A stretch of DNA of 64,000 nucleotides from Methylomonas sp. UP202 (GCF_029910655.1 NZ_CP123897.1:1116001-1180000), one strand, 5' to 3'. Counted from the stretch's first letter, positions 1 through 64,000 are shown. Translations and numbers: made by a program. The notes: a model not told the origin generated them from the sequence alone.

Positions 1-168
1 GAATTTTTCGACAAAGAGTGCGATATTCCTCCAATAGTCGGTCACTGAGGTTGGCATTTGATCAAGAACTGGCTTTTACTTAGTCCCGACGCCGCCAAGT
101 CGAATACCGATGACTTTGGTGGGTGGATTTATTAAAGCTGTTTCTTATCAAATGTCGCGGAGGTTGTC
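1..168. other. left-edge stretch, mostly non-coding
   Basis: Frame 1 is open from the first base to a TGA at 46-48, so this may hold the last 15 codons of a gene that starts outside the window; nothing confirms it. The rest looks non-coding and leads to a clear Shine-Dalgarno GGAGG (about 159-163) for the next small gene. Confidence 0.25.
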
Positions 169-333
169 ATGAACGAATTTAAAAAAGATTTAATGATAGG
201 GGTTATTTCATTTACCGGTATTGTCGGATTTATTTCCGGCGAGTTTATTCTTTCGACTTTAATGTTCGGTGTGGCGGCTTTAATGAGTAATATCGCGGCC
301 GAACCCACTTATCCGGTTAAGCAGTCTGTCTGA
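169..333 (+). CDS. small hydrophobic membrane protein, unknown function
   Basis: Predicted 54-residue protein. After a short charged N-terminus (NEFKKD) nearly all of residues 8-44 are hydrophobic, enough for one long or two short membrane segments, with a Gly-rich turn near residue 24. The ATG at 169 has a strong GGAGG Shine-Dalgarno seven bases upstream, and a rho-independent terminator follows 55 bp after the stop, so this looks like a complete single-gene unit. I do not recognise the family. Start, ribosome site, composition and terminator are what supports it as a real gene. Confidence 0.55.
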   Translation: MNEFKKDLMIGVISFTGIVGFISGEFILSTLMFGVAALMSNIAAEPTYPVKQSV

Positions 334-388
334 TTCTCCATTGGCGGAGATTCGCAAACGAAGCATCCATCGTTCGTTTGTTTCCACG

Positions 389-422
389 GCCTCGCAATCC
401 CCAGGGTTGCGAGGCTTTTTTT
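389..422 (+). terminator. rho-independent terminator
   Basis: A perfect 9-bp stem (GCCTCGCAA / TTGCGAGGC) around an A/T/C/G loop is followed by six T. It ends transcription of the small gene at 169-333 and also separates it from the convergent rarA. Confidence 0.85.
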
Positions 423-444
423 ACGCCTTCGAAATTTGATCTCA

Positions 445-1770
445 TCAGGCTTTTTTGGCCGGTAAGCCGCGCAGAAAGTTTAGCTTTTCTTTAATTTTAC
501 TCTCCAACCCGCGTTCGACCGGAAAGTAATAACGGCGGTTTTGTAAGGCGTCGGGGAAATAATTTTCGCCAGCGGCGAATGCTTGATCTTCGTCGTGTGC
601 GTAGCGATATTCGGCGCCATAGCCTAAATCCCGCATCAGACCGGTCGGTGCGTTTCGTAGATGCATTGGAACTTCCAGCGAGCCGCTTTTTTTGGCATCG
701 ATCATTGCCGCCTTGTAGGCCGTGTAGACGGCGTTGCTTTTGGGTGCGCACGCAAGATAGGTTACCGCTTGCGCCAAAGCTAGCTCGCCTTCAGGGCTGC
801 CCAGTCTTTCGTAGGCCTCGGTGGCGTTTAGCGCGAGTTGTAAGCCGCGCGGATCGGCGTTGCCGATGTCTTCGGCGGCCATTCGAATCACGCGTCGGGC
901 AATGTAAAGCGGGTCGCAACCACCGTCCAGCATCCGGGCAAACCAATACAATGCCGCATCAGGATCGGTGCCGCGCACTGATTTGTGCAAAGCGGAGATT
1001 TGATCGTAAAAAATATCGCCGCGCTTGTCGAAGCGGTTTGCGTGGCCTTGCAGGACTTCGTCGATCATTCCAGGTTTAACGACTTCTCGTCCATCCACGG
1101 TCTCGGCTAGGTCGGCGGCAATTTGCAGAATATTCAAACTTCGTCGGGCGTCACCATCGGCGGCCTTGGCGATCATCGTCAGAGTTTCGCGGTCTATCTC
1201 GATCGGCCGCAGGCCCAAGCCGCGCTGTTTATCTCTTAGCGCACACTCCAGCAGTTCGATCAGCGCGTCGGTATCGAGGCTGCGCAGTACGTAGACTCGC
1301 AAGCGCGACAGCAGCGCGTTGTTCAGCTCGAACGACGGATTCTCGGTGGTGGCGCCGAACAGCACGATTGCGCCACTTTCGATGGGCGCCAACAACGAGT
1401 CCTGCTGACTCTTCGAAAAACGGTGAATTTCGTCGATGAATACGATGGTATTCAAGCCCTGTCGAGCCTTGATTTCTTCAGCCTCGCCCACGGCGGCGCG
1501 AATCTCCTTGACACCGGCCATCACCGCCGACAACTCGATGATATGGCTATGGGTCATGCCGGCGATAATCTTGGCCAGCGTGGTTTTGCCGACTCCCGGC
1601 GGTCCCCAAAATACCAGCGAATGCAACGCGCCGTTGTCGATAGCTGCCCTTAGCGATTTGCCTTTTGCCAGGAGGTGTTGTTGGCCGATAAATTCTTCAA
1701 GGCTGCTTGGTCGCATTTTGGCGGCTAGCGGCATATAGGCGTCGCGAGGACCGGAGTATTTGCTATTCAT
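445..1770 (-). CDS. rarA: replication-associated recombination protein A (AAA ATPase)
   Basis: RarA/MgsA is a cytoplasmic clamp-loader-like AAA+ ATPase that acts at stalled replication forks. The protein shows a Walker A motif GPPGVGKTT near residue 56, Walker B VFIDEIHR near residue 110, the sensor GATTENPSFE, and the family's C-terminal tetramerisation region (YWFARMLDGGCDPLYIARR). The ATG at 1770 gives 441 residues and an N-terminus of the same length as E. coli RarA before the MRP motif; the frame is open to an ATG at 1797, which would add nine residues without homology. No strong Shine-Dalgarno is seen at either. It is transcribed divergently from accA. Identity is secure. Confidence 0.93.
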   Translation of the reverse strand: MNSKYSGPRDAYMPLAAKMRPSSLEEFIGQQHLLAKGKSLRAAIDNGALHSLVFWGPPGVGKTTLAKIIAGMTHSHIIELSAVMAGVKEIRAAVGEAEEIKARQGLNTIVFIDEIHRFSKSQQDSLLAPIESGAIVLFGATTENPSFELNNALLSRLRVYVLRSLDTDALIELLECALRDKQRGLGLRPIEIDRETLTMIAKAADGDARRSLNILQIAADLAETVDGREVVKPGMIDEVLQGHANRFDKRGDIFYDQISALHKSVRGTDPDAALYWFARMLDGGCDPLYIARRVIRMAAEDIGNADPRGLQLALNATEAYERLGSPEGELALAQAVTYLACAPKSNAVYTAYKAAMIDAKKSGSLEVPMHLRNAPTGLMRDLGYGAEYRYAHDEDQAFAAGENYFPDALQNRRYYFPVERGLESKIKEKLNFLRGLPAKKA

Positions 1771-1904
1771 GAATGACATAAGCGTGACGGTGACCATAGG
1801 GGAGCGGTCGCACGCTAAGCGAAACCGCGGCCGAAATAGATAGGCAATATCGGCTTTTTTTAATAGAATTGCCGGCCATTTTAGAGATTCCGCTCCCGAA
1901 AGCC

Positions 1905-2879
1905 ATGGATTTAAAATTTCTTGATTTTGAACAGCCGATTGCCGAACTGCAAGCCAAGATTGAAGAGCTGCGCAAAGTCGAGCTAGACAACAACTTCGAT
2001 ATTTCCGAGACGCTGAAGCAGTTGGAGCAGAAATGCGAGAGCCTGACCGAGAGTATTTTCAGCGACTTGTCCGACTGGCAGATTTCCCAATTGTCGCGCC
2101 ATCCGGGACGGCCTTACACGCTGGATTATATCTCGTTAATTTTCACCGAATTCCATGAGTTGCATGGCGATCGCGCATTCGCGGACGACCCGGCCATCGT
2201 TTGCGGCTTAGCGCGCTTGGAGGGCCGGCCGGTCGTCGTGATCGGTCATCAAAAAGGTCGAGACACTAAGGAAAAAATTTACAGAAACTTCGGTATGCCG
2301 CGGCCGGAAGGTTATCGAAAGGCCTTGCGCGTCATGAAAATGGCCGAGCGCTTTCAGTTGCCGGTCATTTGTCTGATCGATACTCCCGGCGCCTATCCCG
2401 GCATTGGCGCGGAAGAGCGCGGTCAGAGCGAAGCGATTGCCCGTAACTTGTTCGAAATGTCCAAATTGCGGACACCGATTATCTGTACCGTGATCGGTGA
2501 AGGCGGCTCCGGTGGCGCGTTGGCTATTGGGGTGGGCGACCGTTTGCTAATGTTGGAATACAGTACTTACGCGGTGATTTCGCCGGAAGGTTGTGCGTCT
2601 ATTTTATGGAAAAGCGCCGACAAGGCCCAGTTGGCTGCCGAGGCCATGGGAATAACCTCCGACCGCGTGCGCGAACAAGGTTTTTTGGACGAAGTCATCC
2701 GCGAGCCGGTCGGTGGCGGTCACCGCAATTTCGCCAAGATCGCCGCCAATTTGCAGGAAGCCTTGCTCAGGCATTTGGGTGAATTGCAGGCGGAAGCTGG
2801 CGACATGGACAAACTGTTGGAGAAACGTTATCAACGTATCATGCGTTTCGGCTCGTTCATTGAAGAGCCGGCCAAATAA
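1905..2879 (+). CDS. accA: acetyl-CoA carboxylase carboxyltransferase subunit alpha
   Basis: AccA forms, with AccD, the carboxyltransferase that moves the carboxyl group from biotin-BCCP to acetyl-CoA, giving malonyl-CoA for fatty acid synthesis. The protein begins [19 protein letters not shown], the usual family N-terminus, and contains [29 protein letters not shown] and the oxyanion-forming [12 protein letters not shown]. The ATG at 1905 gives 324 residues, near the 319 of E. coli; the in-frame start 36 bp earlier adds residues that do not belong to the family. A terminator follows 27 bp after the stop, so accA is probably not read through strongly into tilS. Confidence 0.96.
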
Positions 2880-2906
2880 TTCCTTTGTCCGGAACATCAG
2901 CGTAGA

Positions 2907-2935
2907 AAAGGCCGATTTCTCTCGGCCTTTTTTTT
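2907..2935 (+). terminator. rho-independent terminator after accA
   Basis: Stem AAAGGCCGA / TCGGCCTTT with a six-base loop runs into a tract of T. The GGAG that serves tilS starts one base after this T tract, so termination and tilS translation signals are tightly packed. Confidence 0.8.
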
Positions 2936-2948
2936 GGAGCGTTGCCTT

Positions 2949-4268
2949 ATGCTGAGCTTTCAGGCAGTGAGTTCCGCGCTGCCGGAGCGGGTTGGGCGTT
3001 TGTATGTCGCATACAGTGGTGGCGTGGACTCGCACGTACTATTGCACCTGTGCGCACGGCAACCGGATTGGCAAGCCAAGCTGTGCGGGGTCTACGTCGA
3101 CCACCGCTTGCAAGCGGAGTCGACGGCCTGGGGCACCCATTGTCGTCGGCAATGCGAAGCGTTGGGTGTCGAGTTCTTGCTGCTGACGGTCGACGCCTCG
3201 GCTGCGCCGGGTGAAAGTCCGGAGGCGGCTGCTCGTCGCGCTCGATACGCCGCGCTAGCCGATTTGCTGGACCGCGACGACGTGGTGCTGGCGGCTCAGC
3301 ACCGCGAGGATCAACTGGAAACCGTGTTGCTGCAACTATTTCGCGGAGCCGGCGTGGCTGGATTGGCGGCGATGCCTAGGATATCGCCGCTGGGCCGAGG
3401 GTCGTTGGTCAGGCCGCTGTTGAAAGTGGGCAAGGCCGAGGTATTGGTCTACGCGCGCCAGCAAGGCTTGGTTTGGATAGAGGATCCGAGCAATGCCACG
3501 AATGATTTCGACCGGAATTTTCTGCGAAACCAAGTTCTACCGCTACTGAAACAACGCTGGCCTGGGCTGGATAAAACGGTGGCGCGGTCGGCCGAGCTGT
3601 GTGGAGAGGCTGCGGAATGCCTGGACGAGTGGGCCGAAGCACAATTGGCCGCCGTATCCGGTTTGGACAGGGGCGAGCTGGCGATCGACCAACTGCCGGT
3701 TGCGGCAAGTCGCCGTCGCTTGCTGATTCGACAATGGTTGGCGCGCAACGGCCTCCGGCCGCCGAGTCGAGCCATAACCGAAGCGATTCTGGCGCAGGTC
3801 GTCGATGCGCGTGGCGATGCGAACCCGCAATTATGTTATCAGGGCGCGCTGATTCGAAGATACCGCAAGCGCTTAGTTTGCGTGCCGGCCTATCCGGCTG
3901 TTCGCACGCACGGCGAAGTGGTTTGGCCTGACAATGCCCAGCAGATCGAATTGGGCGGCGGTTGTCGCTTGAGCAAGGAAGTTTCCGTTGACGGCATCGC
4001 TCAAGCGCTTTGGGATCGGGCTAGTGTCACGGTGAGGTTCCGGCGCGGCGGCGAAAAGTTGAAGTTGCCGGGGAGGGGCGGCCGGCATAGTTTGAAAAAG
4101 CTCTATCAGGCAGCCGGCACCCCTCCGTGGGAACGGGAGTGGAGGCCGTTGATATATCTGGATGGCCGCTTGGCGGCGGTGGCTGGCCTTTGGGTGGACG
4201 AGTGGGTCAGCGGTTCGAAAAACGAACCTTGCTACCGAGTGTCTTGGCAGTTTCGACAAAGCGTGTGA
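2949..4268 (+). CDS. tilS: tRNA(Ile)-lysidine synthase
   Basis: TilS attaches lysine to C34 of the CAU-anticodon tRNA-Ile, changing its specificity from Met to Ile; it is essential. The N-terminal PP-loop ATP pyrophosphatase motif SGGVDSHVLL is at residues 24-33, followed by CGVYVDHRLQ and the AAQHREDQLETVLLQLFRG block. The C-terminal domain carries FRRGGEKLKLPGRGGRHSLK, typical of the tRNA-binding TilS C-domain. The ATG at 2949 has GGAG at 2936-2939 and gives 439 residues. In many gammaproteobacteria tilS lies directly after accA, as here. Confidence 0.94.
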   Translation: MLSFQAVSSALPERVGRLYVAYSGGVDSHVLLHLCARQPDWQAKLCGVYVDHRLQAESTAWGTHCRRQCEALGVEFLLLTVDASAAPGESPEAAARRARYAALADLLDRDDVVLAAQHREDQLETVLLQLFRGAGVAGLAAMPRISPLGRGSLVRPLLKVGKAEVLVYARQQGLVWIEDPSNATNDFDRNFLRNQVLPLLKQRWPGLDKTVARSAELCGEAAECLDEWAEAQLAAVSGLDRGELAIDQLPVAASRRRLLIRQWLARNGLRPPSRAITEAILAQVVDARGDANPQLCYQGALIRRYRKRLVCVPAYPAVRTHGEVVWPDNAQQIELGGGCRLSKEVSVDGIAQALWDRASVTVRFRRGGEKLKLPGRGGRHSLKKLYQAAGTPPWEREWRPLIYLDGRLAAVAGLWVDEWVSGSKNEPCYRVSWQFRQSV

Positions 4269-4302
4269 TGATGAACGGATAAACCCTAGTCGGAGAAATG
4301 AG

Positions 4303-4491
4303 ATGTTTGCCGAAGTTTTGCAGTCGGCGATCGTCGGCATGATGATCGCCATTCCCATTATCGTAATCTATAAAAAAGTGGGCTTGAATCCGCTTTGGGC
4401 TGGACTGGTTTTTATTCCGGTGTTCGGTTTATTAATCGTATTCATCCAGTTGGCCTTCGCGGAATGGCCAAACGCGCGGCGAGGAGGTTGA
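4303..4491 (+). CDS. small two-helix membrane protein (paralogue of next gene)
   Basis: Predicted 62-residue protein with hydrophobic stretches at about residues 7-24 and 33-52. The ATG at 4303 has a good GGAG eight bases upstream, whereas the longer open frame overlaps tilS and is not needed. Its second half, from KKVGLNPLWAG to AEWPNARR, aligns with the second half of the next protein (RKAGFDGRWVI to SRWPGLRE), so the two look like a tandem duplication. The family is not recognised. It is separated from the next gene by one base, so the two should be co-translated. Confidence 0.65.
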   Translation: MFAEVLQSAIVGMMIAIPIIVIYKKVGLNPLWAGLVFIPVFGLLIVFIQLAFAEWPNARRGG

Positions 4492-4492
4492 G

Positions 4493-4690
4493 ATGGCGTT
4501 GTTTTTCGTTTTGTTGCCCGTCTATATCTTGTTTTGTTTGTGGTTGGGATTTCGAATACTGCGGAAAGCCGGCTTTGATGGGCGTTGGGTCATCGCATTA
4601 TTGGTGCCGGTCTTGAATATCATCATGATTTGGGTGTTCGCATTCAGTCGATGGCCTGGTTTGCGGGAGGATGTCGATCAGGGGTTTTAG
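4493..4690 (+). CDS. small two-helix membrane protein (paralogue of previous gene)
   Basis: Predicted 65-residue protein with two hydrophobic segments (about residues 2-20 and 31-49) separated by a basic loop RILRKAGFDGR, and a charged tail. The Shine-Dalgarno GAGGAGG lies inside the end of the previous gene, and the start is one base past that gene's stop. The shared G-x(4)-W-x(5)-P and W-P-x(2)-R pattern with its neighbour points to duplication. Function unknown; a small integral inner-membrane protein is the most that can be said. Confidence 0.7.
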   Translation: MALFFVLLPVYILFCLWLGFRILRKAGFDGRWVIALLVPVLNIIMIWVFAFSRWPGLREDVDQGF

Positions 4691-4761
4691 GCGGTATTTT
4701 GCTCTGATTTTCTTTTTATTCCCGAGATATTGGGTTCTCTAAAATTAGGTTGTGAAATGTT

Positions 4762-5751
4762 ATGAATCTGAGGCATATTTGGTGGAGAATTGCTGCAATT
4801 AAAACGCCCGGCCAAGCTTTCGATGCGGTAGCTTCAGAGCTAACGCCATATTTTTATCGGCATTTTCAACGGTTAAATCGAGGCGTTTTTGCAATTGAGA
4901 TCGTGAATTCCAATTTAGGGTTTTTCGCGGTTCTGAATTGGGCGCTGTTTGTTTTGCATTTCTGTAAGAAGCAGGGTTTAGTACCCTATTTAGAATTTAC
5001 TACGAAGAATTATTCGGATCCGGTTTTGGGGCGCGATTGGTTTAAGTATTATTTTTCTAATCGAGCAATGTCAGCGGCCGGTTTCGCAGCCGAGTATAGG
5101 CCTTGGTTGGTTACCAAGGTTCGACGTATCAGAGATTTACGGATGCCGGGTTGGTGTTTTCACGATTTGAGCTTGGAACAAGCCGGCGAGATTTTCCGTG
5201 AATATATTGAGTTCAATCCGGTGATTTCCGCCGAGGTGGAAGCGTTCGTTGCCGAGCATTTTGCAGGTAAGTATGTTTTGGGGGTTCATTTTCGAGGTAC
5301 CGATAAAGTAGTCGAGGCGCCACAAGTCGCTTGGGCGTATTCTGAACAAACGATTCGAAATTTTTTAGCGGATCACCCCAGCGTCGATGTTCTATTTGTC
5401 GCTAGTGATGAAAGTCGTTTTATTCAATATATGCTGGAAAAATTTCCAGATATTGCTGTGGTGAGCCATCAGGACCATTTTCGCAGCGATGGCATTAAGG
5501 CAATTCATAGTCTCGATGGGGGCGGCGATAATTATTCGAAAGGATTCGATGCGTTAGTTAATTCTTTGTTGTTGTCGAAATGCGACGCACTAATCCGGTC
5601 GTCGTCATTTTTATCAGCTTGGGCGTCGATTTTTAATCCGAAAGTGCCGGTGGTTTTGTTGAACAAGCCTTTGGAAGATGCGCTATGGTTTCCTGAGGTA
5701 GAGATAATGAAGCGTTCCTTGGATCATTACTTGCCTGATTTCACTGAATAG
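4762..5751 (+). CDS. putative fucosyltransferase-like glycosyltransferase
   Basis: Predicted 329-residue soluble protein. Residues 176-181 read H-F-R-G-T-D, the H-x-R-x-(T/S)-D signature (motif I) shared by alpha-1,2-, alpha-1,6- and protein O-fucosyltransferases, where the Arg contacts GDP-fucose. Further on are FVASDESRF (around residue 212) and RSSSFLSAWASIFNP near the C-terminus, matching the positions of motifs II/III in that superfamily. The donor sugar is inferred from the fold; the acceptor is unknown. It is 9 bp upstream of a second glycosyltransferase and both are visibly richer in A/T than tilS or pyrG, which suggests the pair was acquired together for a surface glycan. Confidence 0.6.
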   Translation: MNLRHIWWRIAAIKTPGQAFDAVASELTPYFYRHFQRLNRGVFAIEIVNSNLGFFAVLNWALFVLHFCKKQGLVPYLEFTTKNYSDPVLGRDWFKYYFSNRAMSAAGFAAEYRPWLVTKVRRIRDLRMPGWCFHDLSLEQAGEIFREYIEFNPVISAEVEAFVAEHFAGKYVLGVHFRGTDKVVEAPQVAWAYSEQTIRNFLADHPSVDVLFVASDESRFIQYMLEKFPDIAVVSHQDHFRSDGIKAIHSLDGGGDNYSKGFDALVNSLLLSKCDALIRSSSFLSAWASIFNPKVPVVLLNKPLEDALWFPEVEIMKRSLDHYLPDFTE

Positions 5752-5760
5752 GAAGCTTGT

Positions 5761-6954
5761 ATGAGAGTCCTGCTAAGCCTATTGAAGAGGCTGGGAAAAA
5801 AAGTCAGTCTGGATGTTGCGTATAATTTCGTTCAGTTAAATTATCCAATTTGGGCTTTTTACTTTAAGAAACTGACTTTGCCGAATTTTGGCGGTCGCCA
5901 CGAGATTAAAATTTCTGGTAAGCCCGCTATCTACGATGTATTCGTTTCCGGCGATAAAAATTACGTGGTAGCTATTGGTAGATATGACCGCGTTGTCGAC
6001 TGGAGTAAGTTAATATGCGTATTCGACTCAGGTTGCGAAGTTATTGGGCAGGTCGTTGAGGATTTTTCCGATGAAAAGGAGGCTTATCAGGTTTCAATCA
6101 TTAAATATTTGATTCCCTCTGGTTGTCGGAGTAAGCCCGTGGTTTTGATTACGTTAAAGTTGGACGATAGTCAAATCGTTAACTCTCTCCAGCTTTCGAA
6201 TCATTCGGTCGAATTGCCGCGGCATAAGCTTAGTGTGACGACGTTGATGAAGGATGAAGATAGGTTCATCCCTGAGTGGATCGCATATTATCGTATGATA
6301 GGCGTAAGTCATTTCTATATATACGATAATCGTAGTTTAAAAAGAAGGCGGATACGTAACTTGTTGGCGCCTCTAATTGCCCAGGGAATTGTGACGTTGA
6401 TAGATTGGGATTATCCTTACGTGTCCGGTGCTCCCGATAATAGCTGGCGTTTTTGTCAGCGAGGACAGATGCACCATTGTTTATACAAATACGGTAGTTT
6501 TTCCGATTGGATGTTGTTTATCGATGTTGATGAGTTTATCTATCCTGTTAATGCTGAGCAAGATTTTTTGAAGTTTTTAGAGAGTCGAGAGCATCCAAAT
6601 ATAGCCGCGTTGCAGTTCAAGATGATCTGGTTTGGAAATTCAGGATTTGAACAGGTTCCTAAGGGTTTGATTATTAATAACTATATTCGACGTTCTCCGG
6701 AGGTTTTGTCCTTAGGTCGAGAGAAATGTGCTGTTCGGCCTCAGTTAACGAAGCTAATGTTTATTCATGGGGTTAAGGCGTGTGAGGAAAATTCATGGAT
6801 GGAAGTGGTGTCTCCCGAACTGTTTCGGATTAATCATTATTATGCGACTAGTTCCAAGCGTCAATTTAAGGGGTATTCGGACCATAACGACGTGGAAGAT
6901 ACAGGAATGAGAAAATACGTTGACTCCGTGGAAGAGTATATTGGGAAAATATAG
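5761..6954 (+). CDS. glycosyltransferase, GT92/GT2-like (DUF23 type)
   Basis: Predicted 397-residue protein. The C-terminal half has the GT92 pattern: LSVTTLMKDEDRFIPEWIAYY (about residues 157-177), a GVSHFYIYDN motif (181-190), and DWMLFIDVDEF (249-259) whose DVDEF is the metal/nucleotide-sugar-binding DxD of the GT-A fold. A conserved FRINHYY near residue 360 is also typical. The N-terminal 150 residues are not recognised. No signal peptide or membrane helix is evident. It follows the fucosyltransferase-like gene by 9 bp, and its codon choice (TTT, ATT, AAT) differs from the GC-rich neighbours. Donor and acceptor cannot be told from sequence. Confidence 0.7.
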   Translation: MRVLLSLLKRLGKKVSLDVAYNFVQLNYPIWAFYFKKLTLPNFGGRHEIKISGKPAIYDVFVSGDKNYVVAIGRYDRVVDWSKLICVFDSGCEVIGQVVEDFSDEKEAYQVSIIKYLIPSGCRSKPVVLITLKLDDSQIVNSLQLSNHSVELPRHKLSVTTLMKDEDRFIPEWIAYYRMIGVSHFYIYDNRSLKRRRIRNLLAPLIAQGIVTLIDWDYPYVSGAPDNSWRFCQRGQMHHCLYKYGSFSDWMLFIDVDEFIYPVNAEQDFLKFLESREHPNIAALQFKMIWFGNSGFEQVPKGLIINNYIRRSPEVLSLGREKCAVRPQLTKLMFIHGVKACEENSWMEVVSPELFRINHYYATSSKRQFKGYSDHNDVEDTGMRKYVDSVEEYIGKI

Positions 6955-9137
<2,183 letters not shown>

Positions 9138-9161
9138 CGAGCATAAACAACAAGGTTAAGC

Positions 9162-11326
<2,165 letters not shown>

Positions 11327-11390
11327 AAAGCGTTGGTTGGGTTGATCCTTTGCGAAAGCGGAGGATTGCCGCAACTTTAAGAGTCGTCGT

Positions 11391-11426
11391 GTTGGGTTAC
11401 GCTCCGCGTTGCTTCGCTAACCCAAC
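11391..11426. repeat. REP-like palindrome
   Basis: GTTGGGTTA at 11391-11399 is matched by TAACCCAAC at 11418-11426, with a GC-rich middle that can also fold. Short palindromes with the GTTGGGTTA...TAACCCAAC core are dispersed in many bacterial genomes. A partial copy of the arm (GGTTGGGTT) lies at about 11334-11342, just after eno. The palindrome ends only 26 bp before the ftsB reading frame begins. Confidence 0.65.
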
Positions 11427-11452
11427 CTACTCTTTTCTAAAGAGACACCGCC

Positions 11453-11722
11453 ATCAAAACCCTGATCCTTGTCATCATCGCGTTGACGCTGCACTTCCAA
11501 TACCGGTTGTGGTTCGGCGACGCCAGTTTGTCGCAGATTCGCGAGTACCGCGCGCGGCTGGAGGAATTGACCAAGGATGCCCAAGAGAAAAAAGAGCGTA
11601 ACGACTCGCTGTACGCCGAAGTGCTGGACCTGCGCAAAGGTCTGGAAACCATCGAAGAACGCGCCCGCTACGAGCTGGGCATGATCAAGGAAAGCGAAAC
11701 CTTCTTTCAAGTGCTTGAGTAG
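11453..11722 (+). CDS. ftsB: cell division protein FtsB, apparent ATC start
   Basis: FtsB is a bitopic inner-membrane protein that joins FtsL and FtsQ in the divisome. The frame encodes a membrane helix (TLILVIIALTLHFQ), then YRLWFGDASLSQI, a coiled coil (about residues 30-65) and the conserved ERARYELGMIKESETFF. The only ordinary start codon is a TTG at 11483, which would remove most of the membrane helix. The frame stays open upstream to a TAA at 11438-11440, and an ATC at 11453 sits exactly where the Met of E. coli FtsB aligns (14 residues before the FQY/LQY motif). I therefore place the start at ATC, giving 89 residues; a CTG at 11462 is another option. ispD follows after 3 bp. Confidence 0.8.
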   Translation: MKTLILVIIALTLHFQYRLWFGDASLSQIREYRARLEELTKDAQEKKERNDSLYAEVLDLRKGLETIEERARYELGMIKESETFFQVLE

Positions 11723-11725
11723 CGC

Positions 11726-12421
11726 ATGAATCAAATTCTCAAATGCTGGGCAGTAGTCCCGGCAGCTGGCGTCGGCAAACGCATGCAAGCCGACCGCCCC
11801 AAACAATATCTGCCGCTGGCCGGCAAGACCGTCATCGAACACACGCTTTCTAGGCTTTTGGGCTCGGGAGCTTTCGTAAAAGTCGCCGTGGCGATTTCTG
11901 TCGAAGACCCGTACTGGCCGGAGCTGGACATTTCCAAACACCCCGACGTGATTACCGCGCCCGGCGGCAAGGAACGCGCCGACTCGGTGCTGTCGGCGCT
12001 GAAATCCCTACAAGGCTTGGCCGGCGAAGACGACTGGGTGCTGGTCCACGACGCCGCGCGGCCATGTCTGACCGCCGCCGACATTCATTTGCAAATCGAC
12101 AGTATGAAGGATGACGCCGTCGGCGGCATTCTAGCCTTGAGTTCGCATGACACTCTGAAGCATGTCGACGGCGACACCATCACCGCGACCATAGACCGCA
12201 AACACGTCTGGCGGGCGCTGACCCCGCAGATGTTCAAATACGGCATGCTGCGCGACGCCTTGCAGCAAACCGAAGGCAATCCAGCGGTGACAGACGAAGC
12301 CAGCGCTCTGGAAATCCTTGGCTTCAAGCCCAGAATCGTCGAAGGCCGCCCCGATAACATCAAAATCACCCGGCCCGAAGATCTGGCGCTGGCGCAATTT
12401 TATATGGAGCAACAAACATGA
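11726..12421 (+). CDS. ispD: 2-C-methyl-D-erythritol 4-phosphate cytidylyltransferase
   Basis: IspD couples CTP to methylerythritol phosphate in the non-mevalonate isoprenoid pathway. The N-terminal nucleotide-binding motif [19 protein letters not shown] is complete (residues 11-29), and [18 protein letters not shown] and the C-terminal [17 protein letters not shown] are all present. The length, 231 residues, is normal. It is 3 bp from ftsB and overlaps ispF by the four bases ATGA, so the two isoprenoid enzymes are translationally coupled. CTP comes from PyrG, encoded in the same gene run. Confidence 0.97.
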
Positions 12422-12891
12422 TTCGAGTCGGTCAAGGTTACGACGTCCACCGTTTCAACGACGGCGACCACATCATTTTGGGCGGTGTCACCATCCCCTA
12501 CGAAAAAGGCCTGGAGGCCCATTCCGACGGCGACGTGGTGCTGCACGCCTTGGCCGACGCCATCTTGGGCGCGGCGGCGCTTGGCGACATCGGCAAGCAC
12601 TTCCCGGATACCGATCCCAATTTCAAAGGCGCCGACAGCCGGGTATTGCTGCGCCACGTGTACAGCATCGTCCAGGAGAAAGGCTACAAACTGGTTAACG
12701 CCGACGTCACCATCATCGCCCAGGCGCCGAAAATGCTGCCGCACGTGTCGGCGATGCGCGCCAACATCGCGGCCGACTTGGCGGTCGATGTCGATTTCAT
12801 CAACGTCAAAGCCACCACCACCGAAAAACTCGGCTTCGAAGGCCGTAAGGAAGGCATTGCGGTGCAGGCTGTGGTGCTGATCGAAAAGTGA
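12418..12891 (+). CDS. ispF: 2-C-methyl-D-erythritol 2,4-cyclodiphosphate synthase
   Basis: IspF cyclises the CDP-methylerythritol 2-phosphate with loss of CMP. The family markers are [11 protein letters not shown] with the zinc ligands Asp and His near residues 8-10, [32 protein letters not shown] and the C-terminal [16 protein letters not shown]. At 157 residues it has the usual length. The start codon overlaps the ispD stop (ATGA), and its own stop overlaps the truD GTG start. Confidence 0.97.
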
Positions 12892-13937
12892 GCGAATTTC
12901 CGTTACCGGACTGGCCTCGCGCTTTCGGCGGCCCATCCGGCACTGGTGACATTAAAATCATCCCCGAGGATTTCTTTGTCGAAGAAATTCTCGGCTTCCA
13001 ACCGGAAGGCAGTGGTGAGCACGTGTTTCTATTCGTCGAAAAAATCGGCGAAAACACCGAATACGTCGCCCGTTTGTTGGCTCGCCACGCCTGCGTCAGA
13101 CAGCGCGACATCGGTTACGCCGGCCTGAAAGACCGCCATGGCCGCACCCGGCAGTGGTTCAGCGTTTGGTTGCCCGGCAAGGTGGAGCCTGATTGGAGAA
13201 TGTTGCAGGGCGACCATCTGAAAATACTGGAAGCGGTTCGCCACCCACGCAAGTTAAAGCGCGGTGTGCTACAGGGCAATCGCTTCGAAATTTTGATCCG
13301 TAACTGGCAAGGCGACCGCGAACGCTTGGACGCTCAACTCGAGCAAGTCAAGCGCTTGGGGTTTCCCAACTATTTCGGCGAACAGCGCTTTGGTTTTCAA
13401 GGCCGCAATGTCGGGCGCGCGGCGGCCATGTTCGGCGGTGTTAGGGTGAAAGCTGAGCAGCGCTCGATTTACCTGTCGGCGGCGCGGTCTTATTTATTTA
13501 ATCTGATTCTGGCCGAACGGGTGGCGACCGGTAGCTGGAGCACCGGCCTGACTGGCGAGGCTTTTATGCTGGCCGGCAGTCACAGCTATTTTGCCGCGGA
13601 TGAAATCGATTCGGCGCTGGCGGCGCGACTGGCGGCCGGCGACATTCAGTGCAGCGGTGCGTTGTGGGGCAAGGGCGTTAGTGGGGCTCGCGCCGATGCG
13701 CTGGAACTAGAGCAACGAATTGTCGCGGCGCAGCCGATACTGGCGCAAGGTTTGATTTCGGCTGGCCTGACGAAGGATAGGCGAGCGCTCGTGGTTAGGC
13801 CGACCGATTTGGTGTGGGGCTTCGAGAGTGAAGCGGTTTTGCGCTTAGGTTTCGGTTTGCCGGCCGGCGCTTACGCGACGGCGCTGTTGCGGGAAATTGT
13901 CGCGCTTGACGAGCCGTTAGGCGTGGTCGCGACCTAG
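12888..13937 (+). CDS. truD: tRNA pseudouridine(13) synthase
   Basis: TruD converts U13 of tRNA-Glu to pseudouridine. The catalytic Asp lies in [19 protein letters not shown] (around residue 80), and [14 protein letters not shown] plus [15 protein letters not shown] are TruD signatures. The GTG start at 12888 overlaps the ispF stop by four bases (GTGA), the same ispF-truD coupling as in E. coli. The protein has 349 residues. Its stop overlaps the convergent ypjD stop by four bases, so no separate terminator fits between them. Confidence 0.95.
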
Positions 13938-14737
13938 ATTTTCTTCAGGATTAACTCCAACACCAGTTTGCTGCCGAAATACGCCAGCAACAGCGACGTA
14001 AAGCCGATCAATGTCCATTGCACGGCGCTTTGTCCGCGCCAGCCGTAGCGCAAGCGGCCGAATAGCAGTGCGGAAAATATCAGCCAGGCGAGAATCGACA
14101 ACACGGTTTTGTGCGCCAGATGCTGTGCAAACAAGTCGTCGATAAACAGAAAGCCGGTCAGCAACGAAATGGTTAAAAACCCCAGGCCGGTGGCGATCAT
14201 TTGGAACAAAAGCGCTTCCATGGCCTGCAACGGCGGTAGCGCTAACATAAATTGCTTGGGGTGATGATGGCGCAGTTGCTGTTCTTGAATCGCCAGTAGA
14301 ATGGCTTGTACCGCGGCGATATTCAGCAATCCAAAGGCTAAAATCGACGTCAAAATGTGGGCGGTTAATTGCCAGTCGTGATGGGCGAGAGGATGAGGTT
14401 TACTCGGATAGGCTAAATTAGCCGCCAGAAGTAATGCCGCCACTGGGAATACCAATACGCCGAGTTTTGCCACCGGCTTATCGAGGGCGGCAAACAGTAG
14501 TAACCAGACAACGACCAACGCGGTTAGCGACGCGGTGTTGAAAAAACCGAACGAAAAGCCGTTCTGCTCGTGGATGTTTAGGAAGGTATAAGCGCTGTGC
14601 AGGCCGGCCGCGGCCCAAGCCAATTTGAGTGGAAGCGAGGACTGTCTTTGCGCGGCAAGGATTTCTCTAGCGATTCCCGCCCCCGCGAGCGCGTAGGTCA
14701 GAATCGATAAAATGCCGATGGCTGTGCTGAGGTACAT
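13934..14737 (-). CDS. ypjD: CcsA/HemX-like inner membrane protein YpjD
   Basis: Integral membrane protein of 267 residues with about eight hydrophobic segments. It has the cytochrome-c-assembly CcsA/HemX-type pattern, including a conserved HDWQLTAHILTSILAF stretch and HLAHKTVLSILAW, whose His residues could contact heme. In gammaproteobacteria a protein of this type (YpjD) is encoded divergently to ffh, as here. The exact role is unsettled; cytochrome maturation or ion transport roles have been proposed for relatives. The start ATG at 14737 is 118 bp from ffh. Confidence 0.85.
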   Translation of the reverse strand: MYLSTAIGILSILTYALAGAGIAREILAAQRQSSLPLKLAWAAAGLHSAYTFLNIHEQNGFSFGFFNTASLTALVVVWLLLFAALDKPVAKLGVLVFPVAALLLAANLAYPSKPHPLAHHDWQLTAHILTSILAFGLLNIAAVQAILLAIQEQQLRHHHPKQFMLALPPLQAMEALLFQMIATGLGFLTISLLTGFLFIDDLFAQHLAHKTVLSILAWLIFSALLFGRLRYGWRGQSAVQWTLIGFTSLLLAYFGSKLVLELILKKI

Positions 14738-14855
14738 GGCCGGAAGAATCGAAAGGCGTTGCGAAGCGCTTATGTTAAACTAAGCGGCCTGATTGTCGTA
14801 ATTCGATTGTTACGGCGGATCATCACCAGGACTTCAGAACTATAAAGACGTAGCT

Positions 14856-16211
14856 ATGTTTGACAATTTATCCGATCGCCTGAGCGGTGCGCTCAAAAAA
14901 ATCAAGGGTCAGGGCCGCTTGACCGAGGCCAATATCCAGGACACCATGCGGGAAGTGCGAATGGCGTTGCTGGAGGCCGATGTCGCTCTGCCGGTCGTCA
15001 ACGATTTTATCGAGCAGGTGACGGAACGCGCTCTGGGTCAAGAAGTTCAGACCAGTTTGACGCCGGGGCAAGCTCTGATCAAAGTGGTGCAGGGCGAATT
15101 GGTGCGAGTGATGGGCTCGGCCAACGAAGAGCTGAATCTGCGGACCAATCCCCCCGCGTTGATTTTGATGGCGGGCTTGCAAGGTGCGGGTAAGACGACG
15201 ACGGTCGCCAAGCTTGGCCGGCATTTAAAGGAAAAGAAAAAGAAGCGGGTCGGGGTGGTCAGCGTGGACGTCTATCGTCCGGCGGCAATCAAGCAGTTGC
15301 AAACCCTGGCCGACGATCTTGGTCTGAAGTTCTTCGACAGCGAATCCACCGAGCAGCCTGTCGATATTGTTAATCGGGCTATCGATGCCGCCAAGCGCCA
15401 GTTTTTGGATGTGTTGATCGTCGATACGGCGGGCCGTCTTCACGTCGACGACGAGATGATGGCTGAAATCAAGGCTCTGCATGCCGCGATCAAGCCGATA
15501 GAGACACTGTTCGTCGTCGATAGCATGACCGGTCAGGATGCGGCCAATACCGCCAAGGCTTTTCATGATGCGTTACCGTTGACCGGCGTGATTTTGACCA
15601 AGGCCGACGGCGATGCCAGAGGCGGGGCGGCGCTGTCGATTCGGCATATTACCGGTAAGCCGATCAAGTTTATTGGTGTCGGCGAAAAATCCGATGCGTT
15701 GGAGCCGTTCTATCCGGATCGATTGGCCTCGCGTATCTTGGGTATGGGTGACGTGTTGTCGCTGATCGAGGACATCGAGCAGAACGTCGACAAGAAAAAA
15801 GCCGAGCAGCTCGCCAAGAAGTTGCAGAAGGGCAAAAGTTTTGATCTGGAAGATTTGCGCGAGCAGTTGACGCAAATGCAAAACATGGGCGGTATCGGCG
15901 CCATGATGGATAAGTTGCCCGGCATGGGCGCGGTGCCGAAAGAAGTTAAGGAAAAGGTCAACGACAAGGATTTGGTGCATCAAATCGCCGTGATCAATTC
16001 GATGACCAAGCAAGAGCGGCGCTTTCCCGATCTGATCAAGGGCAGTCGCAAGCAGCGCATCGCCGACGGTTGCGGTCTGGATTTGAATGCTGTCAATCGT
16101 GTGTTGAAGCAGCACAAGATGATGGAGAAAATGATGAAAAAGTTTAGCAAAGGCAACATTGTCAACATGATGCGGGGTCTGAAAAGCAATATGCGCGGCA
16201 TGAAGATGTGA
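14856..16211 (+). CDS. ffh: signal recognition particle protein (SRP54)
   Basis: Ffh binds 4.5S RNA and signal sequences of nascent membrane proteins and docks with FtsY. Its N domain begins MFDNLSDRLSGALKKIKGQGRL; the GTPase G domain has GLQGAGKTTTVAKLG (residues 107-121), DVYRPAA, the DTAGR box and TKADGDARGGAALS. The M domain is Met rich, with GMGDVLSLIEDIEQ and the RNA-binding GSRKQRIADG...NRVLKQH region. At 451 residues it has the normal length. It opens a forward cluster with rpsP-rimM-trmD-rplS. Confidence 0.97.
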   Translation: MFDNLSDRLSGALKKIKGQGRLTEANIQDTMREVRMALLEADVALPVVNDFIEQVTERALGQEVQTSLTPGQALIKVVQGELVRVMGSANEELNLRTNPPALILMAGLQGAGKTTTVAKLGRHLKEKKKKRVGVVSVDVYRPAAIKQLQTLADDLGLKFFDSESTEQPVDIVNRAIDAAKRQFLDVLIVDTAGRLHVDDEMMAEIKALHAAIKPIETLFVVDSMTGQDAANTAKAFHDALPLTGVILTKADGDARGGAALSIRHITGKPIKFIGVGEKSDALEPFYPDRLASRILGMGDVLSLIEDIEQNVDKKKAEQLAKKLQKGKSFDLEDLREQLTQMQNMGGIGAMMDKLPGMGAVPKEVKEKVNDKDLVHQIAVINSMTKQERRFPDLIKGSRKQRIADGCGLDLNAVNRVLKQHKMMEKMMKKFSKGNIVNMMRGLKSNMRGMKM

Positions 16212-16297
16212 TTTTTCAATTTTTTCTTTTCTTGCGTGGCAAATCGCGTAGAATAGGTAGATTAAATTTTTGACTCATTGTTATCTAGGGTGTGCAG

Positions 16298-16549
16298 ATG
16301 GTAAGTATTCGTTTGTCCAGAGGCGGCGCTAAAAACCGTCCTTTCTATCATGTCGTCGTAACCGACAGCAGAAGTAGCCGCGACGGGCGCTACATCGAAA
16401 GGGTAGGTTTTTTTAATCCTCTGGCGAGAGGCGGCGAGCAGCGCTTGGTTTTGGATACCGAACGCGTTCAATATTGGACCGCTAACGGCGCTCAGCCTTC
16501 GGATCGAGTCGCCAAACTGATCAAGGACGCTAGCAAGGCTGTTGCCTAA
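16298..16549 (+). CDS. rpsP: 30S ribosomal protein S16
   Basis: S16 is a small-subunit protein needed for 30S assembly. The sequence [34 protein letters not shown] and [11 protein letters not shown] are diagnostic. The ATG at 16298 gives 83 residues and lines up with E. coli S16; a GTG six bases earlier is in frame but unlikely. A short TAGGG lies upstream. First gene of rpsP-rimM-trmD-rplS, with 6 bp to rimM. Confidence 0.96.
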
Positions 16550-16555
16550 TCCCGC

Positions 16556-17065
16556 TTGTCTGCCGAAGAGTATTTGAGCGTCGGCCAAATTTCCGGCGTG
16601 TTTGGCATCAAAGGATGGGTAAAAGTTTTTTCTTATACCGATCCGCGAGAAAATATCTTGGCTTACTCGCCTTGGTGTCTTAGGAAGAACGATCAAATTC
16701 GCGAGTTTAAGGTCCTAGCCGGAAGACGCCAAGGCGCTGCCGTTGTGGCCGAACTCGAAGATTTGGATGATCGCGACGCGGCGATGGCGTTGATGGGGTC
16801 GGATATCCTGATACGTAGACAACAGTTGCCCGAGCCGGCGGATGGCGAGTATTACTGGACCGACTTAATCGGTCTGAGGGTCGTTAATCAGGCGGCTATG
16901 GAGTTGGGGGTGGTCGATCATTTGTTGGAGACCGGCGCTAATGACGTTGTGGTGGTTTCGGATGGGCAACAAGAACGCTTGATCCCGTTTCTGATGGGGC
17001 AAACAATCCTCAAGGTCGATACCGAAAAAGGCTGCATTTTGGTCGATTGGGACGCCGATTTTTGA
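16556..17065 (+). CDS. rimM: ribosome maturation factor RimM
   Basis: RimM binds S19 and helps 30S maturation. The N-terminal domain has [22 protein letters not shown]; the C-terminal PRC-barrel has [16 protein letters not shown] and [15 protein letters not shown]...VDWDADF. The start appears to be the TTG at 16556, 6 bp after the rpsP stop, since no ATG or GTG exists before the conserved GQISG; this gives 169 residues. A weak start here may set its level below the ribosomal proteins on the same transcript, as is known for rimM and trmD in E. coli. Confidence 0.93.
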
Positions 17066-17078
17066 CGGCTGTTGCGGT

Positions 17079-17822
17079 ATGCGCTTCGATGTGATCAGCA
17101 TTTTTCCGCGGATGGTCGCCGACGCTGCCGCATTTGGGGTTACCGGTCGGGCGATAGAGCGCGGATTGGTTGATCTTGCTGTTTGGAATCCTCGAGATTT
17201 TACTCAAGACCGACATAAAACGGTCGACGACAGGCCTTACGGTGGCGGTCCGGGCATGGTAATGAAATACCAGCCTCTACGCGACGCGGTTGCCTCGGCA
17301 AAGCTAGCCGGTTGCGCCGGAGGTGGCACTAAAGTCGTGTATTTGAGCCCGCAGGGGCGAGTGATTTCGCAAAATTTGTTGCATGAGGCCAGTCGATTCG
17401 AACAGTTGATATTGGTGGCCGGACGCTATGAAGGTGTCGATGAGCGATTTGTCGTTCAAGAGTGCGACGAGGAGTGGTCTATCGGCGATTACGTTATCAG
17501 TGGTGGAGAGCTTGCCGCGCTGATTGTTGTTGATGCGGTGACCCGCTTGCTTCCCGGAGTATTGGGGGATGATGAGTCGGCAAAGCAAGATTCTCATGTG
17601 GATGGCTTGTTGGATTGCCCCCACTATACGCGGCCGGAGCATGGCGAGTTCGGTGATGTGCCGGATGTGTTGCTTGGCGGAAATCATGCGGCGATCAAGC
17701 GCTGGCGTTTGAAACAAGCGCTGGGCCGCACGTGGATGCGGCGTCCGGAGCTACTCCGGAGTTTGAACTTGACGGCAGAGCAGGAAGCTTTGTTGAGTGA
17801 ATTTAGAAATGAAATTGTTTAA
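17079..17822 (+). CDS. trmD: tRNA (guanine37-N1)-methyltransferase
   Basis: TrmD methylates G37 of tRNAs reading CNN codons and prevents frameshifting; it has the trefoil-knot SPOUT fold. Signatures are [55 protein letters not shown] and the knot sequence [15 protein letters not shown], followed by the catalytic Asp region [19 protein letters not shown]. It has 247 residues, 13 bp after rimM and 12 bp before rplS. Confidence 0.97.
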
Positions 17823-17834
17823 TAGGGTGTGGTT

Positions 17835-18182
17835 ATGAGTAAAATTATTGAAGAGTTGGAAGCGGCTCAGCTTAAACAAAACGTGCCAGAATTCGGCCCA
17901 GGCGATACCGTCGTGGTGCAGGTTCGGGTTGTGGACGGCGAGCGGGAAAGATTGCAGGCTTTCGAAGGTATAGTTATCGCCAAACGAAATCGCGGCATGA
18001 ATTCAGCGTTCACCGTTAGAAAAATTTCCCACGGTGTCGGCGTCGAGCGAGTGTTCCAAACTCATAGCCCCGCCGTCAGCAGTATCGAAGTCAAACGCCG
18101 TGGCGATGTGCGTCGAGCTAAGCTGTATTATCTGCGCGACCTGACCGGTAAAGCCGCTCGTATTAAAGAACGACTGTCTTAA
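17835..18182 (+). CDS. rplS: 50S ribosomal protein L19
   Basis: L19 sits at the subunit interface of the 50S subunit. The protein starts [20 protein letters not shown] and has the conserved [39 protein letters not shown] and [25 protein letters not shown]. The ATG at 17835 gives 115 residues; the GTG two codons earlier is in frame but the family starts at MS. A strong terminator follows, closing the operon. Confidence 0.97.
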
Positions 18183-18218
18183 TGGTGAGGCGGCGACTCG
18201 GCGTTAAGCAGAGTCATC

Positions 18219-18251
18219 AAAAAAGGCAGCCGATTCGCTGCCTTTTTTTTT
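18219..18251 (+). terminator. rho-independent terminator of the rpsP-rplS operon
   Basis: GGCAGC (18225-18230) pairs with GCTGCC (18237-18242) and is extended by an A6 tract on the left and a T9 tract on the right; the long A/T flanks also fit use from the other strand, though no minus gene needs it. Confidence 0.9.
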
Positions 18252-18272
18252 GCCGGACATTGGGAGTCAACG

Positions 18273-18770
18273 ATGACGTTACACATTCGTTGGGAGGCTG
18301 TCGCGGAGGGCGAAACCTGTGTCATCGCCGTGCCATTTTGCGAAGCTAATTTAATCGTCACGATGACTGGCGATGTCGTCGTCGATGCGTCTTGGCGGAC
18401 TGAGTCGGTACGCGAGGCGGTTTCTTCGTTGGCAAAGCCTTTCGTGGCGTTTCTAACGGAGCCGGAGTTTGGCGAATTGAATGTGACCATGCTGGCGCGC
18501 GGTAGCGCACACCGTAACCGGGTTTGGCGAGCCTTGTTGGATATTCCGCCAGGCAAGACCAAAACGTACGCCGAACTTGCCGCGGAATTGGGTTCCGGGC
18601 CGAGAGCGGTTGCCGGCGCCTGCCGAGACAATCCGTATGCCGGTTTGATCCCCTGCCATCGTGTCGTTGCCAAATCCGGTTTGGGTGGATTCATGGGAGA
18701 GACTTCCGGTGATTATCTGGCGTTGAAAAGCCGCTTGCTAAACTACGAAGCATCTAGGATGCAGAAGTAA
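18273..18770 (+). CDS. ogt: methylated-DNA-[protein]-cysteine S-methyltransferase
   Basis: Suicide repair enzyme that takes the methyl group of O6-methylguanine onto its own Cys. The active-site motif IPCHRVV is present (Cys near residue 129), preceded by the DNA-binding helix region VWRALLDIPPGKTKTYAELA and GSGPRAVAGACRDNPYAGL, the latter with the Arg finger. At 165 residues it is the short Ogt type without the Ada N-terminal domain. It lies 8 bp ahead of xerD, so both may form one unit behind the operon terminator. Confidence 0.92.
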   Translation: MTLHIRWEAVAEGETCVIAVPFCEANLIVTMTGDVVVDASWRTESVREAVSSLAKPFVAFLTEPEFGELNVTMLARGSAHRNRVWRALLDIPPGKTKTYAELAAELGSGPRAVAGACRDNPYAGLIPCHRVVAKSGLGGFMGETSGDYLALKSRLLNYEASRMQK

Positions 18771-18778
18771 CCGAGGCC

Positions 18779-19663
18779 ATGAATTCCGCTCAAGTGGTCG
18801 AGGCTTTTTTGAACGCCCTGTGGTTGGAATTAGGTCTTAGCGACAATACGTTGGCGGCTTACGCTAGCGATCTAAAACAGTTTTCAAGGTGGCTCAAGGA
18901 TAAACATTTGCTTGAGGTCGATCAGACCGACATTAAGGGGTTTTTGGCGGCGCGCCATGCACAAGGTACCGGCAATCGTTCGGCGGCCCGGTTGTTATCG
19001 TGTTTGCGGCGTTTTTATGGTTATTGGCTGCGCGAGCAACGGATCGAGCGCGATCCTACCCAACTGATCGATGCGCCGAAACTGGGGCGGCCATTGCCTG
19101 ATACGCTGAGCGAGCGGGATGTCGAACGATTGATCGAGGCGCCGGAGATAGGCGAATTGTTGGGGTTTCGCGATCGGGCGATGTTGGAAGTTCTTTACGC
19201 GACCGGATTGCGCGTATCCGAGCTGGTCGAATTGACGTTCGCCCAGCTCAATTTGAGGCAGGGATGGGTGCGAGTGATGGGCAAGGGCGGCAAGGAACGA
19301 CTAGTGCCGGTCGGTGAAGACGCGCTGGACTGGCTAGAGCGCTATTTCGCTGGTCCGCGATTGGCCTTGTTGGCAGGTAGGCAAAGTGATTTTCTGTTCG
19401 TCACCAAGCGCGGCGATGGCATGACTCGTCAGGCATTTTGGTATTTGATCAAGCGTTACGCTGCGGTAGCCGGCATCGATAAACCCCTGTCGCCGCATAC
19501 GTTACGCCATGCGTTTGCTACCCATCTTCTTAATCACGGCGCGGATTTGCGGGCGGTACAAATGCTGCTTGGACACTCCGACTTATCGACTACTCAGATA
19601 TACACTCACGTCGCTCAGCAAAGGCTGAAAGAATTACACACTCAACACCATCCGCGAGGCTAA
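18779..19663 (+). CDS. xerD: site-specific tyrosine recombinase XerD
   Basis: XerD acts with XerC at dif to resolve chromosome dimers under FtsK control. The N-terminal SAM-like domain has LSDNTLAAYASDLKQFSRWL; the catalytic domain shows the Arg in ATGLRVSELVELT, the Lys in MGKGGKERLVPVG, the HTLRHAFATHLL motif, LGHSDLSTTQIYTHV with the nucleophilic Tyr, and the typical C-terminal tail (RLKELHTQHHPRG). It has 294 residues, the normal XerD length, so it is more likely housekeeping XerD than a phage integrase; the start MNSAQVVEAFLNALWLELGLS also fits. Confidence 0.92.
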   Translation: MNSAQVVEAFLNALWLELGLSDNTLAAYASDLKQFSRWLKDKHLLEVDQTDIKGFLAARHAQGTGNRSAARLLSCLRRFYGYWLREQRIERDPTQLIDAPKLGRPLPDTLSERDVERLIEAPEIGELLGFRDRAMLEVLYATGLRVSELVELTFAQLNLRQGWVRVMGKGGKERLVPVGEDALDWLERYFAGPRLALLAGRQSDFLFVTKRGDGMTRQAFWYLIKRYAAVAGIDKPLSPHTLRHAFATHLLNHGADLRAVQMLLGHSDLSTTQIYTHVAQQRLKELHTQHHPRG

Positions 19664-19665
19664 CC

Positions 19666-20439
19666 ATGACCGCTCTGATTCATCCCACGGCTTTTGTTTC
19701 ACCCGATGCCAGCTTATCCAAGGACGTTCGGGTTGGGCCGTTCGCGGTGATCGAAGCGGGGGCGGAGATCGGTGCCGGTTGCGAAGTCGGTGCGCACGCC
19801 GTGGTGCATGGTTGGGTCAAAATGGGTGCCAGGAATATCGTGCATCCTCAAGCGGTGCTGGGTGGTTTGCCTCAGGATCTCGGGTTTGATCCGGCGACGG
19901 CATCGTGGCTGGAAATCGGCGACGACAATGCGTTTCGCGAGGGATTTACCGCGCACAGAGCCACCAAACCGGGCGGAAGCACCAAGATCGGCTCCGGCTG
20001 CTATTTCATGAACAACAGTCATGTCGCGCACGATTGTTCGGTAGGCGACAAAACCATTTTCGCCAATAACGTGGCGATCGGCGGGCATGTCGATATCGGC
20101 AAGAATGTATTCATGGGTGGCGCCGTCGTGGTGCATCAGTTCTGCCGGGTCGGTGCTTACGCGATTGTTCAAGGTACAACGGGCATTAATATGGACGTGC
20201 TGCCTTTTATGCTAATCGGTGGCCGGCCGGCCAAACACTATCGCTTGAATTTGGTAGGCTTGCGCCGGGCGGGCATCGTCGGCGATCGGCTGAAATTATT
20301 GTCCGCGGCTTTCCGCTTGCTTCGGCATAAAAAATGCCTTGATGAATTGCAATCCAGCGAAGAGCTGCAATACTTAAAAGACTGGCTGGCTGCGGACTCC
20401 AAGCGCGGATTGCATGGATTTGTCGAGTTGGCTGACTGA
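19666..20439 (+). CDS. lpxA: LpxA-like acyl-ACP--UDP-GlcNAc O-acyltransferase
   Basis: LpxA adds the first 3-hydroxyacyl chain to UDP-GlcNAc in lipid A synthesis. The protein has the left-handed beta-helix hexapeptide repeats from residue 3 to about 185, the conserved IHPTA start, the LPQDLGFDP loop, EGFTAHRAT, and NNSHVAHDC whose His122 lines up with the catalytic His125 of E. coli LpxA; the C-terminal helical part (GLRRAGIVGDRLKLL) is also kept. At 257 residues the length fits. It follows xerD by 2 bp, not lpxD-fabZ-lpxB, so it may be a second copy or one with a modified acceptor; this cannot be settled from the window. Confidence 0.85.
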   Translation: MTALIHPTAFVSPDASLSKDVRVGPFAVIEAGAEIGAGCEVGAHAVVHGWVKMGARNIVHPQAVLGGLPQDLGFDPATASWLEIGDDNAFREGFTAHRATKPGGSTKIGSGCYFMNNSHVAHDCSVGDKTIFANNVAIGGHVDIGKNVFMGGAVVVHQFCRVGAYAIVQGTTGINMDVLPFMLIGGRPAKHYRLNLVGLRRAGIVGDRLKLLSAAFRLLRHKKCLDELQSSEELQYLKDWLAADSKRGLHGFVELAD

Positions 20440-20533
20440 GTTTTTTCCGTGACGGACACGCAATTTCGTATGGTGGGGGGCCGGCTAGCGGTAATCGAGC
20501 GGGCGTGTTCGCAATTTTAAGCATCCTTAGGTT

Positions 20534-20953
20534 ATGAAAATCCACGTAGTCGATAATACCGGACAGATCCCGCCATTGTTGCTGATGTCCGAGGAAGACG
20601 TTTCGTTTTATAACGACGAAATACAGGCTTTGAATGCCGCCGAGGCCCAGCAGCCCAGCTTGATTTTACTGAGCTTCTCGTTGCGGGGCGATGAAACTCC
20701 GGACTATATCGGCTTGTTGTTGAATGCGAGTCCTGCCAGCAAGATCGTGGTGATCGGCGACGAGATCGGCGAGGACCGCATCTTGAATTGTCTGCTTGCC
20801 GGCAGTCGAGGCTACCAAAACAGCGGTCCGTTGAGCGGCTATCTGGCGAAAATGATTCAGGTTGTTGCCGACGGCGAGGCCTGGGTGAGCCGAAGAATGG
20901 TCGGTCGTTTGCTGGACGTCATCAGTCAGAATAATCTGGTGCTTAGCGTTTAA
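20534..20953 (+). CDS. response-regulator receiver-like protein without phosphoacceptor
   Basis: Predicted 139 residues with the beta/alpha pattern of a two-component receiver domain: IHVVDN at strand 1, SLILLSFSLRG at strand 3, KIVVIGD at strand 4, and a C-terminal helix region (LAKMIQVVADGEAWVSRRMVGRLL) like that which joins receiver and HTH domains in NarL-type regulators. The strand-3 position where the phosphorylated Asp normally sits reads Ser-Phe (LLSFSLRG), and no acidic pair is seen after strand 1. There is no DNA-binding domain. It looks like a degenerate stand-alone receiver; partner unknown. Confidence 0.6.
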   Translation: MKIHVVDNTGQIPPLLLMSEEDVSFYNDEIQALNAAEAQQPSLILLSFSLRGDETPDYIGLLLNASPASKIVVIGDEIGEDRILNCLLAGSRGYQNSGPLSGYLAKMIQVVADGEAWVSRRMVGRLLDVISQNNLVLSV

Positions 20954-21001
20954 TTGGTCGAATATTGGCTAGTGGCTGCAATCGGCGTGGCGGCTAGCGG
21001 T

Positions 21002-23176
21002 TTAAAAATGCAGAGCGGCTTCGAAGTAGAAGGTTTGAGCCGAAATCGGTAAGTTGTAGGGATAACTAGCGATGGCCGGTTCCTTGCCCTGACTGTCGAA
21101 CAGGTTGCGTACCGACGCGGTCAAATCGAGCGATCCCATCAGTTTTTTGGCGTTTAACGTCAGGTCCACGGTTTGGTAATCCTTCAAAACCCGGTTATCG
21201 CCGATATCGCTAAGCCTATGTCCGACCCAATTGACTTGGGTCTGAATTTGCCATTTGGGATGAAAGTTCCAGGACAATGCGGTGTAAACATGGTGTTCTG
21301 GGACGTTGCTGACTCGCCGTTGGGTGGCTCGGTCGACCGCGTATTGCCAAGCGTAATTGCCACGCAAATTCCAGTCGTCGTAGAATTTCCAATCCCATTC
21401 GAATTCGCTGCCCAACCCATCTTGACCGGGATTGTTGACCTCGGACAGCGTGGCGCCCTGATTGGTTAATTTGCCGCCGATTAAGTCGTTGATTTCGTAG
21501 TAATAGACATTCAATGTGGTTCGCAGGCTCTTCCAGGGGCGGTAATCGAAAGCCAACTCGGTGGTTTCTATCGTCTCCGGACTCAACGAGGCATTGCCGA
21601 CGAACAGCGGATTATTTTTCTGATATTGCTCGACGAAGCTAGGTGCGCGGTAGGCCTGACCGTACAACAATTTGCCGGTTAGATCCTCGTTAATATCCCA
21701 AACCAACGCGGCTCTTGGGTTCAAAGTACCGCCGAAATCCGAATATTCGTCGTAACGCAAGCCGGCCGTCAATTGCCAATTCTTGGAGATCTGCCATTCG
21801 TCCTGCAACGCGACCGACCAGATCGATCGATGGGTGTCGTTCATGAAGGCGTAGGGCGTGCCGGTGACGTCGGTCAGGTCGCCGTTGACGACTAATTGCT
21901 GGCCGTCGATGACGCCGATGCCGTAATTGCGCAGTTCGCTGACATTCAATTCCTCGTAACGGAAGCCGGTGATCAATCGGATCAGGTGGTTTTCGAACCC
22001 TTTGTAAATACTGGTCAGTTCGGTGCTCGGGACGGTATTTTTGATACCGGGGACGAAACGCATGCCATTTGGAAACGACACAAAGTTGACTAAGGTGGCG
22101 GGGTTGAGATTGCCGTTGGCATCCACGGCTAGGTTACCGTTCCCATCGATAGGTAAAACCGTGCCTACTGGAAAGTTACGGCTATTTCCGTTCAAATCGG
22201 TGTGCAGAAAACTGGTGTGAAATTGCAGTTCCCAATTTTCCAGGTCGTTCTCGGTCGAGTAACGGACGTCACCTAAATAATGGGCGCCGTCCAGCGTGCC
22301 GCTATTATCCAACGCGCCGCTGGCGCCGGCCGGGAAGCCAACGGATTGGTTGTAAGCCCAAAAGTTCAAATCCCAGTGTTGGCGCTGTAAATTCAGATGA
22401 GCGTTCCAGCGCTCGCCGGCAGTCTGCATAGCGCCGGGTGCCTGAGACGCGTGCGTGTTCAGCGCGTTATCCAATGCGGTTTGAGCATCGGCCGCCACGA
22501 TGCGATCCGGATTGATCCCACTGTGGCTATATTGCAGGCTACCGGCAACATCCCATTCGCCGTAATGGCCGCCGTGCTGCGCCCAGGTGCTGGTGCGGTC
22601 GGCGTTACCGCCGCGCGCGCCTAGCGTGGTACCGTTGAGGTCGCCGGCTTTTTTCGTGACAATATTGATGACGCCGGCGAAGGCGTCGGCGCCGTACAAG
22701 GCCGAGCCCGGCCCGCGAATGACTTCGACACGCTGAATGTTTTCGACCGGTACGATCATCCCCGCCATGTGCGAGCCCTGATAAGGAATCGAAAACCGGG
22801 TGCCGTTCAACATCAGCAAGACTTCCGAGTTGGTTTGATTACGCATGCCGCGCATCGTATAGGTGTAATCGTTGGTGACCGGTTGAATACTGACGTGCAT
22901 GCCGGGCACGGTTTCTAGCACTTCGTGTAGCTCGGTGGCGCCCATCGCGCTGATTTGGTCGGCGGTAATCACAGTCGTGACCGCGGCGGATTGCGATACC
23001 GATTTGGCGGTCCCCGAGGCGATGCTGACCGAAATATTGGCCAGCTCGGCCGGTGACAGTTCGAGCAAGTCGGTCATGCTCTGGTCTTGACCCTGGGCTG
23101 GTTGACCGAGGCCGCATAGCAACACGGCCGGCACTACGCACCGTTTGCCGAAGACGTTGGGTTTGGGCTGACTCAT
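21002..23176 (-). CDS. TonB-dependent outer membrane receptor
   Basis: Predicted 724-residue outer membrane beta-barrel with a plug. A signal-peptide-like segment (residues 13-30) is followed by DLLELSPAELANISVSIAS, the plug (VTTVITADQISAMGATELHEVLETVPG, ... VENIQRVEVIRGPGSALYGADAFAGVINIVTKKA), alternating strands, and a terminal Phe (YFEAALHF). It is third in an operon after a YfiR-like protein and a GGDEF/EAL protein; its ATG overlaps the stop of the latter (ATGA). The ligand is not evident; iron chelate, cobalamin or a small organic molecule are options. Genes of this type are often found with DUF4154 and GGDEF partners, which suggests coupled uptake and signalling. Confidence 0.9.
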   Translation of the reverse strand: MSQPKPNVFGKRCVVPAVLLCGLGQPAQGQDQSMTDLLELSPAELANISVSIASGTAKSVSQSAAVTTVITADQISAMGATELHEVLETVPGMHVSIQPVTNDYTYTMRGMRNQTNSEVLLMLNGTRFSIPYQGSHMAGMIVPVENIQRVEVIRGPGSALYGADAFAGVINIVTKKAGDLNGTTLGARGGNADRTSTWAQHGGHYGEWDVAGSLQYSHSGINPDRIVAADAQTALDNALNTHASQAPGAMQTAGERWNAHLNLQRQHWDLNFWAYNQSVGFPAGASGALDNSGTLDGAHYLGDVRYSTENDLENWELQFHTSFLHTDLNGNSRNFPVGTVLPIDGNGNLAVDANGNLNPATLVNFVSFPNGMRFVPGIKNTVPSTELTSIYKGFENHLIRLITGFRYEELNVSELRNYGIGVIDGQQLVVNGDLTDVTGTPYAFMNDTHRSIWSVALQDEWQISKNWQLTAGLRYDEYSDFGGTLNPRAALVWDINEDLTGKLLYGQAYRAPSFVEQYQKNNPLFVGNASLSPETIETTELAFDYRPWKSLRTTLNVYYYEINDLIGGKLTNQGATLSEVNNPGQDGLGSEFEWDWKFYDDWNLRGNYAWQYAVDRATQRRVSNVPEHHVYTALSWNFHPKWQIQTQVNWVGHRLSDIGDNRVLKDYQTVDLTLNAKKLMGSLDLTASVRNLFDSQGKEPAIASYPYNLPISAQTFYFEAALHF

Positions 23177-25533
23177 AGTTCTTCCAAGGGTACCGGTTTA
23201 GCAATGCCGTAACCCTGGGCGTAATTGACGCCTAAGGTTTTCAACAACTCGAAAATATCGCGGTTTTCGACGAATTCGGCGATGGTTTTCTTGCTCATCA
23301 CATGAGCGACTTCATTGATCGATTTGACCATGGTCAAATCGACCCGGTCTTCCAAAATATCCTTGACGAATAGGCCGTCGATTTTCAAAAAGTCCACAGG
23401 AAGGTTTTTTAGATATGCAAATGAAGACAGGCCGCTGCCGAAGTCGTCCAGCGAAAACAGGCAACCCTTGGTACGCAAGGAATTAATGAACTGGCGGGCG
23501 TAGGACAAATTGCTGATGGCGGCGGTTTCAGTAATTTCAAAGCATATCTTATGCGTCGGAATATGCCATTTTTGAAACTGCTCGTCGATAAAGGTCAGCA
23601 TCGTTTCGTCGGACATCGACAGGCCGGACAGGTTGACCGAGCACATTTCCAGGCGTTCCAGCAGGTTCGGAGTGGTTGCCAAATGCTCAAACAAACGGGA
23701 AATGACCCATCGGTCCAGCGGTGGAGCAATGTTGTAACGCTCGGCGGCCGGCAGGAACGCGCCGGGGGGAATGACTTTGCCCTGTTCGTCGATATAGCGG
23801 ATCAGCGTTTCGAAATGCAGCCCTTCGTCGTTCGAGGCAATCGGCACGATTAACTGACCGTAAAGTTGGAAACGGTTTTGTTCTATCCCCATCCGGATTT
23901 TTTCGACCCATTGCATTTCGCCTTGTCGCAACGTCAATTCTTCGTCGTCGGGGCTGAAGACGTGGACGCGGTTCCGTCCTTTTTCCTTGGCGGCGTAGCA
24001 GGCGGCGTCGGCTTCCTTGAGTATGTCGACCGCATTGCCGCTGGTCAGATTGATCGGAGCGATACCGACACTGACGCCGATATTAAAGCTACGATTTTCC
24101 CAGGCAAACTGAAAGTCGCAAATGATGTTGCGCAGTTTCTCGCAGGTCGAGAAGGCTTGCTCGACCGAACAATGCGACATCAAAATGCCGAACTCGTCGC
24201 CGCCCAGTCGCGCCAAAATGTCGGTCTTACGGACCTGGTGGCGCAGGACCTCGCCCAATTGGCGCAGCAGTTCGTCGCCCGCCAAATGACCGCAGGTATC
24301 GTTGACGATCTTGAATTGGTCCAAATCCAGGTAACAGAGTACGTGCTCGCTCTCGTCGATTTCGGCTTGAGACACCAAACTCTGGATGTGAATATCGAAT
24401 TGGCGCCGGTTGACCAGACCGGTCAGTTCGTCGTGGCTGGCCTGATAGGCGATTTTTTCCGACAGCCGGCGGGTTTCGGTGATGTCCTCGCAGACCAGTA
24501 ACAAGCGCTGGAAGTTGGACTCGTCGGTGACCAGACGCGCGGTTTCCCTGACCCAAATCACGTTGCCGTTGCGGCAAATTTTGCGGCTTTCCTGGCGATG
24601 AATCAGTTCCGGGTGGTGGCGGCAAGTCTCGAAAAACTGTTCGAAACCGGCGGCATCGTCCGGATGCGAGAAGTTGCTGATCGCGCAGCCCTGTAATTCT
24701 TCGACGCCCAAGCCCAATTGCTTCGCGCCGAAGCGGTTGACCGATACGATGCGGCCTTGCATGTCCAGATTGAAGACCATGGTCGGATTGTTGTCGTAGA
24801 GCGCCTGGTAGTTGTTTTTGACCGCGATTAAGGCTTTGTTTTGGGTTTCTACGGTGTCGAGCATGTCGTTGAAGGCATCGACCAGAATGCCCATTTCGTC
24901 GCTGCTGTGCTTTTCGGCTCGTAGCGAATAATCGTGATCTTGGCTGACTCTCTGCGCGGTTTTGGCGAGCTGGGCGACCGGCAGCGCGACTCGATTCAAC
25001 AGTGGGACAGTCAGCAAAAAGGTGATGAACAACGCGACGAAGAGAACCGCAATGATCAAGCTGACGAATTTCAGTTCTCGCCAAATCGCCGCACTCAAGT
25101 CCGAGGCCAGATACACTGCCCCGATTTCTTCGCTGTCAACCACCATCGCCTGGTATACATACAGCATCAAATTGTCGTAATGGGTATGCAGACCGTAGGC
25201 AACGTCCGGGCAGGGTAGGGCCTGATTGTCCAGTGAGGTAAACAGATGACCTTTCTTGACGTAAACGCAAGCGCTACGCAAGTCCGGAAAACTGTTCAAC
25301 GAAATCAGGTTTTCCTTGGCGACGCCGGCGTCGTCGAACATCACCGCGGCCACGCTGCGGTTGGCGATCAGACTGGCGACGGCCTGCAGATCGTCTTGAG
25401 CCTTGCGCTTGACGTCGGCGGCATTGATCGTGACGAGAATGACCAGTGCCAGCAACATCGAAAATAGGGCGGAGGTCACCGCGATTGTCAGCAGCTTCGT
25501 TTTAATGGAGAGGGCGGTAAACCATTTATTCAC
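23173..25533 (-). CDS. membrane sensor with PAS, GGDEF and EAL domains
   Basis: Predicted 786-residue c-di-GMP enzyme. Order: membrane helix (about residues 12-36), periplasmic domain (to about 155), second helix (about 156-180), HAMP (VALPVAQLAKTAQRVSQ...), PAS (about 245-355), GGDEF, EAL. The GGDEF motif is intact (ARLGGDEFGIL) with an RxxD inhibition site five residues before it (RKTD). The EAL domain keeps its signature as ETL (FETLIR), NLS, FEITETA, SLDDFGSGLSS, the Lys in DFLKIDG, and AEFVEN. Both activities are thus possible. The GTG start overlaps the end of the yfiR-like gene by eight bases. By analogy with YfiR-YfiN, the YfiR-like periplasmic protein may restrain it. Confidence 0.9.
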   Translation of the reverse strand: MNKWFTALSIKTKLLTIAVTSALFSMLLALVILVTINAADVKRKAQDDLQAVASLIANRSVAAVMFDDAGVAKENLISLNSFPDLRSACVYVKKGHLFTSLDNQALPCPDVAYGLHTHYDNLMLYVYQAMVVDSEEIGAVYLASDLSAAIWRELKFVSLIIAVLFVALFITFLLTVPLLNRVALPVAQLAKTAQRVSQDHDYSLRAEKHSSDEMGILVDAFNDMLDTVETQNKALIAVKNNYQALYDNNPTMVFNLDMQGRIVSVNRFGAKQLGLGVEELQGCAISNFSHPDDAAGFEQFFETCRHHPELIHRQESRKICRNGNVIWVRETARLVTDESNFQRLLLVCEDITETRRLSEKIAYQASHDELTGLVNRRQFDIHIQSLVSQAEIDESEHVLCYLDLDQFKIVNDTCGHLAGDELLRQLGEVLRHQVRKTDILARLGGDEFGILMSHCSVEQAFSTCEKLRNIICDFQFAWENRSFNIGVSVGIAPINLTSGNAVDILKEADAACYAAKEKGRNRVHVFSPDDEELTLRQGEMQWVEKIRMGIEQNRFQLYGQLIVPIASNDEGLHFETLIRYIDEQGKVIPPGAFLPAAERYNIAPPLDRWVISRLFEHLATTPNLLERLEMCSVNLSGLSMSDETMLTFIDEQFQKWHIPTHKICFEITETAAISNLSYARQFINSLRTKGCLFSLDDFGSGLSSFAYLKNLPVDFLKIDGLFVKDILEDRVDLTMVKSINEVAHVMSKKTIAEFVENRDIFELLKTLGVNYAQGYGIAKPVPLEEL

Positions 25534-26107
25534 GGCCGCCTCCTTCCACCAATGTGGCGACTTCGATCAGTTTAGCGCTGATCGATAGTCCGCTTTGCTT
25601 CAAAGCCTTTAAGTTGATATGCAGGCGCACTTTTTCATCGTCGAGCACGAAACCTATCATGCCGCCGGATTCGGCGAAGAAGGGCTGGCTACTGACTGTC
25701 AGCGTTTTACCGAGGTTGCCGACCAGCAAGACGCCGGTCAGATTGATGTCGATGCGTTGTTCGGTCTTTTCGGCGTACAGAATCTGGCAATCCTGCGCCT
25801 GTTTTAGGGAATCGAGGTGGCGCAAACGGATAGGTTTGTCGGCGACCGTTTTGGTCTCCAGCGTGTCGAGCAGATTGCCGAACGGGTTGTCGCCAATCAA
25901 GCAAATGTTGAACGACGGCCCAGGGTTGTTTGGCCAAGTGATGAATTTGGTGAAATTGTAAAGGTAAGCGGCCTTGATTTTGTATTCCAGATTCGGTTCG
26001 TCGGCGTGCGCTGTACTTAACACCCAGCCACAGACGAGCGCTGATTTGGCGTAAAACGCTGCACGCTGCAATGCAACATTGCAGTGGGACGAAAAGATCG
26101 GAAACAA
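25526..26107 (-). CDS. YfiR-like periplasmic protein (DUF4154)
   Basis: Predicted 193 residues with an N-terminal signal sequence ending near AHADEP, then the DUF4154 pattern: YKIKAAYLYNFTKFITWPN, ICLIGDNPFG, CQILYAE, GVLLVGN, and the C-terminal GGMIGFVLDDEKVRLHINLKAL...GLSISAKLIEVA. In Pseudomonas YfiR is a periplasmic repressor of the diguanylate cyclase YfiN. Here the two genes overlap (eight bases), supporting the same pairing; the third partner is a TonB receptor instead of the OmpA-like YfiB. The start is taken as TTG at 26107 because no ATG exists before the signal peptide; a later TTG inside the leader is possible. Confidence 0.85.
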   Translation of the reverse strand: MFPIFSSHCNVALQRAAFYAKSALVCGWVLSTAHADEPNLEYKIKAAYLYNFTKFITWPNNPGPSFNICLIGDNPFGNLLDTLETKTVADKPIRLRHLDSLKQAQDCQILYAEKTEQRIDINLTGVLLVGNLGKTLTVSSQPFFAESGGMIGFVLDDEKVRLHINLKALKQSGLSISAKLIEVATLVEGGGRE

Positions 26108-26154
26108 AATTATTCTCTACCGGGCAAGAGTACACGGCAAGAATAGTAGAAATA

Positions 26155-27459
26155 CTAAGGGTTGCTGAAAAAAACCTCCAGTGCGCCGACCATGTAGGCG
26201 TGGTCGGCGACGCCGGCACTTTCCCTGGCGCTGTGCATCGCCCACATCGGCGAGCCGACATCGACGCTACGTATACCCAGCTTGGCGGAGGTGATCGGAC
26301 CTATCGTGCTGCCGCAGGGCAGATCGCCGCGATGCGCGTACTTTTGAAAGGGCACGCCGGCCTGTTGGCAGAACTGGGCGAAAATCGCCTCGGATACGCA
26401 TTCGCTGGCGTAGCGGTGATTGACGTTGATCTTAATCACCGGTCCGTGATTGACCAGGATTTTATGGCCCGGCTCGTAGGCGGCCGGAAAATTGGGCTGG
26501 TAGGCGTGCGCCATGTCGGCGCTGACCAGAAAACTTTGCGCCAGCGCGCGCGGATAATTGTCCGACCGATCGCCGCATGCCCCGGCAATTCGAGACAGAA
26601 CGTCGGCCAGGAAGCTGCCGGCCGCGCCCTTGTTGCTTTCGCTGCCGACTTCTTCGTGGTCGAAAAAGGCGCACACCCGCGTGGCCGCCACGATGTGTTC
26701 CCGGCAATTCAGCAGGGCGGTCAGGCCGGCGTGGCAGGACGCCAAATTGTCGAGTTGGCTGTCGGCGATGAATTGTCGATCCGCGCCCCAGAACGCACCT
26801 TTTTGGCTGTCGTGGACGTTGAGCTCCCAGCTTAACATTTGGTCCGCCGTCAGGCCGGAAGCCGATTCCAGTAGGCCGTAAAACACGTCGTTTGCCGGGC
26901 TATCGCCCGGCAGATTGGCCAGCAGCAGCGGCAGCTCCGTTTGTTTATTCAGTTTGAGGCCATCCTCGTTGACGGCGCGGTTCATATGGATGGCCAAGTT
27001 CGGCAGACGCAACAGCGGCTCGGCAAATCGGACCAGCGTCGTGGCCACGCTACCATCGCCGTCGCGGTAAGCGATGCGTCCGGCCAGACTTAAATCGCGG
27101 TCGGCGAAAGTGGCTAAGATCGGCCCGCCATAAACTTCGACGGCAATGCGTACGAATCGATCGCTGTCGACGACCGGTCGTGGCTTTACCCGCAAACCCG
27201 GAGAATCGGTATGGGCGCCAAGGATCTTGAATCCGGCTTCGGCCGGCGCGGCGGCGCCGACGATGAACGCAACGATGGACGAAGCGTCTCGAATCACATA
27301 ATATCGGCCGCCAAGGCTTAACGGCCAAACTGCGCTTTCCTCCAGTTTTTGGAAACCGTGCGACAGCAGGCGCTGTTCTATGGTGGCAGCCGCGTGCCAG
27401 GGGCTGGGACTGGCGTCGATGAAATCCAGTAAATCTTGAGCGAGTTGCGGCGAGGTCAT
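26155..27459 (-). CDS. apeB: M18 family aminopeptidase
   Basis: Cytoplasmic zinc aminopeptidase of the M18 family (aspartyl aminopeptidase/ApeB). Metal-binding and catalytic regions are [13 protein letters not shown] (near residue 75), [18 protein letters not shown] (near 245), [13 protein letters not shown] and CGSTIGPI; the C-terminal [16 protein letters not shown] supplies the last His ligand. The ATG at 27459 overlaps the msrB stop (ATGA) and gives 434 residues; the frame is open farther upstream but that part overlaps msrB. Likely co-transcribed with msrB, and perhaps with the yfiR-like gene 47 bp downstream. Confidence 0.92.
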
Positions 27460-27848
27460 GATTTTTCCAGATCCAACGCAACCGAGTTGATGCAATAACG
27501 CTGACCGGTCGGTTGCGGACCGTCCGGGAATACATGGCCGAGGTGGGCACCGCATGAGCGACAGGTGACTTCGATGCGACGCATGCCGTGACTGGTATCG
27601 AGCGACTGCTCCAGACTTTCGCCGGCGATGGGAGCCCAGAAGCTGGGCCAGCCGCAGCCGGAGTGGAATTTTTGATCGGACGAAAACAAGGGTTCGCCGC
27701 AACACACGCAACGATAGACGCCAGCCTCCTCGCAATCGGTATACTTGCCGGTGAACGGCGGTTCGGTACCTTTTTCTCGGCAGACGTGGTATTGCTCGGG
27801 GCTGAGTTTTTCGCGCCAGATTTGTTCGCTATCGTCTTGGTCGGCCAT
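27456..27848 (-). CDS. msrB: peptide-methionine (R)-S-oxide reductase
   Basis: MsrB reduces the R-epimer of methionine sulfoxide in proteins. The start [20 protein letters not shown] leads into [20 protein letters not shown]; zinc ligands are the CxxC pairs in [10 protein letters not shown] and [13 protein letters not shown]; the catalytic Cys is in [11 protein letters not shown]. The ATG at 27848 gives 130 residues, near the 137 of E. coli; the longer open frame upstream lacks homology. The stop overlaps the apeB start. Confidence 0.94.
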
Positions 27849-28024
27849 ATCGTTATTCCGGAAATTTGCTGGGATGTCGCATTGTACCCAGACTTGATCC
27901 AAGGCCAAAGTGTGTCGCGCCCACGAATACCCACCGCGAGTGCGCGAATGTAACAATCTTCTATAGTTACGGACAATTCGGGTGAGGTCCGGATTCGAGG
28001 AAGGGTAGATTTTGGTTGCGTATG

Positions 28025-28047
28025 TTAGAAAATTCTAATATTCTAGG
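28025..28047. promoter_or_regulatory. possible operator upstream of sqr
   Basis: TTAGAA (28025-28030) and TTCTAA (28033-28038) form an inverted repeat around AA, and TATTCTAG follows at once as a partial third copy. It lies about 100 bp ahead of the sqr start. Sulfide oxidation genes are often controlled by ArsR-family repressors that bind such A/T-rich palindromes; no regulator gene is seen nearby, so this is a guess from position and symmetry. Confidence 0.3.
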
Positions 28048-28138
28048 TTTCGCACGGTCGGTGGCTTTTATAACACGATAAAGAATAACGATAGACTCGG
28101 CCGCGTATTCGTTTAGACATCAGCGAGAGGAGCATGTC

Positions 28139-29416
28139 ATGGCAAGAATCGTAGTATTAGGCGCGGGCATCGGTGGCGTGCCGATGGCGTATGAAATGAA
28201 GGAAATCGTCGGCAAGGCTCACGAAGTGGTCGTGATATCCGACACCCCGACGTTCCACTTCGTCCCTTCGAACCCGTGGATACCGCCGAAATGGCGCAAG
28301 CCGGAAGATTTGAAAATCGAATTGGCGCCGGTGATGGCCAAGAAAGGCATCAACTTCGTACAGAAGTCCGCCAGCAAAGTCGATCCGGCCAATAATAAAG
28401 TCGATCTGGCGGACGGCACGTCGGTGGAATACGACTTTTTGGTGATCGCCACCGGACCTCGCTTGGCCTTCGACGAAGTGCCCGGTTTGGGGCCGCACGG
28501 CGGGCATACCTCGTCGGTTTGCCACGTCGATCACGCCGCATTGGCCTCCGATGATTGGGACCGCTTCATGGACGATCCCGGCCCGATCGTCATCGGCGCG
28601 GTGCAAGGGGCGTCGTGTTTCGGCCCGGCTTACGAATATCTGATGATCATCGAAACCGAATTGCGCAAACGCAAGATTCGCGACAAAGTACCGATGACCT
28701 TCGTGACTTCCGAACCCTACATCGGCCATTTGGGCTTGGGTGGCGTCGGCGATACCAAAGGGTTATTGGAAAGCGCTTTGCGCGATAAGACCATCAAATG
28801 GATCACCAACGCCAAGGTCGACAAAATCGAACAGGGCATGATGTATGTCACCGAAGTTGACGACGACGGCAACGAAAAGAAAAAGCACGAGGTGCCGTTC
28901 AAGCATTCGATGATGCTGCCGGCTTTCACCGGTGTCAACGCGGTACGCCACTGCGGCGCCGAAGGCCTGACCAACCCGCGCGGCTTTGTCATCGTCGATG
29001 AGTATCAACGTAACCCGACCTATAAAAATGTTTACTCGGTCGGCGTTTGCGTGGCCCTGCCGCCGGTTGAAAAAACCCCGGTGCCGACCGGGACCCCGAA
29101 AACCGGTTACATGATCGAATCGATGGTTACCGCGACCGCGCACAATATCCGTGACGAATTGGCCGGCAAACAGCCGACCGACAAACCGAGTTTGAGCGCG
29201 TTGTGTCTGGCGGACCTGGGCGATAGCGGCGTTGCCTTCTTGGCCGTACCGCAGATTCCACCGCGTAACACCACTTGGTCGGCTCATGGCAAGTGGGTGC
29301 ATCTGGCGAAGATTGCGTTCGAAAAATACTTTATGCGCAAGGTTAGAAAAGGCATTAGCGAACCCTTCTACGAACGAATGATGTTGAAATTCATGGGTGT
29401 GGTGCGTTTGAAATAG
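28139..29416 (+). CDS. sqr: sulfide:quinone oxidoreductase
   Basis: Membrane-associated flavoprotein that oxidises sulfide and passes electrons to quinone. It has the FAD-binding VVLGAGIGGVP (residues 5-15), the second dinucleotide motif DFLVIATGPRL, and ends in an amphipathic helix region. Three Cys at residues 128 (SSVCH), 160 (GASCFGP) and 356 (ALCLADLGDSG) fall at the same numbers as the redox-active Cys128, Cys160 and Cys356 of the Acidithiobacillus ferrooxidans enzyme. At 425 residues the length fits. The SD GAGAGGAG precedes the ATG. A small DUF2892-type membrane protein follows 9 bp downstream. Whether it serves sulfide detoxification or energy is unknown. Confidence 0.9.
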   Translation: MARIVVLGAGIGGVPMAYEMKEIVGKAHEVVVISDTPTFHFVPSNPWIPPKWRKPEDLKIELAPVMAKKGINFVQKSASKVDPANNKVDLADGTSVEYDFLVIATGPRLAFDEVPGLGPHGGHTSSVCHVDHAALASDDWDRFMDDPGPIVIGAVQGASCFGPAYEYLMIIETELRKRKIRDKVPMTFVTSEPYIGHLGLGGVGDTKGLLESALRDKTIKWITNAKVDKIEQGMMYVTEVDDDGNEKKKHEVPFKHSMMLPAFTGVNAVRHCGAEGLTNPRGFVIVDEYQRNPTYKNVYSVGVCVALPPVEKTPVPTGTPKTGYMIESMVTATAHNIRDELAGKQPTDKPSLSALCLADLGDSGVAFLAVPQIPPRNTTWSAHGKWVHLAKIAFEKYFMRKVRKGISEPFYERMMLKFMGVVRLK

Positions 29417-29425
29417 GAGGTCCTT

Positions 29426-29626
29426 ATGTCCATCGATCGCTGGGTGATGGCGTTTGCCGGTTCGTTCATCTTGTCGAGCCTGGCCTTGGCGCATTGGCAT
29501 TCGCCGAATTGGTTATGGTTTACCGCCTTTGTCGGTGCGAACCTGCTGCAAGCCGCATTCACTGGTTTTTGTCCTCTGGCGATTATTTTGAGAAAGCTCG
29601 GCGTCAAGCCTGGCCGCGCATTTTAG
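29426..29626 (+). CDS. small DUF2892-type inner membrane protein
   Basis: Predicted 66 residues with two hydrophobic helices (about 8-26 and 30-54) and the pattern [14 protein letters not shown]...[20 protein letters not shown], typical of the DUF2892 (YgaP membrane part) family, including the GFCPL Cys. The Shine-Dalgarno AGGAGG directly follows the sqr stop, so it is in the sqr operon. DUF2892 domains are often found with rhodaneses and sulfide enzymes; it may help anchor or supply Sqr or move a sulfur species, which is inference. Confidence 0.8.
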
Positions 29627-29641
29627 TCGTTCCCTCTCGGT

Positions 29642-29677
29642 CGGGCCGCGCCGTCAAGGCGGCCTGGCCTTTTTTTG
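29642..29677 (+). terminator. rho-independent terminator of the sqr operon
   Basis: A GC-rich stem (GGCCGCGCC against GGCGGCC) with a short GTCAA loop runs into seven T at 29670-29676. Confidence 0.75.
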
Positions 29678-29708
29678 CTTGGCTGATAGTCAATCGCCTA
29701 TTTTAGGA

Positions 29709-29736
29709 CTTGAAATTTTGCAAAGCGCTCCTAAAT
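29709..29736 (+). promoter_or_regulatory. heat-shock (sigma-32 type) promoter of hsp20
   Basis: CTTGAAA (29709-29715), 14 bases, then CCTAAAT (29730-29736) fit the sigma-32 pattern CTTGAAA-N13/15-CCCATNT at the right place for the small heat-shock gene, leaving a leader of roughly 55 nt. The -10 part CTCCTAAAT (29728-29736) is the exact complement of ATTTAGGAG at 29783-29791, which covers the Shine-Dalgarno of hsp20. Confidence 0.6.
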
Positions 29737-29797
29737 CCAAGTCGGACGAACCGTTAGCCGGTTCGGTAACCGTGATCTTGAAATTTAGGAGGATGGA

Positions 29798-30265
29798 ATG
29801 ATGCGAGTCGAATACACCCCAATATATCGTCCTAACCTGGCTTCCGGCCAATGGGCCGCTATGCTGGACGGGATTTTGCAAACCGATCGGGCCAACTACG
29901 ATTACCCACCTTACGACATTGAACTCGTCGAGGATAAACAGTACGCGATCAGTTTAGCGGTAGCTGGTTTCTCCCCGGAACAACTCACTATCGAAACCGA
30001 AAACAAGGTGTTGATCGTTAAGGGCGAAAAACCACGGGCGGGCGATAAACGGCATTTTTTGCACCAAGGCATTGTCAGTCGTAATTTTGAGCGACGCTTC
30101 AATTTGGCCGAACACATTGAAGTGGCGGGCGCCCATTACCGCGACGGCATCCTGACCGTGCGCTTGACTAAGCGAGTGCCGGAAGCGATGAAGCCGCGCC
30201 GCATCGAAATCGATAGCGCCGGTCAAGTTTTAAGCCACGACGCGGCTGAAGTTAGCGTGGTTTGA
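29798..30265 (+). CDS. Hsp20 small heat-shock protein
   Basis: ATP-independent holdase chaperone of the IbpA/Hsp20 type, with an alpha-crystallin domain from about residue 38 to 128: YPPYDIELVEDKQYAISLAVAGFSPEQLTIE, then FERRFNLAEHIEVAGAHYRDGILTVRL (the A-x-x-x-x-G-x-L motif as YRDGILTVRL). The length, 155 residues, fits. Two ATG codons stand in a row (29798 and 29801); the AGGAGG at 29787-29792 is five bases from the first and eight from the second, so the second may be the real start. A sigma-32-like promoter precedes it. Confidence 0.92.
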   Translation: MMRVEYTPIYRPNLASGQWAAMLDGILQTDRANYDYPPYDIELVEDKQYAISLAVAGFSPEQLTIETENKVLIVKGEKPRAGDKRHFLHQGIVSRNFERRFNLAEHIEVAGAHYRDGILTVRLTKRVPEAMKPRRIEIDSAGQVLSHDAAEVSVV

Positions 30266-30296
30266 GTTCCGCGGATCGAAGCGGTTTTTCCTGAAT

Positions 30297-30326
30297 GAAG
30301 GTCGCCGGGTCTTACCGGCGGCCTTC
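30297..30326. terminator. stem-loop between convergent hsp20 and ppa
   Basis: GAAGGTCGCCGG pairs over its full length (one G-T) with CCGGCGGCCTTC around a six-base loop. There is no T tract on either side, so it may work as a weak bidirectional terminator or an mRNA end-protecting structure. Confidence 0.4.
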
Positions 30327-30354
30327 GCACGGATAAAACGGCGAGCGGGTTGCA

Positions 30355-30978
30355 CTAGCCGTCGTCTTGGCAGCCGAAATGGTATTGGTAGTCCGCCATC
30401 GACCGTTTAATCACTTCGTGCGCTTCCTGTCTACCGTAGACGTGAGTAATTTCGCAAACGCTTTTCTCGCTGGGTAGGTGTTTGTAAGTCAAAAAGTAGT
30501 GTTTCAGACGGTTGATGTAGGATTCCGGACAATCGGAAACGTCGCGCCATTGCCGGTAAAACTCGTCGCCCTTCATCACCGCGATGATCTTGTCGTCGGC
30601 CTCGCCACCGTCCAACAGTCGGAAACCGCCGATCGGTATTGCTTGCAGCAAGATGTCGCCGTGCGTCACGCTACGTTCGCTGAGTACGCAAATATCCAAC
30701 GGGTCGCCGTCGCCCTTGCTGACCGGCCGGCCGGATTGCGCGGCTGCATATTCGGCGATTTTTTCAGCGCAATAGGTGCGCGGGATAAAGCCGTACAGGG
30801 TCGGAATCATATTGGAAAATTTCTGAGGCCGGTCGATTTTCAGATAGCCGCTGTGTTTGTCGATCTCATATTTGACGGTATCGGACGGCACGATTTCGAT
30901 AAATGCGGTGACGATGTCCGGAGCGCTATCGCCGGGAGCGATGCCGTGCCAGGGATGAGCTTTGTGTAGGATATTCAT
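30355..30978 (-). CDS. ppa: inorganic pyrophosphatase
   Basis: Family I soluble pyrophosphatase, hydrolysing PPi to two Pi. Seen are EIVPSDTVKYEIDKHSGYL with the active-site Glu/Lys, the Arg of KIDRPQKFSN, YGFIPRTYC, the metal-binding DGDPLDICV, DDKIIAV, and HYFLTYKHL near the end. At 207 residues it is about 30 longer than E. coli Ppa, with a short N-terminal extension (MNILHKAHPWHGIAPGDSAPD) and insertions. Its ATG overlaps the stop of the transglutaminase-like gene (ATGA), so it is translated as the last gene of the ATP-grasp/alpha-E operon. A second, housekeeping ppa elsewhere is possible. Confidence 0.93.
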   Translation of the reverse strand: MNILHKAHPWHGIAPGDSAPDIVTAFIEIVPSDTVKYEIDKHSGYLKIDRPQKFSNMIPTLYGFIPRTYCAEKIAEYAAAQSGRPVSKGDGDPLDICVLSERSVTHGDILLQAIPIGGFRLLDGGEADDKIIAVMKGDEFYRQWRDVSDCPESYINRLKHYFLTYKHLPSEKSVCEITHVYGRQEAHEVIKRSMADYQYHFGCQDDG

Positions 30979-31946
30979 GGAATCGGAGGAGTTGGATTCA
31001 AAGGGGGTATTTTAGCCGGGTTATCGGCGGCGGCGCTTGTCGGGTTGCCGCGAATGCCGACTGCGTCAGGTTCGAGATTTTCTACGGAGACGGAGACTGT
31101 CAATTCGTGATTCTGGCCGCCGAAAATCACGCCCTTCAGCGGTGCGACGTCGCCGTAGTCGCGGCCCCAGGCCACGGTAATATGGCGGTCGCCGGGCAGT
31201 TGATTGTTGGTGGGGTCGAAATCCAGCCAGCCCAGTTCCGGCAGAAACACCGAAAACCACGCGTGCGAGGCGTCGGCGCCGATCAATTTTTCGACGCCCG
31301 GCGGCGGTAGGGTTTCGATATAGCCGCTGACATACCGGGCCGCCAAGCCTTGAGAGCGGATGCAACCAATCGCCAGGTGGGCGAAATCTTGACAGACTCC
31401 GCGCCGATGCTCCAGCACTTCGCTCAATGGGGTCGCCAGATTGCTGAAATGCGGGTCGAAAGTAAAGTCGCGGAAGATACGCTGCATCAAATCGTGAACC
31501 GCTTCGATCAACGGCCGGCCGGGCGTGAAAGACGCGCCGGCATACTCGGCCAGGTCCGCCGAGGGCGGGATATAGGGCGACGTCAGCGAGAATTGGCGGG
31601 CCTCCTGCATCGCTTCGCCGGTATCGGCGGACAGTGCCGCCTTGACGCTTTCCCAATCGGCCGATTCGCACCAGTCCAACTGGGCTGGCACCGGGGCGAC
31701 GACAATATCGCTAATGGCGGTGACCGCGAATTCCCGATGGGGTTCTCGGATTGAAAACCAGGTGACCCGGTTGCCGAAAAAATCGCTGCGCAGTCGGTAA
31801 TCGCTGGGCTTGGGGCTGATTTCCAGCGTCGAGGCCAGCAGTTGTTGGTGCGGGCACGCGCGAGGCTGCATCCTGACTTCGTTGTAAGACAGGGCTACCA
31901 TGTCGCGATAACGGTAACGGGTGGTATGGGTAACGCGGTAGCGCAT
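30975..31946 (-). CDS. transglutaminase-like cysteine protease family protein
   Basis: Predicted 323 residues. An N-terminal bacterial-transglutaminase domain (MRYRVTHTTRYRYRDMVALS..) is followed by the transglutaminase core with the catalytic Cys in RRGVCQDFAHLAIG (near residue 188), His in DASHAWFSVFLP and Asp in WLDFDPTNNQ. Such proteins act as peptidases or amide-bond-forming enzymes and are typical members of loci with circularly permuted ATP-grasp, alpha-E and Anbu proteins. The gene lies 13 bp after the ATP-grasp/alpha-E fusion and overlaps ppa. No signal peptide is seen, so it should act in the cytoplasm. Substrate unknown. Confidence 0.88.
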   Translation of the reverse strand: MRYRVTHTTRYRYRDMVALSYNEVRMQPRACPHQQLLASTLEISPKPSDYRLRSDFFGNRVTWFSIREPHREFAVTAISDIVVAPVPAQLDWCESADWESVKAALSADTGEAMQEARQFSLTSPYIPPSADLAEYAGASFTPGRPLIEAVHDLMQRIFRDFTFDPHFSNLATPLSEVLEHRRGVCQDFAHLAIGCIRSQGLAARYVSGYIETLPPPGVEKLIGADASHAWFSVFLPELGWLDFDPTNNQLPGDRHITVAWGRDYGDVAPLKGVIFGGQNHELTVSVSVENLEPDAVGIRGNPTSAAADNPAKIPPLNPTPPIP

Positions 31947-31959
31947 GCGGCCTCCTGCC

Positions 31960-34500
31960 TCAAGACAGCGATTGCGGCGTGTCGCCGTGACGGAAATAGC
32001 CGGCGGTCAGCGTATCCGATAACGCCGCCAGCAACGCATAAATCCGGCTGAGTTGTTGATCCAGGGTCTCCCGCACGCCGGATTTCTCGACGACCAGCCA
32101 AGTGTCGATGTCGGTCAGATTCAGTATGCAGTTGGCTTCCAGCATCAAGCGCTGCGCTGGGCCGAGCCGGCCGGTTTCGGTTTCCCTCGGCAACTTGTCG
32201 GCATGCTCCTGCAAGCGGGCGATTTGATACGCCAGCGAACGCGGATTGTTGGGGTCCAGTACCAGCAGCTCCAAAAACGACGCCAATTCCGGGTTGCTGC
32301 GGTAGTGTTGCCGATAACAGATCAAGTTGTCGCTACACTCCAGCAAGGTCTCGATCAGTCTGGTTTCCGCGCCTTCCGGCAGCGGCTCGGCAAATCCGGT
32401 CCGCAATACCGAAATCAATTGCAGACCCCGCTCCAGGCGACGGCCGATGTCCAAAAACAACCAACCGTTGCCTCGCGTCATGCTTTCCATCACCAAACCG
32501 CTGAATGCGGACAGCGACGTGACCAGTTGATCCAGGTGCTCTTGCATCGTCCACAAACCGGTTTTACCGGCGCGTTTGGTGTCGGCGATTTGCTCGCCAA
32601 TTTCGTCGATAACCCGCCAAGTATCGGACGACCATAAATCCCGCACCGCGTAGCCGGCTTGTTGCAAGCCCCGCACCGAATTGGGCAGGCTGCCGGGTCG
32701 GGTATCGTCCTGCATCAAGGCCAGCAGTTCCGGCTCTGGCGCGCGCAGGAGCTTGTCGTCCGCTTTCTTGCCGAAGAAGCCGGGATAACTACCCGTCAGA
32801 CTCGTGACGCAGTGCAGCAGGCGATGCAGGCTGGGCGGATAGTCGGGATGGTCGCTGTCCGGATTGATGACCAGCCGCTTCAAAGTCGCCCGCAACAGAC
32901 GCACGCAGCCTTCGGCGCGTTCCGCATTGCGGCCCACCCAAAAAATATTGTCGGCGGCTCGGCTCGGCAAGGCATTGCGCAATCCGGGAGGTCCGCCGGC
33001 GCTGACCGGGCCGGCGCTGGCCGGCGGGGATTGCGGTTCGGTGGCTATGACCCAAGTATCCTTGCTGATGCTGCCGAGTTGATTGGTAATGTAAACGTCG
33101 CCATAGTTGGGCGCGCTACGGGTCAGGCCGCCGGGCATCAATGCATAGCCGCCGGCCCTGGCCACCGCGAAACAACGCAGCAAGGCCTGGCGCGGTTCGA
33201 AGCCGTCGCCGACCATCGACGGCACGGTCGAGAAACTTTCGTATTCCTGGGCGACGTAAAAGGCGGGGCGGGCTCGGATACGCTCGCGCCAGACCTCCAA
33301 CTGCGACTTGCTGAGCTGGTGGCCGAACACCGCGTGTTCGCCGGGTTGCCGGTAAATCGGTTTGATGACCAGACGTTTCAGATTGGCGAGGACATAGGAC
33401 AATTCGCCGGCCTGACCGCACCACCAGGTGGCGATCGAATTCAGCTTTAACGGTTGGCCGAGAAAGTGTTGTGCGATACCGGGCAGGAAGGCCAACAGAC
33501 CGGGGTTTTCCAGAATCCCGCTGCCGAGCGGATTGGCGATCGCGACATTGCCGCGTCTGGCCGCTTCCAAAAGGCCGGGCACGCCCAGGCGCGAATCTTC
33601 GCGCAGTTCCAGCGGGTCGCAATAATTGTCGTCTACCCGGCGCAGAATCACGTCGACCCGTTGCAAACCGGTCAGCGATTTTAGCCAGACATAGCCGTCG
33701 CGGACGGTCAGGTCGTCGCCTTGCACCAGTGGGTAGCCCAGGTAGGACGCCAGGTAGGCGTGTTCGAAAAAAGTTTCGTTGAGCGGGCCGGGGGTCAGTA
33801 CCACCACCATCGGCGTGTGGGCGGTTTGCGGAGCGATCGCGTTCAGACCGGCCCGTAGCGCCTGAAAGAATCGGGCCAGTCGGTGGACCTGGGCATCTCG
33901 AAACAGGCTCGGCAATACCCTCGACATCGCCAAACGGTTTTCCAATGCGTAACCGGCGCCCGACGGCGCTTGGGTGCGGTCGCCCAGTACCCACATCTTG
34001 TTGTCGGGGCCGCGCGCCAAATCGGCGGCATACAATACCAATTGTTGCTCGCCCGGCAAGCGCACTTGATCGCAAGCGCGCAGGAAGCCGCCGTGGTTGT
34101 ATATCAGCTCCAGCGGCAGCAGGTTCTTTTTGATCAGCGTGCGCGGGCCGTATAAGTCGGCCAATACCAGATTCAGCAATTCGGCGCGTTGCAACAGGCC
34201 GGCTTCGATATCGAACCACTCGTTGCCGGAAACGACGAAGGGTACCGGGTCGAGCTGCCAAGGTCGGTTCAGGCCGTCCGGATCGCCGTAGACGTTATAG
34301 GTGACACCGTTCTCGCGCAACAGCCGTAGCGCTTCGCGATACCGGTGAGCCAGTTCCTCGGGTCCCAACTGTTGCAGAGCCTCCATCAAATGCCGCCAAT
34401 GCGGCCGGACGCGACCGGATTTGTCGAGCATTTCGTCGTAGACGCTGGGGTTCAGACGATAGCCGGGGGATAACGCTTCTTCTAGCAATAACTGGCTCAT
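31960..34500 (-). CDS. circularly permuted ATP-grasp / alpha-E fusion protein
   Basis: Predicted 846-residue two-part protein. Residues 1 to about 480 form a type 2 circularly permuted ATP-grasp domain: GVTYNVYGDPDGLNRPWQLDP, APSGAGYALENRLAMSR, VVLTPGPLNETFFEHAYLA, RVDVILRRVDDNYCDP and RLVIKPIYRQPGEHAVFG; it ends in LGSISKDTWVI. After a Pro/Ala/Gly linker, residues about 505-846 are an alpha-E domain starting SRAADNIFWVGRNAERAEGCVRLL. The same two domains are encoded as separate proteins in the divergent arm. ATP-grasp enzymes form carboxyl-amine bonds with ATP; a peptide or peptide-tag ligase is the usual guess. First gene of an operon with the transglutaminase and ppa. Confidence 0.9.
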   Translation of the reverse strand: MSQLLLEEALSPGYRLNPSVYDEMLDKSGRVRPHWRHLMEALQQLGPEELAHRYREALRLLRENGVTYNVYGDPDGLNRPWQLDPVPFVVSGNEWFDIEAGLLQRAELLNLVLADLYGPRTLIKKNLLPLELIYNHGGFLRACDQVRLPGEQQLVLYAADLARGPDNKMWVLGDRTQAPSGAGYALENRLAMSRVLPSLFRDAQVHRLARFFQALRAGLNAIAPQTAHTPMVVVLTPGPLNETFFEHAYLASYLGYPLVQGDDLTVRDGYVWLKSLTGLQRVDVILRRVDDNYCDPLELREDSRLGVPGLLEAARRGNVAIANPLGSGILENPGLLAFLPGIAQHFLGQPLKLNSIATWWCGQAGELSYVLANLKRLVIKPIYRQPGEHAVFGHQLSKSQLEVWRERIRARPAFYVAQEYESFSTVPSMVGDGFEPRQALLRCFAVARAGGYALMPGGLTRSAPNYGDVYITNQLGSISKDTWVIATEPQSPPASAGPVSAGGPPGLRNALPSRAADNIFWVGRNAERAEGCVRLLRATLKRLVINPDSDHPDYPPSLHRLLHCVTSLTGSYPGFFGKKADDKLLRAPEPELLALMQDDTRPGSLPNSVRGLQQAGYAVRDLWSSDTWRVIDEIGEQIADTKRAGKTGLWTMQEHLDQLVTSLSAFSGLVMESMTRGNGWLFLDIGRRLERGLQLISVLRTGFAEPLPEGAETRLIETLLECSDNLICYRQHYRSNPELASFLELLVLDPNNPRSLAYQIARLQEHADKLPRETETGRLGPAQRLMLEANCILNLTDIDTWLVVEKSGVRETLDQQLSRIYALLAALSDTLTAGYFRHGDTPQSLS

Positions 34501-34815
34501 GGGCTTAGTTTGCCGGTTTAAGTCGTTTGGCGCAATTTGCGGTAGGAAGCCGAGCGATTTTTGCTGGGTCGGAGTGAGCGCGGAGTCAATGGCGGTCCTG
34601 AGTTGACGAACGATAAGCTAAGCGACAGCAAATTTCGCGCCTAAGTGTATATCGGGAGACCCGCGGGCGGGCGGGCAACGATGTGGCAGCGAGGGGCGGC
34701 ATTTTCGTGTGTTTCCGACCGCCAGTATCCGTAGCGGTGGTTCGATTGTCCGATTTTTGGGCAGCTGTTGGCAATATGCACAGCTTTGGTGAATACCGCG
34801 CTTTTTCCGGGCTTT

Positions 34816-34832
34816 TTGGCATCAGGCTTGCA
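34816..34832 (+). promoter_or_regulatory. sigma-54 type promoter of the ATP-grasp/alpha-E operon
   Basis: TTGGCAT-CAGGC-TTGCA matches the -24/-12 consensus TGGCAC-N5-TTGCA with the correct GG-N10-GC spacing; only the C of TGGCAC is changed to T. It lies 110 bp upstream of the ATG at 34942 in a 441-bp divergent intergenic region. If used, the operon would need an enhancer-binding activator such as NtrC. No match in the opposite direction was seen for the fusion gene. Confidence 0.5.
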
Positions 34833-34941
34833 TTGACGAAATGAAACCCGCGCAAACGGCGCGGGGTGAGTCCGGAATCGGCTTTTGTGCGCCAACTTAG
34901 TGCGGTCCGGCACCATAATAGCGATAACCAGGGATGCCCGC

Positions 34942-36399
34942 ATGAAGTCCGAGCAATCGATATGGGCGCAATACCGCGCCAACCAAGCCTACGACGAAAT
35001 GATGGATGGTGGCGGCCAGCCGCGCCAAACGTGCGCCACTTTGAGTCAGTACTTGCAATCCTTGGGCATGGAAGCCATCAAGGGGCGCCTGTCGGCCGCC
35101 GAGGCGGCGATATTGGAGATGGGTATTACCTTCACCGTCTATAGCGACGAAGGCAATATCGACCGCGCGTGGCCGTTCGACATCATTCCGCGCTTAATCG
35201 ATTTTCAGGAATGGCGGGGTATCGATGCCGGCTTGCGGCAGCGTTTGCGGGCATTGAACCACTTCATCGACGATGTTTATAACGAGCGGCGGATCATTCA
35301 GGATGGTGTGGTGCCGGCCGAATTGATCGCCAGTTCCAGCAATTTTCGGCCGGAGTGTGTCGGGTTCAAGCCCAAGTTCGGGGTTTGGGCCAATATCTGC
35401 GGCAGCGATTTGGTGCGCGGCGGCGACGGCGTGGTTCACGTACTGGAAGACAATTTGCGGGTGCCGTCCGGCGTGTCTTACATGATCGAGAACCGGGTCA
35501 TCACCAAGCGAGTGTTTCCCGAGTTACTCGAGAACTTGAACATACTGCCGGTGGACGACTACCCGACCCAATTGTTCGAAATGCTGACGTCGATTGCGCC
35601 GAGACCGGAGGATCAGCCGCAAATCGCGGTATTGACGCCCGGAATCTATAACTCGGCATACTTCGAACATGCCTTTCTGGCCCAGCAAATGGGTGCCGAG
35701 TTGGTCGAAGGCGGCGACCTGGTGGTCAAGGACGACGATTGCGTGTACATGCGCACCGTCAAGGGATTGGAAAGAGTCGATGTGATCTATCGGCGGATCG
35801 ACGATATGTTCCTCGATCCGGAGGTATTTCGGAAGGATTCGGTGCTGGGCGTTAAAGGCTTGCTGAGGGCCTGGAAGGCTGGCAACGTGGCGTTGGCCAA
35901 CGCGCCAGGCGCCGGCGTTGCCGACGACAAGGTGGTGTACGCCTACGTGCCGGCGATGATCCGCTACTACCTCAACGAAGAGCCGCTGTTGCCCAACGTA
36001 CCCACCTATCTTTGTAGCGATCCCGAGCAATGCGCCTACGTTTTAGAGCATTTGGCCGAATTGGTGGTCAAGCCGGCCAACGAGTCCGGCGGTTACGGCA
36101 TGTTGGTCGGGCCACACGCCACCCAGAAAGACATTAAGCAATTTCATAAACTGATCCAAGCCAATCCGCGCAACTACATCGCGCAGCCCACGCTGGCACT
36201 TTCGACCTGTCCGACCTTGTGCGGCGATCGGTTGGAGCCTCGCCACATCGATTTGCGGCCGTTCATCCTGCAAGGCGAGCGCGGTTTCGTGACCGCCGGC
36301 GGTCTGACCCGCGTCGCGTTAAAAGCCGGTTCGCTGGTCGTTAACTCGTCGCAGGGCGGCGGCAGCAAGGACACTTGGATCATCAACCGGGAGAAATGA
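34942..36399 (+). CDS. circularly permuted type 2 ATP-grasp protein
   Basis: Predicted 485-residue stand-alone protein of the type 2 circularly permuted ATP-grasp family. Motifs in order: GITFTVYSDEGNIDRAWPFDIIPR, VLEDNLRVPSGVSYMIENR, IAVLTPGIYNSAYFEHAFLA, VDVIYRRIDDMFLDPEVF, ELVVKPANESGGYGMLVG (ATP-binding Lys and Gly loop), and QGGGSKDTWII at the C-terminus. The ATG at 34942 has GGGA upstream; the open frame extends 19 codons further without homology. It resembles the N-terminal half of the fusion encoded divergently. The alpha-E gene starts 1 bp after its stop, so the two must act together. Confidence 0.92.
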   Translation: MKSEQSIWAQYRANQAYDEMMDGGGQPRQTCATLSQYLQSLGMEAIKGRLSAAEAAILEMGITFTVYSDEGNIDRAWPFDIIPRLIDFQEWRGIDAGLRQRLRALNHFIDDVYNERRIIQDGVVPAELIASSSNFRPECVGFKPKFGVWANICGSDLVRGGDGVVHVLEDNLRVPSGVSYMIENRVITKRVFPELLENLNILPVDDYPTQLFEMLTSIAPRPEDQPQIAVLTPGIYNSAYFEHAFLAQQMGAELVEGGDLVVKDDDCVYMRTVKGLERVDVIYRRIDDMFLDPEVFRKDSVLGVKGLLRAWKAGNVALANAPGAGVADDKVVYAYVPAMIRYYLNEEPLLPNVPTYLCSDPEQCAYVLEHLAELVVKPANESGGYGMLVGPHATQKDIKQFHKLIQANPRNYIAQPTLALSTCPTLCGDRLEPRHIDLRPFILQGERGFVTAGGLTRVALKAGSLVVNSSQGGGSKDTWIINREK

Positions 36400-36400
36400 C

Positions 36401-37369
36401 ATGCTATCTCGCTCCGCCGAACGTCTCTATTGGCTGGCCCGCTATCTGGAACGCACCGAGAACACCGCTCGCTTGATCAGCGCGACGATGCACTTGATCT
36501 ACGATTTGCCCTACGGCGTTGAAATGGGCTGGCACAATCTGCTGAATATTTGCGGCGTGGAGGCCGGGTTTTACCAGCGCTTCAAAAACCCCAGCGAGCA
36601 CAATACCACCCGTTTCCTGTTGGCCGATACCGGTAATCCCGGTTCGCTGTTATCGTCGTTGTCGGCGGCGCGGGAAAATATCCGCACCAGTCGCGAACTG
36701 ATGCCGGACGAAGCTTGGGAATTGGTCAACGAAATGTATCTGTACGCCAACAACCATCTGGACAGTTTGTCGAATCGGCGTGGCCGGGCTCAGTATTTGC
36801 AGGAAATCATGGCCGGTTGCCAACGCTTCACCGGCTTTATTTACGGCGCGATGAGCCGAAACGACGCTTACCGTTTTTTATGCATCGGCCGTAATATCGA
36901 GCGGGCCGACATGACCAGCCGGATCATGGATTTCGGTTCGGTGCTGTTGGCGGAAAACCGCAGCCACAAGATGCGCGAGTACGAAACCATTCTATGGATC
37001 AACGTCTTGAAATCGCTGAGCGCGGTGTTGATGTATCGCAAGCAGGTGCGTCAGCGCATCAAGGGCGAGGATGTGTTGGACTACTTGCTGAAGAATCCGG
37101 ATTTTCCGCGAGCGGTGCTGCATTGTCTGGACGAGATCGCCCATTGCATCAAGCGTTTGCCCAATGCCACGGCCTTATTCCCGCATTTGGAAGCGCTGGA
37201 GAATCGCATCCTGGCTGTCGATCTGCGCCAGACGCCGCCCGGCGAACTGCACGCATTGCTGGACGATCTGCAAACCCGTTTCGACGACTTGCACCGGCGC
37301 ATCGCGGCCGCTTGGTTTTTCGACGCCGACAACGGCGAAGCGAGCATGGAGTTGGAAAAGGCGGCTTAG
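36401..37369 (+). CDS. alpha-E domain protein
   Basis: Predicted 322-residue helical protein with the alpha-E signature at the start (MLSRSAERLYWLARYLERTENTARLI) and again RFLCIGRNIERADMTSRIMD near residue 165. Alpha-E proteins nearly always accompany circularly permuted ATP-grasp proteins and transglutaminases; the biochemical role is unknown. One base separates it from the ATP-grasp gene. It corresponds to the C-terminal third of the fusion in the other arm. The following 158 bp, up to convergent anbu, hold a stem-loop (GGGCGCTA/TAGCGCCC, 37395-37418) without a T tract. Confidence 0.9.
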   Translation: MLSRSAERLYWLARYLERTENTARLISATMHLIYDLPYGVEMGWHNLLNICGVEAGFYQRFKNPSEHNTTRFLLADTGNPGSLLSSLSAARENIRTSRELMPDEAWELVNEMYLYANNHLDSLSNRRGRAQYLQEIMAGCQRFTGFIYGAMSRNDAYRFLCIGRNIERADMTSRIMDFGSVLLAENRSHKMREYETILWINVLKSLSAVLMYRKQVRQRIKGEDVLDYLLKNPDFPRAVLHCLDEIAHCIKRLPNATALFPHLEALENRILAVDLRQTPPGELHALLDDLQTRFDDLHRRIAAAWFFDADNGEASMELEKAA

Positions 37370-37527
37370 CTGCCGTTTTAGCGAAGGCATTGGCGGGCGC
37401 TACAAATCCTTAGCGCCCCGCAGATTTGGCGTCAGGCCGAAGGGTCGGCGCTTGGGTACGGTTTTTGCGCCGAAATACTGTCGATACGGCGCCGTTTAGC
37501 GTTAGGCCGCCGCGCGGGCGGCTCGGT

Positions 37528-38280
37528 TTAGAAGCAGCCCGGCAGCGGTTTAGCGTCATCCTTGCTGAATTGCGGCAAGGTCGCGAAGGCCTCCTTTAGC
37601 TTTTCGTGCCACATCCGCCGCAATTGAATCAGGTATTCGTTATCTTCCTGAAAGCAGTAATACTCGTCCAGCTTCATCGCATCCTTCGTGTAAATCAACA
37701 GTTCCACCGGCGCGCCGACGCTGGCGTTGCTGCGCATCGTCGAATCCATCGAAATCAGGCAACAGCGGCCGGCTTCGTGCAGGTCGGTATCGATTTTCAA
37801 AAATCGATCCAGCACCGGTTTGCCGTATTTGTTCTCGCCGATTTGCAAATAAGGCGTTTGCCGCGAGGTGGTGATGCAATTGCCCTCCGGGTAAACCAGA
37901 TAGGCGCCGTGCGGCTCCTGGGCAATCTGGCCGGCCAGAATGAAGGTTGCCGACGGATTGAAGCTGCTTTGGCCGTCGTCGGTGTGGCGGCGCTGTTTTT
38001 CCACGCTGATTCGACCCAAATACTCGGCGGCTTCGGACAAGTAATGCACGGTGTTCAAATTGATTTCCGCGTGTTCCTTGACGTCGCGCTTGATTTGGTC
38101 GATGACCGACTGCGTGGTGGCCAGATTGCCGGCGCTGAGCATGACGATCTTGCGGTCGGGGTTGGTGTTGAACGCGTGCATCTTGCCGTAAATGCTGACA
38201 TTGTCGATGCCGGCATTGGTTCTGGAATCCGAAGTTAACACCAGTCCGTCCTTCAACGAGACTGCAATACAGTAAGTCAT
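37528..38280 (-). CDS. Anbu, bacterial proteasome-like peptidase
   Basis: Predicted 250-residue Ntn-hydrolase of the 20S proteasome/HslV superfamily. After Met removal the N-terminus is Thr (MTYCIAVSLKDGLVLTSDSRT), which gives the N-terminal nucleophile, followed by the Asp and Lys region (SDSRTNAGIDNVS, PDRKIVMLSAGN) of the fold. Residues IDSTMRSNASVGAPVELLIY are typical of Anbu. Anbu genes are commonly found with transglutaminase, alpha-E and circularly permuted ATP-grasp genes, and here it converges on such an operon. Substrate and any unfoldase partner are unknown. The true HslV is encoded separately at 48353-48922. Confidence 0.9.
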   Translation of the reverse strand: MTYCIAVSLKDGLVLTSDSRTNAGIDNVSIYGKMHAFNTNPDRKIVMLSAGNLATTQSVIDQIKRDVKEHAEINLNTVHYLSEAAEYLGRISVEKQRRHTDDGQSSFNPSATFILAGQIAQEPHGAYLVYPEGNCITTSRQTPYLQIGENKYGKPVLDRFLKIDTDLHEAGRCCLISMDSTMRSNASVGAPVELLIYTKDAMKLDEYYCFQEDNEYLIQLRRMWHEKLKEAFATLPQFSKDDAKPLPGCF

Positions 38281-38709
38281 GCGCGCTGCCTGAAATGAAG
38301 TAATCGGTTCAGTGTACTAAAGTCGGCGAGTCAGGCCAAGCCGACCGGCGCAATTGCCGACACGTCGGCGGCGGATAGGGAATTTATCAACAATATTAAC
38401 CAGATAGCTTGCATGGAATCTGGCGGAGTTGGTGCGGCAGACCGCACCGTGCTGGTGCGACAGCTACCGTCGCCGCGCCGGTCGGCCGGCGCCGGCCGGC
38501 GAAATTCGTGGTTTCGATCGCTTGGTACGGTTTTTGTTTCCCGTTTGGCGGCCGCACGGAGATCGGCGGCGTGTAGTGCGGGAAGCGTCGATCCGCGTCG
38601 GCGCTTCCCGCAATGCATCGACGATGTCATGCAATTCGTACCGGAAGTCGGCGATTTCGCCGGCGCCGGTCGGGAACGCTGTTTCAACCTACCGCAAACA
38701 AGGAGTTTT
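38281..38709. other. 429-bp intergenic stretch
   Basis: Divergent region between anbu and the Cache protein. No convincing gene. It holds a 16-bp perfect palindrome CGGCCGGCGCCGGCCG at 38483-38498 and a good Shine-Dalgarno AGGAG at 38701-38705. The frame of the next gene is open through most of it, but the predicted residues there are Arg-rich and look like GC-rich non-coding sequence. Confidence 0.5.
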
Positions 38710-40728
38710 ATGCAGGCACTTTTGGAAAACAGTTCGGATAAATTGTTGTCGGCGATGCCCGACGTCAAGACGTTCGAACGGCAGCTGGCGTCGTTAAACG
38801 ATTGGTGGGGCAAAATCGCGCTGATCGGCAAAATCAATAGCCACAATGTCGCCGCGACGATATTGGACGACATGAATCAAATCCAGGGCAAATTCGGCGA
38901 GCTGCAAAAAAAGCTCACCTACAATCTGCTGCTGGAGAACGTCCAGAAGCTGGTATTGGATAACGCGTCCAAGGCCCAGGTGGCGATCGATTTACTGGTG
39001 CGGAATTTGTTCGAACGGACCGCCGACGTCGGATTTCTGGCGACCGACGACGATATTCGCGCCTTTCTAAGTCTGGCCGCGCCAACCGCCGAACAAACCG
39101 CGTTCATTGAAGACCGGCTGCGCGAATACGTTAAAAAATACAGCGTTTACGACGAAATTCTGGTGTTGGATACCCAGGGGCGGGTCAAGGCGCATCTCGA
39201 TAAGCACAATCCGGTGACGGTGTCGTCGGATCCGCTGATTTCGGAAACCTTGACCGGCGGCGCAGCCTATGTCGAAACCTTCCGATATTCGGATTTACAG
39301 CCGGATCGCCGCCACTCGTTGATCTATTCCTGTCAAATTACCGAAACCAACCAGCGCGATTCCAAACTGCTGGGGGTGTTGTGCCTGTGCTTTAAGTTCG
39401 ACGACGAAATGCGCGGGATTTTCGCCGACCTGCTCGGCGCCGGCGACGACGGTATTCTAGCGGTGCTGGGCGACGACGGCCGCGTGATCGCCAGCAGCGA
39501 CGAATTATTGTTGCCGGTCAATACCTGGTCCAGCGTCGAACGCTCGGTACGCATCGCCCGTTATCACGGCGCCGAGTACATCATCAACACCCGTGCCAGC
39601 AACGGTTATCAGGGCTTTCGCGGTTTGGGCTGGTGCGGACAAATGATGACGGCGCTGAATCAGGCGTTTAGCCGCGATCCAATGGCGGCGGCCAATCAGC
39701 CGGACATCATGGAGCAGGCCAGCAGTTTTCCGCCGGAACTGCGCGACATCCGCAAGGCGTCGGCCGCCATCAACGACGATCTCGGTTTACTGGTATTGAA
39801 CGGCCAGATCGCCTCGGCCCGCAAAAACGCCGCCGAATTCATGCCGGTGTTGGAAGCGATCAAACAAATCGGCACCGATATCGCCAGCATTTTTACCGCC
39901 TCGGTCAACAGCTTGCAGCAAGCCACCGTGATGTCGTCGCATCTAAACAACGCGGGCTTTTTGGCTTCGTTGGCGGTCGACATCATGGACCGCAATCTGT
40001 ACGAGCGCGCCAACGATTGCCGTTGGTGGGCATTGACCTCGGCATTTCGTCGTCACCTGGCCGCCGGCAGCCCCGATGCCGGCCAGCGGCGCGAAATCGC
40101 CGATATTCTGCAATACATCAACGCCTTGTACACGGTTTATACCAATCTCTATGTTTACGACGCTAACGGTGACATTGTCGCGGTGTCCGATCCTAACCAA
40201 CAGGCCTTGGTCGGCGGCCGGGTTGGCGACGATAGCGGAGCGGTCACGGCCCTGAAATGCCCTGACAGCCAAAGCTATCGGGTCTCGCCTTTTGCTCGTT
40301 CGGCGTTGTACGCCCAGAGACCTACCTATATCTACAACGCGGCTATCACCGATTTGGCCGATACGACCCGGGTCGTGGGCGGAATTGGCATTGTTTTCGA
40401 TAGCGAGCCGCAATTCGCGGCGATGTTGAGCGACGTATTGCCGCGCGACGAGCAGGGTAACCCGGTGGCGGGTTGTTTCGCGCTGTTCGCAGATCGGCAA
40501 AAGCGGGTCATCGCGGCGGCTGGCGACTCGGATTTGGGCGCCGGCGAGTTGTTGGATTTGGACGGTGTCTGCTTTCGCTTGCCGGCCGGTCAGCGCGAAT
40601 CCCGAGTGGTGCAATACCGCGAACGAAATTACCTGCTGGGTAGTGCCGTGTCCAAGGGCTACCGGGAATACAAAGTCGCCGACGGCTACGTCAACGACGT
40701 GATCGCCTTCATCTTCATTCCGTTCTGA
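38710..40728 (+). CDS. soluble double-Cache sensor-like protein
   Basis: Predicted 672 residues without signal peptide or membrane helix. It is an internal duplication: ASKAQVAIDLLVRNLFERTADV (about residues 85-105) is echoed by SLAVDIMDRNLYERANDCRWW (about 418-438), and YSVYDEILVLDTQGRVKAHLD (near 145) by YTVYTNLYVYDANGDIVAVSD (near 480). These D-x-x-G turns are typical of Cache/PAS-like ligand-binding domains. Between them is a helical stretch (ELRDIRKASAAINDDLGLLVLNGQIASARK) reminiscent of chemoreceptor coiled coils. No GGDEF, kinase or MCP signalling tip is seen. A cytoplasmic ligand sensor is likely, output unknown. Start chosen at the ATG behind AGGAG. Confidence 0.7.
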   Translation: MQALLENSSDKLLSAMPDVKTFERQLASLNDWWGKIALIGKINSHNVAATILDDMNQIQGKFGELQKKLTYNLLLENVQKLVLDNASKAQVAIDLLVRNLFERTADVGFLATDDDIRAFLSLAAPTAEQTAFIEDRLREYVKKYSVYDEILVLDTQGRVKAHLDKHNPVTVSSDPLISETLTGGAAYVETFRYSDLQPDRRHSLIYSCQITETNQRDSKLLGVLCLCFKFDDEMRGIFADLLGAGDDGILAVLGDDGRVIASSDELLLPVNTWSSVERSVRIARYHGAEYIINTRASNGYQGFRGLGWCGQMMTALNQAFSRDPMAAANQPDIMEQASSFPPELRDIRKASAAINDDLGLLVLNGQIASARKNAAEFMPVLEAIKQIGTDIASIFTASVNSLQQATVMSSHLNNAGFLASLAVDIMDRNLYERANDCRWWALTSAFRRHLAAGSPDAGQRREIADILQYINALYTVYTNLYVYDANGDIVAVSDPNQQALVGGRVGDDSGAVTALKCPDSQSYRVSPFARSALYAQRPTYIYNAAITDLADTTRVVGGIGIVFDSEPQFAAMLSDVLPRDEQGNPVAGCFALFADRQKRVIAAAGDSDLGAGELLDLDGVCFRLPAGQRESRVVQYRERNYLLGSAVSKGYREYKVADGYVNDVIAFIFIPF

Positions 40729-41052
40729 ATCTACCCGAGGCGGCCGATCGCCCTTTCGCCGTTTAACTTTGGGTGTTCGGCTGACTACGGCATGGAAACG
40801 CAGTCTTGAATTCTCGGGGGGATAAGGCTTTGTCTTCCGAGTAGCTTGCATTGCCAATTCCGGCCCTTGCTCCATCCAACTTTTGCACATATTGGCTGTT
40901 TGGAAGCATTACTAATCCAACAGAGTTTTGCTTACTACGGCGATACTTAAAAATTAGGTACGTTCTAATTTTCAAGCTTAGAATGCAAATAGCCGGTATT
41001 TTTCCAGGTTGCATCGAATTCAAACCAAGCGGATCTGTCGGCATTCGCCCAT
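40729..41052. other. 324-bp intergenic stretch, A/T-rich
   Basis: Lies between the stop of the Cache protein and the stop of convergent eutC. It is clearly richer in A/T than both neighbours. Open frames on both strands give peptides without recognisable features. No terminator with a T tract was found. Confidence 0.4.
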
Positions 41053-41829
41053 TTAAAACCAGTCCAAGCTGTTGGCGTCCTTGCTGGTCGGCAACCAGTC
41101 GCTCGGCATGTCGTCTTTCAAGGCCACGCCGGAAAGTCCGCGCCGGAGCGCTTGCGCGCTCAGATAAGCCAGTTTGATCGCGGCGGCTTCGTAAGCCAGG
41201 CCTTGCGGAGGGCGGATGTTGGATAGGCAGTTGCGGTCGGCGTCGGTATTGCCGAGGCGCGGCGCGTGGGTCAGGTAAATGCCCAAGCTGTCGGCGGCGC
41301 TTAAGCCGGGGCGTTCGCCGACGATGATGACGGCGAGTTTGGCTTGCAGCAGTTCGCCGATTTCGTCGGCGACGGCGACGCGGGCTTCCGGCACCAGACA
41401 AATCGGAGCCAGGGTCAGGCCGTAAACGCGGTAAGCGGCCGTCACCGCTTGCAATAGGTTGAAAGCGTGGCGTTCGACCGCAGTCGAAGACAGACCGTTG
41501 CTGAAGATCAGCGCGACGTCGGAGCCGGTCGGGTTCAGCGCCGTCAGTTGGGCGCGGCTGTCTTCGGTCAGGCGCCGGCCCAAGTCCGGTCGGCGCAAAT
41601 ATTGAGCGCGATCCGCAATCGGCGTGTTCAGTACCAAAACCGGCCAGCCGGCATCGGAGACTGCATCGGCACAGGCGCGAACCGCCCACGGTTGATGCAC
41701 CGCGTCCCGAGCCGCGGCGTGAGCAGCGTTGAATTCCAGTTGCGCCGAGGCCGGCAGCGCGCAGCCGGCCCGGCCCAGCGCGATGCGAGCTTCAGTGTAA
41801 CGGCGCAGTTCCAGCCAGGGATCGCTCAT
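41053..41829 (-). CDS. eutC: ethanolamine ammonia-lyase small subunit
   Basis: EutC, with EutB, forms the adenosylcobalamin-dependent lyase that splits ethanolamine into acetaldehyde and ammonia. Family signs are TEARIALGRAGCALPASAQLEFNAAHAAARDAVH, RPDLGRRL, DVALIFSNGLSSTAVERHA, VIIVGERPGLSAADSLGIYLTHAP and the C-terminal NIRPPQGLAYEAAA with NCLSNIRP. The length, 258 residues, fits. Its ATG overlaps the eutB stop (ATGA). No reactivase (EutA) or microcompartment genes are nearby. Confidence 0.95.
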   Translation of the reverse strand: MSDPWLELRRYTEARIALGRAGCALPASAQLEFNAAHAAARDAVHQPWAVRACADAVSDAGWPVLVLNTPIADRAQYLRRPDLGRRLTEDSRAQLTALNPTGSDVALIFSNGLSSTAVERHAFNLLQAVTAAYRVYGLTLAPICLVPEARVAVADEIGELLQAKLAVIIVGERPGLSAADSLGIYLTHAPRLGNTDADRNCLSNIRPPQGLAYEAAAIKLAYLSAQALRRGLSGVALKDDMPSDWLPTSKDANSLDWF

Positions 41830-43205
41830 GCGGTCAGTTCGCCGCGAAATTGGCCGAGCAGCCGGGACGCGTCGCGGCGGTCGGTTAGGCGGTTATTGTC
41901 GAAGATGCCCAGGCTTTCCAACCAGGCTTCGAATTCCGGTGCGGGGCGCAGGCCCAGCGCTTCGCGCAGATACAGCGCGTCGTGGAACGAGGTGCTTTGG
42001 TAGGCCAGCATCACGTCGTCGGCGCCGGGTACGCCCATCACGAAATGGCAGCCGGCGACGCCGAGCAAGGTCAGCAAGGTATCCATGTCGTCCTGGTCCG
42101 CCTCGGCATGATTGGTGTAGCAAATGTCGCATCCCATCGGCAGGCCGAGCAGTTTGCCGCAAAAATGGTCTTCCAGACCGGCGCGGATAATCTGTTTGCC
42201 GTCGTACAGGTATTCCGGGCCGATGAAGCCGACCACCGAATTGACCAGCAGCGGATCGAACTCGCGGGCGACCGCGTAGGCGCGGGCTTCGCAGGTTTGC
42301 GCATCTACGCCGTGATGGGCGCCGGCGGACAATGCGCTGCCCTGGCCGGTCTCGAAGTACATCACTTGATGGCCGACGCTGCCGCGCCGTTGCTCGTCGG
42401 CCATCGCCTTGGCTTCGCGCAACAGAGCTAAATCCACGCCGAAGCTGCGGTTGGCGGCCTCGGTGCCGGCGATCGATTGAAACACCAGATCGACCGGCGC
42501 GCCGCGCCGCATTAGCTCCATCGTGGTGGTGACGTGGGCCAACACGCAGGCCTGGGTCGGGATCGCGTAACGCTGGATGATGCCGTCGAGCATTTCCAGC
42601 AAGGCGCGGACGTTGTCCAGGCTGTCGGTGGCCGGGTTGATGCCGATCACCGCGTCGCCGCTGCCGTACAGCAAGCCGTCGAGAATGCTGGCGGCGATGC
42701 CGCGCGTGTCGTCGGTGGGGTGGTTCGGCTGCAGCCGGGTGGATAGCCGCCCCGGCAGTCCCAAGGTATTACGAAATCGGCTGACCACCCGGCAGCGGCG
42801 GGCGACCGCGATCAGATCCTGATTGCGCATGATTTTGCTGACCGCGGTGACCATTTCCGGCGTCAATCCGGGCGCCAGCGCTGTCAAGTCGGTTTGACCG
42901 GTCAGCAGCCAATCGCGGAATTCGCCGACCGACAAACCGGCGACCGGCGCAAATGCGCGCTGGTCGTGGCGATCCAGGATCAGGCGCGATACTTCGTCGT
43001 ATTCCGGGTCGATCAGAGGCTCTTCTAAGAAGCGTTGCAGCGGGACCTCGGCCAGACAACGCTGGGCGGCGGCCCGTTCGATCTCGGAATCGGCGGCCAA
43101 TCCGGCCAGTTCGTCGGCTGCTCGGCGTGGCGATGCCTTTGCCATCAACACCCGCAGATTCGCAAATTGAAAGAAGCGGCCGTTAACGGCGGTCGAGTAG
43201 GGCAT
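41826..43205 (-). CDS. eutB: ethanolamine ammonia-lyase large subunit
   Basis: Catalytic TIM-barrel subunit of the B12-dependent lyase. Motifs include QPNHPTDDTRGIAA, LYGSGDAVIGINPATDS, IPTQACVLAHVTT, FETGQGSALSAGAHHGVDAQT, VVGFIGPEYLYDGKQIIRAGLEDHFCGKL and CDICYTNHAEADQDD. The ATG at 43205 gives 459 residues and an N-terminus (MPYSTAVNGRFFQFANLRVLMAKAS) matching E. coli EutB; the frame runs 61 codons further upstream through a palindromic repeat, which is not coding. The ammonia released could serve as a nitrogen source, and the nearby sigma-54 promoter hints at a nitrogen theme. Confidence 0.95.
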   Translation of the reverse strand: MPYSTAVNGRFFQFANLRVLMAKASPRRAADELAGLAADSEIERAAAQRCLAEVPLQRFLEEPLIDPEYDEVSRLILDRHDQRAFAPVAGLSVGEFRDWLLTGQTDLTALAPGLTPEMVTAVSKIMRNQDLIAVARRCRVVSRFRNTLGLPGRLSTRLQPNHPTDDTRGIAASILDGLLYGSGDAVIGINPATDSLDNVRALLEMLDGIIQRYAIPTQACVLAHVTTTMELMRRGAPVDLVFQSIAGTEAANRSFGVDLALLREAKAMADEQRRGSVGHQVMYFETGQGSALSAGAHHGVDAQTCEARAYAVAREFDPLLVNSVVGFIGPEYLYDGKQIIRAGLEDHFCGKLLGLPMGCDICYTNHAEADQDDMDTLLTLLGVAGCHFVMGVPGADDVMLAYQSTSFHDALYLREALGLRPAPEFEAWLESLGIFDNNRLTDRRDASRLLGQFRGELTA

Positions 43206-43329
43206 TCCGCGAGCGAAAATTGATTGACGATTGGACCGCGAGCATAAGCCGGTTTTATGACCGATTCGTGACACTGGCGAGCGGATGCTTGTCGCAAACT
43301 GGGGTATCTCAAAAAGATCCGTTGTCACA

Positions 43330-43381
43330 TGTTTTGGGCCGTCCATGTTTCGACTTTGCTCAACACGAATGGCCCAAAACA
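43330..43381. repeat. palindromic REP-like element
   Basis: TGTTTTGGGCC (43330-43340) and GGCCCAAAACA (43371-43381) are perfect inverted 11-mers around a middle containing CATGTTTCGACTTTGCTCAACACG, a core close to dispersed intergenic palindromes of many proteobacteria. It stands about 125 bp upstream of eutB. Confidence 0.65.
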
Positions 43382-43423
43382 CACTCACTTACCCGGTGAA
43401 TAAAAATCCAGCTTCCACTTCAG

Positions 43424-43556
43424 AGGGTGTCGTAAAAGTCGAAACAGAACCCTCTCCTCGCGGGAGAGGGCAGGGTGAGGGGGATAAAATCAATGCCTTA
43501 CCTTGATATTTCCCCTCACCCCAACCCCGCAAGGAGAGGGGCTTTTACGACACCCT
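43424..43556. repeat. 133-bp MITE-like element with 15-bp terminal inverted repeats
   Basis: AGGGTGTCGTAAAAG (43424-43438) is the exact reverse complement of CTTTTACGACACCCT (43542-43556). Inside, CCCTCTCC...GGGAGAGGG folds on itself, and AGGGTGAGGGG is matched by CCCCTCACCC on the other side, so the whole unit can form a nested hairpin. No coding capacity. Looks like a non-autonomous mobile repeat sitting just past the ubiB stop. Confidence 0.75.
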
Positions 43557-43588
43557 GGGAGTTACGCGGTGTCGGGCGCGGATTGCGG

Positions 43589-45157
43589 TCAGTAGTTGAG
43601 ACCGGGCAATTGGAGGATCAGCGCGGCGCTGATCATCGCGGCGGCGGTCAAAATGGCCCAGAGCGAACGGCGATTGTTGGATTTGAGCTGTTTGCGCAGC
43701 AATACCATTTCGCGCTGGTGGTGCTGGATTTGTTGCTGCATCTGGGCGGTGCTCTGCAATGCGTGCAACACCAGGGCCGGGATTTCCGGCAGTTGCTCGG
43801 TGATTTCCGGGAGTTTGCCCAGCAGTTCCTTGAGCTTGGCGGCGGGCCCCATCCGTTCCTTGAACCAATTCTCCAGGAAGGGTTTCGCGGTTTGCCACAG
43901 GTCCAGCTCCGGGTAGAGCTGCCGGCCCAGGCCTTCGATGTTCAGCAAGGTTTTTTGCAGCAGTACCAATTGCGGTTGGACCACCATATCGAAGCGGCGG
44001 GCGGTCTGGAACAGTCTGAGCAATAACAGGCCGAAGGAAATGTCTTTCAACGGCTTTTCGAAGATGGGTTCGCAGACGGCGCGGATGGCTGCCTCGAATT
44101 CCTCGACCCGAGTCGTGCTCGGCACCCAGCCCGACTCGATGTGCATTTGCGCGACCCGCCGGTAATCGTGGTTGAAAAAGGCCAGGAAATTCTCGGCCAG
44201 ATAACGCTGATCGGAATCCGACAGGCTGCCGACGATGCCGAAATCGACCGCCAGGTATTTGTCCGGCAGTTGCACGAAAATATTGCCGGGGTGCATGTCG
44301 GCGTGGAAGAAGTTGTCGCGGAATACTTGGGTAAAGAATATTTCCACGCCCCGTTCCGCCAGTTTCTTGAAATCGGCTTGGCCTTCGCGCAAGGCGTCGA
44401 TGTCGCCGACCGGAATACCGTAGATGCGTTCCATCACCAGAACTTTGCGGCGGGTCAGCGGCCAGTGGATTTCCGGAATGTAGAGCATTTCGGAGTTTTT
44501 GAAATTGCTGCGGATCGCGCTGGCGTTGGCGGCTTCGCGGACCAGGTCCAGTTCGTCGAGTATGGTTTTCTCGAACTCGGCGACGATTTCGACGGCGCGC
44601 AGGCGGCGGGCATCCGGCCAGAAGCGCTCGGCCAGTTTGGCGAATTCGAACAGCAGCGCGACGTCCGAGTGAATCTTGCCGGCGATGTCCGGACGCAACA
44701 CCTTGACGATGACTTGCTCGCCGCTGTGCAATTGCGCGGTATGCACTTGGGCGACCGAGGCCGAGGCCAGCGGCGTCGGATTGAATTCGGCGAAGGCTTC
44801 GCCCAGGGTTTGGCCGAGTTGCTGCTCGATGATTTTCCGGGCCGTTTCGGCCGGAAAGGGCGGCACCTTATCCTGTAGCTTGACCAGCTCCTCGGCGATG
44901 TCTTCCGGCAGCAAGTCCTTGCGGGTGGACAGGGTTTGGCCGAATTTGACGTAGATCGGCCCCAGGTCTTCCAGGGTTTTGCGGATGCGGACGCCGCGCG
45001 GCAGCGTGGTGCGGCCCAGCCAGTAGTTGGGCGAGCAATAGGCCAGAAAGCGGATGGCCCGGAACAAGCGGGTTTTCAGCACGATTTCGTCCAGACCGTG
45101 GAACATCATCACCCAATTGATATGAATCAGGCGCATCAAGGTTTTGGGACGAATCAC
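43589..45157 (-). CDS. ubiB: UbiB, atypical kinase of ubiquinone biosynthesis
   Basis: UbiB is an ADCK/ABC1-type ATPase needed for ubiquinone synthesis, anchored in the inner membrane. The ABC1 signature [19 protein letters not shown] (KxGQ motif, around residue 68), the Ala-rich loop [25 protein letters not shown], and the catalytic [12 protein letters not shown] plus VDFGIVG are present; two hydrophobic helices end the protein ([17 protein letters not shown]). The GTG start at 45157 has AAGGA upstream and gives 522 residues. Last gene of the hslV-hslU-DUF971-ubiE-ubiJ-ubiB series. Confidence 0.95.
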
Positions 45158-45168
45158 AAGCAGTCCTT

Positions 45169-45813
45169 TTAACGGGGTTCGGTGGGTGGAGTGAGGGCGG
45201 CGGCCAGCCGGTCGAGGCGAGCGGTCAGTCTATCGGCATCCAACCGGAGTTGGTCGATCCGTTGAAAGACTTGCTCGGCTTCCGGTTTGGCGGGCAGTTC
45301 GCGGGTTTCTTCCTGGAGAAATTCCTCCAGATTGAGTTTAAACGTGGTCAGGCCATGCCGCGACCAGGCGCGGCCGCCGCGCACCCAGCCGGCCAGGCGG
45401 TGGGCTAGGTCGGCGCCGGCGTAGCGGGCCAACTTGGCTTCCCAGGCGATGTCCAGTTTTTCGAACAAGCGCTGCAGCTTGCGGGCCAGTTGGGTATCGC
45501 CGGCCAGTGTGACGTCGCCGCGAAACAGCGAGCGCATCGGCGTGGCGCTCAAGCCCATCAGGCCCAGAGTGGCCAGCGAGCCGCTCAAACTGGCATCGGG
45601 TTCGCCGGCGTAACTCTCCAGAATCTGGATGCGCCGGGTGCCGGGACACAGGAACAGTTCGGCGCCGAAGGGCTGAATGCGCAACGCGATGACCTTGCCG
45701 GCCATCGGCGCCAGATAGTCTTCGAGGTGGTCGTCCAGCACCAGATACTGGTTCAACGCGGTTTCCAGCGCGGCTACCAGCAGGGGTTTGACTTGCAGAA
45801 AATCGTTCGCCAT
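45169..45813 (-). CDS. ubiJ: ubiquinone biosynthesis accessory factor UbiJ (SCP2 domain)
   Basis: UbiJ is a lipid-binding SCP2-domain protein that assembles the Ubi enzymes in the cytosol. The sequence has [72 protein letters not shown] and a C-terminal coiled coil, the usual UbiJ layout between ubiE and ubiB. Start at the ATG at 45813 ([10 protein letters not shown], 214 residues) by alignment; a TTG 33 bp upstream is in frame. It ends 11 bp ahead of ubiB. Confidence 0.88.
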
Positions 45814-45885
45814 TAGCCGTTCGTCGATCGGAGCTGTTGCGGACAATCGCGCGCTACCATCCGGGGTCGATGGAAGCCGCGGCGC

Positions 45886-46635
45886 TTAAAACTTGTAGCC
45901 CCGGTGCACCGCGACGATACCCTGGGTCATATTGAAATATTCGCAGCGCTCCAGACCGGCGTTTTCCATCATTTGTTTTAGTTCGTCCTGCTTCGGGTGC
46001 ATCCGGATGGATTCGGCCAGATAGCGGTAGCTTTCCTCGTCCTTGGCGACGACCGCGCCGATCTTGGGCAGCAGATTGAACGAATAAAAGTCGTAAACCT
46101 TTTCGGTAATCGGATCGGTCGGATGGGAAAATTCCAGTACGATGACCCGGCCGCCCGGTTTCAAGACTCGGTACATCGAACGCAGCGCGGCGTCCTTGTC
46201 GGTGACGTTGCGCAAGCCGAAACCTATCGTCACGCAATCGAAGGTATTGTCGGCGAACGGCAGGCATTCGGCGTTGACCTGGGCGTAACGGATATTGCCG
46301 GCCAGACCTTTGTTGACCAGGCGTTCGCGACCGTTGCGCAGCATCTCGGAGTTGATGTCGGCCAATACCACTTGGCCCTTGGCGCCGACCCGTTTCTCGT
46401 ACAGCATCGTCAAATCGCCGGTGCCGCCGGCCAGATCCAGTATTTTATCGCCTTCGCGCACATTGGCCAGTTGTACCGCGACCCGCTTCCAGATCCGGTG
46501 AATGCCGAACGACATCAGATCGTTCATCAGATCGTAGTTGTTGGCGACCGAATCGAACACGCCGCGCACCATCGCGACTTTTTCCGAGACCGGTACTTGT
46601 TTGAAGCCGAAATGGGTAGTGTTGTCGTTAGTCAT
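45886..46635 (-). CDS. ubiE: ubiquinone/menaquinone C-methyltransferase
   Basis: SAM-dependent methyltransferase acting on the benzoquinol (and menaquinol) ring. Signatures: [25 protein letters not shown], the SAM motif [13 protein letters not shown] (residues 65-77), [42 protein letters not shown] and [14 protein letters not shown]. It has 249 residues, ending in GYKF as usual. Co-transcribed with ubiJ and ubiB; the DUF971 gene ends 8 bp upstream of its start. Confidence 0.97.
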
Positions 46636-46643
46636 GGTGGCGT

Positions 46644-47033
46644 TTAATGAGTAATGGGCGAGCGGCGGCTAATGCCGGCGGCTTGGAGTTCTTCGAGATA
46701 TTGCGACCAGAGCAGCGGAAAGTCCGAACCCAGTTTGTACAACAAGTCCCAACTGTAAATGCCGGTATCGTGGCCGTCGCTGAATACCAGTTTGACCGCG
46801 TAATTGCCGACCGGCAGGATGTCGGTGATGGCAACGTCCTCCTTGCCTGTTTGCAGGGTTTCCTGGCCGGGGCCGTGACCGACCGCTTCGGCCGACTGGG
46901 TGTAGACGCGCAGGTATTCGGCCGGCATTTCGAAGATGCTGCCGTCGTCGAAATGGATTTCCAGTATACCCGACACCTGGTGCAGCTTGATTTCGGTCGG
47001 GACGTGGTGGCAGGGCGGAATTTCGATACGCAT
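46644..47033 (-). CDS. DUF971 (gamma-butyrobetaine hydroxylase-like N-terminal) protein
   Basis: Predicted 129 residues with the DUF971 pattern: [82 protein letters not shown]. This small domain is known as the N-terminal part of gamma-butyrobetaine hydroxylase and as a stand-alone protein, often between hslU and ubiE as here; a role in iron-sulfur or metal handling has been suggested for such domains, without proof for this one. It lies 3 bp after hslU. Confidence 0.88.
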
Positions 47034-47036
47034 GGC

Positions 47037-48356
47037 TTATAAGATGTAGCGGCTGAGGTCTTCGTCGTCGGCCAGTTCCAGCAAATGGGCGTTGACGTAG
47101 GCGGCGTCGATGGTCACGGTTTTTTCCGGCAGGTCCGGGGCGTTGAAGGACACGTCCTCCAGCAGTTTCTCCAAGATCGTGTGCAAGCGGCGGGCGCCGA
47201 TGTTCTCGGTTTTTTCGTTGACCTGCCAGCCCAGCTCGGCGATGCGGCGGATGCCGTCGGCGGTAAATTGCACGTCCACGCCTTCGGTTTTGAGCAGCGC
47301 CTGATATTGCTCGGTCAGCGAGGCGTTGGGCTCGGTCAGGATGCGGACGAAGTCTTCGGCGCTAAGCGCGCTCAGTTCGACCCGGATCGGAAAACGGCCT
47401 TGCAACTCCGGAATCAGGTCTGACGGTTTGGTCAAATGAAAGGCTCCGGATGCGATGAACAGCACGTGGTCGGTCTTGATCATGCCGTATTTGGTGCTGA
47501 CCGTGCTGCCTTCGACCAGCGGCAGCAAGTCGCGCTGCACGCCTTCGCGGGAGACTTCGCCGCCGCCGATTTCGCCGCGTTTGCAAATCTTGTCGATCTC
47601 GTCCAGGAACACGATGCCGTTTTGCTCGACGGCTTGTAGCGCCGTTTGCTTGATGTCTTCCTCGTTGACCAGTTTGCCGGCTTCTTCTTCCTGTAGCAGT
47701 TTCAGCGCGTCCTTGATTTTCAATTTGCGGGTCTTGGTGCGGCCGCTGTTCAGGTTTTGAAACATGCCCTGTAACTGATTGGTCATTTCTTCCATACCCG
47801 GCGGCGCCATGATCTCGACACCCACCGACGGCGCCGCGACATCGACTTGAATTTCCTTGTCGTCGAGATCGCCTTCGCGCAGTTTTTTACGCATTTTCTG
47901 GCGGGTGGATTCCTCGGTTTCCGACAGCATGCCGCCCTCGGCGCGCGGCAGCAGAATGTCCAGCACCTTGTCTTCGGCGGCGTCGGCGGCGCGGTTTTGC
48001 ACTTTTTCCATTGCCGCGACGCGAGTCATTTTGACGGCGGTGTCCACCAGATCGCGGATGATGGATTCCACGTCGCGGCCGACGTAACCGACCTCGGTAA
48101 ACTTGGTGGCTTCTATTTTAATGAAGGGGGCGTTGGCCAAGCGGGCCAGGCGGCGGGCGATTTCGGTCTTGCCGACGCCAGTGGGGCCTATCATCAGAAT
48201 GTTCTTCGGAGTGATTTCCTCGCGCATGCCGGCGTCTACCTGGCCGCGGCGCCAGCGGTTGCGTAGCGCGATAGCGACCGAGCGCTTGGCGTCGGCCTGG
48301 CCGACGATGTGCTTGTCCAGTTCGCTGACGATTTCTCTTGGGGTCATTTGACTCAT
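47037..48356 (-). CDS. hslU: ATP-dependent protease ATPase subunit HslU
   Basis: AAA+ unfoldase that feeds substrates to the HslV peptidase. Walker A is [15 protein letters not shown] (residues 59-73), the pore loop is in [13 protein letters not shown], the I domain lies at about 110-235, Walker B is [11 protein letters not shown], and the C-terminus ends EDLSRYIL, the tail that inserts into HslV. At 439 residues the length is normal. The ATG overlaps the hslV stop (ATGA). Confidence 0.97.
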
Positions 48357-48922
48357 GGTTGTTCTTGCTCCGCCGGTTTGGCTTCGGCGTCCAATTCTTC
48401 GATGCGTAAATTGTGGTTGGTGTAGATACAGATGTCGGCGGCGATGTGCAGCGACTTCTCGACAATGTCGCGGGCGCCGAGTTCGGTGTTCTCGTACAAG
48501 GCGCGGGCCGCGCTTTGCGCGAACGCGCCGCCGGAGCCGATCGCGATGAAATCGTATTCCGGTTCGATCACGTCGCCGGTGCCGGAAATCACCAGGGTGG
48601 TTTTGCTATCCGCGATGATCAACAAGGCTTCCAGCTTACGCAGCGCTCGATCGGTGCGCCAATCCTTGGCCATTTCGACGGCGGCGCGGGTTAGATTGCC
48701 GCGGTGTTTTTCCAGTTTGCCTTCGAAATGCTCGAACAGGGTAAAGGCGTCGGCGGTGGCACCGGCAAAACCGCCTATCACCTTGTCGTGGTAAAGCCGG
48801 CGCACCTTGCGGGCGTTGGCCTTCATCACGGTGTTGCCCAGCGTGACCTGGCCGTCGCCGCCGATCACGACTTTGTCGCCGCGCCGCACGGACAATATGG
48901 TGGTACCTTCGAAACTCGTCAT
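48353..48922 (-). CDS. hslV: ATP-dependent protease peptidase subunit HslV
   Basis: Threonine peptidase of the HslUV protease. The nucleophile Thr lies in [20 protein letters not shown], preceded by a short leader MTSFEG, so unlike E. coli HslV a propeptide of about six residues has to be removed. Also present are [26 protein letters not shown] and [12 protein letters not shown]. The ATG at 48922 gives 189 residues; a TTG 12 bp upstream is in frame. First gene of the hslVU-ubi operon. Confidence 0.96.
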
Positions 48923-49136
48923 GTTTTCAATCAACGGAACGGGGAAAGCCGAGGATTTTACATGTTCTGGATTGCGATGGGGAGAAGTTTGCTGGGGCTC
49001 GCCGGCCGGCCAAGCGTTGAACTATCGGGCGAAACTGATTAAAGTGAGGCGGCCGGATAGGTGGTGCCGATAACGCTGCCGTAGAGCGGCGGCCGGGACG
49101 GCTTTCGATCATTAGAATAACAACAAGGGGATCAAC

Positions 49137-49583
49137 ATGAGAGGTTCATCAGGCTGGAAATGCGCGGCCTTGCTGTGCGCGGTGTTCTTTTCGGGAGCGG
49201 TAGCGGCGGTAACGCCCGACGAAGAAGAAAAGCAGCAATGTAAAAAACCCAAATTTCGGGACTTCGCGCCCGCGCACATGGCGGAAGTAGCGCCGGGCGT
49301 GCCGTTGTCGTTTCACGTTTCGCCCAACGCCGACCCGTTTACGATCACCGCCGAGGCGCGAGGCGAGAAAATGAAAGTGGATGTTGTCAATAAAAAGACC
49401 TTCTATCTGGTCAATACGACTTTACCGGCGCTGAGCGGCGGGTTTGCCCGAATTCACGTCACCGCGAAAGCCGCCGAAAGCAAGACCATCGCTAGCGGTT
49501 GCCTGGGTCAGGATGGTTGGCTGCTGAAAATCAAGGGGGCCGAGGCGCCCGCGAAAACGGCGGTGGCGCCGGCCGCTCAATAG
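49137..49583 (+). CDS. small secreted protein of unknown function
   Basis: Predicted 148 residues. The N-terminus (MRGSSGWKCAALLCAVFFSGAVAAV) is a clear signal peptide with a likely cut after AVA. The mature part is rich in Lys, Ala and beta-forming residues (PLSFHVSPNADPFTITAEARGEKMKVDVVNKKTFYLVNTTLP), holds two Cys (QQCKKP, ASGCLG) that may form a disulfide, and ends in an Ala/Pro/Lys tail. It could be a small immunoglobulin-like periplasmic domain. The ATG follows AAGGGGATCAAC. Its end overlaps the convergent deaminase gene by seven bases. Confidence 0.7.
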   Translation: MRGSSGWKCAALLCAVFFSGAVAAVTPDEEEKQQCKKPKFRDFAPAHMAEVAPGVPLSFHVSPNADPFTITAEARGEKMKVDVVNKKTFYLVNTTLPALSGGFARIHVTAKAAESKTIASGCLGQDGWLLKIKGAEAPAKTAVAPAAQ

Positions 49584-50041
49584 CGGATTTTGTCGGTTTT
49601 GGCCTGCCAACGGCGGAACGGCAGATCCGGTTCCGCCAGCGGCAGTCGGCGCATTGCGATTTGGCGTTGCTCGGCGGGCTTGCCGATTTCGTCGTAGATA
49701 AAGCCGTCGTCGAAACCGGCTTGGGCGGCGTCCGTCCGGTCGCAGGCGTAATACACCGCCTTTAGTCGCGCCCAATAAATCGCGCCCAAGCACATCGGAC
49801 AGGGTTCGCAACTGGTGTAGAGCGTGCAGTCGGTCAGTTGAAAGTCGCCGAGCGCTCGGCAGGCCAGACGGATCGCCGCGACTTCGGCGTGAGCAGTCGG
49901 GTCCAGGTCGGCGGTCACCCGATTGCCGCTGGCGGCGATGACTCGGCCGTCCCGGATGATCAGCGCGCCGAACGGTCCGCCGCCTTGTTCGACATTGGCG
50001 GCGGCCAAATCCACCGCTTGCTGTAAAAAGCCGGCGTCCAT
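49577..50041 (-). CDS. cytidine/deoxycytidylate-type deaminase (guanine deaminase-like)
   Basis: Predicted 154-residue zinc deaminase with the HAE motif in DPTAHAEVAAIRLA (catalytic Glu) and the PCPMC motif in TSCEPCPMCLGAIYWARL. DDGFIYDEIGKP and the short length fit the guanine deaminase (GuaD)-like branch more than TadA. The ATG shares one base with the metA stop (TAATG), so it is the last gene of the metA operon. Substrate not certain: guanine or another purine or cytosine base. The frame is open far upstream but overlaps metA. Confidence 0.85.
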   Translation of the reverse strand: MDAGFLQQAVDLAAANVEQGGGPFGALIIRDGRVIAASGNRVTADLDPTAHAEVAAIRLACRALGDFQLTDCTLYTSCEPCPMCLGAIYWARLKAVYYACDRTDAAQAGFDDGFIYDEIGKPAEQRQIAMRRLPLAEPDLPFRRWQAKTDKIRY

Positions 50042-51105
50042 TAGAGACCCAGCGGGTTTTCCGGATCGATGCCGGTCATGAACGGCAAACGCCGGTCTTC
50101 GTTGGTGATTTGGTAAACCTTGCCCAGCCAATTGTTGAACACCGCCTTGGCGGAGTCGCGCCACGTAATGTCCAAATGGCTGAGTATTTCCTCCTCGGGC
50201 AGGGCTTTTAGCGGTCTGGCGCCGTGCCGGGCGGCCTTGACCTCCGCTTCGTACTCGGACAGTAGGCGTTGCGTCGCCGGGTCGAAGTAGTTTTCCGGAA
50301 ACGGCGGGTAATCGTCGCGTTCCGTGCGGTAAAACCGCAGTACCTCGCGCTTGTATTCCTTCAGCAGGCTGATGTCGTCGTATTCCGGATGGCCTTGGAA
50401 GAATACGATACGGAAGCCGTCCGGACTGACCGCCAGATGTACGCCCGCCTGATCGCTGGCCACCAATACTTTCAATCCGTGTTTTGCCATGTCCGCTTGA
50501 AAGACTTCGTTGTAGCGCGAGTGCGGTACGTCGAAGCGGGTATTGATTTCGGCCACCAACGGATGGCGGCGGTCGACGACCTTGTGCGAGAACACGCCCC
50601 AGCGTTTGGCGGGCAAGCGGGTGCGTTCCACCCCGTAACAGTGTTGGATCAAGGCATGGGTGGCGAGGCAGGAGCACAGGACCGACGTGACGTTTTGCTT
50701 GGCCCATTCGAAGACTTCGGTCAACGGTCCCCAAAACGCTTCGTCCTGCAAGTGGTCGTGGGTGACGTTGGCGCCGCTGATGATCAATGCATCCAGGCCG
50801 TCCCGCTTGATTTGCTCGAAGGATTCGTAATAGCGCTCGATATGAGCCAGCGCTTCAGGGCCGCGTTCGAGGCCGGCGATCGTGAATGGATGAACGTGAA
50901 ATTGGGCAATCTGATTACAAGCGCCGACCAGCCGGAAAAACTGGCGTTCGGTGGCTTCCAGCGCGGCATCGGGCATGATGTTGAGCAGGCCGATATGCAA
51001 TTCGCGGATGGATTGGTGCACCGCGCGTTCCGGGCTGAGGATTTCTTCGCCCTCGTCTTGCAGGCGGCGGAAGGTCGGCAGTTCGGTGTGAGCAACTAGC
51101 GGCAT
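50041..51105 (-). CDS. metA: homoserine O-succinyltransferase
   Basis: First committed enzyme of methionine synthesis, activating homoserine with an acyl-CoA. Glutamine-amidotransferase-like fold with the catalytic Cys in VLCSCLATHA (near residue 143), RWGVFSHKV, the PHSRYNEV substrate loop and the His of FFQGHPEYD. At 354 residues it is slightly longer than the 309 of E. coli MetA. LNIMPDAALEATERQFFRL is the family's N-terminal motif; acyl specificity (succinyl or acetyl) cannot be read safely. It is 13 bp after the P-loop ATPase gene. Confidence 0.93.
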   Translation of the reverse strand: MPLVAHTELPTFRRLQDEGEEILSPERAVHQSIRELHIGLLNIMPDAALEATERQFFRLVGACNQIAQFHVHPFTIAGLERGPEALAHIERYYESFEQIKRDGLDALIISGANVTHDHLQDEAFWGPLTEVFEWAKQNVTSVLCSCLATHALIQHCYGVERTRLPAKRWGVFSHKVVDRRHPLVAEINTRFDVPHSRYNEVFQADMAKHGLKVLVASDQAGVHLAVSPDGFRIVFFQGHPEYDDISLLKEYKREVLRFYRTERDDYPPFPENYFDPATQRLLSEYEAEVKAARHGARPLKALPEEEILSHLDITWRDSAKAVFNNWLGKVYQITNEDRRLPFMTGIDPENPLGL

Positions 51106-51118
51106 CGCGGCTTAGTCC

Positions 51119-51967
51119 TCATGCGCTTTGACGGGCGATGGCCGAAGCGATCAGTTCGATGAAGTCCTGTTCGTTTTGTACCGTGGCGGTTTCATCGGCG
51201 CTAACCGTGTAGCCGTATTGTTCGGCAATCGCTTCGTAACGCGGTACGCGGGCCTTGAACAATTCCGGGAACACCCAAGTGACGAAGTCGTCCGGCGGAA
51301 TTTGGTCGGTCGAGGCGTAACCGCGTTCGTTCATGAATCGCGCCAGCTTGGCATCGACGAACTCCGGGCGGTAATAGAGCGGTTTCGGGTCTTGCTTGGC
51401 GCGGTCGATGATGGTTTGTTCCAGCGGTGGCGGAATTTTGATGTAGACGATCAACGTGTGCTCGGCTAGCGTTTCGAGAACCTCCGGGCAATCGAGTTCG
51501 CAGACGCTGCCGCCGGCATCGTTCAAGAAATGTTTGTAGCCGTAGATGGCTTCGGCCTTGTGAATGAAATCCGGTACGTCGTTCATCGCCGCGATTTCGG
51601 CTTGATGATGCAATGCCTGGCGGCGCTTGAATTCCGCCTGCGACAGGCCGCCCTTGGCCGGATCGCCGATCTTGCCCAGAAAGCTGGAAACCGGCGCCAA
51701 GTTCTCGACGGTGATGTTGCTACAAATGTAAATCGAGTCGGATTTGAGCAAGTCGCGCAAAAACGGCACGCCCATCGCTTGCTGCTTGATATTGTCCAGG
51801 ATGGGTTCTTCGAGGTATTTGGTGCCGATCCGGTAATCGCCGGAATAGTGGAACCATTTGTCCTTGGGTAGTTTGTTGGACAAGGTGGTCTTGCCCGCGC
51901 CGGACATGGCCAGCAGCGTGATGCTCTTGGATTCCCAGTCCAAGAATTGTTGGGCGGTCATTTTCAT
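51119..51967 (-). CDS. P-loop ATPase/kinase-like protein in metA operon
   Basis: Predicted 282-residue soluble protein with a Walker A motif LLAMSGAGKTTLSNKL (residues 18-33). The fold resembles small-molecule kinases: KWFHYSGDYRIGTKYL follows, a possible Walker B-like strand is LIVYIKIPP (near 175), and acidic pairs are frequent. I do not recognise a defined family. It sits between a small acidic protein (13 bp) and metA (13 bp) in one transcript, which hints at a task tied to homoserine or methionine metabolism, but nothing shows the substrate. Confidence 0.7.
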   Translation of the reverse strand: MKMTAQQFLDWESKSITLLAMSGAGKTTLSNKLPKDKWFHYSGDYRIGTKYLEEPILDNIKQQAMGVPFLRDLLKSDSIYICSNITVENLAPVSSFLGKIGDPAKGGLSQAEFKRRQALHHQAEIAAMNDVPDFIHKAEAIYGYKHFLNDAGGSVCELDCPEVLETLAEHTLIVYIKIPPPLEQTIIDRAKQDPKPLYYRPEFVDAKLARFMNERGYASTDQIPPDDFVTWVFPELFKARVPRYEAIAEQYGYTVSADETATVQNEQDFIELIASAIARQSA

Positions 51968-51980
51968 AAAAGGTGATTGC

Positions 51981-52283
51981 TTAATCCAAAAAATCGCTGA
52001 TATCCAAATCTTCCGAGTCCGGGCGGGCGTGGCGATCGGGATCGGTATAGCCGAGATCGTCGGCCTCCAAATCGTCGAACGGCGCGCTCCAGTCTTCCGG
52101 ATCCTCGATATAGTCTATCGTCGAGTTGTACCAACTTTCGTTGTCGTATTCGCCCAGATCGCCATTGGCGTATTGGACTTCGATGTTGTCGTCGTTGCCT
52201 TCGATGGCGACGACCTTGAAGGTGAGGTTGCTTTCCAAGTCTTTATACCAACGGCCGATCACCGGGTCTGCGATAGTAGTCAT
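51981..52283 (-). CDS. small acidic protein (possibly DUF6763 family)
   Basis: Predicted 100 residues, very acidic in its second half (DLEADDLGYTDPDRHARPDSEDLDISDFLD). The N-terminal part ADPVIGRWYKDLESNLTFKVVAIEGNDDNIEVQYANGDLGEYD looks like a small SH3-like beta barrel. No catalytic residues are evident. It is first in the operon with the P-loop ATPase, metA and deaminase. The family name is from memory and uncertain. Confidence 0.65.
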   Translation of the reverse strand: MTTIADPVIGRWYKDLESNLTFKVVAIEGNDDNIEVQYANGDLGEYDNESWYNSTIDYIEDPEDWSAPFDDLEADDLGYTDPDRHARPDSEDLDISDFLD

Positions 52284-52402
52284 CGTTGCGTCCTCGCTAA
52301 GTGGTTGACCCGCCCAATGATAGCGAGTTTGCCGAGACTGTGCGAGCCGAGTCGCCGGCGAATTCGGTTAGAATGGCGATTTACTCTTGGTCGGTACAGA
52401 TC

Positions 52403-52615
52403 ATGAACGTGGATAGAATCATCGAATTGGAGATCAGGCAGGCGTATCAGGAAGACCTGATACAGGCCCTGAATCAGGTGGTGGCCGGTCAACAAATCCA
52501 GATCGGTAAACTGGAAGAAACTTGCAAGTTATTGCACGACAAGATCAAAAGCCTGGGACATGCTATTAACGATGGCGGCGGAGCGCAGGCGGACGAGCGT
52601 CCGCCGCATTATTGA
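52403..52615 (+). CDS. slyX: SlyX-like protein
   Basis: Predicted 70-residue coiled-coil protein: MNVDRIIELEIRQAYQEDLIQALNQVVAGQQIQIGKLEETCKLL, followed by the conserved HY at the C-terminus (ERPPHY). The heptads run from residue 4 to 50. SlyX is widespread but its function is not known. The ATG at 52403 was chosen because the family begins with the coiled coil; the open frame upstream overlaps the promoter region of the divergent operon. Confidence 0.82.
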   Translation: MNVDRIIELEIRQAYQEDLIQALNQVVAGQQIQIGKLEETCKLLHDKIKSLGHAINDGGGAQADERPPHY

Positions 52616-52616
52616 A

Positions 52617-52635
52617 CCGGCCGGCATCCGGCCGG
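52617..52635. terminator. stem-loop after slyX
   Basis: CCGGCCG (52617-52623) pairs with CGGCCGG (52629-52635) around GCATC, directly after the slyX stop and before the convergent carboxypeptidase gene. It lacks a T tract, so its strength as terminator is doubtful. Confidence 0.4.
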
Positions 52636-52651
52636 GCTGTGCTCGCGCCGT

Positions 52652-53989
52652 TTAGCCGGCCTTGACGTGCCGACGCGGCGTTTCGGCGCTAGCGACCGAT
52701 TTGGCGGTTGGCGGCAATGCCGTGCAATCCAGATTTTTAGAATGCAGTCGCCGGCAGAAATCGCGGCTGTCGTCTTGCGCCAGCCCGGTCCAAACGGTTT
52801 TCCAAAACACGCCGCCCTTGAATTTTTGGCGGACGATACGAGCTTGGCCGGCTTTGGCTAGCGGGCCGAGCGCGCTCCTGGCGCGTTTCAGATTGACGTC
52901 GGCGTCGATCTTGCGCGCGAAATTGCCCATCGCGACCGACCAGGCGCGCTCGCTGGAATGGCTTTTGACGCTGGCCGCGCGGATTTCCTTAACGGCCTTG
53001 CCGCGTTCCGAATGGCCGGGATTGATCCGAATCGGCTCGTAACGGTTGCTGCCGGAGTCGGCGCCCATCTGCTCGGCGCTACCGGCGCAACGATTGGAAG
53101 ACAACTGGAACGGCGGCGGCGCGCCGCTGCCGTCTTGCAGTTGGCTGATGTGGCTGCCGTACAAGCCGCTGGCACTGTTGGTAAAGCCCAGGTCCAGCAG
53201 GTTTTCCATTTGTTGAAAGCGTTCGGCACTACTGTGCGCCCCCAACAACACGCCTATCAAGCGATGGCCGTTGCGTTTGGCCGAGGCGATCAGGTTGTAG
53301 CCGGAGCCGCAAGTAAAACCGGTCTTCAGGCCGTCGGCATCCGGATAGCTTTTCAGAATGCGGTTGGTATTCGGCAGAACCCGGCCCTTGTAGCGAAATT
53401 CGGTCGCCGAGAAAAAACGGTAGTGCTGCGGAAAATCGCGGATCAATGCGGCGGACAACAAGGCTAAATCGCGAGCGCTGCTGATCTGGCCGTCGTCAGG
53501 CAGGCCGCTGGCGTTCTGAAACGAACTGTTATACATGCCCAGCCGATGCGCCGTTTGGGTCATCATCGCCGCGAAATTGCTTTCGGTACCGCCCAGGTGT
53601 TCGGCCAGCACCACCGCCGCATCGTTGGCCGAGCGGGTGGTTACCGCCATGATGGCTTGCTCGACGGTCAGGTTTTGGCCTTGGCGCAAGCCCAACTTGG
53701 AGCTGGGTTGCAGCGAAGCGTGTCGGGATACCGTGACTGTGTCGTTCAGGTGCAGATGACCGGATTCTATCGCCGAGAACGTCATGTAAATCGTCATGAC
53801 CTTGGTTAGCGAGGCAGGATACCAGCGATGCGTGGAGTCGGTTTCGTGAACGACTCTGCCCGTATCGGCATCGATGACGATGGCCGCGTAACGGGCGGCG
53901 GCCGGCGAACCGTGCAGCAGCAGGCAGGCGATTGAGGCGAGGACTAGGTTTAGGCGCGGCACGGTACTCAAGTTCTTACTTTGCTCCAA
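52652..53989 (-). CDS. D-alanyl-D-alanine carboxypeptidase with C-terminal SPOR domain
   Basis: Secreted S11 (DacA-like) penicillin-binding protein that trims the terminal D-Ala of peptidoglycan. A signal sequence (about residues 12-32, ending AAA) is followed by the three active-site motifs SLTK (near residue 60), SAN (near 119) and KTG (near 221). After a low-complexity linker the last 85 residues (ERAWSVAMGNFARKIDADVNLKRARSAL...DSRDFCRRLHSKNLDC) fit a SPOR domain, which binds denuded glycan at the septum. The start is unclear: TTG at 53989, another TTG at 53971 or GTG at 53962 all precede the signal peptide. Confidence 0.88.
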   Translation of the reverse strand: MEQSKNLSTVPRLNLVLASIACLLLHGSPAAARYAAIVIDADTGRVVHETDSTHRWYPASLTKVMTIYMTFSAIESGHLHLNDTVTVSRHASLQPSSKLGLRQGQNLTVEQAIMAVTTRSANDAAVVLAEHLGGTESNFAAMMTQTAHRLGMYNSSFQNASGLPDDGQISSARDLALLSAALIRDFPQHYRFFSATEFRYKGRVLPNTNRILKSYPDADGLKTGFTCGSGYNLIASAKRNGHRLIGVLLGAHSSAERFQQMENLLDLGFTNSASGLYGSHISQLQDGSGAPPPFQLSSNRCAGSAEQMGADSGSNRYEPIRINPGHSERGKAVKEIRAASVKSHSSERAWSVAMGNFARKIDADVNLKRARSALGPLAKAGQARIVRQKFKGGVFWKTVWTGLAQDDSRDFCRRLHSKNLDCTALPPTAKSVASAETPRRHVKAG

Positions 53990-54136
53990 GTAGGTGGTGT
54001 AAGGTTTTGACTGGATTATTTAATCAGAATAATCGCTTTCAAAAAAGGCTTATTTTCGAATCGGTGACCAAATATTCTGGAATTTTTTTGGGCAAGCTTA
54101 GCCGGTTTTTTGCTTGAACAAAAGGGCAATTGCGGT

Positions 54137-54164
54137 TTGTAAATGCTTAAAATTGTTATATTAT
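54137..54164 (+). promoter_or_regulatory. possible sigma-70 promoter
   Basis: TTGTAA (54137-54142) and TATTAT (54159-54164) are 16 bp apart in an A/T-rich stretch, about 70 bp ahead of the acyltransferase start. A second TTGACA at 54184-54189 has no -10 at the proper distance (TATAGT lies 23 bp on). Tentative. Confidence 0.3.
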
Positions 54165-54235
54165 CTAAGCTTGGGGCTGCTATTTGACAAACAGTCTGGG
54201 CAGCAAGGGATCTATAGTCGTCGGGATGGTGTCGC

Positions 54236-55024
54236 TTGATTGAAGAAAAACGTTATTTTGACAATAGTTTTGATGTGTTTCTGGCTGATACGCCCGAGAG
54301 TCTGGAAATCCATTACAACCTCCGGTTTCGGGTGTATTGCGATGAAATGGGCTACGAAGACAAGGAGCGGTTTCCCGATAGATTGGAGAAGGATTATTGG
54401 GATGAAAACGCCGTCCATTTTTTGGTCCGCCATCGCGATAGCGGCTGTTGGCTGGGAGCCATGCGGTTGGTCAAGCCGAGAGGCTATCGGTTTCCGCTCG
54501 AGGATCGCTGCACGCCCTACCAGCCTCTGTCGGTGAATCAATACCGCAACTCGGTGGAAATTTCCAGGCTGTGCGTGCTGCGGGAAGCCCGGCGCTTAAA
54601 CTTGCACAGGCGGCCGGCCAAGGTGTTGGCCAACGGCGAAGTCGATCGGCGTGTCAGTTTCCTGCAAGATTATAAAAACTTGAGCCGTAGCGTGATGTGG
54701 GGTTTATATCGGGCGGCCGTCGTGTATTGCCGGCAAACCGGAATCAGAGACTGGTACATCCTGGTCACGCCGTCGTTGGCGCATGCGGTCAAGCGCGAAG
54801 GCTTTGAAATGACTCAGATCGCCGAACCTTGCGGACTGAACGGCGTGCGTACCGCGTATCGCTTGAGCGTGGCGCATATCCTGAAAAACCCGATATGGGA
54901 ACACGACTACAAGCGCGATTTTCTGCGCTACTCCGAGCTGAACGACGAATTCGCCGCCTATGGTTATCTGCGCAGGCCGCTACGCCAGATCGGCTCGGTT
55001 TCCTATATTCAGCCGCGCTATTAG
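54236..55024 (+). CDS. exosortase-associated N-acyl amino acid synthase-like acyltransferase
   Basis: Predicted 262 residues of the GNAT-like family named PEP-CTERM/exosortase system-associated acyltransferase, related to N-acyl amino acid synthases and autoinducer synthases. Signs are the N-terminal LRFRVYCDEMGYED (as in LuxI-type proteins), HFLVRHRDSGCWLGAMRLVKP, ISRLCVLREARR, a central helical part (LYRAAVVYCRQTGIRDWYILVTPSLAHAVKREGF) and RTAYRLSVAHI. The start is the TTG at 54236, before MIEEKRYF. It stands alone here, with no exosortase gene in the window. It should join a fatty acyl-ACP chain to an amino compound, which one is not known. Confidence 0.8.
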   Translation: MIEEKRYFDNSFDVFLADTPESLEIHYNLRFRVYCDEMGYEDKERFPDRLEKDYWDENAVHFLVRHRDSGCWLGAMRLVKPRGYRFPLEDRCTPYQPLSVNQYRNSVEISRLCVLREARRLNLHRRPAKVLANGEVDRRVSFLQDYKNLSRSVMWGLYRAAVVYCRQTGIRDWYILVTPSLAHAVKREGFEMTQIAEPCGLNGVRTAYRLSVAHILKNPIWEHDYKRDFLRYSELNDEFAAYGYLRRPLRQIGSVSYIQPRY

Positions 55025-55156
55025 AAAAACTATAACGGCGGAAATCGATAGACCGGCAGCTCGGTTGCCGATCATCGATAGAAGAGTGCCGCAGCGCTAG
55101 TCACGGCGTTAGTCCTTGAGCGTTCCGGCTTGCTCGAGCCATTCGGCAAACAGGGC

Positions 55157-55193
55157 GCCAGACGTGCAAACTGGGTTTGCGCGCCTGGCTTTT
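55157..55193 (+). terminator. stem-loop with short T tract downstream of the acyltransferase
   Basis: GCCAGACGTGCAAAC pairs at 13 of 15 positions with GTTTGCGCGCCTGGC around a TGG loop, followed by four T. Some 130 bp after the acyltransferase stop; likely its terminator. Confidence 0.5.
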
Positions 55194-55238
55194 CCGTATC
55201 AACCACCGCCGGCTTGGCGAAACCGTGGTCAAGCGGAA

Positions 55239-56480
55239 TCAATCCTCGCGATGCCGGCCGCGGCGGCATTGACTAAAGGTCGAATCGGCGTTCGCCGAGG
55301 CATCGCGAGCCGCCACGCCGGTGTCCGGGAAGTCGGTGAACAAGCCATCCACGCCTAAATCGAAGTAGTAGCTCATTTCCTGTTGCGGGTCCGCGAAACC
55401 GTAACCACCGGAGTCGTTGCGGAAGGTCCAGCTATGCACCTGCAAACCCTTGTCGTGCGCCATTTCCAGTACGCCGGTACTGCCGTCCACTCGGCGGTCG
55501 TGAAGGTCTATGCTACCGTCGCCGGTACGGTCCACGCCATCGGCCACCGTTTTCACCAGATAAGGTTTCCATGGGCCGATTGCGTCGGCATAGGACTTAA
55601 CGAAATCCAGGCCGGTTTCGCTTAACAAATCCGCAAAAGTGCGCGGGTCGCCGGCTTTGACGAAATCGTAAGGCTGTTTGTAAGGCGGAACCAGCGACAG
55701 CGAACCATCGGCATTGACATCGTCGGCGTCGATCAACTGCACCAAGCGAATGTCGGTTTTCCTGCTCAGATATTGCAGATCGCCGACTTCGAAGGATTGG
55801 ATGAACACCGGTGCGCAGGCGCTGTCGCCGTAGGCGGCGTGCAATTTGGCCAACAACTTGTTTTCGAAGAAATTCCGGCCGAACAGCGGCCGGCGGTTGG
55901 CGGCTTTCAAGTCGGCGTGATAGGTGGAATGCTTGATTTCCGGATAAATGCCGATGGTCCGGCCGGTTTCCCGGCTTTTTTGCTTGGCCAGCGCGATGAC
56001 TTCTTCCAGTGTCGGAATTTCATACAGGCCGTCGTAGGCGGTGTTGGCCGGCCGCGTTTGCGGTAAACGTTCCCTGGCGCGCAGGGTTTTGATCTCGGCC
56101 AACGTAAAGTCGCTGGCAAACCAGTCTTCGTATTCGACACCATCCACCATCCGCTTGGTTTTGCGGCCGGCGAATTCCGGGTGATTGGCCACGTCGGTGG
56201 TGCCGCCTATCATCGGCTCGTGGCGGGCGATCATCTGGCCGTCCTTGGTCAACACCAAATCGGGCTCGATGAAATCGACGCCCATCTCGATTGCCAGCGT
56301 ATAGCCCGCCAATGTGTGCTCCGGCCGGTAACCGGCGGCACCGCGATGGCCGATGACGAGGGGGCTGGTTTGCATGGTGCCGTGATCTCGGTGATAGGAA
56401 TGGGCGGCGGCGGTGCCGGGCCCAGTCAATATAGCCAGGGAAACGGCCGCCGCCGGCAGGTTGTAAAGCATTTTAAACAT
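55239..56480 (-). CDS. glpQ: periplasmic glycerophosphodiester phosphodiesterase
   Basis: GlpQ-type enzyme that hydrolyses glycerophosphodiesters to glycerol 3-phosphate and an alcohol. A signal peptide (residues 1-26, ending AAA) precedes LVIGHRGAAGYRPEHTLAGY with the catalytic His, DFIEPDLVLTKDGQMIARHEP (metal ligands Glu/Asp and second His), IGIYPEIKHSTYH and the C-terminal YYFDLGVDGLFTDFPD. Its 413 residues exceed the 358 of E. coli GlpQ, mainly by insertions in the second half (DGVDRTGDGSIDLHDRR, an EF-hand-like loop). AAGGAG lies before the ATG. It is 40 bp downstream of phoD on the same strand, so both likely share a promoter. Confidence 0.92.
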   Translation of the reverse strand: MFKMLYNLPAAAVSLAILTGPGTAAAHSYHRDHGTMQTSPLVIGHRGAAGYRPEHTLAGYTLAIEMGVDFIEPDLVLTKDGQMIARHEPMIGGTTDVANHPEFAGRKTKRMVDGVEYEDWFASDFTLAEIKTLRARERLPQTRPANTAYDGLYEIPTLEEVIALAKQKSRETGRTIGIYPEIKHSTYHADLKAANRRPLFGRNFFENKLLAKLHAAYGDSACAPVFIQSFEVGDLQYLSRKTDIRLVQLIDADDVNADGSLSLVPPYKQPYDFVKAGDPRTFADLLSETGLDFVKSYADAIGPWKPYLVKTVADGVDRTGDGSIDLHDRRVDGSTGVLEMAHDKGLQVHSWTFRNDSGGYGFADPQQEMSYYFDLGVDGLFTDFPDTGVAARDASANADSTFSQCRRGRHRED

Positions 56481-56520
56481 GTTGGCTCCTTAATTAAGGA
56501 AAGGTGAGCTTCCTAGGAAA

Positions 56521-58092
56521 TTAATCGCGGCGTTCGCCGTCGGCGGGCAGTACTTTGCTGAACACCGTCGCGCCGTTGATGTCTTTCAACGCCACCCGCA
56601 GGGCTCGGCTGCGTTGGTCGATATCGACTTGACCGAAGAACTGCAAGCCAGCGTACGGGGACAAGTTGACTTGGCCGGCCGGTGGCGCCTTGCTGAACAC
56701 CACTTGCGGGCCGAAGGTGCCGTCGGTGCCGTTCGGTCCGAACGAGCCGGCGTTCAGCGGGCCGGCGACGAATTCCCAGAACGGCGCGAAATCTTTGCTG
56801 GCGGCCTTGCTGGGGTCGTAATAGTGCGCGGCGGCGTAATGCACGTCGGCGGTCAGCCACACTACGTTTTTGACGTGCGCGTGTTTGATAAAGCTCAGCA
56901 AGCGGGCGATTTCCAGCTCGCGGCCGGCAGCCGGGCCATTGTTGCCGTTGGCGACCGCTTCCCAGCGCGGCGTGCCGTCCGGCAAGCTACCGTCGCCGAT
57001 GTTCAAGCCGATCGGCATGTCGGCCGAAATGATTTTCCAGGTGGCGTCGGAGCTGGCCAAGGCTTCTTCCAGACGAGCCAGTTGTTCCTCGCCCAGGAAT
57101 GCGGTTTCTTCGCTTTCGGAGGTTTGCAGATTGGCGGTGTTCGGACCACGGTAGCTGCGCATGTCCAAGACGAACACCTCCAGTAACTTGCCGTAAGACA
57201 ATTTCCGGTAAACCCGGTCGGATTCCTCCGCACCGTGCGGGCGTAGCGGCGCGTATTCGTGGAAGGCTTGGGTGGCGTGGGCGATCAGGGTCGGAATATC
57301 CTTGATGGTATAGCGCGCGTCGTTGCTCAGGTCCTTGGCATCCGACCAGTTGTTGACCACTTCGTGGTCGTCCCATTGCCAGATTTGCGGTACTTCGGCG
57401 TTAAAGCGGCGCAGATTGGCGTCCAGCAGATTGTATTTATAACGGCCGCGAAACTCGTTCAGCGTTTCGGCCACTTTGGACACTTCCGGTGTCACCAGAT
57501 TGGTCCAGACCTGGCCGTTCTCGGCGACCACGCTTTCTTTAATCGGGCCGTCGGAATACACGCTGTCGCCGCTTTCGATGAAGAATTGCGGTTGGACTTT
57601 ACGCATCGCTTCGTAGATTTTCATGCCGCCGAAACTTTCGTTGATGCCCCAGCCCTGGCCGGCGATGTCGCCGCCCCAGACAAAACGGATGTTGTCGCGT
57701 TTGCCTATCGTGTGGAAATGCCCGGTCACCGCCGCGCTGGCATTGCGAGCGTTGGTCAAGTCTTCGAACCAGACCTTGACGTAAACGTCTTGGCCGGCCG
57801 GCAGATCGACCAAATCCTGGCGGGCGGTGAAATCGGATTCCGGCGTTGCGTAGGGGCCGCGAATCGTCACCGGATTGGTGAAGTCGGCATCGAATGCATA
57901 TTGCACGAACATCCGGGCCGGGCGGTCGGCACGGCTCCACACCACGGTTTTGCCCGGCAGCGGATCGCCGAATTGTATGCCTTGCGGCATTTGCGGGGCG
58001 TCCACCGCGCAAGCCGGGTTTGTTAAAGCGGCAATGGCCGCCAGCAGCGCCGATTGGCCGGCGATACGGGTAAATCTGCTTAATTTACGCAT
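56521..58092 (-). CDS. phoD: PhoD-like alkaline phosphatase/phosphodiesterase
   Basis: Secreted metallophosphoesterase of the PhoD family, 523 residues. The signal sequence (MRKLSRFTRIAGQSALLAAIAALTNPACA) is followed by the N-terminal PhoD domain (IQFGDPLPGKTVVWSRAD, VKVWFED) and the metal centre: FVWGGDIAGQGWG, FIESGDSVYSDGP, QIWQWDDHEVVNNWS, VFVLDMRSYRGPN and VVWLTADVHYAA. The ATG at 58092 is chosen because it opens the signal peptide; the frame is open further but unlike the family. Together with GlpQ it would release phosphate from diesters or monoesters outside the cytoplasm. A PhoB-like site lies upstream. Confidence 0.93.
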   Translation of the reverse strand: MRKLSRFTRIAGQSALLAAIAALTNPACAVDAPQMPQGIQFGDPLPGKTVVWSRADRPARMFVQYAFDADFTNPVTIRGPYATPESDFTARQDLVDLPAGQDVYVKVWFEDLTNARNASAAVTGHFHTIGKRDNIRFVWGGDIAGQGWGINESFGGMKIYEAMRKVQPQFFIESGDSVYSDGPIKESVVAENGQVWTNLVTPEVSKVAETLNEFRGRYKYNLLDANLRRFNAEVPQIWQWDDHEVVNNWSDAKDLSNDARYTIKDIPTLIAHATQAFHEYAPLRPHGAEESDRVYRKLSYGKLLEVFVLDMRSYRGPNTANLQTSESEETAFLGEEQLARLEEALASSDATWKIISADMPIGLNIGDGSLPDGTPRWEAVANGNNGPAAGRELEIARLLSFIKHAHVKNVVWLTADVHYAAAHYYDPSKAASKDFAPFWEFVAGPLNAGSFGPNGTDGTFGPQVVFSKAPPAGQVNLSPYAGLQFFGQVDIDQRSRALRVALKDINGATVFSKVLPADGERRD

Positions 58093-58125
58093 GCTTAATT
58101 CCAGGGCTGGGTAGAGGAGGCCGGG

Positions 58126-58149
58126 ATTATAGGCAGCGCAAAATGACAG
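58126..58149 (-). promoter_or_regulatory. possible Pho box and -10 of phoD-glpQ
   Basis: On the minus strand CTGTCAT (58149-58143), a perfect PhoB half-site, is followed after 11 bases by TATAAT (58131-58126), with CTGCC-TATAAT as a weak second half-site. No -35 stands at the normal distance, which fits activator dependence. The -10 is about 34 bp ahead of the phoD start. The second half-site is poor, so this is only suggestive. Confidence 0.35.
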
Positions 58150-58483
58150 GATGATTAAGCGGAGTCGTTTGATTTCTCGAGGGAATCGGCGTGATCGGGT
58201 GGTGGGAGGGATTTGGAATGTCGCTTTTATCGGTCGTTCGTCGCGCGGATTTGGGCTGTGGCGAAGTCGTGGCAGACGCATCGAATGCGCCGTTAAGCCC
58301 GCCCGGCTGTTGCTGCCCGGGCGGAATGAGCTGGCGTGAGGCTTTGCGTTGCAGGACACAGGCGGAATGCACTCGCCGTGTCGTTTCTTTTGCGCGTGCG
58401 TTTGGCGCGAAGGTTTGGGCTTGCGGCGCGGTCGGTTTACTGAAGACGTCGCGGCCGAGTTCCGGTGGGGACCGGTCCCCGGT
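58150..58483. other. 334-bp intergenic stretch
   Basis: Between the phoD promoter region and the pirin stop. Several short frames are open because of GC-rich composition, but none has a ribosome site or recognisable product. No clear terminator for pirin was found. Confidence 0.4.
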
Positions 58484-59347
58484 TTACAAGCGGCCGTTTT
58501 GGTAATCGTCTATCGCTTGCAGAATTTCGGCCTCGCTGTTCATCACGAACGGGCCGCGCTGCACAATCGGTTCGCGCAGCGGCCGGCCGGCGATCAGTAT
58601 GGCCTGGCTGTCCTGTTCGGCGATCATCACCACGCCGTCGCTTTCCGACCGATTATTTAACACCGCCAATTGCCGAGCCGCGAGCTTGCGCCCGCCGACC
58701 GTCAGCTCGCCGCGATAAACGTAGATAAAGGCATTGCGGTCGGGCGGCAGCGCTTGGCTGAATGCGTCGCCGGCCGGTAAGTGCAGATCCAGAAACAACG
58801 GTTCGGTGACCGGCCGTTGTATCGCGCCCGCCACGCCGTGACTGTCGCCGGCAATCACGCGGAGCAGGCCGCCGTTCGGCAGCTCGAGTTCCGGTATCGC
58901 CGGGCTTTGCACGTCGAGGTAGCTGGGGGGCTGCATTTTGTGCGCGGCCGGCAGATTGATCCACAGTTGAAAGCCTGCCAACAAACCGTCTTTCTGCTCT
59001 GGCATTTCCGAATGGATAATCCCGCGTCCGGCGGTCATCCATTGTATCCCGCCGGTCTCCAATAGCCCGGCGTGGCCGGCATTGTCGCTATGCCGCATGC
59101 GGCCGGCCAGCAAATAGGTCAGGGTCTCGAAGCCGCGGTGCGGGTGACTGGGGAAGCCGGCGACATAATCGCCGGGATTGTCGCTGCCAAAGGCGTCCAG
59201 CAATAGAAACGGGTCCAGCCGTTTTTGTAAACTTGGCGGTATCAGCCGCGTCAGTTGGACGCCGGCGCCGTCGGTTGTGTTAAGCCCGGTGACTAATTGT
59301 TCGATAGTCCGGGAGTGATTTACGGTGGAAGCGGATGTTGGGCTCAT
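58484..59347 (-). CDS. pirin family protein
   Basis: Predicted 287-residue two-cupin protein. The N-terminal cupin has the metal-binding set: DPFLLLDAFGSDNPGDYVAGFPSHPHRGFETLTYLLAG, with His residues at HPHRG, HSDN and IHSEMPE. FQLWINLPAAHKMQPPSY is a pirin signature; the C-terminal cupin (FIYVYRGELTVGG, RPLREPIVQRGPFVMNS) completes the family. Some bacterial pirins open the ring of quercetin, and others bind enzymes of central metabolism. It follows azoR on the same strand after a 293-bp gap full of tandem repeats; pirin, azoreductase and a LysR regulator are a recurring trio linked to quinone or aromatic stress. Confidence 0.92.
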   Translation of the reverse strand: MSPTSASTVNHSRTIEQLVTGLNTTDGAGVQLTRLIPPSLQKRLDPFLLLDAFGSDNPGDYVAGFPSHPHRGFETLTYLLAGRMRHSDNAGHAGLLETGGIQWMTAGRGIIHSEMPEQKDGLLAGFQLWINLPAAHKMQPPSYLDVQSPAIPELELPNGGLLRVIAGDSHGVAGAIQRPVTEPLFLDLHLPAGDAFSQALPPDRNAFIYVYRGELTVGGRKLAARQLAVLNNRSESDGVVMIAEQDSQAILIAGRPLREPIVQRGPFVMNSEAEILQAIDDYQNGRL

Positions 59348-59430
59348 CGGTTGATCTCATGTTAATTGGGGCGTGTTTTAAGGTCCCTTCGGCATCGCGC
59401 GGGGACCGAGCGGCATCGGCACAGTTCCTA

Positions 59431-59556
59431 ATCCGAGCGTGGCGTTTCCCTGAGCAGAGCGTGGCGTTCCCTGATCCGAGTGTGGCGTTTCTCTGAGCAG
59501 AGCGTGGCGTCCCCTGAGCGGAGCCGAAGCGGTCCCTGAGCGGAGTCGAAGGGAAC
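59431..59556. repeat. tandem repeat array of 21/22-bp units
   Basis: Six units run head to tail between pirin and azoR. Units 1 and 3 start ATCCGAG.GTGGCGTTT, units 2 and 4 start AGCAGAGCGTGGCGT, so a 43-bp pair is repeated twice; units 5 and 6 (AGCGGAGCCGAAGCGG, AGCGGAGTCGAAGGGA) are drifted copies that resemble the dispersed CCCTGAGCGGAGTCGAAGGG repeat found in many genomes. No protein frame explains the pattern. Confidence 0.8.
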
Positions 59557-59640
59557 ATGCCGGTCGATTCAATCATCGGCAGGGCAAATCCTCGAGGGGG
59601 TGACGGATTTGGAACTCGCCGCAGGATGGGGGGCCGCCGG

Positions 59641-60240
59641 TCATATTTCCAGCGCGGCAATTTCCAGCTCGGCTTGCCGCAAGGCCAGTTCGGCGACATC
59701 GCCGCTTCTTGCCAGGCCTTCTGCATGGATGAAGGTCAGATCGGTCATGCCCAAAAAGCCCAGCATCGTTTGCAGGTAGGGCGTCATCGTATCCAAGGGA
59801 GTGTCGCTGTGTTGTCCGCCATAAGTTAAGGTTAAATAAACCTTTTTGCCGCGCAACAAGCCTTCCGGGCCGGACTCGGTGTAACGAAAGGTCAGGTCGG
59901 CGCGGGCAATGGCATCGAACCAGGCTTTGAGCTGGGCGGGAATCCCGAAGTTGTACATCGGAACGCCCAGCACGATACGGTCGGCTTGTTGGATTTCGTC
60001 TATCAAGGCGTCGAAACGTTCCGCCAAGGCCTGCTGTTCGGCGTCGCGCTGTTCGGCCGGCGTGAACAACACGCCGAGGGCCGCGCCGTCCAACAGCGGT
60101 GGAGCGGATTGCGCCAAGTCGCGTTTAATCAACTCGGAATCTGGGTAGGCGGCTTGTAGCTTTTCAGTCAATAGTGTCGCCAAATGGCTGGAGTGGCTTT
60201 GTTCGCCGCGAATGCTGGTGTTGATTTGCAGAAGGTTCAT
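59641..60240 (-). CDS. azoR: FMN-dependent NADH-azoreductase (quinone reductase)
   Basis: Flavodoxin-fold enzyme that reduces quinones and azo dyes by two electrons. The N-terminus MNLLQINTSIRGEQSHSSHL has the FMN-phosphate loop; VPMYNFGIPAQLKAWFDAIARADLTFRYTESGPEGLLRGKK is the family's central motif, and TYGGQHSDTPLD follows. At 199 residues it has the normal length. It is divergent from a LysR regulator (70 bp apart) and likely under its control. Confidence 0.95.
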   Translation of the reverse strand: MNLLQINTSIRGEQSHSSHLATLLTEKLQAAYPDSELIKRDLAQSAPPLLDGAALGVLFTPAEQRDAEQQALAERFDALIDEIQQADRIVLGVPMYNFGIPAQLKAWFDAIARADLTFRYTESGPEGLLRGKKVYLTLTYGGQHSDTPLDTMTPYLQTMLGFLGMTDLTFIHAEGLARSGDVAELALRQAELEIAALEI

Positions 60241-60310
60241 CGTTGGTCTCCCAAATGTCAGTGGATGGGGCTACTATAATTCGGGATAATCAAAACGATA
60301 AGACGTGAAA

Positions 60311-61243
60311 ATGGATAATATTATTCCACTAGAGCAACAATATGCCGGCATCGAGCCGAACGATTTGTGGCTATTCGCCAAGGTGGCCGATTGCGGCAGC
60401 TTTTCCAGGGCCGCCGAAGCGGCGGGATTGCCCAAGTCGTCGTTGTCCAGGCGGATCGCGTTGCTGGAGCAGCGTCTGGGCGAGCGTTTGTTGCAACGCA
60501 CGACGCGTAAGTTGACCCTGACCGAGCTAGGCGAACGTTTGCGGGAACATGGTCGGCAAATCGGTGAGGAAACCAACGCGGCGGTGGCCTGGGCGGCGCA
60601 TCGGCAAGTGACGCCGTCCGGCCGGTTGCGTTTATCCGTTCCCGGCGATTTCGCCAGTTTGGCTTTGGCGCCGCTGTTAGCCGAATTCGGGGAACGCTAT
60701 CCCGATGTGGTGTTGGCCCTGGATCTATCGCCGCGACGGGTGGATTTGGTTGGGGAAGGCTACGACTTGGCGATTCGGGTTGGCAAATTGACCGACGACG
60801 CGATGTTGGCGGCTAAGCGCCTGGACCGGTTCGAATTCGGTTTGTACGCGGCGCCACACTATTTGGCGCGCGCCGGCACGCCGGACCATCCCCGGCAATT
60901 GGTGGCGCATACGGCGTTGCATCTGGTAGCGGCCAATCAAGAAATCGCGCCCTGGCGGTTGCGGCGCGGTGAAGAACTTTGGACCGGCCTGCCGCCCGCG
61001 GCGGTCACCGCCAATTCGCCGGAGTTATTGGTTAAACTGGCTCGTCTGGGTCGCGGTATTGTCGCGGCGCCAAAAGCCTACGGTGAATTGAGTTTGCATA
61101 CTGGTGAACTGGTGCGTTTGCTAGCGGACTGGCAACTTCCCGGTGTCGATGTCTGGGCGGTATTCCCCGGCCGAAAGCTAATGCCGACCAAGACTCGAGT
61201 GTTCTTGGATTTTTTGGCGGAGCGCTTTGGTAAGGGGGCTTAA
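60311..61243 (+). CDS. LysR family transcriptional regulator
   Basis: Predicted 310 residues. The winged HTH is at residues 14-74 (NDLWLFAKVADCGSFSRAAEAAGLPKSSLSRRIALLEQRLGERLLQRTTRKLTLTELG), followed by a LysR substrate-binding domain (SGRLRLSVPGDFASLALAPLLAEFGERYPDVVLALDLSPRRVDLVGEGYDLAIRVG). Divergent to azoR, the usual placing for a regulator of the neighbouring operon. A GTG two codons earlier is an equal start candidate. The 70-bp spacer holds TACTATAAT and near-repeats of ATAAT (60275-60290) that may be promoter and operator. Confidence 0.92.
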   Translation: MDNIIPLEQQYAGIEPNDLWLFAKVADCGSFSRAAEAAGLPKSSLSRRIALLEQRLGERLLQRTTRKLTLTELGERLREHGRQIGEETNAAVAWAAHRQVTPSGRLRLSVPGDFASLALAPLLAEFGERYPDVVLALDLSPRRVDLVGEGYDLAIRVGKLTDDAMLAAKRLDRFEFGLYAAPHYLARAGTPDHPRQLVAHTALHLVAANQEIAPWRLRRGEELWTGLPPAAVTANSPELLVKLARLGRGIVAAPKAYGELSLHTGELVRLLADWQLPGVDVWAVFPGRKLMPTKTRVFLDFLAERFGKGA

Positions 61244-61300
61244 TGGCAAGATATTATTGCTGCATACAATCCAACGGTTAAACCATTCTTAACCAAAAAT

Positions 61301-61945
61301 GAGAAATCCCCCGGCTTAGCCGGGGAGACAGCAGGAGTTTGACATTTAGAGGAGTCCATCAGGAAACTCGAGAGCGTGAGCCGCCAAGCAAACGCGAGAG
61401 GAGAACCTGATGGACGAGAACGAAAGCTTAAGCCACTCGAAATGGGAGTGCAAATATCACGTTGTGTTTATTCCCAAGTGCCGTCGCCGAACGCTGTATA
61501 GGCGTTGCGCAAGCATTTGGGCGAGGTGTTTCGAAGGTTAGCGAGCCAGAAAGAAAGCCGAATATTGGAAGGGCATTTGATGCCGGATCATGTGCATATG
61601 TTGATCTCTATCCCGCCGAAATATGCGGTGTCCCAGGTAATCGGCTATATCAAAGGGAAGAGTGCGATTCACTTGGCCCGTGTTTATGGTGAAAAGAAAC
61701 AGAGCTTTGTAGGTCAGCATTTCTGGGCGCGGGGGTATTTTGTTTCGACAGTGGGTCGGGATGAAACGATGATACGGGAGTATATCCGTCATCAAGAACA
61801 GGAAGACCAACGAGTCGAACAAATGAACCTTTGGCAATGAGTCGCCGCCTATTGGCGGCTAAAGTTAAAGGGCCGCGTCAGCGACCCTATTTACCGCTTT
61901 GAGCGGTTCACAGCATAAAGCCCCCGGCTTTGCCGGGGGATATTT
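61301..61945 (+). mobile_element. IS200-type insertion sequence
   Basis: Single-gene element of the IS200/IS605 group. The ends are marked by subterminal hairpins instead of inverted repeats: CCCCGGC-TTA-GCCGGGG at 61309-61325 on the left and CCCCCGGC-TTT-GCCGGGGG at 61921-61939 on the right. Exact borders are uncertain by some bases. Further stem-loops lie between the transposase stop and the right end (GCCGCC..GGCGGC; ACCGCT..AGCGGT). The transposase is frameshifted. Confidence 0.8.
61410..61840 (+). pseudogene. tnpA: frameshifted IS200-type transposase TnpA
   Basis: The frame from ATG 61410 reads MDENESLSHSKWECKYHVVF, the normal start of IS200 transposases, up to CRRRTLYRR, then shifts and stops near 61541. 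The remaining protein continues in another frame from LRKHLGEVFRRLASQ (61503) to the end NLWQ, with the HUH motif HLMPDHVHMLI and the catalytic Tyr in REYIRHQ intact. One base is missing around 61495-61503 (TATAGGCGTTGCGCAAG). The element should be immobile unless rescued in trans or by frameshifting; a sequencing error is also possible. Confidence 0.85.
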
Positions 61946-61949
61946 ACCT

Positions 61950-62245
61950 GGCAAAAACGTGAGGTTCGTGGCGCGTAATCATGAAATACTATCGCTAATT
62001 TGAGGAGTTAAACAATAGAATGAAAGCATATCGTGTGTCGGGTGCGCCGAAACATTTAGTGGGTTGTCGATTCTATGAGTAGGCGAAATTGATCGATGAC
62101 TGCAACGATACAACGATCTAACATGCTGTTGATTTTATCTCTCCCGCAAGCCGCAATGATCCGTCGAAGCAGATGCGAGAGAAATTCATAAGATATTGTT
62201 GTACATGATAAAATAGTACTATATTTTATAGATTGCATTGATCTC
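61950..62245. other. 296-bp stretch between two insertion elements
   Basis: A/T-rich and without a convincing gene. TAAAATAGTACTATATTTTATAG at about 62209-62231 is a near-palindrome just before the IS5-type transposase. I could not find a left inverted repeat matching the sequence downstream of that transposase. Confidence 0.4.
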
Positions 62246-63334
62246 ATGCGCGGCGCCGACATTACTCAAGAAGAACTGTTCAGTTACCGAACCCTGGAAG
62301 AACGGATTCCAAAAAAACATCCGCTCCGCAAGCTGCGCAAAGTGGTCGATCTGTTGCTGGCCACATTGGATGACGAGTTCGATGCGCTCTACGCCCGTCG
62401 CGGCCGGGATTCCATTCCGCCGGAGCGCCTGTTACGCGCCAGCCTGCTGCAAGTCTTGTTTTCCATCCGCTCGGAGCGGCAGTTGGTGGAGCATATCGAC
62501 TTCAATCTGCTTTACCGCTGGTTCGTCGGCTTGACCATGGATGACGCCGTGTGGGACCACTCCACCTTCAGCGCCAACCGCGACCGCTTGCTGAACGAGC
62601 GCATCAGTCGTTTGTTTTTCGAACGGGTGTTGGCCTTGGCGGACTGGCAAAAGTTGCTGTCCGACGAACATTTTTCCGTGGACGGTACGCTGATTCAGGC
62701 CTGGGCCTCGCACAAGAGTTTCGTCAAAAAAGACGGCTCGACCCCGCCGCCGGAAGACGGCGGCCGTAATCCCACGGTCAACTTCAAGGGCGAGCAGCGC
62801 AGCAACGAGACTCACGTATCACGTACCGATCCCGATGCGCGGCTGTACAAAAAGAGCGAGGGCGACAAATCGCAGTTGGCATTTCTTGGTCATGCTTTGA
62901 TGGAAAACCGTAACGGCCTGGTGGTCGATGTCGAAGTCACTCAGGCCAAGGGAACAGCGGAACGCGAAGCGGCTCAAACCATGGTCAAGCGTACGATCCA
63001 CAAGCCGGGCGCGACCTTGGGTGCCGATAAAAACTATGACACCCAAGACTTTGTCGCCAATCTACGCCAGCGCAAGGTGACCCCGCATGTCGCCAGCAAG
63101 GACAAAGGCTCGGCCATCGACGGCCGCACCACCCGACACGACGGCTACCGCAAAAGCCTCAAAATCCGCAAGCGGATCGAAGAGGTCTTCGGCTGGGCCA
63201 AGACCGTCGGCCCACTACGGCAGACCAAATTCCGGGGTTTGAAGAAAGTCGCCGCGCAAACGATTTTTACGTTTGCGGCCTATAACCTAACGCGGATGGG
63301 CGCCATTTTCGGCTGGCGTTACACGACCGCCTAG
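62246..63334 (+). CDS. IS5 family transposase
   Basis: Predicted 362-residue DDE transposase, apparently full length. The N-terminal domain has PLRKLRKVVDLLLATLDDEFDALYARRGRDSIPPERLLRA; the DDE core has VDGTLIQAWASHKSFV (first Asp), LGADKNYDT (second Asp) and the C-terminal RKRIEEVFGWAKTVGPLRQTKFRG (YREK-like region with the Glu). Typical of the IS5 group (ISL2/IS903-like layout). The right end may be near AACAGCCTGTTAA (about 63490-63502), a sequence common at the ends of such elements; no matching left end was found, so the copy may be truncated on the left outside the gene. Confidence 0.9.
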   Translation: MRGADITQEELFSYRTLEERIPKKHPLRKLRKVVDLLLATLDDEFDALYARRGRDSIPPERLLRASLLQVLFSIRSERQLVEHIDFNLLYRWFVGLTMDDAVWDHSTFSANRDRLLNERISRLFFERVLALADWQKLLSDEHFSVDGTLIQAWASHKSFVKKDGSTPPPEDGGRNPTVNFKGEQRSNETHVSRTDPDARLYKKSEGDKSQLAFLGHALMENRNGLVVDVEVTQAKGTAEREAAQTMVKRTIHKPGATLGADKNYDTQDFVANLRQRKVTPHVASKDKGSAIDGRTTRHDGYRKSLKIRKRIEEVFGWAKTVGPLRQTKFRGLKKVAAQTIFTFAAYNLTRMGAIFGWRYTTA

Positions 63335-63893
63335 GCGCTAGTGCGCTTGAAATCCGCCCAAAGGCGGAATTGCCCCCCTTCGGGGTGAATATAACCTGCT
63401 AAAACCGGTTTTTGAGGCCCAATCAGGCTTCCAGACCACCCGGTGCTTCGGAAAATGGCGTCGAAACCGAAGGTATATCGGCAAATTTCAACAGCCTGTT
63501 AAGTACTTTTCCGGCTGTATTTTTCAACCGAGGATCGCATCAAGAGTTGTTACGGTAATAACTGACGAATCGGGCCATTTGTGTTCTAGGATTCGTTGTG
63601 TGTGTCGATTGCAATTTTTACCAAACACTGAGCGTTGTAAGCTGGAAGTCGGGTGCGGTGCTAGGCAGACCGACGGCAAAAATACTCTACGATCCGCCTC
63701 TCGACCGCCTTATGATATAAAGAAGTCCTCGAGAGGAGGCTGTGCAGACGCCAAAGTGTGTCAAGCTTTTTGAGGTTTTCGGAAATTAAACAACTAAAAA
63801 TCGTAGGCCCATTTGGACTCTGCAGCTGAGAGTCTAAATTTAAGCCTTATTCGCTGATTAAACTTGATAAAAATATTACAATTGGAGTTATTA
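63335..63893. other. 559-bp stretch after the IS5 transposase
   Basis: The first 170 bp belong to the element: two stem-loops (CCGCC-CAAA-GGCGG; CCCC-TTC-GGGG) follow the stop. The rest (63510-63893) is A/T-rich, with CCTCGAGAGG at about 63728-63737 as a short palindrome and no convincing gene. The Shine-Dalgarno GGAG for the final gene is at 63884-63887. Confidence 0.4.
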
Positions 63894-64000
63894 ATGGACC
63901 AGAACGTCATAGAATTGTTAGACAAAATTAGAGATTCAATTGGCGCTGACTACGTAATTGACAGCACAAATACATTAAAAGCTCTAGAGACTGCCACATT
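63894..64000 (+). CDS. start of a protein cut by the window edge, possibly FAD-linked oxidase
   Basis: Thirty-five codons are seen, beginning MDQNVIELLDKIRDSIGA and continuing DYVIDSTNTLKALETAT. The ATG follows GGAG by six bases. The pattern of an amphipathic helix with a 'lG-ddyvi-d' strand resembles the N-terminus of FAD-linked oxidases, but too little is present to be sure. A/T-rich, like the stretch before it. Confidence 0.4.
   Translation, partial: MDQNVIELLDKIRDSIGADYVIDSTNTLKALETAT

Follow-up and report, generated by a model that had tools for sequence, protein, structure and literature searches.

The closest described relatives of the locus studied here are the YfiBNR (DgcN-YfiR-YfiB) systems of Pseudomonas aeruginosa and Escherichia coli, together with AwsXRO; like our locus, they have a periplasmic YfiR, a CHASE8-HAMP-GGDEF enzyme, a YfiR pocket and an AAVxF motif. 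In P. aeruginosa, activation comes about when the partner in the outer membrane captures YfiR, and the YfiR-binding motif of YfiN is AAVVF (PMC3375315). The pocket of YfiR receives residue F57 of YfiB, which is located just ahead of the OmpA domain; all of the activating yfiB alleles were changed within residues 35-55 (PMC3375315, PMC4887326, PMC4655355). Malone et al. (2012) described the YfiR/YfiN cores as widespread and modular, often without YfiB and with either GGDEF-EAL or histidine kinase outputs, and they proposed direct sensing by YfiR where YfiB is missing; the term TonB has no occurrence in the text of that paper (PMC3375315).

The first-pass annotation of the present locus had considered the ligand and the logic of such gene sets to be undescribed. 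This is correct insofar as we found no paper in the open-access literature that links YfiR, YfiN, DUF4154, CHASE8 or a diguanylate cyclase to TonB, but modules without YfiB had been reported in 2012 and NCBIfam already had curated families for a YfiR-like protein, a TonB receptor and a YfiR-associated kinase (TOL_0243, TOL_0244 and HK_near_YfiR_like; NF053591, NF053590 and NF053592), so the receptor link has not gone wholly unnoticed. The names of these models give no mechanism or motif. In the FecA-FecR-FecI transducers, the periplasmic tip of a receptor reports ligand occupancy via a partner. Unlike these, the receptor described below has neither an STN domain nor an anti-sigma/sigma pair; its partner would be YfiR and its output c-di-GMP.

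The trio and its surroundings

The window, by which we mean the whole 64,000-nucleotide stretch of the Methylomonas sp. UP202 genome that was analysed (NZ_CP123897.1:1116001-1180000), carries on its minus strand the gene order YfiR-like protein, CHASE8-HAMP-PAS-GGDEF-EAL enzyme, TonB-dependent receptor (TBDR):

25526-26107, minus strand: YfiR-like periplasmic repressor (DUF4154/PF13689; 140.8 bits, E 4e-41), 193 aa, first gene
23173-25533, minus strand: predicted membrane c-di-GMP enzyme, TM-CHASE8 (periplasmic)-TM-HAMP-PAS-GGDEF-EAL by Pfam domains, 786 aa
21002-23176, minus strand: TBDR with plug and barrel (PF07715, PF00593) and no STN domain, 724 aa

As the first-pass annotation had it, the first two reading frames overlap by 8 bases (25526-25533) and the last two by 4 (23173-23176, ATGA), the latter overlap being retained in 46 of about 67 orthologous loci; the coordinates hold as well, all three genes being on the minus strand. 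The order is that of E. coli yfiR, dgcN and yfiB (YfiR, cyclase, outer-membrane protein), where yfiR and dgcN also overlap. The window differs in that its outer-membrane component is a TBDR and not the OmpA-like lipoprotein YfiB, as had been noticed earlier: both receptor domains are recognised, and Pfam returned no OmpA-like match among the three proteins. Moreover, the window enzyme has additional PAS and EAL domains, and its YfiR has no second disulfide. Relative to the modules without YfiB of Malone et al., the slot of YfiB is here filled by an outer-membrane receptor with a motif at its tip.

The YfiR-like protein is 99% identical to that of Methylomonas koyamae R-45383. Its structure as modelled by AlphaFold resembles that determined for YfiR (E 8e-9), and its profile recovers YfiR from the PDB (E 1e-11), although the narrow NCBIfam YfiR equivalog is not reached (33.8 bits against a cut-off of 85). 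The conserved C69 and C107 correspond to C71/C110 of PAO1 YfiR, which are a redox-sensitive pair; sequence and alignment reveal no cysteines at the sites of the structural disulfide C145-C152. The YfiB-binding pocket of PAO1 YfiR consists of L166, I169, V176, P178 and L181 (PMC4887326), and the aligned positions of the window protein are L, L, I, A and I, so that a hydrophobic pocket is kept.

Three segments of the enzyme are of particular relevance:

25336-25350, minus strand: AAVMF, residues 62-66, the equivalent of the AAVVF motif of YfiN
24190-24231, minus strand: GGDEF active site with its RxxD inhibition site
23797-23811, minus strand: ETLIR, residues 575-579, the EAL signature

Among 68 orthologues, the two alanines and the phenylalanine of AAVMF are conserved at 100%, 97% and 99%, while GGDEF with the R and D of the inhibition site, and the E, L and R of the EAL signature, are all at 100%; the further EAL catalytic residues N, E, D, K and Q, downstream in the same domain, are at 99-100%. 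The earlier claim that both active sites and the inhibition site are intact is thus confirmed, and since cyclase and phosphodiesterase residues are conserved at 99-100%, both predicted activities appear to be under selection. Like its two companions, the enzyme matches the NCBIfam families mentioned above, all three below the curated cut-offs: residues 9-229 align with HK_near_YfiR_like along the full model, whereas the output is GGDEF-EAL and not a kinase. The DgcN equivalog is not reached either (214 bits against 325).

The best NCBIfam model for the receptor is TOL_0244 (157.2 bits, cut-off 645), and the structural model of the protein resembles the BtuB and Cir folds (E 1e-37 to 1e-35, 16-18% identity). 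We attempted to assign a ligand by receptor family, but heme, siderophore and B12 types figured beside TOL_0244 among the best models, all of them far under their cut-offs, and the identity to BtuB and Cir is low; we therefore make no ligand call. The plug begins at residue 61, and Pfam gave no STN match in the protein.

Upstream of the trio there are two further genes on the same strand:

26155-27735, minus strand: M18 aminopeptidase (PF02127), ending 48 bases upstream of the YfiR-like gene
27456-27956, minus strand: MsrB-like (methionine sulfoxide reductase) frame upstream of the M18 gene, recognised by eye from the translation

In 57 of 60 loci the M18 gene precedes the trio in the same orientation, so that part of the synteny is a matter of vertical inheritance; for the MsrB-like frame, such a position and strand recur in 56 named loci. 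Together (26155-27956) the two are kept across the Methylococcales. The unit of the trio may reach upstream, and M18 may be co-transcribed with it. On the other side, between an lpxA-like gene and the receptor, there is a short NarL-like regulator piece (20534-20953; 139 aa, weak matches), which is retained in 15 Methylomonas-type loci. The genes rimM-trmD-rplS (16556-18182) are some 2.8 kb from the trio in Methylomonas. Both the window module and E. coli yfiRNB have rplS nearby, in E. coli in convergent orientation; we considered a shared synteny via rplS-trmD-rimM, but none of the loci examined that are not Methylomonas-like has such a neighbour, and we regard the resemblance as a coincidence.

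A family of YfiR modules with receptors

Scanning genomes with an alignment of YfiR, we obtained 80 loci, nearly all of them from Methylococcales, a bias of this named set that results from seeding the scan with the closer YfiR alignment. The order YfiR, CHASE8-GGDEF-EAL, TBDR is present in 66 of the 80, and most of the remainder are truncated where a contig ends or have their frames split. Even a methane-oxidising endosymbiont of a snail retains the trio (L278).

The genome of origin (a 5.5 Mb contig) has 8 YfiR-like genes, 54 TBDR plugs and 8 CHASE8 proteins. A TBDR lies within 3.5 kb of seven of the eight YfiR genes (P about 5e-8) and a CHASE8 protein beside seven (P about 1e-13), so that an adjacency by chance is excluded. 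The outputs of these modules are diverse:

window module: GGDEF-EAL output
L039: hybrid kinase and REC-GGDEF
L040:4672-9738, minus strand: a 1,688-residue CHASE8-HAMP-HisKA-HATPase-REC3-Hpt-GGDEF-EAL protein beside YfiR and receptor
L041: PAS-kinase-REC
L042: plain kinase
L043: receptor and YfiR only
L044: kinase-REC, a YfiR-CHASE8 pair with no receptor nearby
L045: PAS-kinase-REC-Hpt with a CarboxypepD_reg-type receptor

Module L044 indicates that a receptor is not always required. Proteins resembling the 1,688-residue one of L040 occur in several genera.

The same association was found on a larger scale. Across 61 genomes of the family, with 96 evaluable YfiR genes, a TBDR is located within 3.6 kb of 84 and a CHASE8 protein within that distance of 89; in a sample of the phylum that excluded this genome, the figures were 30 and 29 of 34 YfiR genes. 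The recurrence of such gene sets is consequently stronger than had first been claimed, and the proposed check on the co-occurrence of DUF4154, GGDEF/EAL and TonB receptors reveals a near-universal adjacency of YfiR, CHASE8 and TBDR, though the outputs vary (GGDEF-EAL, histidine kinase or both) and a direct GGDEF output is rare outside the family (2/29). The phylum sample also contains a single 864-residue reading frame (L217:5042-7636, minus strand) composed of YfiR-like, coiled coil, TM, HisKA, HATPase and REC segments, in which YfiR is joined to a kinase in place of CHASE8.

The N-box of YfiR-linked receptors

In the window receptor, the stretch that separates the signal peptide from the plug contains a segment that we call the N-box, and which was evaluated with profile and PSSM tests. 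It runs directly into the presumed TonB box:

23027-23071, minus strand: N-box, residues 36-50 (D36-V50), DLLELSPAELANISV
23018-23038, minus strand: inferred TonB box NISVSIA, residues 47-53

The latter was placed by register with BtuB (offset 41; query residue 62 = BtuB chain residue 21), whose TonB box we take to be residues 6-12, and it overlaps the end of the N-box. The N-box consensus is DLxxLSxEELxNIxV or, in the fuller form common to YfiR-linked receptors, [DE]D[LF]xx[LM]S[PLI]xEL[AL]N[IV]xV. The receptor residues preceding it are poorly conserved (mean 0.37 versus 0.73), while its leucine L45 is present in 100% of the window orthologues and a leucine in 98% of 181 linked receptors. The match of the receptor to its NCBIfam model extends from the N-box onward. 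We found no description of the motif in the open-access literature.

In the genome of origin, a profile trained without this genome detects the N-box (at least 12 bits) in 6 of 7 YfiR-linked receptors and in only 1 of 47 unlinked ones (Fisher 1.9e-6). A receptor with a clear N-box and without YfiR nearby is present in this genome at position 4869136 (L178). With a profile built from receptors that are not of the window type, 70 of the 71 receptors that are of this type score above the 1% level of the background; training in the reverse direction recovers 64 of 105. In a tree of the 54 receptors of this genome, the window TBDR clusters (100/100) with two paralogues that are unlinked and have low N-box scores, four other linked receptors form a separate clade, and one linked receptor falls among siderophore-type receptors; linked receptors with an N-box thus occupy at least three lineages.

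The 61 whole genomes contain 96 strong N-box matches. Of these, 92 fall in frames as long as those of receptors, and 86 have a YfiR gene no more than 7.5 kb away, but as many of these matches are training sequences or their relatives, only the rarity of unlinked matches is informative. Ten of the 96 are away from YfiR, some on other contigs, which counts against a role in docking YfiR, and no strong match was found in the YfiR-less genomes of the set (12 of the 61 scanned). Among 3,111 reading frames of the loci that are not receptors, the two top N-box scores belong to barrels without a plug, situated directly upstream of YfiR:

L105:8397-9449, plus strand: 350-residue barrel with N-box, weak Phenol_MetA_deg (outer-membrane barrel) match
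L117:8031-9095, plus strand: barrel with N-box, of the same description

Neither locus has a receptor, the barrel standing in its stead beside YfiR, and the N-box is therefore separable from the TonB box as such.

A few other loci deviate from the usual pattern. The L045 receptor (L045:6635-9670, plus strand), of the CarboxypepD_reg (OAR) type and beside YfiR and a CHASE8 kinase, has no N-box, implying either a different coupling or none. Loci L073, L130 and L086 have at least two tandem TonB receptors per YfiR operon, several with N-boxes, which suggests several ligands per sensor. Finally, we compared the N-box with the linker of YfiB (FTPEQVAAM in E. coli, LSAEQIAVL in P. aeruginosa); position and pattern are alike, but the scores were within background in most of the tests and we treat a homology as a hint only. 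A search for relatives of YfiB in the class returned OmpA-type proteins in general and was uninformative.

A model for signalling and its alternatives

The receptor with its N-box holds the place of YfiB in both gene order and topology. On the strength of such sequence comparisons, we consider it probable that the trio is a transmembrane signalling module of the YfiBNR type, in which the TBDR would replace YfiB and, by docking YfiR at the N-box, switch the enzyme. The steps that we infer for it (YfiR binding, N-box docking, dependence on TonB, the sign and a c-di-GMP output) would be the following. At rest, the YfiR-like protein would be bound to CHASE8, with its conserved hydrophobic surface at the C-terminus and the AAVxF motif as the contacts, and would thereby fix one activity state of the enzyme. 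The N-box, at the periplasmic tip of the receptor, would serve as the docking peptide for YfiR; as it runs into the TonB box, we propose that ligand binding and TonB engagement alter its exposure. YfiR would then either be sequestered at the outer membrane or leave it, and this would switch the enzyme. By analogy with YfiB, ligand-dependent capture of YfiR with derepression of the cyclase is the likelier sign, although with an intact EAL domain the net change of c-di-GMP could go either way. The first-pass annotation had already suggested that ligand uptake or TonB energisation frees the cyclase from the YfiR-like protein. The receptor as a substitute for YfiB is well supported by adjacency, the YfiR pocket, AAVxF, the YfiR-kinase fusion and the tracking of YfiR by the N-box, whereas the freeing by ligand or TonB is a step that we infer; the role of the receptor in uptake is assumed.

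The sign could also be the opposite, with an unliganded receptor that holds YfiR by its N-box until TonB-driven transport dislodges it and the enzyme is repressed, in which case c-di-GMP (or its degradation) would report ligand scarcity. The overlap of N-box (36-50) and inferred TonB box (47-53), which could let TonB compete with YfiR docking, and the fully conserved EAL domain are both compatible with this, but it runs counter to the activation by YfiR capture in P. aeruginosa (PMC3375315) and seems to us somewhat unlikely. Alternatively, YfiR itself might be the sensor, of redox state or of a small molecule, co-inherited with a receptor for the same nutrient and without any physical signalling between them. 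The conserved cysteine pair C69/C107, matching the redox-sensitive C71/C110, the MsrB-like gene as a conserved neighbour, the receptorless module L044 and the 2012 proposal of direct sensing (PMC3375315) all speak for such a sensor; nevertheless, we judge this unlikely, as it leaves unexplained why the N-box tracks YfiR across unrelated receptor lineages and even onto barrels without a plug.

Those same observations bear on the N-box being a mere lineage trait of some TBDRs, perhaps an extended TonB box or an export feature, whose tie to YfiR reflects an ancient hitch-hiking within operons. Four linked receptors of the genome do form a single clade, and TBDR, YfiR and CHASE8 do travel jointly as operons, yet the linked receptors that bear the N-box belong to at least three lineages, the helix part of the window receptor's N-box is missing from its closest paralogues without a YfiR link, and two barrels with neither plug nor TonB box bear it beside YfiR; we find this explanation quite unlikely. 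Least of all would we expect a plain co-regulated operon, in which the enzyme controls a pathway that depends on a ligand brought in by the receptor. While the 4-base overlap indicates coupled translation, receptors are tied alike to kinases and other outputs, and neither the N-box nor the YfiR-kinase fusion would be accounted for, making this reading very improbable.

What is new here is the conserved N-box on YfiR-linked receptors and the predicted role of a TBDR as the outer-membrane part of YfiBNR-type signalling. A broader generalisation, which we regard as slightly less likely than not, is that the YfiR-CHASE8 family as a whole usually receives its input at the outer membrane from TBDRs, with the N-box as a transferable YfiR-docking peptide set against the TonB box; energised transport would then be read as a c-di-GMP or phosphorelay signal, in a TonB-linked class besides the sigma/anti-sigma one and of which YfiBNR may be a variant.

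The nature of the input to YfiR/YfiN modules without YfiB has been a standing question since 2012. If the receptor is this input, signalling by c-di-GMP and by kinases would, in many bacteria, be coupled to particular ligands taken up at the outer membrane, and a motif of 15 residues would predict which receptors signal. The near-invariant leucine of the N-box makes the coupling testable by a single residue, and as many as seven such pathways may operate in parallel in one methanotroph.
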